Assembly (NCBI GenBank): GCA_943326765.2
Contig: CALPUN020000002.1
Coordinates: forward strand, 1 to 37,960
Length of the DNA stretch: 37,960 nucleotides
Direction: 5' to 3'
Origin: Bifidobacterium breve
GTDB taxonomy: Bacteria > Bacteroidota > Bacteroidia > Flavobacteriales > Flavobacteriaceae
Program-made: the position numbers and the translations under genes
Notes under the pieces: generated by a model
What the model was told of the DNA's origin: nothing
What the model saw: only the letters and a program-made list of their open reading frames with translations
The model's database searches: none
In this document: piece after piece, positions 1 to 37,960 of the stretch
Layout: each line of letters opens with the position of its first letter
Numbering within the stretch: the first letter of the stretch is position 1

Positions 1-446
1 AAACGAGCAACATCGCTTCTTCCGCCAGCAAAACGATTGACTTCTTCCATTGAAAAAGTTCTAGCACTAACAGTCGCTAACTTATTTATAGTACTTGCTT
101 TATTAGATGTTTTTATAACAATTTCGTCTAGTTTTTTATATTCATCTTCCATCGCAACATCCAAAATAACCTCTTTACCAGAAGTAACAATCACATTTGG
201 TATTACAACTTCTTTGTAACCTACAAATGAAACTTTAATATCGTAACGATCTGGGGTAATTTCGGTTAAAATATAATTCCCTTTTTCGTCGGTAATCGCT
301 ATGATTTCGGAATTATTTATTTGAACCGTTGCACCAATCAAAGGTATTTGAGAGAGTTTATCGATAACAATTCCACGAATATTTTGCTTGTTGTTTTGAG
401 CAAATAGAGTAGTAGAAAAGAATAGTAATAATAAGTATTTTTTCAT
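1..446 (-). CDS. TonB-dependent receptor, N-terminal part (carboxypeptidase-regulatory-like domain then start of plug); truncated by window edge
   Basis: Reverse-strand translation from ATG at 446: MKKYLLLLFFSTTLFAQNNKQNIRGIVIDKLSQIPLIGATVQINNSEIIAITDEKGNYILTEITPDRYDIKVSFVGYKEVVIPNV...; signal peptide plus CarboxypepD_reg-like repeat. Minus-strand TAGTTTTG (466-473) upstream fits the flavobacterial -7 element. Confidence 0.85.
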   Translation of the reverse strand, partial: MKKYLLLLFFSTTLFAQNNKQNIRGIVIDKLSQIPLIGATVQINNSEIIAITDEKGNYILTEITPDRYDIKVSFVGYKEVVIPNVIVTSGKEVILDVAMEDEYKKLDEIVIKTSNKASTINKLATVSARTFSMEEVNRFAGGRSDVAR

Positions 447-867
447 TTGTTTAAATTTGGTTCTACAAAACTAAATTTTCAGATTAAATTTAGGCACTAA
501 ATATCTGTTGAGTTGTAGAAAAACCGACTTGAATGGCAAATGATTAATAATTGGATTTAATAAAACTGAAAATATTCAAAAACAACCGATTTTTCCTTTT
601 TTCAGTCATTATTGTCCTACAAAACCATTTAAAATCATATTATCCCCAACTAGTATAGTCACGTGGGCATTTTATAAGGGAAACGAATATTAACTCCTAT
701 CGGAGTATTTCTTGAAGATATTATATGTTGGTAAATAGATAATTATGAAGTTAATTTTTGTTCTCTAGAGAATTAACATTTTTTATCGGACATCGCTTAA
801 AAATTAAAGGGGCAACGTCTTGCATTCAGTTCTAAAAAATTCATGGAGAGTGCTATTCCATTTTTAA

Positions 868-2856
868 TTAAAATCGGGCAGCTAAATTCACAAATCCATT
901 ACGCCCCATTCTGGGAAGATTATTCCAGTCACTATAGGTAGAATAATAGGTATCTAATACATTCTCTACCCCTATTTTCATTTGTATTTTAATAGTGTTC
1001 CATACACATTTATATCCAAAACTTACATTGATTATAGCATAGCTTGGCGTTTTATCTTCTCCATAAAAAGTGCTGTAATTGGTCTGTGTGGTATTTCCAT
1101 GAATCAAAATTTCAGCAGCTATTTTTTTCTTTACAAAATGCAAGGAAGAAGTATAGCTAAATGGTGCTATAAAAGGGAGGTTCGTACTATTGCATTCATT
1201 TCCTTTACTAAAAATGAGCTGTGAATTCCACACAAATTGTTTCGAAAATTGATATTCAGTCGAAAGATTGGCATTGATAATCGTGGCATACTCCAGAGCT
1301 GAATATACTTTTACCCCATTGGCTCCTATCGTCATTGGAATCAAAGCTGCATCTGGGAGAGCCATAATGTAATTTATAATGTGAAAATAGGAACCCGTCA
1401 TTTTAATGGCTATTTTTCCATTTTTATACCCAAGATAACCATTCCCTTCCAATGACTTTTCATTCTTAAGTTCAGGATTACCAATATGATCAAATCCATC
1501 AAAACTATTAAATAAATAAAACCCATACCCTTCAGATACGGATGGTGCTCTTTCTCCATAGGCTCCCCCTAACCCATATTCCCATCTCTCTTTATTAGAA
1601 CTGTAATTCATGGCAAAACTCTTAAGAAAACGCTGCTTTTGTGAAGGCACCTCAGGATAAAAAATCTGCAGACTTTCGAGACCTGATTGACTTACCACTT
1701 TGTTTAGATGAAAGCCAACAGTTGCCGAAAGTTTAATACTAGAATGACAATTCAAAGCATAATTATCTTCTACAAAAAGACCCTGATAAAAAGTCCGTAC
1801 ATCAGGCCATGTATACATAAACATATTATTTTCATTCGGATTCGCAGGATACATAGTCATTTCAGCCAACGACTGATTATAAAATGCATTAAAATTAAAC
1901 AACAAAAGATGCTGTTGCAGTTGAGCTTTTATCTTAGAATAATAACCATAGGTTTTACTCCAACCCGGCATATCCATGTGAATGGGAACTATTGGTCGTT
2001 GGGTATCATCCATCCTATGGGTGATGGTGTTAAAATATACTTTGGTTTCCCAATCTTTAATAGCGGAATGATGTGGAATGTATTCTAATTTTAAGGAGCT
2101 GATGAGTGCCTCTGCCAACGAAACATCCATGGGTAATGCCGGATAACCTACATTAGTCGCTTTATCATATATTACGGAGGCTTCCGCCAATGTATTACTC
2201 CCAAGTTTGTAGCCCAAGGTCGTTGAAAGATTCATTTTTTGGAATTGAGAAAATAGGATTTCCTTTGCGTTTCCTGCTCTATAATTTTCTGCGTCTCTAA
2301 GCATAAAGTCGGTATCGGTATAAAATAAACTATCAGTATAACTTACCGCTGCTCCAATAATTTTTTGCCGATTATTGGTTTCAAAGCCACTGTTCCAATT
2401 AATATCCCATTGCTGCGTACCAAATTGATTTCGGTTGCGCTTCAAGTCGATAGAACCTCCTATGGTACTGCCAAAACAGGCTCCCTCCTGACCGGAAGAA
2501 ACAGTAGCCTCAGATAAATTAGACACCTCTACATACGAGGTAATAGGATCCATTTTATCCGTACAGGCACCAAAAATCCGCATACCGTCAATGGTAATTA
2601 AAGTTCTCTCCGTCGCCATCCCATTGATGATAGGCTCCCATGCATAAGACCCGCGTTTTATCATGTCTACTTTAGCCGATTGCTGCAAGTACTCCTCCAG
2701 CGTGGAGAGTAATTTAGCTTGCTTTTCAAAAAGCGGGGCTTTTTTACCTATAATAATAACTTCTTTAAGTTCTTTGGGGTGAGTGGTATCTTTTACCGTT
2801 TCCTGCGCCACTAAGGAATAAGTGAACCACAGAAAAAGGGGTATGAAATATTTCAT
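868..2856 (-). CDS. TonB-dependent outer-membrane receptor, OprC/NosA-like (copper)
   Basis: 662 aa with signal peptide, plug (ITIDGMRIFGACTDKMDPITSYVEVSNLSEATVSSGQEGACFGSTIGGSIDL) and barrel. The GxCxxxMDPxT segment resembles the copper-site region of OprC/NosA receptors. Confidence 0.8.
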   Translation of the reverse strand: MKYFIPLFLWFTYSLVAQETVKDTTHPKELKEVIIIGKKAPLFEKQAKLLSTLEEYLQQSAKVDMIKRGSYAWEPIINGMATERTLITIDGMRIFGACTDKMDPITSYVEVSNLSEATVSSGQEGACFGSTIGGSIDLKRNRNQFGTQQWDINWNSGFETNNRQKIIGAAVSYTDSLFYTDTDFMLRDAENYRAGNAKEILFSQFQKMNLSTTLGYKLGSNTLAEASVIYDKATNVGYPALPMDVSLAEALISSLKLEYIPHHSAIKDWETKVYFNTITHRMDDTQRPIVPIHMDMPGWSKTYGYYSKIKAQLQQHLLLFNFNAFYNQSLAEMTMYPANPNENNMFMYTWPDVRTFYQGLFVEDNYALNCHSSIKLSATVGFHLNKVVSQSGLESLQIFYPEVPSQKQRFLKSFAMNYSSNKERWEYGLGGAYGERAPSVSEGYGFYLFNSFDGFDHIGNPELKNEKSLEGNGYLGYKNGKIAIKMTGSYFHIINYIMALPDAALIPMTIGANGVKVYSALEYATIINANLSTEYQFSKQFVWNSQLIFSKGNECNSTNLPFIAPFSYTSSLHFVKKKIAAEILIHGNTTQTNYSTFYGEDKTPSYAIINVSFGYKCVWNTIKIQMKIGVENVLDTYYSTYSDWNNLPRMGRNGFVNLAARF

Positions 2857-2869
2857 AATGTTTTAGATT

Positions 2870-2905
2870 AAAAAGGTCAATAACATTGCTGTTAATGACC
2901 TTTTT
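2870..2905 (-). terminator. Hairpin between lipoprotein gene and TonB receptor gene
   Basis: AAAAAGGTCA ... TGACCTTTTT inverted repeat, with inner TAAC/GTTA, between the stop of 2924..3772 and the start of 868..2856. Confidence 0.55.
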
Positions 2906-2923
2906 GTTTTAATGGAAATCCAA

Positions 2924-3772
2924 CTAAAATTCGAAATCAAAATAAAGACTGCTCTCGGTAACGGTATCGGTGATGCTTTCGCCTTTAACTACTGTGCCGT
3001 CAGGTTTTACCAACTGCAAATTGATTTTCCAGTATCCGGTCATGGTGAGTGCCATTTTTCCGGTATATAATCCTCCTGCGGTTTGTTGTATCGCAGTCAC
3101 ATTATTTGGCGACCCATGATTGCCCATGCTTGGCATTCTTGGATCGATTTTTAAGCTATAGCCATCAACTACCTGAAAATGCATCATATCCTGCATCTTG
3201 AAGATGCCAACGACTATATCGTTTACAGCGACTTTGGGATGATGGGGTTCTGCATACGCCACTATATACTTTTCGCCATCTGAACCCGTAAAGGTATTTA
3301 CCCGTCTTTCTGAAGAAACAGGTACGTCAATTGTAGTGGTGGCGGTATAGGAAGTGCCATTGATTCTATAATCAATTTTAAGATCCCAATACTCTGAATC
3401 ATTTTGAGCCATTTGAAAAACTAGATAGCCTTCATACAAAGTTCCATTAGGAGTAATTTTTTCTACAACTGATTTTGGACAAGAATGAGTCATCGTGCTC
3501 ATGTGCATCAATGGAGTCCAGCTAACCTCAGCATCTTTTACATAATTATTGGTTGCATTGTCTTTGATTCTTATTTTAATTTCATTGTAGCCTTGCTCTA
3601 CCGTCATGTGTGAATACAATTCTATGGTATGCGTGTCATTGAGAACTTCTTTAAATTTGGTAATACCAGCTAATTCATCCGGTACAGGAGTGGAAACATC
3701 ATTGGAGGAACAAGAAACAAACACAATTCCTAAGGCTATTATAGCCACTACATTTTTTATAATACGTTTCAT
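2924..3772 (-). CDS. Lipoprotein with Met/His-rich segment (YtkA/FixH-like fold possible)
   Basis: 282 aa; lipobox FVSC; WTPLMHMSTMTHSCP and MGNHGSPNNV...TGKMALTMTGYWKINLQLVKPDG resemble FixH/YtkA-type domains. Confidence 0.6.
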   Translation of the reverse strand: MKRIIKNVVAIIALGIVFVSCSSNDVSTPVPDELAGITKFKEVLNDTHTIELYSHMTVEQGYNEIKIRIKDNATNNYVKDAEVSWTPLMHMSTMTHSCPKSVVEKITPNGTLYEGYLVFQMAQNDSEYWDLKIDYRINGTSYTATTTIDVPVSSERRVNTFTGSDGEKYIVAYAEPHHPKVAVNDIVVGIFKMQDMMHFQVVDGYSLKIDPRMPSMGNHGSPNNVTAIQQTAGGLYTGKMALTMTGYWKINLQLVKPDGTVVKGESITDTVTESSLYFDFEF

Positions 3773-3845
3773 TTTTTTTACTTAAGTTTATACAATAGAG
3801 CGTTTGAAAGATTCCTCTTCAAACCATTTTGGACATAAAAATCCT

Positions 3846-3870
3846 GTTGATTACAATACATGAAATCAAC
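3846..3870 (-). terminator. Hairpin downstream of 3883..4257
   Basis: GTTGATT(11 nt)AATCAAC inverted repeat followed on the minus strand by an imperfect T-run (AGGATTTTTATG). Confidence 0.4.
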
Positions 3871-3882
3871 AAACAATAAAAC

Positions 3883-4257
3883 TTAAACGTTAAAAGTGGG
3901 TGGGTGAAACACAGCGTTACTATTCAAATAAGAGTATAAATTAGAATAGCTTCTATTTATTTTGGGAGTTGCTGGATAGAAGCCTTGAAGTGATTCAAAT
4001 GGTTGGATTACCTGAAAAAATAAGATATCCTTTTCAGATGCTCCGCTTTTCTTATCGGACGAAATGGGTTTTTCACTTTCTGACTCTTTGGCCATTTCCT
4101 TCATCAAATGACATTTCCCGTTACAATGCATCTGTGGTTTCGCTTTATTAACACAAAGTACTTTGGCGATATAATTATAATTAAGAGCATACTCAATAAC
4201 CGGGGCAATTGGTTTTAGCAAGATGACTAAGGCTATTATGAGTAATGTTTTTTTCAA
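3883..4257 (-). CDS. Small Cys/Met/His-containing membrane-anchored protein, unknown function
   Basis: 124 aa; N-terminal hydrophobic segment, then CVNKAKPQMHCNGKCHLMKEMAKES; upstream of the copper-receptor cluster. Confidence 0.6.
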   Translation of the reverse strand: MKKTLLIIALVILLKPIAPVIEYALNYNYIAKVLCVNKAKPQMHCNGKCHLMKEMAKESESEKPISSDKKSGASEKDILFFQVIQPFESLQGFYPATPKINRSYSNLYSYLNSNAVFHPPTFNV

Positions 4258-4369
4258 TTTAATGAATGTTTTGATTTGAATAGATTAGGAGAAGTATCTT
4301 TTAGAATTGCTTCAAATTTATTTATCTATTTCACTTTGCAAATTTAAGTTTGTAAAAAGGGTTAAATGT

Positions 4370-4383
4370 ATGACTTTAGTCAT
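4370..4383. promoter_or_regulatory. FNR/CRP-type operator (ATGACTTTAGTCAT)
   Basis: 6-bp inverted arms ATGACT/AGTCAT; TGAC-N4-GTCA core. TAATTTTG (4405-4412) follows with 28.5 nt from box centre to its first base. Confidence 0.65.
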
Positions 4384-4404
4384 GTTTTTAGTAGGATTAT
4401 CAAC

Positions 4405-4412
4405 TAATTTTG
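4405..4412 (+). promoter_or_regulatory. Flavobacterial -7 element TAnnTTTG (TAATTTTG)
   Basis: Exact match to TAnnTTTG upstream of the Crp/Fnr gene. Confidence 0.55.
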
Positions 4413-4476
4413 TACCCCAAAGTCGTAATTGTTACTAATAACAGCACTTACAAGCTTAAAACATTATAAATCAATT

Positions 4477-5067
4477 ATGCAAATAGATTTAGATTTACTC
4501 TTTACTTGGGGAGCCATCGCTAAAGAATATAAAAAAGGGGAAATGATTTTTTGTGAAGATGAAATGGCGAATTTTTATTTTCAAATTATTGAAGGAAGTA
4601 TCAGGATGTTCAATTCAAATGATGAGGGAAAAGAATTTACACAGGGTTATTTTTCAAACGGACAAAGTTTTGGGGAGCCTCCCTTGTTTATTGATAAATT
4701 CTATCCCTCTACAGCTGTAGCATTTCAGGATAGTAAAATAATAAAACTATCCAAAGAGAAACTGTTGAAAATTTTAGAAGAATACCCGGCAATACAAAAG
4801 AAGTTTTTAAATTTAATGTGCCAGCGTATTCACTCCAAAGCCTTAACCTCTAAAGACATCATCAATCAAAAACCCGAATTCAGAATTATGGCTTTCTTGA
4901 ACGCTCACAAAAAAGGTGAAAATAATAATGATAAAGAATTGGTTCCGTTTACCCGTCAGGAAATGGCCAACTTTACAGGTTTAAGAGTGGAAACTGTTAT
5001 CAGAGCGCTATCTAAAATGAGTAAGTGCAAAAAAGTAGACATTATCAATCATAAAATATATTACTAA
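4477..5067 (+). CDS. Crp/Fnr-family transcriptional regulator
   Basis: cNMP-binding-like domain plus C-terminal HTH (FTRQEMANFTGLRVETVIRALSKM). Track start is TTG 4429; ATG at 4477 (MQIDLDLLFTWG) is more likely because the -7 element lies at 4405-4412. No FNR-type N-terminal Cys cluster. Confidence 0.9.
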   Translation: MQIDLDLLFTWGAIAKEYKKGEMIFCEDEMANFYFQIIEGSIRMFNSNDEGKEFTQGYFSNGQSFGEPPLFIDKFYPSTAVAFQDSKIIKLSKEKLLKILEEYPAIQKKFLNLMCQRIHSKALTSKDIINQKPEFRIMAFLNAHKKGENNNDKELVPFTRQEMANFTGLRVETVIRALSKMSKCKKVDIINHKIYY

Positions 5068-6302
5068 TGAACTTTAACAGTAAGTTTTGGTTAAAATTCT
5101 CACTCCTAAATCTGCTGATTGTTGCCCTACTGGGGCTTTTAATGCGTTACAAAATAGGTTTCGAATTTCCCTATTTTAATCAAAAAAGTCTCCAAAATTC
5201 GCATTCGCATTTTGCTTTTTCCGGTTGGATTAGCCATACCTTAATGGTTTTAATGATTGCCTATCTCAATAAAAAAAGCAACTCCCCTATCGATTTAAAA
5301 AAATACAATTTCATCCTTGCTGCCAATTTAATTTGTTCCTATGGCATGCTAGTCTCTTTTATCCTTCAGGGTTATGGTGCCTTTTCTATTGCTTTTTCTT
5401 CGGCATCCATTTTCGTTTCCTATGCTTTTGGTTACTATTACATAAAGCAGTTGAAACAATTACCCTCCGATGATTTGTCTAAAAAATGGTTTGCCGCCGC
5501 TATTTTTTTTAATATCATCTCCTCTTTAGGCACCTTTTTCTTAGTCTATATGTTGATTACCCGAACCATTCATGAAGAAGAATATTTAGCTTCCATTTTT
5601 TATTACTTGCATTTTCAATACAACGGCTGGTTCTTCTTTGCCTCTATGGGTTTATTGTATGGGTTTTTAAACTTAAAAAAAGCAGACCATTCCTTTTTCG
5701 ACACTACATTTAAATTATTTTTCTTTTCGTGCCTACCAGCATACTTTCTATCCACTTTATGGGCTAATTTGCCCTTTTGGGTATATGTGCTAACAGTAAT
5801 AGCAGCCTTTTTGCAGGTAGTTGCTTGGTATACATTTTTAATTATTATAGTTAAAACTAAAAAAGAATACCTGACCAACTTTCCCTATTTTTTGCGTTAT
5901 ATTTTGCTTTTTGTTGCCTTTGCCGTAAGTGTCAAAGTGGTATTGCAATTAGTCTCTACCATACCATCGGTGAGTAAATTAGCTTTTGGTTTCAGACCCA
6001 TAGTTATTGCCTATTTACACTTAGTATTATTAGCTATTATCAGCTTATTTTTGTTGTTTTATATTTATGCCCATCATTTAATTCACAGCAACAAAAGAAT
6101 CAAATTAGGGGTGCTTATTTTCTCTGTTGGAGTGCTACTTAATGAAATTATTTTGGCAGTACAAGGCATCGCTTCTTTTAGTTATACCGTAATTCCCTAT
6201 GTCAACGAGCTGCTTTTAGGCGCTGCCATTGTCCTGGTCACCGGAATAGGGCTGACCGCTTTTTACTCTATAAAAAAAGTTAAAATAGCTATTAATTTAT
6301 GA
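5067..6302 (+). CDS. Polytopic membrane protein, possibly a divergent heme-copper-oxidase subunit I-like protein
   Basis: 411 aa, about 12 hydrophobic segments; His motifs NSHSHFAFSGWISH, YYLHFQYNGW and RPIVIAYLHLVLL; TAATG stop/start overlap with the regulator gene. Confidence 0.6.
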   Translation: MNFNSKFWLKFSLLNLLIVALLGLLMRYKIGFEFPYFNQKSLQNSHSHFAFSGWISHTLMVLMIAYLNKKSNSPIDLKKYNFILAANLICSYGMLVSFILQGYGAFSIAFSSASIFVSYAFGYYYIKQLKQLPSDDLSKKWFAAAIFFNIISSLGTFFLVYMLITRTIHEEEYLASIFYYLHFQYNGWFFFASMGLLYGFLNLKKADHSFFDTTFKLFFFSCLPAYFLSTLWANLPFWVYVLTVIAAFLQVVAWYTFLIIIVKTKKEYLTNFPYFLRYILLFVAFAVSVKVVLQLVSTIPSVSKLAFGFRPIVIAYLHLVLLAIISLFLLFYIYAHHLIHSNKRIKLGVLIFSVGVLLNEIILAVQGIASFSYTVIPYVNELLLGAAIVLVTGIGLTAFYSIKKVKIAINL

Positions 6303-6368
6303 CTCAACTCATAAAACAACCATTTCATAACTAAGAACTTTGCAAGTATAAACCAAGTATATATTATC

Positions 6369-6923
6369 ATGAAAAAATCAATTAAATTAGTATTACTAGT
6401 AGGTCTGATCTCTTTTTTTGGATGCAAAAAAACAGACGAAGCTACTCCGGCAGCTACAACTGAAAATACGGAAACAAAAGCGGCAGGGCAAGAAGGAGTT
6501 GTTGATGACACTTCTGCAAGAAATGTGGTTCAAACTGCCATTGGGAGTAAAGACCATACAACATTAGTTGCCGCGGTAAAAGCAGCCGATTTGGTTACAG
6601 CCTTAAGTAATGCTGGACCATTTACTGTTTTTGCACCAACAAATGCTGCTTTCGATAAACTTCCGAAAGGAACTGTGGACGATTTATTAAAACCGGAAAA
6701 CAAAGAAAAATTGACTAACATTCTAGGATATCACACTTATGTTGGTTCCCTTAAAACGGAGTACATGCAGGATGGACAAGAATTTGACATGGTCTTTGGC
6801 GGTAAAGTTAAAATCACTAAAAAAGGAGATAAAACATTTGTCAATGGTTCTGAAATAGTAGCTTCTATACCCACATCAAACGGTATCATTCATGTAATTG
6901 GAGATGTACTTTTACCAAAATAA
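6369..6923 (+). CDS. Fasciclin-domain lipoprotein
   Basis: Lipobox FFGC; FAS1 motifs (VAAVKAADLVTALSNAGPFTVFAPTNAAFDKLPKGTVDDLL...LTNILGYHTYVG...NGIIHVIGDVLLPK). Confidence 0.92.
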   Translation: MKKSIKLVLLVGLISFFGCKKTDEATPAATTENTETKAAGQEGVVDDTSARNVVQTAIGSKDHTTLVAAVKAADLVTALSNAGPFTVFAPTNAAFDKLPKGTVDDLLKPENKEKLTNILGYHTYVGSLKTEYMQDGQEFDMVFGGKVKITKKGDKTFVNGSEIVASIPTSNGIIHVIGDVLLPK

Positions 6924-6968
6924 AAATATAATTATTAATTCAAATTATTTATTCTTTTAGTAAAGTTG

Positions 6969-7000
6969 AAAAGCGTGAATTGCCCTAATTCACGCTTTTT
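6969..7000 (+). terminator. Intrinsic terminator after the fasciclin gene
   Basis: GCGTGAATT-GCCCT-AATTCACGC stem-loop followed by TTTTTT. Confidence 0.85.
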
Positions 7001-7003
7001 TAT

Positions 7004-7017
7004 AGGATTACAATCCT
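7004..7017. promoter_or_regulatory. Variant FNR-type palindrome AGGATTACAATCCT before the norC-like gene
   Basis: 6-bp arms with 2-nt spacer; shares GATTnnAATC with the boxes at 12573 and 22287. An imperfect -7 (TCTATTTG, 7039-7046) lies 28.5 nt from the box centre. Confidence 0.4.
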
Positions 7018-7071
7018 GTTTTTTTATTGTCAAAAGATTCTATTTGTACTGTTTCATCAAGTAATTTTTTA

Positions 7072-7506
7072 ATGAATCCATCCTTAAAATATAGTGCGAT
7101 ACTCTCCACATTAATCGTAGTATTTGTGACTTACAATGCACTACTTTACACCTCAGACAAAGCCTACGGCACTATTCATTTATCAAAAAAAGCGCAGCAA
7201 GGCGAAAGTCTTTGGTTGCTAAACAACTGTAATTCCTGTCACCAACTCTATGGTTTGGGAGGTTATCTTGGACCAGATCTTACCAATGAATACTCAAGAA
7301 CACACAATGAAAAATTCCTAAAAGCAATATTCAACAGTGGCATAAAAACCATGCCTCGATTTAATTTCAACGAATCTGAAAGTAATGCTTTGATTCAGTT
7401 TCTGAAAGAAGTTGACCAAACAGGTTACTCCCCTAACCGAGCTACTAAAATAGAATCGAACGGATGGGTAACTCTCAAATATAAAAGCCTTCCCAATGAA
7501 AAATAA
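7072..7506 (+). CDS. Membrane-anchored c-type cytochrome, NorC-like
   Basis: N-terminal TM segment, one heme motif CNSCH, downstream Met (KTMPRFNFNESESNALIQFLKEVD). Track start TTG 7027; ATG 7072 (MNPSLKYSAIL) more likely. Overlaps the NorB-like ORF. Confidence 0.82.
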   Translation: MNPSLKYSAILSTLIVVFVTYNALLYTSDKAYGTIHLSKKAQQGESLWLLNNCNSCHQLYGLGGYLGPDLTNEYSRTHNEKFLKAIFNSGIKTMPRFNFNESESNALIQFLKEVDQTGYSPNRATKIESNGWVTLKYKSLPNEK

Positions 7507-8830
7507 CCGTTACCCTTTTTATTTTATCGCTGTGGGTTTAGTTTCATTATTACTAGGGATCCTTTGTGGTTTATTAGCTGGTTTGCAATATATCCTCCCT
7601 GATTTTATAAAATCGCTTTTGCCCTTTAATGCGCTAAGGCCGTTACATACTTTGTTTGTCGTTTCCTGGATTTTATTGTCTTCCATTGGCGGAATTTATT
7701 ATTATCTCAACCTCAACTTTATAGAAAAAAAAGTAAATCCAAAACTCATCCCGCTGCATTTTTGGATATTTATTATTACCGGAATAGGAATTAGTAGCTG
7801 TTATCTCTTTGGATATTTTGGCGGAAAAGAATATCTAGAATTTCCGTTCTATTTCTATTTCCCTATAATGTTAGGGTGGATACTGTTTGGAATTGTTTTT
7901 TTTAAAACCACTAGTGCTGCTTTTAAAACTTGGCCAGTATACTATTGGATGTGGGGTACCGGTATTGTATTTATGATATATCATTTCACCGAAGCCCATC
8001 TTTGGTTACTACCTTATTTCAAAGGTCATTTTATTCAAAATATAGCCCTGCAATGGAAAGCAGGTGGTTCGTATGTTGGTTCTTGGAATATGCTGGTTTA
8101 CGGCACTTCCTTATACGTCATTTCAAAGATTAGTAAGGATGATCGTTACGCCAACTCCAAGAAAGCTTTCTTCTTTTATTTTCTAGGGTTGACCAATCTG
8201 ATGTTCGGCTGGGCGCACCATATTTACATTATTCCAACAGCTCCGTGGATAAGATATGTAGCGTATGCCATTAGTATGACCGAATGGATAATACTTTTTT
8301 CCATCTTATACGACTGGAAGAAAAATTTAAGTAAAGAAACAATTACCAACTACCCATTAGCCTATCGGTTTATGAAACTGGCTAATTTTTGGGTGCTCCT
8401 AAACATTGTTTTAGCCCTATTCATTTCTATTCCTTCTATAAATTTATTCACACACGGAACACACATAACCGTAGCACATTCTATGGGAACTACTATAGGG
8501 ATAAACACGTTGATTCTGCTGTCCTCCGTGACTTATATTTTAGAATCGGCAAACCTAATTTCCATTGTAGCAACTAGCAAAATACAATGGAACCTTCGCT
8601 TTTTTAATAGTGCTTTTATGGGATTTTGGATGACCCTATTGGTATTGGGAGCCAAAAAAGGCTATTGGACCTACTTTTGCCAACAAATTTCCTTTGGTGA
8701 ATTTCAGGATTCACTGCACGGAATTTACATTTTGTTTATTTTCTTTGGAATAGGAATGGCAATAGGCTTGTATGAAATTGTTTTTGAATTACTCAAAATC
8801 TTAAAAAATCCGCTAAAAGTCAATCTCTAA
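7496..8830 (+). CDS. NorB-like heme-copper oxidase superfamily protein with atypical ligand positions
   Basis: 444 aa, about 12 TM; RPLHTLFVVSWILLSSIGG (helix II), GWAHHIYIIPTAPW (helix VII), FTHGTHITVAHSMGTTIG (helix X); paired with a NorC-like cytochrome. Confidence 0.78.
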   Translation: MKNNRYPFYFIAVGLVSLLLGILCGLLAGLQYILPDFIKSLLPFNALRPLHTLFVVSWILLSSIGGIYYYLNLNFIEKKVNPKLIPLHFWIFIITGIGISSCYLFGYFGGKEYLEFPFYFYFPIMLGWILFGIVFFKTTSAAFKTWPVYYWMWGTGIVFMIYHFTEAHLWLLPYFKGHFIQNIALQWKAGGSYVGSWNMLVYGTSLYVISKISKDDRYANSKKAFFFYFLGLTNLMFGWAHHIYIIPTAPWIRYVAYAISMTEWIILFSILYDWKKNLSKETITNYPLAYRFMKLANFWVLLNIVLALFISIPSINLFTHGTHITVAHSMGTTIGINTLILLSSVTYILESANLISIVATSKIQWNLRFFNSAFMGFWMTLLVLGAKKGYWTYFCQQISFGEFQDSLHGIYILFIFFGIGMAIGLYEIVFELLKILKNPLKVNL

Positions 8831-9491
8831 TAACCACATTGATATTAGGGTAAGTTTTAATTTGATTCGTTTTGATTTTGATGGAAGGAGGCAAGTCGGC
8901 TAAAGTTTCCACATCATTTCTAAAATGTTGTAAATAATAATTTCCCGAATAGTGTTGGGTATCAAGATAAGCGATCATTTCATGGAGTTCTTCCACAGAA
9001 ATCAACTCGGAATGAAACGTGGTTCTGATTTCAAAAGGAATAGCACTCTTTTGAAGTATTTGCAAGGATTGTTCAAACGACAGAAATCGATCCGATTGGG
9101 TAATGTACTGGAACCGATTCTTTGTTGCTTTAAAATCTAAGGCAACGTAATCTATTAAATGCTCTGTAACCAATTGTTTTAAAACATCGGGGCGAGAACC
9201 ATTGGTATCTACTTTAACCAAAAATCCCATCGCTTTTACAGCTCTAATCTGCTCAATACTATTTTTATGAATCAAACATTCGCCACCGCTGAAAACCACC
9301 GCATCCAACAAACCTTTTCTAGATTGTAAAAAAGAAATTGCTTTAGGAAAAGTTACGAGACCCTTTCCTAAAACAATTTCCGGATTATAACAGTACAAGC
9401 ACCTCATATTGCAACCGGCATACCAAAAAATACAAGCCGATGTATTGGGATAATCCAACAACGTAAATGGGGTTATACTGTAAATGGACAT
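8820..9491 (-). CDS. nrdG: Anaerobic ribonucleoside-triphosphate reductase activating protein (radical SAM)
   Basis: CNMRCLYC motif, FSGGECLIH and VDTNGSRPDVL; adjacent to nrdD. Confidence 0.88.
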   Translation of the reverse strand: MSIYSITPFTLLDYPNTSACIFWYAGCNMRCLYCYNPEIVLGKGLVTFPKAISFLQSRKGLLDAVVFSGGECLIHKNSIEQIRAVKAMGFLVKVDTNGSRPDVLKQLVTEHLIDYVALDFKATKNRFQYITQSDRFLSFEQSLQILQKSAIPFEIRTTFHSELISVEELHEMIAYLDTQHYSGNYYLQHFRNDVETLADLPPSIKIKTNQIKTYPNINVVIRD

Positions 9492-9493
9492 GC

Positions 9494-9649
9494 TTAATCT
9501 TTACATTCCTGAAAATGGATTCGCTGCTTATGCTCCCCTTTTTTTCCGATATTAAAACTTTCTACCGGTCGATGATAGCCCATAACCCGAGTATAAACCA
9601 AACACTTTGTTCTCAAATGCAGGTTTTGCTCTAAAATTTCGTTAGTCAT
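9494..9649 (-). CDS. 51-aa protein carrying the NrdD C-terminal glycyl-radical motif; not in the supplied ORF track
   Basis: MTNEILEQNLHLRTKCLVYTRVMGYHRPVESFNIGKKGEHKQRIHFQECKD*; RVMGYHRP...FN.GK matches the NrdD C-terminal RVxGY...N.GK region. ATG overlaps the nrdD end by 8 nt in the +1 frame; stop is 2 nt before nrdG. An in-frame ATG at 9658 gives 54 aa. Confidence 0.85.
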   Translation of the reverse strand: MTNEILEQNLHLRTKCLVYTRVMGYHRPVESFNIGKKGEHKQRIHFQECKD

Positions 9650-11765
9650 TGTTTTCATATTTAGTTTGTTTTTGGATCTCTAATATCGCTTCATCACATT
9701 TCGGACAATAATCATGCTCGCCATTCAAATAACCATGAACAGGACAAACACTAAACACTGGTGTTACGGTGATATAAGGCAATTTAAATTTGGATACAAC
9801 CGTTTTGACAAAGTTTTTACAAGCTTCTGGTGAGCTGATACGCTCGTTCATATACAAATGCAGTACGGTGCCTCCTGTATATTTGCATTGTAATTCATCC
9901 TGCATCAATAAAGCTTCAAATGGATCTTGTGTAAAATCGACTGGAATTTGGGAACTGTTGGTATAGTAAATATTTTCACCCAATCCCGCCTGAAGAATAT
10001 TGGGATATCTTTTCTTATCTTCCTTAGCAAACCGATAGGTAGTACCCTCGGCAGGTGTTGCTTCTAGATTATAGAGATTTCCCGTTTCTTCTTGAAATTC
10101 TTTCATTCTATTTCTAATATAATCCAAAATCTCCGTACAAAATTCATGGCCAAATAACGATGTAATATCTACTTTGTCATTGGTGAAATTCCGCACCATT
10201 TCGTTCATTCCGTTTACACCAATGGTGGAAAAATGATTCCTAAAATGCGGCAGATAGCGTTTCGTATAAGGGTATAATCCTCGGTCATACATCTCCTGGA
10301 TAAATTTTCGTTTCTTTTCGAGCGTTGATTTTGCCAATAGCATCAATTTATCCAATTGTTGGTATAAACCTTCTTCGTCCCTATCATATAGATACCCTAA
10401 TCGTGCCATATTGATGGTAACCACTCCAATACTGCCTGTCATTTCGGCACTACCAAAAAGGCCATTGCCTCTTTTTAATAATTCTCTCAAATCAAGTTGT
10501 AAGCGACAACACATACTGCGAACGGCGTTGGGTTTATAAGCATTCGGATTTTCCACTTTATCTCCATTACCATCCAGTATGTATTGACTTCCTATAAAAT
10601 TCTGAAAATAAGAGGAACCGATTTTGGCTGTATTTTCAAAAAGCAATTCGGTATTTTCTCCATTCCAATCAAAATCTTCGGTAATATTTACTGTTGGTAT
10701 TGGGAACGTAAAGGGTTGTCCATTGGCATCTCCTTCGGTCATTACCGTATAATATGCTTTATTAATCAGATTCATTTCGGTCTGAAAATGCTCATAACGC
10801 ATATCCAGTAACGATGTCACTCCTCTTACTTTGGCACGTTCCACCATATCTTCATCAGTTATTTTATCAAAAAGATGAAGGTCATTTTTAGTCGGTATTT
10901 GTTCTTTCAAATCAGACGGAACGACCCAGTCCAAGGTAATATTGGTAAAAGGCGATTGCCCCCAACGTGCCGGAACATTCAGATTGTATACAAAACTGCG
11001 AATCGCTTTTAGCACTTCATCAAAAGACAAATTATCTTTAAAAACATAAGGAGCCAAATAAGTGTCGAAAGAACTAAAAGCTTGCGCTCCAGCCCATTCA
11101 CTTTGCAGTATCCCCAGAAAGTTAGCCATTTGTCCCAAAGCTTCTCTGAAATGAGAAGGAGACTTGCTTTCAACTCTGCCTCTCACACCATTAAAACCAT
11201 CATTCAGTAGTACTCGTAAACTCCATCCTGCACAATAACCCGTCAGACAATCCAAGTCATGAATATGAAGATCACCGTTACGATGGGCGTAGCCTTCTTC
11301 TTTAGAATACACTTTATCTAACCAATAATTGGCAATAATCTTTCCGGCTACATTATTCACCAAACCGGCATTAGAGTAGGACGTATTAGCATTGGCATTG
11401 ATACGCCAATCGGTTTGCGAGATATATTCTTCTATAGTTTGAGAGCTGTCAACGTAGGTGGTATCATCATTCAATCCTTGAATATGTTCACGCTGCAACT
11501 TTCGCGTATGCCGATACAGCATAAAGGAACGCATGACCGTAAAATACTCATTTTCAAAAAGTTGTTTTTCAATGATATCCTGAATTTCTTCTACTGCCCA
11601 AGTTTCCTTGGAAGTAATCGTGGCAATAACTTTTTCAAAAACAAGCCTGTCAAAGGGTACGGTTACGCTTTGAAAACTCTTGACTATAGCATCTTTTATT
11701 TTATAACTTTTAAAAGGTTTATAATCACCATTTCTTTTGATAACATATTTTTCCATGAACAACAA
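9642..11765 (-). CDS. nrdD: Anaerobic ribonucleoside-triphosphate reductase (class III RNR), lacking the glycyl-radical tail
   Basis: 707 aa; N-terminal ATP-cone, NrdD core (HIHDLDCLTGYCAGWSLR, SPFTNITLDW), terminal Cys motif CPVHGYLNGEHDYCPKC; ORF stops before any RVxGY motif. ATG at 11756 is an alternative start. Confidence 0.92.
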   Translation of the reverse strand: MLFMEKYVIKRNGDYKPFKSYKIKDAIVKSFQSVTVPFDRLVFEKVIATITSKETWAVEEIQDIIEKQLFENEYFTVMRSFMLYRHTRKLQREHIQGLNDDTTYVDSSQTIEEYISQTDWRINANANTSYSNAGLVNNVAGKIIANYWLDKVYSKEEGYAHRNGDLHIHDLDCLTGYCAGWSLRVLLNDGFNGVRGRVESKSPSHFREALGQMANFLGILQSEWAGAQAFSSFDTYLAPYVFKDNLSFDEVLKAIRSFVYNLNVPARWGQSPFTNITLDWVVPSDLKEQIPTKNDLHLFDKITDEDMVERAKVRGVTSLLDMRYEHFQTEMNLINKAYYTVMTEGDANGQPFTFPIPTVNITEDFDWNGENTELLFENTAKIGSSYFQNFIGSQYILDGNGDKVENPNAYKPNAVRSMCCRLQLDLRELLKRGNGLFGSAEMTGSIGVVTINMARLGYLYDRDEEGLYQQLDKLMLLAKSTLEKKRKFIQEMYDRGLYPYTKRYLPHFRNHFSTIGVNGMNEMVRNFTNDKVDITSLFGHEFCTEILDYIRNRMKEFQEETGNLYNLEATPAEGTTYRFAKEDKKRYPNILQAGLGENIYYTNSSQIPVDFTQDPFEALLMQDELQCKYTGGTVLHLYMNERISSPEACKNFVKTVVSKFKLPYITVTPVFSVCPVHGYLNGEHDYCPKCDEAILEIQKQTKYENND

Positions 11766-11767
11766 TT

Positions 11768-12520
11768 TTAATGTAATGAATCTACTAGTTTGTCTAAAAT
11801 GGTAAATTGTTGCTCTAGTTCATGTGCTCCCGGAAAAAGGATATTGTTTTCTAGATGAATGTGTTTGTGTAAATCTGCTTCAAACTCTTTGAGCATGGCA
11901 AAAGTTACTTTATACGTTTCACAAGCGTCGGTTGGTGGGGTATAGTTATGGGTCAACTCAGCTATCTTAGCAAATCGTTCTCCTTCTATACTATGCTCAT
12001 TCCGCATCATGGCAATCGGGTTATCTATGGTTCCAAAATGAGGAACCGCGATAGCTTGATTTGTTCTTTGGGCAATTACCATCTTTTTAATAAACGGAAA
12101 CAATATCAATTCTTCCTTTTTCATATGCTTGGCCAATTCTCCTGCTCCAGCAATAAATAGTTTATTAATCTCCAAAAGCTCCGGATGTCTGCCTCCGTGC
12201 ACTTTACCAAGTTTGTCCAAAAACATATAGAGCACTGACGATTTTTCCTCTACATACCGATGGTGTTTTTTTTCGATATAATCCACTAATAAATCAAGTG
12301 ACCAGGATTTAAAATCTATAGTTTGATCATTTGCCGTATTTAGAATAGCATTAATTTCTTTTTCTAACACTGCAGAACTAATCGCTTTCTTTTCACAGGC
12401 TTCTACTAAAGTTCGGTTGCCTTTACAACAAAAGTCGATTCCATATTTTGAAAATAATGCGGCTGTCCTGAAATCATTTGCTACGTAGTCGCCTATTGTC
12501 TTTTTATTTATTGTTTCCAT
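11768..12520 (-). CDS. ric: Iron-sulfur cluster repair di-iron protein (Ric/ScdA/YtfE family)
   Basis: N-terminal DUF542 signature (TIGDYVANDFRTAALFSKYGIDFCCKGNRTLVEAC) and hemerythrin-like His/Glu pattern. Confidence 0.93.
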   Translation of the reverse strand: METINKKTIGDYVANDFRTAALFSKYGIDFCCKGNRTLVEACEKKAISSAVLEKEINAILNTANDQTIDFKSWSLDLLVDYIEKKHHRYVEEKSSVLYMFLDKLGKVHGGRHPELLEINKLFIAGAGELAKHMKKEELILFPFIKKMVIAQRTNQAIAVPHFGTIDNPIAMMRNEHSIEGERFAKIAELTHNYTPPTDACETYKVTFAMLKEFEADLHKHIHLENNILFPGAHELEQQFTILDKLVDSLH

Positions 12521-12544
12521 TTTTATATGTATTTTAATTTACTT

Positions 12545-12552
12545 CAATATTA
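12545..12552 (-). promoter_or_regulatory. Probable -7 element of the ric-nrdD-nrdG unit (TAATATTG)
   Basis: 7 of 8 match to TAnnTTTG on the minus strand, 30.5 nt from the centre of the palindrome at 12573-12592. Confidence 0.4.
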
Positions 12553-12572
12553 CATACTTAAGAGGTTTGCCC

Positions 12573-12592
12573 TATATGATTTAAATCATATA
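12573..12592. promoter_or_regulatory. Perfect 20-bp palindrome TATATGATTTAAATCATATA (FNR-type operator)
   Basis: Perfect inverted repeat; its inner 14 bp ATGATTTAAATCAT are identical to the site at 22287-22300; TGAT-N4-ATCA is the FNR core. Between divergent ric and nadA. Confidence 0.75.
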
Positions 12593-12648
12593 AAAACTTA
12601 GTTTTCAGTAGTTATTTTGCAAGGAAATTAATAGTGTCTTTCACTTTT

Positions 12649-12656
12649 TATTTTTG
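12649..12656 (+). promoter_or_regulatory. Possible -7 element (TATTTTTG) for nadA
   Basis: TAnnTTTG match 27 nt upstream of the nadA ATG. Confidence 0.4.
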
Positions 12657-12682
12657 CCCATTTACTCCTAAAAATCAAAACG

Positions 12683-13615
12683 ATGCAAGCCCTTAAAGAA
12701 AAAATATTGGCACTGAAAAAAGTCAAAAATGCTATGATTTTGGCACATTTTTATCAGGAACCCGATATACAGGAAATAGCCGATTATGTGGGGGATAGTT
12801 TGGGGCTATCTCAGCAAGCCGCCAAAGCAAATGCCGCTATCATTTTGTTTGCTGGTGTACATTTCATGGCAGAAACAGCTAAAATTCTGAATCCAAGCAA
12901 AAAAGTAATACTTCCTGATTTAGCTGCGGGTTGCTCACTAGCAGAATCCTGTCCTCCAGAAATTTTTAAAAAATTTATTGAAGCACACCCAGATCATATA
13001 GTAATAACTTATGTGAATTGCTCGGCTGAGATTAAAGCTATGAGTCACTTGGTTTGTACTTCTTCCAATGCAGTTAAAATAGTGTCTTCCGTGCCAAAAA
13101 ACATTCCGATAATTTTTGCGCCCGATAAAAACCTAGGGCGTTATATTGAACAAGAAACGGGAAGAAAAATGGTACTCTGGGATGGCTCTTGTGTAGTGCA
13201 CGAAGCCTTTTCTTTAGACAAGCTAATTGCGCTCCATAAAAAATACCCAAACGCCAAAATCATTGCACATCCAGAATCAGAAGCACCTATCTTAGAAACT
13301 GCTACTTATATTGGTTCCACATCCGGTATGATTGATTTTGTAAAAAACAATCCCGCTAATGAGTTTATTGTAGCGACCGAAGCAGGTATACTTTATAAAA
13401 TGCAACAAGAAGTTCCCGATAAACTATTGATACCGGCACCATCCGTTGAAAATAACACTTGTGCCTGTAGTGAATGTGGCTTTATGAAAATGAATACACT
13501 ACAGAAAGTATACGATTGTTTACTAAATGAAAAACCCGAAATCAAAGTCTCAAAAGAAATTAGAAAAAAAGCCTTACTCCCTATTGAACGCATGCTTGAA
13601 TTATCACACTACTGA
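12683..13615 (+). CDS. nadA: Quinolinate synthase
   Basis: 310 aa; [81 protein letters not shown]. Confidence 0.96.
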
Positions 13616-15144
13616 TGCCTACCCATTATTTAATCATTGGCTCGGGAATAGCCGGACTTACTTTTGCCCTGAAAATTGCAGAAAAATTTCCGGAAAGGTC
13701 TGTTGCCATAGTTACAAAATCGGCAGCAGAAGAATCAAATACCAAATATGCCCAAGGCGGAATTGCCGTGGTGCAAAACCATCAGGGGGATACTTTTCAA
13801 AAACATATCGAAGATACGCTTATTTGTGGAGACGGATTATGCGATAAAGCGGTGGTTGAAATGGTAATTGCGGAAGGACCTAAACGCTTACAGGAACTGA
13901 TCGATTGGGGAGCACATTTTGATATCACTGCTGATGGAAACCTTGATGTTGGTCGAGAAGGCGGCCATTCAAAAAACCGTGTGGTGCACCATAAAGACCA
14001 AACCGGTTATGAAATTGAACGAGCCATTTTACTTCAGGTTAGGAAAATGAGCAATATTACGTTGTATGATTTTCATTTTGCATTAGAATTAATAACGCTG
14101 AACAATAAATGTCTTGGGGCTTATGTTCTTGAAGAACAAACCAACAAAATAGTACCCTTTAAATCAAACTTCACAGTACTGGCCACGGGTGGTATTGGGC
14201 AACTTTACGGTCACACTACCAATCCGGCTATAGCTACCGGTGATGGAATTGCGATGGCCAATAGAGCTGATGCTTGTATTAAAGACATCGAATTTATTCA
14301 GTTTCATCCCACTGCTTTATACAATAAAAGTTTAAGTACTACTTTTTTAATTTCGGAGGCCGTTCGTGGTTTTGGTGCTTGCTTAAGAACCAAAGATGGT
14401 CGTCAATTTATGCAAGAGTATGATGCAAGAGGTGATTTGGCCTCCAGAGATATCGTGTCTCAAAGTATAGCAACCGAATTGAAAAAATCGGGCGAAACTT
14501 GTGTTTACTTGGACGGTACTCATTTAAACATCACCGCATTTAGGGAACACTTTCCTATGATTTATAACAATTGTAAACTCTTGAATATTGACATTAAAAA
14601 AGATTGGATTCCGGTGATTCCGGCACAACATTATTTGTGTGGTGGCATTTCGGTGGATATTCATGGGCAAACTTCTATAGAAAACTTATATGCCTGTGGT
14701 GAATGCTCCCGAACTGGATTGCACGGCGCAAATCGTTTGGCTTCCAATTCGTTATTAGAAGCTTTAGTTTATGCAGATAACATTTACCAGTTCCTTGTTG
14801 ATGCGCCCATAAACAATTCAGAAACAAACCTTACGATTTCGGAATGGAAATCCAATTGCGGTTCGTTAATAAACATTGATCTTTTGATGAAAATAAAATC
14901 CGAATTACAATTGTTAATGCAAAGAAATGCGGGAATAGTCAGAAATGACACTGATTTGTTACAAGCACAAATGCAACTTGAAAATTGGAAAAATCAAATT
15001 GCTAGTTTGGAAAAACAGCACCAAATCAATAAAGAGTTTTATGAATTAAAAAACATGATAACCATTGGTATTCTCATCGTAGAAGAATCTATTCAAAGAA
15101 AAGAAAATCGGGGTGGATTTGTAAAAGAGTCACCCTTTTTATAG
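13615..15144 (+). CDS. nadB: L-aspartate oxidase
   Basis: FAD-binding GSGIAGLTFALKIAE, KYAQGGIAVV, EGGHSKNRVVHHKDQTG, EFIQFHPTALY, CGECSRTGLHGANRLASNSLLEALVYA; TGATG overlap with nadA. Confidence 0.96.
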   Translation: MPTHYLIIGSGIAGLTFALKIAEKFPERSVAIVTKSAAEESNTKYAQGGIAVVQNHQGDTFQKHIEDTLICGDGLCDKAVVEMVIAEGPKRLQELIDWGAHFDITADGNLDVGREGGHSKNRVVHHKDQTGYEIERAILLQVRKMSNITLYDFHFALELITLNNKCLGAYVLEEQTNKIVPFKSNFTVLATGGIGQLYGHTTNPAIATGDGIAMANRADACIKDIEFIQFHPTALYNKSLSTTFLISEAVRGFGACLRTKDGRQFMQEYDARGDLASRDIVSQSIATELKKSGETCVYLDGTHLNITAFREHFPMIYNNCKLLNIDIKKDWIPVIPAQHYLCGGISVDIHGQTSIENLYACGECSRTGLHGANRLASNSLLEALVYADNIYQFLVDAPINNSETNLTISEWKSNCGSLINIDLLMKIKSELQLLMQRNAGIVRNDTDLLQAQMQLENWKNQIASLEKQHQINKEFYELKNMITIGILIVEESIQRKENRGGFVKESPFL

Positions 15145-15582
15145 GCCTCCAATTCTGACTAAACTTCCGAGAACCAACATGACTACACCAATTAGAGTTA
15201 CTACTATAATTTGAAAAGCTGCTTTAGGAAGGTTTTTTGAAGTAAGTTTCGGAATTAAAAACAACTGTGCATTAACTGCTAATGCTACGGTAAAAAATAA
15301 CAAAATCAATTTGAGAGCAACTACTTTTTCAATACCATTAGAAAACGAAAACCATTTGGCAAACGGCACACCATAATCATAAGCCATTAATAGGCCTGTT
15401 AGTATGGAGATAATCAGGGCTGGCATTCCAATTGGTTCGAATTTATTTTTGAAGTTTCGGATAATCGACACGTCTTTTGTTTTAATAGCTTCAGGTAAAA
15501 ATCTGATCGACAGAAATAAATGTCCTCCAACCCATATACTGGCTGCTACTAAATGTAAAATCAAAAGAATAGGATGGTACAT
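15139..15582 (-). CDS. CopD-like four-TM membrane protein
   Basis: LILHLVAASIWVGGHLFLSIRFLPEA and FEPIGMPALIISILTGLLMAYDYG; CopD/YkoY-like heme/copper membrane family pattern. Confidence 0.65.
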   Translation of the reverse strand: MYHPILLILHLVAASIWVGGHLFLSIRFLPEAIKTKDVSIIRNFKNKFEPIGMPALIISILTGLLMAYDYGVPFAKWFSFSNGIEKVVALKLILLFFTVALAVNAQLFLIPKLTSKNLPKAAFQIIVVTLIGVVMLVLGSLVRIGGL

Positions 15583-15953
15583 TATGTTATGGTTTTATAC
15601 ATCATTACAAACGAAATATTAATCGCCCTGCTTTTAATTTCTTCTGCTTTAGAGCCTTCAAAAAGTTTATCCACAGTACTCGTAAATAAAGTAGTCCAAT
15701 ATTTAAACTGTTCTTTCGTCATAGGGCTTTTTTCATGCAACTCTTTATGTCTCATCATGGGGTTTCCATTATAATTGCCAGTGCAAAACAGTATATTTTC
15801 CCAAAAATCATACATTTTTGGCAGATGTTCTTCCCAATTTACTTGAGCTACATCCGTAAAATAATAGCTTATAACCGCATCGGTTTTAATATTGTTGTAA
15901 AAAGCATTAACCAACTTTTCAATATCTTTTTTATTTCTGATGTCTGTTTTCAT
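15582..15953 (-). CDS. Group III truncated hemoglobin
   Basis: 123 aa; IEKLVNAFYNNIKTDAVISYYF, MYDFWENILFCTGNYNGNPMMRHKELHEKSPMTKEQFKYWTTLF. Confidence 0.9.
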   Translation of the reverse strand: MKTDIRNKKDIEKLVNAFYNNIKTDAVISYYFTDVAQVNWEEHLPKMYDFWENILFCTGNYNGNPMMRHKELHEKSPMTKEQFKYWTTLFTSTVDKLFEGSKAEEIKSRAINISFVMMYKTIT

Positions 15954-15955
15954 GG

Positions 15956-16723
15956 TTATAAATCTTTACTATTGAACTTTCTAAGCGAAATGAAAAAAGG
16001 AAGAATTACCCACAAACTAAGCAATAAGAAAGAAACTATCAATCCTACTGTAGTGCCGAAAAAGTCTTTGAAAATAGCACCCGTATAGCCCATCATCGCC
16101 GAAACATCAAGATGCAACAGTATTTGAATGCGGGCTAAGTCAATGGGACTCATTGCAGTGACACCAACCATAGCATTTTCTATGGGATAATCGGAAAACT
16201 GAAATAATAAAAACAATACCATTCCATCAAACAATAAGGCAAAATACAACCAAGTCATTATTGCAATTCCGATTCCTTTTGCTTTATCCCGAGTCATGAT
16301 AGAACTAAGGAAAGCTAAAGCTACAAACACCACCGAAATTAAACATCCCACAACAAGCATCATCAGTCCTACTCCATCCGGAGAATTAATCAACAAAGGA
16401 ATTCCAGCACCCACAAAAAAGGATACTACCATCGCCAACGAAAGCCCGAAAAACAAACTCAACCATATCTTTCTTCTCTTAATAGGCTGACTCAACAATA
16501 GTTCAATAAACTCCGAACTATTATATAAGTAAATCGTTGAAAACAATATTGAAACCAAAGGAACGGTAAACAAAATCACATTCAATATGGTCAGTATTCC
16601 TTTGGCAGAATTGTCTTCTAGTGCAAAAGAACTCCAGGCCAAAACAGCCAAAATAAGCGTATAGGCCAATACAATTTTGTTCTTGAGTATGTCGAGCAAA
16701 ATAATTTTAACGATTCGGTTCAT
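15956..16723 (-). CDS. nosY: ABC transporter permease NosY
   Basis: Six-TM permease (ABC-2 type), start overlaps nosF end, in a nosZ-L-D-F-Y order. Confidence 0.88.
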   Translation of the reverse strand: MNRIVKIILLDILKNKIVLAYTLILAVLAWSSFALEDNSAKGILTILNVILFTVPLVSILFSTIYLYNSSEFIELLLSQPIKRRKIWLSLFFGLSLAMVVSFFVGAGIPLLINSPDGVGLMMLVVGCLISVVFVALAFLSSIMTRDKAKGIGIAIMTWLYFALLFDGMVLFLLFQFSDYPIENAMVGVTAMSPIDLARIQILLHLDVSAMMGYTGAIFKDFFGTTVGLIVSFLLLSLWVILPFFISLRKFNSKDL

Positions 16724-17429
16724 CTTTGTTTTTCTTTAATATTTGAGCAATAGCTTTGGATATTTTATCTTCTCCGGTTTCAGATTTTAGAAGTGCTACT
16801 TTTTTATGAAAAAAGACCTTTCCGTCCTGCATAAAAATAATTTCGGTAATCAAATCATCCAATTCGCTCAACAAGTGAGATGTGATAAAAATAAGCTTGC
16901 CTTTTTCTTTTTCATTTATGATTTTCTCTTTTAGAATTTCGGAAGCCAACGGATCTAAACCAGCTGTAGGTTCGTCTAATATTAAAACATCCGGATTAAA
17001 CAAAAAAGCCAGAACAGCACTGACCTTTTGGGTGGTTCCCCCTGATAAGGTTCTCATTTTTTTGTCGAACATTTTTTCGAGTTCAAAAGCTTTCAGCAAA
17101 TCTTCATCTAATTCATTGGTTGTATTTCTGATTTTTTTGATCATATCGATAATTTGACCAATAGTCATATTATCCGGATAGCGCCCAATCTGGGGCATAT
17201 AGCCTATTTTTTCGCGGTACAAATATTCTTTAAAAATTGTTTTTCCATCAAACGAGATTGAGCCTTTATCGGGCAAAACCATCCCTAAAATTGATTTTAT
17301 CAGGGTAGTTTTCCCGCAACCATTTGGTCCAATTAGAGCTATACATTCTCCTTTTTTACAAGAAAGATTGATATTAGAGAGTACTTCAAGTTTACCAAAC
17401 TTTTTATTAATATTTATTATTTCAATCAT
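16707..17429 (-). CDS. nosF: ABC transporter ATPase NosF
   Basis: Walker A GPNGCGKTT, LSGGTTQKV signature, Walker B VLILDEPTAGLDP; overlaps nosD. Confidence 0.92.
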   Translation of the reverse strand: MIEIININKKFGKLEVLSNINLSCKKGECIALIGPNGCGKTTLIKSILGMVLPDKGSISFDGKTIFKEYLYREKIGYMPQIGRYPDNMTIGQIIDMIKKIRNTTNELDEDLLKAFELEKMFDKKMRTLSGGTTQKVSAVLAFLFNPDVLILDEPTAGLDPLASEILKEKIINEKEKGKLIFITSHLLSELDDLITEIIFMQDGKVFFHKKVALLKSETGEDKISKAIAQILKKNKDEPNR

Positions 17430-18661
17430 AGCGGTAGCGACTTCATTAAGGGCGTTTTATCTATAAAATTATCAGGCGTGATACTGGGCAATACTTTTTC
17501 AGATTTGTCCAAAAGGGTAATCATAAAACTGCGATAAAGCAACATGGTGGAAGCATTTTTTTCAGTCAAAACAGCAAATAAACTCAACGGATGATAAGGA
17601 ACATCCCCAACTCCGTTTTTATCCAAATCATACCCTTCGTATTTATCCCAATAATTGCTGTTAAAAGTGTTCAAAACCAAACTGCCATTGGTACTAATAT
17701 CAAAAGTGTTTTTGAGATAATTATTGCTTACGATTTCATTATCCATACAACTGGCTTGTACTTTCAAGCCCCAACCATTAGAGATAAAATTATTTTTTTC
17801 AATTTTAATACGAGTCGTTCCTTCCATATAAATGGCCGAAGTGTTTTTGAGAAACTTATTGTTAAAAATATAGCCGTCCGAGATTTCTTTCAGCAATAAA
17901 CCATAAGCGGAATCGCCCCAATTTTCTTCAAATGTATTGTTAAACATTTTGACACTTTTAGAGAACATCACGGCGACACCTGCACCATTGTTTTTAAACA
18001 AATTAGTAATATAAGAATCATCATTGGAAAACATAAAATGCAAACCGTAACGAATGTTTTTAGTGGAAATATTTCTCCAAATCACCGAATTCGTAACAAA
18101 CTCAAAATAAATACCGTCCCGATGTCCCGAAACCGTATTGGCAATAATTTGCAGGTTATCACTTTTCCAGCAATGAATTCCGTTGCCTATAAGCTGTTCC
18201 TGCGTGCCGTATGATACGATGGTGTTTCCTTTAACGATACAGTTATTACAATTTTGAAGATAAATGCCAAAGAAATTATTATCAAGACAATTGTTGTAGA
18301 TTCTCACAAAAGTTCGATTGTATACTTTAATGCCGCAAGGATCATCTAATGCCGCAAAGCCCGAGTTAATAATTTTAAAACCTTTAACTACAACACTATC
18401 CGCCTTTACAGATAACACTTCTCCCTGTTTTTGAGCGTCTAAAACGGGGAATTCTTTCCCTAAAAAAACTATCTTTTTATTGATTACAATGTTTCCTTCT
18501 CTATACAATCCTGAGTGAACAATAATCGTATCGCCATTTTTAGATTGTGCAATAGCTTGATGAATACTCTTCACGGGATAGTGCTTTCCAACAGGAATAG
18601 TATTAGCAATCAAGACTTGAAAAGTAAAAAAGAAATAGCTTATATAGCAGAGTTGTTTCAT
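17426..18661 (-). CDS. nosD: Periplasmic copper-binding/maturation protein NosD (beta-helix)
   Basis: Signal peptide, repeated right-handed beta-helix pattern (NNFFGIYLQNCNNCIVKGNTIV...HRDGIYFEFVTNSVI...). Confidence 0.93.
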   Translation of the reverse strand: MKQLCYISYFFFTFQVLIANTIPVGKHYPVKSIHQAIAQSKNGDTIIVHSGLYREGNIVINKKIVFLGKEFPVLDAQKQGEVLSVKADSVVVKGFKIINSGFAALDDPCGIKVYNRTFVRIYNNCLDNNFFGIYLQNCNNCIVKGNTIVSYGTQEQLIGNGIHCWKSDNLQIIANTVSGHRDGIYFEFVTNSVIWRNISTKNIRYGLHFMFSNDDSYITNLFKNNGAGVAVMFSKSVKMFNNTFEENWGDSAYGLLLKEISDGYIFNNKFLKNTSAIYMEGTTRIKIEKNNFISNGWGLKVQASCMDNEIVSNNYLKNTFDISTNGSLVLNTFNSNYWDKYEGYDLDKNGVGDVPYHPLSLFAVLTEKNASTMLLYRSFMITLLDKSEKVLPSITPDNFIDKTPLMKSLPL

Positions 18662-19090
18662 TTAGTAACTACTATAAAGTTCTTTCCATGATAATAGGGC
18701 TGCATTGAATTTTGGTTGATAGCGTTCCGCTTCTTTTTTTGAAGCAAAAGCAATCGCATTCCCATTCATCGGACTATTGATAGTGCCTCCTTTCAAAAAA
18801 TAGCATTTTTCAACGGAAATGAGTGTATTATCCATCAAATAGTCACAAACAAAAAAGGCTTTATAGGGAACCACTGTATTGGATTTCGCAAAATGAATTA
18901 GGCAGGCAACATCATCAAATTTATAATACCGCCCTTTTTCTGTAATGAGTTCGGCTCCAAATTGTCCGTTGGCGATGGTCATTTTACAAAAATCACAAGC
19001 ATCGGAATTGAACTGTAAAGGTTTAGGTTCTCCTGACATACAGGAAATAAGAACTAAAGAGGCAAATAATAAAAAGACAGCTTTTTTCAT
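18662..19090 (-). CDS. nosL: NosL copper chaperone lipoprotein
   Basis: Lipobox LISC; CDFCKMTIANGQFGAELITEKGRYYKFDDVACLIHF. Confidence 0.93.
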   Translation of the reverse strand: MKKAVFLLFASLVLISCMSGEPKPLQFNSDACDFCKMTIANGQFGAELITEKGRYYKFDDVACLIHFAKSNTVVPYKAFFVCDYLMDNTLISVEKCYFLKGGTINSPMNGNAIAFASKKEAERYQPKFNAALLSWKELYSSY

Positions 19091-19097
19091 TTGAATA

Positions 19098-19682
19098 TTA
19101 TTTTTTTTGTACTAAATGGTATTCTTTTACCACTATAAATAAAAGTAAAACTGCAGCTCCAGTCAACAACCAACCTCCGGTATCTGGAATAGAATAAGCT
19201 CCAAAATTCAGTAGCTGTTTGTATCCTAATAATGGTGGTTGATAAGCCATACCAGGCACTTTAATCGCTGCATTAGGATCTAAGTTATGTCCGTATTCAT
19301 AATTCCAACGGTAAAAATCAACGGCAGCGGAGAGTATAAAAACTACATAAGTAATTAAAAATAGCTTTACTCCTTTTCGTTTACCTATAAAAACCAAAAG
19401 CAGAGAAACTAAAGCAAATAGTCCAAAAACAACGGGAAGTATTTTAAATTCCGGGAAGTTTTCATCATGTAGGGTTGCCATACCAATATAATGGTTCAAA
19501 CCATTGATAATGGCTACATCACCCCCTATTTTATTAGCAAACAATTGCAATACCAGCCCTTCAGGATATTGAGGTGCTTGCAATTCTATTCGCCACATCG
19601 GCACAAACTGTGCACCTGCAAAGAGTGCAGAGACGATCAAAAGTAAGACTTTCGAAAGCAAGGAAATTTTTTGAGTTTTCAT
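19098..19682 (-). CDS. NosB-like polytopic membrane protein of a clade II nos cluster
   Basis: 194 aa, N-terminal TM, loop with NKIGGDVAIINGLNHYIGM, three further TMs; directly downstream of nosZ, where nosB lies in clade II clusters. Confidence 0.65.
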   Translation of the reverse strand: MKTQKISLLSKVLLLIVSALFAGAQFVPMWRIELQAPQYPEGLVLQLFANKIGGDVAIINGLNHYIGMATLHDENFPEFKILPVVFGLFALVSLLLVFIGKRKGVKLFLITYVVFILSAAVDFYRWNYEYGHNLDPNAAIKVPGMAYQPPLLGYKQLLNFGAYSIPDTGGWLLTGAAVLLLFIVVKEYHLVQKK

Positions 19683-19694
19683 AATTGAAAAATA

Positions 19695-19722
19695 AAAGGA
19701 GCAACTTTTAAATTGCTCCTTT
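19695..19722 (-). terminator. Stem-loop between nosZ and the nosB-like gene
   Basis: AAAGGAGCAA-(8 nt)-TTGCTCCTTT perfect 10-bp arms; minus-strand 3' side continues TATTTTTC. Confidence 0.65.
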
Positions 19723-19735
19723 GATGAATGGGTGT

Positions 19736-21718
19736 CTATTTTTTGTCAGGAGCTGGTAAATTGGTTCCTAAACTATAGGTTAAAGGTACGGAGCTACCCT
19801 TTGGAGACACTCGGACATATCCTTGCATTTCTTGGTGCAACGCACTACAAAAATCGGTGCAATAGAATGGAACAATTCCAACTCTATCGGGAGTCCATTT
19901 TAGAGTGGTAGTTTCACCTGGCATAATTAACAATTCGGAAGTATTGGCACCTTTAATTCCAAATCCATGAGGTACATCCCAATCTTGTTCTAGGTTGGTT
20001 ATGTGAAAATATACTTCGTCACCCAATTTAATTCCTTCAATATTATCTGGAGAAAAGTGAGAACGAATGCAGGTCATAGAGACATCTACACGGTTTCCGT
20101 TACGAACTACTTTGGTTTCTTTTTCGCCTTTAGAAACAAAGGGATGGTGGTTGTCTTCTAATTTATAGAATTTCAATTGACCGTTGTTTCGAATTAAATC
20201 AGCAGGAGCAGCTTGTGCATAATGCGGTTCTCCAATGGTAGGAAAATCTAATATTAATTGCATTTTATCACCACTAATATCATAAATTTGAGCCGATTGC
20301 GCTAACTCAGGACCTGTTGGTAAATAACGATCTTTGGTGATTTTATTATATGCGATTAAGTATTTTCCAAAAGGTTTTTTAGAATCTCCTCCAGGAATAC
20401 ATAAGTGACCTACAGAATAATACGTTGGAACTCTATCCAATACTTTCAAAGATTTGATATCCCATTTTACTACTTCAGAAGAAACGAACATGGTGGTATA
20501 AGCATTTCCTTTTCCGTCAAACTCCGTGTGCAAAGGTCCTAAACCTGGTTTTTGAACTTCTCCATGAAGAGCAGCTTCGTATTTAATTACCGGAATACCA
20601 TCATATTCTCCTTCAAATTGTTTGGTTTTAATAGCATTCATTAATTTGTCAAAACTAAATACCGGAATTAAAGCAGCCAATTTCCCTGAACCTACAATGT
20701 ATTCTCCTGTTGGATCTACATCACAGCCGTGGGGTGATTTTGGACAAGGAATCATATAACAAATATCTTTTAATTCTTTAGAATCTAGAATAAGTACTTT
20801 TGTTTTAATTTCAGAAGTTGCAGAATGTGTTTTTTCATCATATACATTATGAGCATATCTTGTTGAAGTTAATTTTCCTTTTCCAGCTTTGATATATTCT
20901 TCTGCTTTTTTCCAATTGACCGCCATAATAAAATCTTTGTCTTTTTGAGAAGCATTAACTTCTAACAAGGTATTGGCTTGTTCGGTGTTATAGCAAGAGA
21001 AGAAAAACCACCCGTGTGATTTTCCTTTACCGGCATGAGATAAATCAAAATTTACTCCCGGGCATTGTATTTGGAAAGCAATATCCATTTGGCCTTCTTT
21101 CTCTACTTTCACAAAGCTTAAATGTCCTTTAAAATTTTGTTTATAAGTGTTGATTGGCACGTCTCCATTGGCGTTATCTGGTGGAACGCTAAAACGAGTT
21201 CCGGCTACTACATACTCCGTATTTTCGGTAATGAAAGGAGACGAGTGATTACCGGCACTATTAGGTAACTCAATAATTTCTTTTGTAGTAAATGTTTTCA
21301 AATCCAAACGAGCAATCCGTGGCGTATTATTGGCATTAGCAAAAAGCCAACGACCATCAACTTCACCATTTGTTTGAGAAAGTTCGGTATGGTGTTGGTC
21401 ATCCCAAGGCACAAAACCATGTGATGTATTTAACATCGGTTTGGTTTCTTCACTAAAACCATAACCGCTTTCTGGATCAGCAGAAAATACTGGAATTACT
21501 CTTAATAATCTTCCGCTTGGAAGACCATAAACGCTAACTTGACCACTAAAACCTCCTGATACGAAGTTATAGAATTCGTCATATTTTCCTGGCGCAACAT
21601 AGGCTTTCTGAGCAGCATCGCCACTCACAGCATCACTAGAATTTTTTGGTTTACAGGAGGTGAATAACGCACTTCCTAGTACAATAGCAAAAATTGCTTT
21701 TAAAAATTTATTTTTCAT
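19736..21718 (-). CDS. nosZ: Nitrous oxide reductase, clade II-like, predicted lipoprotein
   Basis: 660 aa; CuA motif YCTDFCSALHQEMQGYV, DDQHHTE, GHLCIPGGD, SPHGCDVDPTGEYIVGSGK; Sec-type N-terminus with lipobox ALFTSC and no twin-arginine. Confidence 0.97.
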   Translation of the reverse strand: MKNKFLKAIFAIVLGSALFTSCKPKNSSDAVSGDAAQKAYVAPGKYDEFYNFVSGGFSGQVSVYGLPSGRLLRVIPVFSADPESGYGFSEETKPMLNTSHGFVPWDDQHHTELSQTNGEVDGRWLFANANNTPRIARLDLKTFTTKEIIELPNSAGNHSSPFITENTEYVVAGTRFSVPPDNANGDVPINTYKQNFKGHLSFVKVEKEGQMDIAFQIQCPGVNFDLSHAGKGKSHGWFFFSCYNTEQANTLLEVNASQKDKDFIMAVNWKKAEEYIKAGKGKLTSTRYAHNVYDEKTHSATSEIKTKVLILDSKELKDICYMIPCPKSPHGCDVDPTGEYIVGSGKLAALIPVFSFDKLMNAIKTKQFEGEYDGIPVIKYEAALHGEVQKPGLGPLHTEFDGKGNAYTTMFVSSEVVKWDIKSLKVLDRVPTYYSVGHLCIPGGDSKKPFGKYLIAYNKITKDRYLPTGPELAQSAQIYDISGDKMQLILDFPTIGEPHYAQAAPADLIRNNGQLKFYKLEDNHHPFVSKGEKETKVVRNGNRVDVSMTCIRSHFSPDNIEGIKLGDEVYFHITNLEQDWDVPHGFGIKGANTSELLIMPGETTTLKWTPDRVGIVPFYCTDFCSALHQEMQGYVRVSPKGSSVPLTYSLGTNLPAPDKK

Positions 21719-21721
21719 GAT

Positions 21722-21760
21722 TTATTTTCTTTTGAATTTATTTTCTTTTGAATTTATTTT
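21722..21760. repeat. 16-bp tandem repeat, about 2.4 copies (TTATTTTCTTTTGAAT)
   Basis: Two exact 16-bp units plus TTATTTT; overlaps the cytochrome stop codon and the nosZ leader. Confidence 0.9.
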
Positions 21761-22230
21761 ACGCCGTCATTTTTACGCATATATTCTAATACACTTCTAG
21801 CTTCGGTATCATTTAATCCTTGGTTTGGCATACGAACCAAGCAAATTTCAAGAGCAGCTTGCATTTTTGGATCTTTTGTAATCATTGGATCCGGATTGGT
21901 GATGAAGTTCATAATCCATTCTGGTTGGTGACGAGAAATTACGCCTTTCCATCCCGGTCCAACTAATTTCTCATCGGTAGGTTTATGACAGGATGTGCAT
22001 TTTACACCAGCTATTTTTTCTCCTTCAGTAGCCATGGCTTGATCTAAAGTTGCTCCTAAATCTACTTTGTCAAATTTTCCTTCACCCCTATTTGGGTCAT
22101 AGGAAGAAGGATCTGCTGCGGTAGTTGTTTCATTGCCACCTGGCTTTGAAAAATCGGTATCTGAATTTTCTTTTTTACCACAAGCAGTAAACATTGCCAG
22201 TGATAAGATTAGTAATAATAATTTGTTCAT
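21754..22230 (-). CDS. Monoheme c-type cytochrome lipoprotein, first gene of the nos operon
   Basis: Lipobox FTAC; heme motif CTSCH; downstream Met in LVRMPNQGLNDTEARSVLEYMRK. Confidence 0.9.
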   Translation of the reverse strand: MNKLLLLILSLAMFTACGKKENSDTDFSKPGGNETTTAADPSSYDPNRGEGKFDKVDLGATLDQAMATEGEKIAGVKCTSCHKPTDEKLVGPGWKGVISRHQPEWIMNFITNPDPMITKDPKMQAALEICLVRMPNQGLNDTEARSVLEYMRKNDGVK

Positions 22231-22256
22231 GTTCTTAAAGGTTTAAAATTTAATGC

Positions 22257-22264
22257 CAAATTTA
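22257..22264 (-). promoter_or_regulatory. -7 element of the nos operon (TAAATTTG)
   Basis: Exact TAnnTTTG on the minus strand, 29.5 nt from the centre of the box at 22287-22300. Confidence 0.6.
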
Positions 22265-22286
22265 ATGTAGGCATATCCCCTTTTTT

Positions 22287-22300
22287 ATGATTTAAATCAT
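22287..22300. promoter_or_regulatory. FNR-type operator ATGATTTAAATCAT upstream of the nos operon
   Basis: Perfect 14-bp palindrome identical to the core of the ric/nadA palindrome at 12573-12592. Confidence 0.75.
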
Positions 22301-22413
22301 GTTATTATTATTTTTTAATGAAGATTTAGTTGTAATTTATTAATTATTAATAAAGTAAGGTAAATGAAGTACTATTTATCTAGGAATTACGTGTTGAGAA
22401 AAGGGTATAATAA

Positions 22414-22457
22414 AATGAAAAAAGACTATCCTTTCTAATAGTCTTTTCATTGTTTTT
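22414..22457 (+). terminator. Orphan hairpin with T-tract on the plus strand
   Basis: AATGAAAAAAGACTAT / ATAGTCTTTTCATT then GTTTTTTC; no annotated plus-strand gene upstream. Confidence 0.55.
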
Positions 22458-22585
22458 TCTTTTTGAAAGGCATGTTATAAACTTAAGTAAATATAAAATC
22501 AGAGTTGCCGATTTGAGGCAATGGAATTAGACTTGAGTAAAGGAATCCGTTGTAGGACACTTAAAAACTACCCTTCAATAGGGCT

Positions 22586-22615
22586 AAAAAAAACCACTAC
22601 TGTTGCGGTAGCGGT
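22586..22615 (-). terminator. Terminator of the SIMPL-domain gene
   Basis: Minus strand ACCGCTAC-CGCAACA-GTAGTGGT (one G-U pair) followed by a T-run. Confidence 0.75.
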
Positions 22616-22641
22616 ATATTCATTGGATGGCATTTTCTCTT

Positions 22642-23334
22642 TTATTCCAATACAAAACTGACAGTTACATTCACCACAATTTCAATTTCGCCTGCTGCTA
22701 AGGTTTCCTTTGGTGCTCCGCCATCATTGGCCATGGCCATCGTTTTCATTTCATACATTGGGCGCGTAGGGTAATAGACTTGGGAATTGTCTGAAATCGT
22801 CATGGCTTTCCCTACTTTTTGATTGGTCATCGAAACAAAATCTTCTGCTTTCGCTTTGGCATTTTTCATGGCTAGTTTTCTAGCATCCGATTGCAATTGC
22901 TCCATTTTTGAAGATTTGAATTCGACGTTGTCAATTCTGTTGATTCCTAAATCGACCAATCCATCCATCAACACCTCATAGATATTCAAGTTTTTTAACA
23001 AAATTGTGACACTTTGCGTGGCCATATAATTATTTTTCTTTTTCTCGTAATCGTAATTCGGGTACAAAGTAACGCGTTGGGTTTGATAGTCTTCTTTGGC
23101 AATAGTCATTTTTTTGATGAATTTCAAAACAGCATCCATTTTAGAATCGTTTTCATTTTTTACATCAGCGGCTTTTGACCCTTTAGTTTCTATGGCAAAC
23201 GATACCGCAGCTTGATCCGGAACTACTTTTATTTTTCCTTCTCCGGAAACATTGATTAGCGGAAGTTGCTTGATTTCTTGAGCTTGCAAAGTGGTAGCCA
23301 AAAGGATACCTACCAATAAAAGTGCTTTTTTCAT
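22642..23334 (-). CDS. SIMPL (DUF541) domain periplasmic protein
   Basis: Signal peptide; INVSGEGKIKVVPDQAAVSFAIETKG, TQRVTLYPNYDYEKKKNNYMATQSV. Confidence 0.9.
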   Translation of the reverse strand: MKKALLLVGILLATTLQAQEIKQLPLINVSGEGKIKVVPDQAAVSFAIETKGSKAADVKNENDSKMDAVLKFIKKMTIAKEDYQTQRVTLYPNYDYEKKKNNYMATQSVTILLKNLNIYEVLMDGLVDLGINRIDNVEFKSSKMEQLQSDARKLAMKNAKAKAEDFVSMTNQKVGKAMTISDNSQVYYPTRPMYEMKTMAMANDGGAPKETLAAGEIEIVVNVTVSFVLE

Positions 23335-23382
23335 GTGGGTTGTTTTTTAAAGTTGATTCGCTTTTACCAAATCTAATGCCAT

Positions 23383-24024
23383 TTATAATTTTCCAGCTTT
23401 GGCTAAACCAAATAAAATTACAATCGGAATTAGCAATAAAACGACCATAAACGTATTTTCAGTAAGGATATACGGTGCTTTGATAATCGTAATGAGGAAT
23501 CCACCAATCGCGCCGCCAAAGTGAGCGGTATGTCCTATGTTGTCATTTTTCGCTTTCATTCCGTAAATGGAATACAACAAATACCCTATTCCGAAAATAT
23601 AAGCTGGAATCGGGATTGGGATAAAAAACAAATACAAACTCATGTCGGGTTGCAACAATATTGCAGAATACAAAATTCCAGTAACCGCTCCCGAAGCTCC
23701 AATCGCCCGGTAATTATAGTCGTCTTTGTGCATCAACAAGGTCAGCAAACTGCCAAAAATTAAACTGCCAACATAAATCAAGGCAAACGTATCGCTTTCC
23801 ATATAACTGATAACGACGGGCGCAAACATGTATAATGTAAACATATTAAAAAACAGATGCCCAATATCGCCGTGTAAAAAAGCGGAAGAAACCATTCGGT
23901 AATGCTCTCCAGCACGGATACTTCCGATATGAAACTCGTACTTTCTAAAAAAAGCAAGAGCACCAAATCCTTTAAAACTAACTATTAAATTCAGAGCAAT
24001 TATAAAAATGAGAACTATATTCAT
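23383..24024 (-). CDS. Rhomboid-family intramembrane serine protease
   Basis: HLFFNMFTLYMF, AIGASGAVTGILYS (catalytic Ser), GHTAHFGGAIGGF (catalytic His). Track start 24087; MNIVLIFIIALN at 24024 more likely. Confidence 0.92.
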   Translation of the reverse strand: MNIVLIFIIALNLIVSFKGFGALAFFRKYEFHIGSIRAGEHYRMVSSAFLHGDIGHLFFNMFTLYMFAPVVISYMESDTFALIYVGSLIFGSLLTLLMHKDDYNYRAIGASGAVTGILYSAILLQPDMSLYLFFIPIPIPAYIFGIGYLLYSIYGMKAKNDNIGHTAHFGGAIGGFLITIIKAPYILTENTFMVVLLLIPIVILFGLAKAGKL

Positions 24025-24106
24025 TGTAATGATTTTATTTCCCGTAAAAATAGAAATAGTTTCTTTAGCTTTTGTTAAAGTAAACATACTAAAAAAGGAT
24101 AAATGT

Positions 24107-24114
24107 ATATTTGT
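24107..24114 (+). promoter_or_regulatory. -7 element TATATTTG upstream of the acyltransferase
   Basis: Exact TAnnTTTG match 15 nt before ATG 24130; lies inside the track's extended ORF. Confidence 0.5.
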
Positions 24115-24129
24115 GAAAATTTTAAGGTA

Positions 24130-24999
24130 ATGCAGTTTTTAATTTACATTCTCCTCTATCCTATTCTTTGGTTCATCTCGATACTTCCGTTTCGATGGTT
24201 GTATGCTTTATCCGATACTATTTATGTTGTCGTTTATTACCTGATTGGCTATCGCAAATCAACTGTTCGGGAAAACATAGCCTTGGCTTTGCCCCATCTG
24301 TCAGATAAAGAGCGGTTGCGAATCGAGAAAAAATCGTATCAGCACTTGTGCGATATGTTCTTGGAAATGATCAAAACCATGTCGATTTCAAAAGCAGAAA
24401 TGGAAAAACGATTCCAATTTAAAAACTTAGATACTTATTTGGATTTGGAGAAAAAACAAAAAAGTGTGGCTTTACTTTGTGCCCATTATGCCAGTTACGA
24501 ATGGGTCATTTCCATGAATCATCGCATAACTTTTGACGGATTTGCCATTTATAAGAAAATCAACAACCATTATTTTGATAGGTTGGTAAAAAAAATTCGT
24601 TCCAAATTTGGAGCCACACTAATAACAACAAAGGAAACCATTCCGTTCATTCGTGACAATACCAAAGAAAATCGATTGGGGATTTATGGTTTTGCCAGCG
24701 ACCAGTCGCCTAAAATTTATTCCGTTTTTCACTGGAACAAATTCATGGGCGTTGAAGTGCCAGTGCATACCGGTGCCGAAATGCTCGCAAAAACATACGA
24801 TATGAATGTAGTTTTCTTAAAAGTGAAAAAAGTAAAACGAGGCTACTATGAAGCCCGTTTTGAAAACATTTTTGAAAATGTGAAAGACTATCCTAATTAT
24901 GAAATCACGGACCAATTCTTAAAAATGGTAGAAGCCCAAATTTTAGAAGCTCCGGAGTATTATTTGTGGACACACAATCGTTGGAAACACCGCAGATAA
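24130..24999 (+). CDS. Lipid A biosynthesis acyltransferase family (LpxL/HtrB-like)
   Basis: Single N-terminal TM, LCAHYASYEW (HxxxxE/D-type region), TGAEMLAKTYDMNVVF, YYLWTHNRWKHRR. Start revised from 24103 to ATG 24130. Confidence 0.9.
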   Translation: MQFLIYILLYPILWFISILPFRWLYALSDTIYVVVYYLIGYRKSTVRENIALALPHLSDKERLRIEKKSYQHLCDMFLEMIKTMSISKAEMEKRFQFKNLDTYLDLEKKQKSVALLCAHYASYEWVISMNHRITFDGFAIYKKINNHYFDRLVKKIRSKFGATLITTKETIPFIRDNTKENRLGIYGFASDQSPKIYSVFHWNKFMGVEVPVHTGAEMLAKTYDMNVVFLKVKKVKRGYYEARFENIFENVKDYPNYEITDQFLKMVEAQILEAPEYYLWTHNRWKHRR

Positions 25000-25021
25000 T
25001 ATTGAATTAACGATAGTCGAT

Positions 25022-26533
25022 TTACGAATTGGGGACGGGTAATGTAAACCACTTGGCTACCGTTTCTTCTTCTATTTTTTTAGCATTTTTATGAAGAAAC
25101 TCGTTTGATTTTGGGTTGTAAACATAATCGTTTGCCCATTCTTTATGATGCTTTGCTAATGCTTTAATACTAGTACATACGAATACTATTTCGGCGTTTG
25201 TAGTGGTTGGGTGAAACGACATCCGAATCCAACCCGGTTTTTGAATTAAATCACCCGAATCAATCTGACATACCAAGTTATGCGAAGTCACTTGATCTAC
25301 GTTCAACAAATAATGTCCATAGGTTCCGGCACAACTACAACCACCCCGGGTTTGAATACCAAATCGATCGTTGAGTAATTTTACCCCTAAATTAAAATGC
25401 AACTCCTCAATATAAAAAGAAATCACGCCTAATCGATCTTGGTGTTGGTTTGCTAAGATTTTAATATTCGCAATAGTTCCCAATTCAGAAAACACATACT
25501 GAACCAATTCGTGTTCTCGCTTTAGGATATTTTCAATACCCATTTGGTCCTTCAACTGAATGGCTAACGCGGTTCTGATGGCTTGTAAAAAACCGGGGGT
25601 TCCGCCATCTTCACGATCTTCAATATTGTCGATGTATTTGTGCTCGCCCCATGGATTTGTCCACGATACCGTACCTCCACCCGGATTATCCGGAACTCCA
25701 TTTCGGTACAATTTTTTATTAAAAATCAAGACTCCGGTGGTACCAGGTCCGCCTAAAAATTTATGTGGTGAAAAGAAAATGGCATCCAAATAACTTTCTG
25801 AATCTTCTGGATGCATGTCGATTTTTACATACGGCCCAGAACATGCAAAATCTACGAAACACAACCCATTATTTTGATGCATCAATTTGGCCACTTCATG
25901 ATACGGCGTTTTTATTCCGGTAACATTCGAACAGGATGTAATAGAAGCGATTTTTATGGTTCGATTCTTATATTTTTCCAATACTTTTTGAAAATTATTT
26001 AAGCAAAACAATCCTTTTTCACAAGCAGGAACAACCACAACATCGGCCATGGTTTCTAGCCAGGAGGTTTGATTGGAATGGTGTTCCATATGCGAAATGA
26101 AAACTATGGGTTTGTCGTCTTGCGGCAGCGTCGTATAAGGTTTCAAATTCTCGGGAACTTTCAATCCCAAAATGCGTTGAAATTTATTGACAACTCCTGT
26201 CATTCCGGTTCCATCTGTAATAATCACGTCATTCTCATTGGCATGTACATGGTGCTTGATAAGATGTCGGGCTTCATGATAAGCCAATGTCATCATTGTT
26301 CCTGTAACCGTAGTTTCGGTATGGGTATTGGCGACAAACGGACCGAAATCATTGCTTATTTTCTCCTCAATCGGACGGTACAAACGACCACTAGCAGTCC
26401 AATCAGTATAAATGATTTTTTTTGTTCCGAAAGGCGACTCAAATTCTTGATTAATTCCTATAATTTGATCGCGAAAAGGCTTGAAATACTGCTCTAATGC
26501 GTTTGGAAGATTAACTGTTGTGATGGCATTCAT
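25022..26533 (-). CDS. Class V aminotransferase / cysteine desulfurase-like PLP enzyme
   Basis: SPHKFLGGPGTTGVLIF (PLP Lys), HMEHHSNQTSW, RGGCSCAGTYGHYLL. Start revised from 26554 (TTG) to ATG 26533, because TACCTTTG at 26559-26552 fits a -7 element. Confidence 0.88.
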   Translation of the reverse strand: MNAITTVNLPNALEQYFKPFRDQIIGINQEFESPFGTKKIIYTDWTASGRLYRPIEEKISNDFGPFVANTHTETTVTGTMMTLAYHEARHLIKHHVHANENDVIITDGTGMTGVVNKFQRILGLKVPENLKPYTTLPQDDKPIVFISHMEHHSNQTSWLETMADVVVVPACEKGLFCLNNFQKVLEKYKNRTIKIASITSCSNVTGIKTPYHEVAKLMHQNNGLCFVDFACSGPYVKIDMHPEDSESYLDAIFFSPHKFLGGPGTTGVLIFNKKLYRNGVPDNPGGGTVSWTNPWGEHKYIDNIEDREDGGTPGFLQAIRTALAIQLKDQMGIENILKREHELVQYVFSELGTIANIKILANQHQDRLGVISFYIEELHFNLGVKLLNDRFGIQTRGGCSCAGTYGHYLLNVDQVTSHNLVCQIDSGDLIQKPGWIRMSFHPTTTNAEIVFVCTSIKALAKHHKEWANDYVYNPKSNEFLHKNAKKIEEETVAKWFTLPVPNS

Positions 26534-26656
26534 AATTGTTGCATTTGGCACCAAAGGTACATTTTTTTGATTTCGGAATTAGTGAAAACAATTGATTTTT
26601 TAGTATCCTATTTTAAGATTTACGGACTTATAGTCTTGCAAATCTTACAGTTATAT

Positions 26657-28075
26657 TTATATTCCAGCCGCAGCTTTGATTTCATCTATGATTCGAAACG
26701 CCAAAGCATCCGCTTTAGCTTGTGTTGGGGCTTCCGTATAAATTCGGATAATGGGTTCGGTATTCGATTTTCTTAAATGCACCCACTCGGTAGCGAAATC
26801 AATTTTCACACCATCTATCGTCGAGCTATTTTCGGAAGCGTATTTATTAGTCATTGCTTCTAAAATTGCATCCACATCAATTTGGGGAGTCAATTCGATT
26901 TTATTCTTACTCATATAATATTCAGGATATGAAGCACGTAAAGCAGAAACCGACATTTTTTTATTGGCCAAATGCGTTAAGAACAAAGCTACACCAACAA
27001 GGCTATCGCGACCGTAATGCAATTCGGGATAAATAATTCCACCATTGCCTTCACCACCGATAATCGCGTTATTTTTTTTCATCAATTCGACAACATTCAC
27101 TTCTCCAACGGCGCTGGCTTCGTAGTTTCCATGGTGCCAATTCGTCACGTCACGCAAGGCTCTGGAAGAAGACATATTGGAAACGGTATTGCCTGGTGTT
27201 TTACTCAAAACATAATCGGCACAAGCCACCAAAGTATATTCTTCCCCAAACATTTCGCCGTCTTCGCAAATGAAAGCCAAACGGTCAACATCGGGATCTA
27301 CTACGATTCCTAAATGCGCTTTTTCTTTTACGACTAATTCGGAAATATCGGTTAGATGTTCTTTCAAAGGTTCGGGATTGTGCGGAAAATGACCGTTAGG
27401 TTCACAATACAATTTTACTACTTCCACACCCATTAATTCTAATAATTTTGGGATGATAATACCGCCAGATGAATTCACTCCATCCACTACTACTTTGAAT
27501 TTAGCGGCTTTCACAGCATCGATATCCACCAATGGCAAGTTTAAAACTTCGTCAATATGAATGTCCATATAGGCATCGTTAGCGGTGATTTCACCCAAAC
27601 TATCCACATCCGAAAAATCAAAGGCTTCGGCGTCGGCAATTTGTAAAATCAATTCACCATTGGCACCACTTAAGAATTCCCCTTTTTCATTCAGTAATTT
27701 TAAAGCATTCCATTGTTTTGGATTGTGTGATGCGGTCAAGATAATACCCCCATCTGCTTTTTCTAAAGGAACCGCCACTTCAACAGTTGGTGTTGTTGAC
27801 AAGCCTAAATCAATAACATTGATACCCAAACCAATCAATGTATTTACGACCAAATTGTGAATCATTGGTCCCGAAATTCGGGCATCACGACCAATGACTA
27901 CCTTCAGTTTAGCTGGACTCTCTTCAGCTTCGCCTTGAGTTTCTTTTTTAGAATAGGTTTTCAACCAAGTACCATAAGCCGAAGCAAATTTTACCGCATC
28001 TACTGGAGTTAAGTTATCTCCAACTTTTCCGCCAATGGTTCCGCGAATTCCAGATATAGATTTTATTAAGGTCAT
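26657..28075 (-). CDS. glmM: Phosphoglucosamine mutase / phosphohexomutase
   Basis: GIRGTIGGKVGDNLTP, GIILTASHNPKQWNALKLL (catalytic Ser), DPDVDRLAFI, RKSNTEPIIRIYTEA. Confidence 0.93.
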   Translation of the reverse strand: MTLIKSISGIRGTIGGKVGDNLTPVDAVKFASAYGTWLKTYSKKETQGEAEESPAKLKVVIGRDARISGPMIHNLVVNTLIGLGINVIDLGLSTTPTVEVAVPLEKADGGIILTASHNPKQWNALKLLNEKGEFLSGANGELILQIADAEAFDFSDVDSLGEITANDAYMDIHIDEVLNLPLVDIDAVKAAKFKVVVDGVNSSGGIIIPKLLELMGVEVVKLYCEPNGHFPHNPEPLKEHLTDISELVVKEKAHLGIVVDPDVDRLAFICEDGEMFGEEYTLVACADYVLSKTPGNTVSNMSSSRALRDVTNWHHGNYEASAVGEVNVVELMKKNNAIIGGEGNGGIIYPELHYGRDSLVGVALFLTHLANKKMSVSALRASYPEYYMSKNKIELTPQIDVDAILEAMTNKYASENSSTIDGVKIDFATEWVHLRKSNTEPIIRIYTEAPTQAKADALAFRIIDEIKAAAGI

Positions 28076-28136
28076 TTTATTTACGATTTATGATATTAGA
28101 TTTACGATATACGACTTGCGATTTTGGGACAAATAT

Positions 28137-28178
28137 AATTGTTAATTGATAATTCTCAATTGATAATTGCTAATTGAT
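28137..28178. repeat. AT-rich intergenic repeat (AATTGATAATT-type)
   Basis: AATTGTTAATTGATAATTCTCAATTGATAATTGCTAATTGAT; similar units at 31462-31497 in inverse orientation. Confidence 0.6.
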
Positions 28179-28194
28179 GTGAGTTTCTTAACTT

Positions 28195-28800
28195 GTGCCT
28201 ATGAACTTTCTCGCCCACATCTATTTATCCGACAATAACGATTTGATTAAAATCGGCAACTTTATGGCCGATGGTATTCGGGGAAAAAACTACGAACATT
28301 TCCCTTCCGACATTCAAAAAGGCATCCTCTTACACCGCGAGATTGATACTTTTACGGATGCACATCCTCTATTCCGACAAAGTACCAAGCGACTTCATGA
28401 ACGCTACCATCATTATGCGGGAGTGATTGTCGATATTTTCTACGATCATTATTTGGCTAAAAATTGGGCAGCCTATTCCGAAGAAAAACTAGAGGATTTT
28501 GTAGCCCATTTTTACCAATCGCTACACGACAACTATGACCTGCTATCCGACCGTACCAAAGGGTTAATGCCCTACATGATCGAACACAATTGGCTGGTCA
28601 ATTACCAATACCAAGAAGGAATTGCTCGAATTCTATTACAAATGGATCGGCGTACCAACAATGAATCTAAAATGCAATACGCCGTGGCGGAATTGACTAG
28701 TTTTTATTCCGAATTTGAAGCAGAGTTTACTTCCTTTTTTCCAGAACTTATAAAGCATACTAACCAAAAACTGCAAACATTAGGAAAGCTAGATTTCTAG
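28195..28800 (+). CDS. ACP phosphodiesterase-like protein (AcpH family)
   Basis: NFLAHIYLSDNNDLIKIGNFMADGIRG...GILLHREIDTFTDAHPLFRQSTKRL...VDIFYDHYLAKNW. ATG at 28201 (MNFLAH) is a likely start. Confidence 0.9.
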   Translation: MPMNFLAHIYLSDNNDLIKIGNFMADGIRGKNYEHFPSDIQKGILLHREIDTFTDAHPLFRQSTKRLHERYHHYAGVIVDIFYDHYLAKNWAAYSEEKLEDFVAHFYQSLHDNYDLLSDRTKGLMPYMIEHNWLVNYQYQEGIARILLQMDRRTNNESKMQYAVAELTSFYSEFEAEFTSFFPELIKHTNQKLQTLGKLDF

Positions 28801-28841
28801 TTTCATTGCTTTTTGTTACGGTTGGATTTTAAACAAAAACT

Positions 28842-29510
28842 ATGTCTTTTATACCCGAATTAGAAGCCGCTTTGGAAGCCTGTCGAAGTCCTGAAATGGC
28901 ACTTCCCATGGAAAAATACATGAAAAATAAATTTTCTTTTTTCGGAATTAAAACCGACAAACGAAGATGCTTGTTCCATGCCGTTTGGAAGCATAATCAG
29001 GAGGAAGTCGACACCCATTCGCGTGAAATTGCACTGGCGCTATACACCAAAAAAGAGCGCGAATTTCACTATTGCGCGGTAGAAATCTTAATTAAAAACT
29101 TGAAGAAGAAGTTCGTTCTTGAAGATATCCTTTGGATAGAAAAAATAATCTGTACCAACTCGTGGTGGGACACGGTGGATTCCATCTCGAAATACATTTT
29201 GGGTATCTATTTGCAACAGTTTCCACAACAAATCCCGATGGTTATTAAACGTTTTTCCAACGCCGAAAATAGCTGGTTGAACCGCGCTGCTATATTGTTT
29301 CAATTGAGCTACAAAGAAAAAACAAATGCCGAACTGCTTTTTTCGGAATGTATAAAACACAGCCATTCTAAAGAATTCTTCATTCAAAAAGCCATTGGCT
29401 GGGCGTTGCGAGACTATGGGCGGTTTCATCCCGAGGCGGTGAAAAAGTTTGTAAAAGAGCATGCCCTAAAACCACTCAGCCAAAAAGAAGCATTAAAAAA
29501 CATTTCTTAA
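28842..29510 (+). CDS. DNA alkylation repair protein (AlkD-like HEAT-repeat)
   Basis: MEKYMKNKFSFFGIKTDKRR, SWWDTVDSISKYILG, NSWLNRAAILFQLSYKEKT, IGWALRDYGRFHPEAVKKFV. Confidence 0.92.
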   Translation: MSFIPELEAALEACRSPEMALPMEKYMKNKFSFFGIKTDKRRCLFHAVWKHNQEEVDTHSREIALALYTKKEREFHYCAVEILIKNLKKKFVLEDILWIEKIICTNSWWDTVDSISKYILGIYLQQFPQQIPMVIKRFSNAENSWLNRAAILFQLSYKEKTNAELLFSECIKHSHSKEFFIQKAIGWALRDYGRFHPEAVKKFVKEHALKPLSQKEALKNIS

Positions 29511-29549
29511 AATCAAATTAGTAGTAATTTAGCACTTTCATCAAAAAAA

Positions 29550-31334
29550 ATGTTTCAAAAACTCGTTCGCTATCTTGAAAGTCTGATTGCTTGGTCGCAA
29601 ACTAAGTTAAGCAACAAGCAATTCATTTTCTTGTCAAGTGTACTAGTCGGCATTTCCTCAGCCTTGGCAGTAATCGTCTTGAAAACCTTTGCGCATTGGG
29701 TTTTTGTATTTGCTACTTCCATTAATGCGACTTTAAAATTAAGTTTCATCAACAGTCTTTTACCCATTATCGGAATCCTATTAACCGTTTTTGTGGTCAA
29801 AAAATTCCTCGGCGGCACCATCGAAAAAGGCACCTCGCAAATTTTATTTGCTGTAGCTCAAAAAGCGAGTATCATTCCCAAAAAGCAAATGTATGCCCAA
29901 ATTATAACGAGTTCCCTAACCGTAGGTTTGGGTGGTTCGGCAGGTTTGGAAAGTCCAATAGTCATTACCGGTGCGGCTTTCGGATCCAATTATGCTCAAA
30001 GATACAAACTCAGTTACAAAGACCGTACGCTTTTAATTGGTTGTGGTGTTGCGGCCGGAATTGCCGCTGCGTTCAACGCTCCGATTGCTGGTGTTCTCTT
30101 TGCTATCGAAGTTTTATTAGTCGATGTCAGCATCTCTGCTTTCACTCCCATTATGATTGCTGCTGCCACAGGTGCCTTAGTGTCGGCAATAGCTTTGGAC
30201 GAATCCATCTTATTGAACTTCGACCAAAAACAAACCTTCAACTACCACAACATTCCATACTATATTTTGTTGGGCTTGTTCACCGGATTTATTTCGGTGT
30301 ATTATTCCCGGAATTTCCAACGCACCGAACATCTATTTACGCGCTTGCGATTCAAACCCTACAAAAAAGCGATCTTCGGTGCATCCATTCTGGCAATTAT
30401 CATTTTCGTTTTTCCAACCCTTTTTGGAGAAGGATATGAAAGCATTCGCATCTTATCCGAAAATGACCCGGGACAATTACTAGAAAATACCCTTTTCAGT
30501 AGCTTCCGAAACAATGGTCTAGTTTTGCTTCTCTTTATTGGATTAACGATGCTACTCAAAGTTTTCGCTACCGGAATTACCCTAGGAAGTGGCGGTAATG
30601 GTGGTAATTTTGCGCCATCGCTATTTTTAGGTTCCTACGCTGGGTTCCTATTTTCCAAAACGCTAAATGCTATCGGAATCACCCATTTGCCCACTAGCAA
30701 TTTTACGATGGTGGGTATGGCGGGCATCTTGAGTGGCTTATTTCATGCACCCTTAACGGCTATCTTTCTTATCGCAGAAATAACCGGTGGGTACGATTTG
30801 ATGATTCCGCTGATGATTGTCTCTTCCATCAGTTTTGCGATTTCAAAAAAATTCGAAAGACATTCCCTCGACGTTAAGAGTTTAGCAAAAAAAGGCCATG
30901 CCTTCACCAACAACAAAGACAAAAATATCCTATCGACATTAGAAACCGAAAAGATTATTCAATCCGATTATTTAACAATCTCCCCCGACGAGAACCTAGA
31001 GAAACTCGTCGATTTGATTTCCCATTCCAACCAAGTTATTTTTGCCGTTGTCGATACCGAAAATAAACTGATTGGAATTGTTCATTTCAACGACATTCGC
31101 GAAATTATTTTTAGTGCGTTCAAAGTAAAATACACCCTGGTTCGTGAAATTATGACTCCGCCCATAGAAGTCGTTTATCCACTCGACAATATGGAAACGG
31201 TGATGCATAAATTCGAGAACAGTAAAGTCACTTTTTTACCCGTTTTGAAAAACGAAAAATTCTTCGGTTTCATCTCCAAAGCCACTGCCCTAGAAGCCTA
31301 CCGCGAAAAATTAAAAGCGATGACCATAGAGTAA
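29550..31334 (+). CDS. ClC-family chloride channel/antiporter with C-terminal CBS domains
   Basis: GLGGSAGLESPIVITGAAFGS, GVAAGIAAAFNAPIAGVLFAIE, LGSGGNGGNFAPSLFLG; CBS pair at the C-terminus. Confidence 0.94.
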   Translation: MFQKLVRYLESLIAWSQTKLSNKQFIFLSSVLVGISSALAVIVLKTFAHWVFVFATSINATLKLSFINSLLPIIGILLTVFVVKKFLGGTIEKGTSQILFAVAQKASIIPKKQMYAQIITSSLTVGLGGSAGLESPIVITGAAFGSNYAQRYKLSYKDRTLLIGCGVAAGIAAAFNAPIAGVLFAIEVLLVDVSISAFTPIMIAAATGALVSAIALDESILLNFDQKQTFNYHNIPYYILLGLFTGFISVYYSRNFQRTEHLFTRLRFKPYKKAIFGASILAIIIFVFPTLFGEGYESIRILSENDPGQLLENTLFSSFRNNGLVLLLFIGLTMLLKVFATGITLGSGGNGGNFAPSLFLGSYAGFLFSKTLNAIGITHLPTSNFTMVGMAGILSGLFHAPLTAIFLIAEITGGYDLMIPLMIVSSISFAISKKFERHSLDVKSLAKKGHAFTNNKDKNILSTLETEKIIQSDYLTISPDENLEKLVDLISHSNQVIFAVVDTENKLIGIVHFNDIREIIFSAFKVKYTLVREIMTPPIEVVYPLDNMETVMHKFENSKVTFLPVLKNEKFFGFISKATALEAYREKLKAMTIE

Positions 31335-31366
31335 TTGCTAATGGATAATGGCCCATTGATCATTAT

Positions 31367-31451
31367 CTAGGAGCTTGATCCAGCTGTCCACTACTATCTT
31401 TTGCGCCGAACACCGGCACAAAAGGATAACCGTTCCCATCTGGGCTAGGGC
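31367..31451 (-). repeat. Structured intergenic repeat, copy A
   Basis: Minus strand GCCCTAGCCCAGATGGGAACGGTTATCCTTTTGTGCCGGTGTTCGGCGCAAAAGATAGTAGTGGACAGCTGGATCAAGCTCCTAG; homologous to 34399..34486. Confidence 0.85.
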
Positions 31452-31461
31452 ATCCCATTTC

Positions 31462-31497
31462 TTAATTATTAATTGTCAATTATCAATTGTTCATTAG
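31462..31497. repeat. AT-rich intergenic repeat (TTAATTATTAATTGTCAATTATCAATTG)
   Basis: Reverse-complement relationship to the AATTGATAATTG units at 28137-28178. Confidence 0.55.
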
Positions 31498-31509
31498 CAT
31501 TTGAAATCC

Positions 31510-31517
31510 TACCTTTG
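31510..31517 (+). promoter_or_regulatory. Flavobacterial uvrA promoter -7 element (TACCTTTG)
   Basis: Exact TAnnTTTG; TTG at 31487-31489 gives a 20-nt spacer. Confidence 0.7.
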
Positions 31518-31534
31518 CGTTTTCCGAAAAAATC

Positions 31535-34366
31535 ATGCTAGATACCGAAAATACTATTGAAGTCTTAGGAGCACGGGTTCACAACCTCAAAAACATAGAC
31601 ATTTCTATTCCTAGAGAAAAATTGGTGGTCATCACCGGACTTTCGGGTTCCGGAAAATCGTCCTTAGCTTTTGATACTATTTACGCCGAAGGACAACGTC
31701 GGTATGTGGAAACGTTTTCTGCCTATGCCCGACAATTCCTGGGCGGATTGGAACGCCCGGATGTTGACAAAATTGACGGACTTTCCCCAGTAATTGCTAT
31801 CGAACAAAAAACGACCAGCAAAAGTCCACGTTCTACTGTGGGAACCATTACCGAAGTCTACGATTTCCTGCGATTGCTTTTTGCGCGTGCCGGAGAAGCC
31901 TTCAGCTACAACACTGGAGAAAAAATGGTGAGCTATAACGACGAGCAAATTAAGGCTTTGATTACCGAAAATTATATCGGAAAAAGAATCAATATTTTAG
32001 CGCCAGTCATTCGAGCAAGAAAAGGGCATTACGGCGAATTGTTTCAACAAATCGCCAAACAAGGTTTTCTAAAAGTACGCGTCAACGGTGAGGTTAAAGA
32101 CATTACGGTCGGAATGAAATTAGACCGCTACAAAACCCACGATATCGAAATTGTAATTGATCGAATGTTGGTGGAAGCAACACCCGAAAATGAAAAACGC
32201 TTGTCGGAAAGCATTCAAACTGCGATGTATCACGGTGAAAACATCTTGATGGTTTTGGAGCAAGACAGCAGTGAGATTCGTTTTTTTAGCCGGAATTTGA
32301 TGTGCCCATCCACTGGAATTTCCTATCAAAATCCGGAGCCGAATTTGTTTTCCTTCAACTCCCCAAAAGGCGCTTGCGAACACTGCAAAGGTTTGGGAAC
32401 CATTCACGAAATCAATCTAAAAAAGATCATTCCCAATCCGAAACTCTCTATTAAGAACGGAGGTTTTCTTCCGCTTGGCGAATATAAAAGCACTTGGATT
32501 TTCAAACAATTAGAAATTATTGGGGAAAAATTCGGATTCAAAATTACCGATGCCATTGAGTCGATTCCCGAAGAAGCCTTGGAAATGATTTTGCACGGTG
32601 GTAAAGAAAAATTCGCGGTCGAATCAAAAACACTAGGGATAACCAAAGAATATAAAATTGAGTTTGAAGGCATTTCGCATTTCATCAAAAATCAATTCGA
32701 CGAAAGCAGTTCCACGAGCATCAAACGCTGGGCAAAAGAGTTCATGGACGAAATTGAATGTCCGGTTTGCGAAGGCTCTCGTTTGAAAAAAGAAGCACTG
32801 TATTTTAAAATTGAAAATCAAAACATTCACGATTTATCGGGTATGGATATTTCCGATTTGACCGTTTGGTTTGACGAACTGGAAAAATCATTAACCGAAA
32901 AACAAAAACGCATCGGTACCGAAGTGATCAAAGAAATTAAAGATCGCTTGCACTTTTTAGTCAATGTTGGCCTCGATTATTTGTCGATCAACCGCAGTTC
33001 CAAATCCCTTTCGGGCGGTGAAGCACAACGCATTCGTTTGGCTACCCAAATAGGATCACAACTCGTGGGCGTGTTGTATATTTTAGACGAACCGAGTATT
33101 GGTTTGCATCAAAGAGACAATGACAAATTGATTCATTCCTTAGAGCAACTGCGCGATATTGGCAACTCGGTCATCGTAGTAGAACATGATAAAGACATGA
33201 TTCTTCGCGCTGATTATGTGATTGATATTGGACCTAAAGCAGGCAAATTCGGTGGTGAAATCATTAGTATCGGAACACCGGCAGAAACGTTACAACACCA
33301 TACGTTAACCGCACAATATTTAAATGGGGAACTGGAAATTGCAGTTCCAAAAAAACGCCGTGAAGGCAACGGAAAATTCCTAAAACTGACGGGTGCTACT
33401 GGAAACAACTTAAAAAACGTGAGTATCGAATTGCCATTAGGGCAACTCATTTGCGTCACTGGAGTTTCGGGCAGCGGCAAATCGACATTGATAAATGAAA
33501 CGCTGTACCCGATTTTGAATGCTTATTATTTCAATGGGGTCAAGAAACCGAAACCGTACAAAAAAATTGAAGGATTGGAGCATATCGACAAAGTGATTGC
33601 TATTGATCAAAGTCCGATTGGACGTACCCCGCGATCCAATCCAGCAACCTATACGGATGTGTTTTCTGAAATTCGCGCCCTTTATACGATGACTTCCGAA
33701 AGCATGATTCGGGGGTATAAAGCCGGACGTTTTAGTTTTAATGTGAAAGGCGGACGTTGTGAAACCTGCGAAGGTTCGGGCGTTCGAACGATAGAAATGA
33801 ACTTTCTACCCGATGTGTATGTGGAATGTGAAACCTGTCAAGGCAAGCGTTTCAATAGAGAAACATTGGAAATTCGGTACAAAGGCAAATCGATTTCGGA
33901 TGTGTTGAACATGACCGTTGACGAAGCCGTTCCTTTTTTTGAGAACATTCCGAAAATCTACCGCAAAATCAAAACCATTCAAGATGTTGGTTTGGGATAT
34001 ATTACGTTGGGGCAACAAAGCACGACGCTTTCGGGTGGCGAAGCACAGCGGATTAAATTGGCGGGGGAATTGGCTAAGAAAGATACGGGAAATACGTTTT
34101 ACATTTTGGACGAACCCACGACTGGATTGCATTTTGAAGACATTCGGGTGTTGATGGAAGTCATCAATAAATTAGTAGATAAAGGCAACACCATCTTAAT
34201 CATTGAACACAATATGGACGTGATTAAGTTGGCCGACTACATTATCGATATTGGTCCCGAAGGTGGAAAAGGCGGCGGTGAAGTTGTCGCGAAAGGAACT
34301 CCAGAGGAAATCGTGAAGAATAAAAAAAGCTATACGGCAGAGTTTTTGAAAAAAGAGTTATTTTAG
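31535..34366 (+). CDS. uvrA: Excinuclease ABC subunit A
   Basis: 943 aa; two ABC ATPase modules ([40 protein letters not shown]), zinc motifs CEHCKGLG and [20 protein letters not shown] / [12 protein letters not shown]. Confidence 0.98.
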
Positions 34367-34398
34367 CACGCTTGTTCTATTGTGAATTGAAAACGAGA

Positions 34399-34486
34399 GC
34401 CCTAGCCCAGATTGTAGCGGAAATCCTTTTGTGACGGGGTTCGGCACAAAAGATTGCAACGAAAAGCTGGAACCAGCTGCTAATTC
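34399..34486 (+). repeat. Structured intergenic repeat, copy B
   Basis: GCCCTAGCCCAGATTGTAGCGGAAATCCTTTTGTGACGGGGTTCGGCACAAAAGATTGCAACGAAAAGCTGGAACCAGCTGCTAATTC; aligns to copy A over its whole length. Confidence 0.85.
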
Positions 34487-34554
34487 TTCGACTGTGATTA
34501 GGAACCAAAAAAATAGTACAACAACATAATTGTCAATGATTAATTAAAAAGAAG

Positions 34555-35283
34555 ATGAGATTAGAAGATTTTGATAATGACGAAGACAAAGTTATTCAAG
34601 ACAAGTTGAAACAAAAAACCTGGAACGAGATTCGAACCAATGACAGTTGGGCGATTTTTAAAATCATGTCGGAGTTCGTAAATGGGTATGAAAATATGGG
34701 TCGGATTGGACCTTGCGTATCAATTTTTGGATCGGCGCGCACCAAACCAGAAGATCCGTTTTATTTGTTAGCCGAAAAAATTGCGTTCAAAATCAGCAAA
34801 GCGGGGTATGGTGTAATTACGGGTGGCGGACCTGGCATTATGGAAGCGAGTAACAAAGGCGCCCATTTTGGTGGCGGGACTTCGGTGGGTTTGAATATCG
34901 AATTGCCTTTTGAGCAACATTTCAATCCTTATATTGATCGCGATAAGAATTTGAACTTCGATTATTTCTTTGTACGCAAAGTAATGTTCGTTAAATATTC
35001 ACAAGGTTTTGTAGTGATGCCCGGTGGTTTCGGAACTTTAGACGAAATGTTTGAAGCGATGACTTTAATTCAAACCAAGAAAATTGCGAAGTTTCCGATT
35101 ATCTTAGTGGGTACTGAATTTTGGTCGGGATTGATTGACTGGATCAAAACCGTTATGGTAGCACGCGAAAAAACGGTAAGTGAAAAAGACCTAGATCTGT
35201 TTAAAATCGTTGATACCGAGGACGAAGTATTGGATGTGTTGGATAAATTCTACAAAAAATACGATTTGAGTCCGAATTTCTAA
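34555..35283 (+). CDS. LOG-family (TIGR00730-type) Rossmann-fold protein
   Basis: SIFGSARTKPEDPFY, GYGVITGGGPGIMEASNKGA, MPGGFGTLDEMFEAMTLIQTKKI (PGGxGTxxE). Confidence 0.95.
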   Translation: MRLEDFDNDEDKVIQDKLKQKTWNEIRTNDSWAIFKIMSEFVNGYENMGRIGPCVSIFGSARTKPEDPFYLLAEKIAFKISKAGYGVITGGGPGIMEASNKGAHFGGGTSVGLNIELPFEQHFNPYIDRDKNLNFDYFFVRKVMFVKYSQGFVVMPGGFGTLDEMFEAMTLIQTKKIAKFPIILVGTEFWSGLIDWIKTVMVAREKTVSEKDLDLFKIVDTEDEVLDVLDKFYKKYDLSPNF

Positions 35284-35330
35284 ACAAAAACCTTGATTTC
35301 GTTTCGTTATTAATCTCATGCAAGAACTAA

Positions 35331-37960
35331 TTGAAATCACCTTTTAAAATATTCGTTAGTTTGCTGTTGTTACTCTCAACACAGCTATATGCGCAACACT
35401 TTTCGAAGTTGACGGTTGAAGTCGACTCTAAAAAGAACACCTTAAATGTGCTTCAGGAGCTCACCTATTACAACGAAACGAACGATACGTTGAGCAGCAT
35501 CTTGTTGAACGATTGGAACAATGCGTATTCCGATAAAAACTCGTTGTTGGGCCGGCGTTTTTCGGATGAATTTGTTCGAAGTTTTCACTTGGCCAAAGAA
35601 AAAGACCGCGGGAATACCAATACGATAACGATTATTGATGACGGCAATTTATTTTTAGATTGGTATCGGCCTGAGAAATATACCGATTTGATTGAAGTGC
35701 CGCTGCGAAAAAAAATGTTACCGCATGAAAAGCGAATATTTCACCTAACTTATTTTGTAAAAATTCCGAACTCTCGTTTCACCAAATACGGCTTCGACGA
35801 GCGGGGTAGCATGAATTTAAAAGATTGGTTTTTGACTCCGGCGCGTTATGAAAACCATGCGTTTGTGAGAAACAGTAATGCCAATTTAGATGACATCGCC
35901 AATGGCTTATCGGATTTTGAGTTAGGTATTAAAATTCCGAAAAATTATCTTTTGAATAGTGATTTGGATGATGTAAGCTCTCGAAAAGACTTGGAAAGTA
36001 TTTACTATACATTATCGGGTAAAAACAGAACCCATTTTAGCTTGTTTTTGGAGCCCAAGTCAGAGTTTTACAGCTACAAAAATGACGATATCAATGTGTT
36101 GACTAATTTACGTGAAAACCAATTAGATGACATTCAAAAAGCGATGGTCATTGACCGCGTAGTTAATTATGTTAAAGAGCAAATTGGAACCTATCCTAAT
36201 AAAAAGATTACGGTTTCGGAAGCTGATTATGAGCGGAATCCGTTTTACGGTTTGAATCAATTGCCATCGGTGATTAGTTTGTTTCCAGATGAGTTTTTGT
36301 TTGAATTGAAGTTTTTAAAAACGTACACAAACAATTATCTCAAAAACACGATTCACCTTGATCCGAGAAAAGACAACTGGATTTACGATGCAATTCAAGT
36401 ATATACGATGATGAATTATATCGACGAATACCATCCAAAAGTAAAAATGATGGGGAGCTTGGCGAAATACAAATTGTTGAAGAGTTTCAATTTGATTAAT
36501 TTGGATTTCAACGAGCAGTATAGTTATTATTACATGCTAATGGCACGAAAAAATTTAGACCAACCCTTGAGTAATTCTAAGGAAACGTTGATTCGATTCA
36601 ATGAAAAAATTGCTTCGAAATACCGAGCTGGTTTGAGTTTGAAATATTTAGACAATTATCTGAACGACAGTATCGTTCCCAAAACTATTCGGGAGTTTTA
36701 TTTGGCAAATACAGCCAAACCTACTTATTCGAACATGTTGGAACAGCTTCTAAAAAAGAATGCTCCTAAAAAAATTGATTGGTTTTTTACGACGATAATT
36801 AATTCGAGAGATTTGGTAGATTATAAGTTTGAAAACGTATCCAAAACCAATGACAGCGTTACCTTTACCATAAAAAACAAAACGGGCACTACAGTGCCGA
36901 TTCCTGTTTATGGAATCAAAGGCAAAAGTATTGTTTTTAAAAAATGGTTTGAAAACATTCAAAAAGACAGCACTTTTACAATTGAACGGCAGCAGGCAGA
37001 TAAGATCGTTTTAAATTACAAAAACGAAGTGCCAGAATACAATTTGAGGAACAATTGGAAATCAATACAAGGATTTTTGACTAGTAACCGACCTTTTAAG
37101 TTTGTCTTCATGAAGGATTTGGAAGATCCGTATTACAACCAAATTCTATATGTTCCGACGGTGGAATACAATTTGTATGACGGCTTGTATCCTGGAATTC
37201 GCTTTCACAACAAAAGCATTTTAGACAAACCTATTGTTTTTGATGCAAATCCGGCGTTTACTACGAATACGAATTCGGTGATTGGTAGCGCTTCGTTTTT
37301 GGTGAACCAGTACATTCGAGACAGTCGTTTGTACAACATTCGGTATGCGATTTCTACTTCTTATTACCATTACGCACAAGACGCTACTTATTTGAAAATA
37401 AACCCTTTAGTGTCGTTCTCCATTCGAGAAAAAAACATTCGAGACAACAGAAAACAAAGTATCGGAATGCGCTATAGTATCGTCCAAAAGGAGCGTTCTC
37501 AATTTGTAGAAAATACGGTGGAAGACAATTATTCGATTTTCAGTTTAACCTATTCAAATACCAAAAGCGAAATTACAAATCACGTGAATTTCTACAATAC
37601 CATGCAGTTGTCGAGTGGTTTTGGAAAAATATCTAGTGAAATTCAATTCCGAAAACTATTCAACAACAACCGTCAAATTAATTTGCGTTTGTTTGCTGGT
37701 AGTTTTTTATATAGTACTCTGAATAATTCCAACAGTTATAATTTCGGAATTGATGCGCCCAATGACTATTTGTTTGATTACAATTTGTTTGGACGATCGG
37801 AAAAATCAGGATTGTTCAGTCAGCAATTTTTAATGGCGGAAGGCGGCTTCAAATCGAAAGTAATTCCAAATTTGGCAAACCAATGGTTAGTAGCCACCAA
37901 TGGTAGTTTTAATGTATGGAATTGGGTTGAGTTGTATGGTGATTTGGGAATGGTAAAAAA
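35331..37960 (+). CDS. M1-aminopeptidase-like exported protein with probable C-terminal outer-membrane barrel; no HEXXH seen; truncated by window edge
   Basis: Open frame from TTG 35331: LKSPFKIFVSLLLLLSTQLYAQHFSKLTVEVDSKKNTLNVLQELTYYNETNDTLSSILLNDW...; C-terminal alternating aromatic/polar strands (VEYNLYDGLYPGIRFHNKSIL...). Missing from the track because it has no stop in the window. Confidence 0.7.
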   Translation, partial: MKSPFKIFVSLLLLLSTQLYAQHFSKLTVEVDSKKNTLNVLQELTYYNETNDTLSSILLNDWNNAYSDKNSLLGRRFSDEFVRSFHLAKEKDRGNTNTITIIDDGNLFLDWYRPEKYTDLIEVPLRKKMLPHEKRIFHLTYFVKIPNSRFTKYGFDERGSMNLKDWFLTPARYENHAFVRNSNANLDDIANGLSDFELGIKIPKNYLLNSDLDDVSSRKDLESIYYTLSGKNRTHFSLFLEPKSEFYSYKNDDINVLTNLRENQLDDIQKAMVIDRVVNYVKEQIGTYPNKKITVSEADYERNPFYGLNQLPSVISLFPDEFLFELKFLKTYTNNYLKNTIHLDPRKDNWIYDAIQVYTMMNYIDEYHPKVKMMGSLAKYKLLKSFNLINLDFNEQYSYYYMLMARKNLDQPLSNSKETLIRFNEKIASKYRAGLSLKYLDNYLNDSIVPKTIREFYLANTAKPTYSNMLEQLLKKNAPKKIDWFFTTIINSRDLVDYKFENVSKTNDSVTFTIKNKTGTTVPIPVYGIKGKSIVFKKWFENIQKDSTFTIERQQADKIVLNYKNEVPEYNLRNNWKSIQGFLTSNRPFKFVFMKDLEDPYYNQILYVPTVEYNLYDGLYPGIRFHNKSILDKPIVFDANPAFTTNTNSVIGSASFLVNQYIRDSRLYNIRYAISTSYYHYAQDATYLKINPLVSFSIREKNIRDNRKQSIGMRYSIVQKERSQFVENTVEDNYSIFSLTYSNTKSEITNHVNFYNTMQLSSGFGKISSEIQFRKLFNNNRQINLRLFAGSFLYSTLNNSNSYNFGIDAPNDYLFDYNLFGRSEKSGLFSQQFLMAEGGFKSKVIPNLANQWLVATNGSFNVWNWVELYGDLGMVK

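Follow-up and report, generated by a model that had tools for sequence, protein, structure and literature searches.

The published nitric oxide reductase (NOR) classes comprise cNOR and qNOR, which belong to the C-family, and bNOR, eNOR, sNOR, gNOR and nNOR of the B-family, the latter five being related to B-family oxygen reductases (PMC11388526). The heme-copper oxidoreductase (HCO) superfamily has six invariant histidines, one in helix II, one in helix VI, and two each in helices VII and X. In cNOR, which has a NorC cytochrome c subunit, FeB is held by three His and a Glu, and loss of FeB or of its Glu inactivates the canonical enzymes (PMC13036017; E494A in AxqNOR, PMC7201271). NorQ and NorD are both essential for FeB insertion into the cNOR of P. 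denitrificans, and the FeB-less enzyme is inactive (PMC9976466, PMC13036017). The NorB surface residues D220 and E222 form a docking pair required for the action of NorQD, and qNOR needs no NorQD (PMC9976466). Among Bacteroidota genomes with denitrification genes, 9% have nir and nosZ and no nor, in a dataset from which curation dropped Nor sequences lacking ligand residues (PMC12569097).

The gene pair analysed here lies at 7072-8830 of a 37,960-nucleotide stretch of DNA (the window), whose source is a Flavobacterium-type genome bearing a two-gene NorCB-like respiratory complex. To our estimate the chances are about even that the pair is a NorCB-type respiratory complex of an unrecognised C-family lineage, most likely consuming NO (2 NO to N2O) in Bacteroidota at low oxygen or in the presence of NO, with a second metal site that is not a canonical FeB.

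The NorCB-Like Gene Pair

The pair consists of two genes:
7072-7506, forward strand: NorC-like membrane-anchored mono-heme cytochrome c, with CNSCH and the axial Met of TMPRF (sequence, 3o0r_C match, homologues)
7496-8830, forward strand: NorB-like subunit of C-family heme-copper fold with substituted ligands (open reading frame, Pfam, phmmer, alignments, Foldseek, tree)

The NorB-like frame runs from an ATG through to a stop and encodes 444 aa, the opposite strand carrying many stops over the same interval; all motifs quoted in the initial annotation are present in the product. The protein scores 98.6 bits against Pfam COX1 (cut-off 34.8) and has the 12-TM COX1 fold of HCO subunit I. A phmmer search of the PDB returns NorB matches only (4xyd_A, 1.5e-11; 3o0r_B, 3e-10), and a profile built from 46 homologues ranks NorB first (1e-25), ahead of cbb3 CcoN and qNOR. 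An AlphaFold2 model, built with the family alignment as input, reaches a pLDDT of 85.9 and a pTM of 0.90, and its top Foldseek match in the PDB is 3o0r_B, the NorB of cNOR (TM 0.85, TMq).

The NorC-like gene is located directly upstream and overlaps the NorB-like gene by 11 nt, an overlap found in 36 of 73 loci. Its product has a single N-terminal hydrophobic stretch, a CNSCH motif and a Met axial ligand, and matches 3o0r_C (E 7e-9), in agreement with the proposed pairing with a NorC-like cytochrome. CxxCH and Met109 are invariant in the 73 NorC-like loci and homologues, and comparison with homologues makes the ATG at 7072 the more likely start, over the TTG at 7027.

Substituted Ligand Positions

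Ligands were mapped by phmmer and hmmsearch to 4xyd_A, 3o0r_B and 8smr_E, by hhalign to flavobacterial NorB, and by a joint MAFFT alignment with cNOR, qNOR and CcoN. These alignments place the following residues, all on the forward strand:
7646-7648: H51, helix II ligand of the low-spin heme b, kept
8057-8059: K188, invariant family-specific Lys about one turn ahead of the lost helix VI His
8066-8068: G191, invariant Gly where NorB has the helix VI His, H207
8087-8089: N198, invariant Asn where NorB has E215
8216-8221: H241-H242, helix VII pair, kept
8282-8284: E263, counterpart of NorB E280, kept
8477-8485: H328-S-M330, the heme b3 proximal His being kept and the second His replaced by an invariant Met

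Four of the six invariant His of the superfamily are therefore in place, as independent alignments give H51, H241/H242 and H328 where the helix II His, the helix VII pair and the first helix X His had been read by eye. The two remaining positions are Gly (helix VI) and Met (the second in helix X). H207 of NorB falls on G191 (190 in the NorB-only alignment), with no His in either version, and in the joint alignment the helix VI His of cNOR, qNOR and CcoN all align to G191, which bears out the loss of a third non-heme ligand. The FeB-ligating E211 of NorB aligns to V194/G195 or a gap, and E215 corresponds to N198. The initial annotation, which held that the catalytic Glu was missing, was right as far as these two residues go, but overlooked E263, the equivalent of P. 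aeruginosa NorB E280 (the third functional, or second-sphere, Glu), which is retained. At the second helix X position, where NorB has a low-spin heme ligand, M330 is found; ligation of this heme by H51 and M330, also proposed earlier, would be the simplest reading of the invariant Met. Among membrane-bound respiratory enzymes, heme b558 of cytochrome bd, a protein of unrelated fold, is a precedent for His/Met ligation of heme b.

G191, N198, H241, H242, E263, H320, H328 and M330 are invariant in 46 aligned homologues, and so are the family-specific E166, W187, K188 and Y202. About 80 homologues in all, which come from Bacteroidota and a few Proteobacteria MAGs and show 44-78% identity, likewise keep G191, N198, H241, H242, H328 and M330; for Gly191 and Met330 the sole exception in the 83-row table appears to be an outlier, the genome's own CcoN. 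The substitutions also hold, wherever covered, in eight more sequences from later searches. With dN at 0.16-0.23 and dS saturated, the family is under strong purifying selection. Substitutions fixed in about 80 homologues under such selection represent neither decay nor sequencing error, and a frame or sequencing error in the window is ruled out by the same conservation. Two family copies are interrupted, one by what looks like a frameshift close to the 3' end (L050) and one by an in-range stop (L017), possibly as assembly errors or recent losses.

Other placements of the ligands were considered, and were rejected or judged less likely. A shifted helix VI alignment would have to use H163 or H168, which sit in the V-VI loop and vary, and the cbb3-based and NorB-based alignments both leave helix VI without a His. 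H323 is a less likely substitute low-spin ligand, lying five residues from H328 and near the helix N-terminus; low AlphaFold2 confidence at residues 315-325 tempers this judgement. No alignment examined restores the helix VI His or the second helix X His.

Relationship to Known Oxidases and Reductases

A tree limited to the NorB-like family, cNOR, qNOR and CcoN recovers the NorB-like family as monophyletic (100/100). The cNORs are monophyletic (97.6/100) and join qNOR (99.6/100), while CcoN and a CcoN-like protein are set apart (100/100). This support makes the NorB-like family a separate C-family lineage, outside cNOR, qNOR and cbb3. The CcoN-like protein (L110, G441:C8; 484 aa) branches apart from CcoN and carries VSKTD instead of SHYTD ahead of helix X.

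With cNOR (3o0r of P. aeruginosa, 4xyd of R. denitrificans) the pair shares the fold, the NorC partner, the His of helix II, the HH of helix VII, the b3 His and the E280 equivalent, as well as the periplasmic GRE(F/Y)LE motif and the THGT motif ahead of helix X. It differs from cNOR in lacking the helix VI His and the FeB Glu, in having Asn for E215 and Met for the low-spin His, in its separate clade, and in having no NorD association of its own; NorQ and NorD do not belong to the operon. With qNOR it shares the C-family fold, the helix VII pair and the E280-equivalent Glu, but the NorB-like protein has lost FeB ligands, is far shorter than the about 750 aa of qNOR and NOD, has no fused N-terminal cytochrome-like domain, and lies outside the qNOR clade in this tree of the family, cNOR, qNOR and CcoN. 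The V-VI loop and the 'VQW' start of helix VI resemble cbb3 CcoN, as does the fold. In contrast to CcoN, however, the helix VI His among the CuB ligands, the Tyr at the cross-link position and the second helix X His are absent, the partner is NorC and not CcoO/CcoP, and the score against NCBIfam TIGR00780 (ccoN) is 31.7 bits for a cut-off of 583.

The B-family NORs, compared here by description, have in common with the pair the idea of a NOR with an altered active-site residue; unlike them, the NorB-like protein groups with the C-family, is partnered by a cytochrome c and has lost metal ligands. All its close sequence relatives, as judged by PDB searches and by the tree with cNOR, qNOR and CcoN, are C-family proteins. 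Its ligand set is absent from the NOR classes of PMC11388526 and from the active-site residue table of PMC8756737. In the open-access literature we found neither an earlier description of the family nor a characterised NOR subfamily with the same ligands.

Distribution and Co-occurrence

The pair is sparse, occurring in 8 of the 151 genomes of the taxonomic family. A phylum sample of 395 gives nine matches, one of which (G441) is the CcoN-like protein and not a member. NosZ is encoded by 8/8 carriers and 67/143 non-carriers in the family sample (Fisher p 0.003), so that 67 of the 75 NosZ-positive genomes there are without the pair. Over 55 carrier genomes, NosZ is found in 46, canonical cNorB in 26, NirK in 22 and NirS in 5. 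Most carriers without cNOR are also without Nir, and 17 of the 55 have NosZ and none of NirK, NirS, cNOR or qNOR; these include the genome of the window, whose COX1-family members are caa3, cbb3 and the NorB-like protein only.

Nir occurs without a full-length cNOR or any qNOR in five carriers. Three of them are the Proteobacteria MAGs G196, G198 and G199, of which G196 has a truncated match where a contig ends; the other two are G024, which is 99% complete, and G175. In both of the latter, nirK, the pair and nosZ share a single contig and span about 32-36 kb, in the order nirK ... cbb3 ... 411-aa protein - scdA ... nadAB - pair - nos operon. The contig lacks norB, norQ and norD, and neither genome has a cNOR or qNOR, the two kinds of NO-consuming enzyme that the search covered there. 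The two genomes probably belong to the same genus (Aequorivita) and are thus not independent cases. At loci L076, L078 and L079, Proteobacteria MAGs carry divergent family members in NirS-positive, NosZ-negative genomes, which suggests horizontal transfer or mis-binning.

NorD is present in exactly the 26 carriers with canonical NorB (26/26) and in 0/29 of the remaining carriers, and hence tracks NorB and not the NorB-like protein. In the region aligned to D220/E222, the family does not keep the acidic pair. Independence of NorD would be expected of an altered second site; the argument is not decisive, because qNOR functions without NorQD. A 2025 paper reportedly also refers, by its title, to cNORs lacking chaperones.

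Neighbourhood and Regulation

The genes found repeatedly around the pair in 81 loci are those for NadA/NadB and ScdA, for regulators of the Rrf2 and CRP families and for an uncharacterised 12-TM protein, together with nos genes and genes for anaerobic ribonucleotide reductase, hemerythrins and truncated globin; in a subset, NorQ/NorD/NorE and canonical NorB are also neighbours. The window contains the following related features:
4429-5067, forward strand: CRP/FNR-family regulator (profile matches; CRP/FNR-type box at 4371)
7005-7016, no strand assigned: dyad GGAT-TACA-ATCC where relatives carry the CRP/FNR-type box, diverged in this genome (sequence)
11768-12520, reverse strand: ScdA/RIC-type di-iron protein for repair of nitrosative damage (profile match; CRP/FNR-type box at 12577)
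15956-22230, reverse strand: Sec-type (clade II) nos cluster with cytochrome c, NosZ (19736-21718), NosB-like, NosL, NosD, NosF and NosY (box at 22288)

The CRP/FNR-type box TGAY-N4-RTCA lies upstream of 28/72 operons, in most cases at the same distance; 20 mononucleotide shuffles yielded 0-4. It is found at three places in the window: at 4371 ahead of crp, at 12577 ahead of scdA/nadA and at 22288 ahead of the nos operon. A window scan with TTGAY-N4-RTCAA gives no excess over chance, and the shorter box is informative only across loci.

Proposed Function and Alternatives

Among the three roles originally suggested, that of an unusual NOR or NO-consuming enzyme is favoured. The most likely substrate would be NO, because of the regulation, the neighbours and the nirK-pair-nosZ islands. 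Electrons would enter from a periplasmic cytochrome c via heme c of the NorC-like subunit, and pass to low-spin heme b on H51 and probably M330, and on to high-spin heme b3 on H328, where NO would bind. At the second site only H241/H242 are left, with E263, N198 and K188 as conserved polar residues predicted nearby. This site may hold a metal on two His, perhaps with help from E263 or N198; alternatively it may be empty of metal, K188 lying close to the position left free. The protons may be drawn from the periplasm, given that the GRE(F/Y)LE motif retains E112 and mostly also E115. About half of the carriers also have a canonical cNOR, so the pair is often not the only NOR.

A more specific version, which we put forward tentatively and with less confidence, is that of a natural NOR class that works without canonical FeB, its place being taken by a metal on two His or by an amine (K188, for example), and whose low-spin heme is ligated by His and Met; such a class would supply the 'missing nor' step in some nir- and nosZ-bearing Bacteroidota without a recognised nor. 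The ligand-residue filter of the survey cited above (PMC12569097) means that the family may have been excluded there, making it a concrete candidate for part of that gap. If the pair reduces NO, such genomes, and nosZ-only 'terminators' like that of the window, are misclassified, and predictions of N2O sources and sinks are affected. A NorCB-type complex without two FeB ligands and with a swapped heme ligand also represents a natural experiment on the active-site needs of HCOs.

The loss of FeB ligands, the repair and detoxification genes nearby (ScdA, globin, hemerythrin) and the many carriers without Nir would also suit an NO-binding or NO-detoxifying heme protein that carries out another reaction, such as slow scavenging or turnover of another small N-oxide at heme b3, in place of respiratory 2 NO to N2O. 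The NorC-type electron subunit is nevertheless retained throughout, and nirK-pair-nosZ islands occur without another cNOR or qNOR, leaving this alternative unlikely.

Still less probable is a module for electron transfer or regulation that turns over no substrate, for example one supplying NosZ or another periplasmic acceptor; the non-catalytic role is possible, but falls behind NO consumption. The pair is associated with NosZ, and electron transfer at high potential would fit with a heme b on His and Met. An obligatory electron donor to NosZ is, however, made less plausible by the 67/75 NosZ-positive genomes of the family sample that do without the pair, and carriers from Chryseobacterium and Crocinitomicaceae (G160, G173, G162) have NirK and NOR but no NosZ. 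A pure conduit would also have no need of the b3 His and the helix VII pair, which are invariant.

NO dismutases (NOD; 2 NO to N2 + O2), relatives of qNOR of about 750 aa that are understood to derive from it, probably have altered FeB ligands, a feature that the NorB-like protein would share. A NOD-like activity is nonetheless very improbable for a 444-aa protein of a lineage separate from qNOR (in the tree of the family, cNOR, qNOR and CcoN) and with an invariant electron-donor subunit, which dismutation does not need. That the pair is a functionless degenerate cNOR paralogue or an assembly artefact, as loss of ligands essential in cNOR might suggest, is hardly credible, being contradicted by conservation across about 80 genomes, by the dN and dS values and by the maintained two-gene operon.

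Other Conserved Features of the Locus

Two further genes precede the pair, both recurrent neighbours:
5067-6302, forward strand: uncharacterised 411-aa 12-TM protein with predicted heme-copper fold (AlphaFold2 model, loci comparison)
6369-6923, forward strand: fasciclin-domain lipoprotein (profile match, loci comparison)

Searches of Pfam, NCBIfam and PDB sequences give no match to the 411-aa protein. Its AlphaFold2 model (pLDDT 88, pTM 0.90) resembles HCO subunit I (cbb3/NorB; TM about 0.77), and H46 and H182 are invariant, H48 and H318 nearly so. It may be a second, cryptic protein of HCO fold in the same NO/anaerobic neighbourhood as the pair. The fasciclin-domain protein stands before the NorC-like gene in the window; in other genomes it also separates nosZ from the accompanying cytochrome c gene (L114:14091-14666). 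The nadA-nadB genes (12683-15144, forward strand), beside a CRP/FNR-type box, lie near the pair in about half of all loci, and NAD synthesis appears to be tied to the anaerobic/NO regulon. A truncated globin gene lies just downstream of the complete nos cluster, and members of a family of about 600 aa with no Pfam or NCBIfam match (L024:2098-3900 and related) adjoin the operon in about 22 loci.
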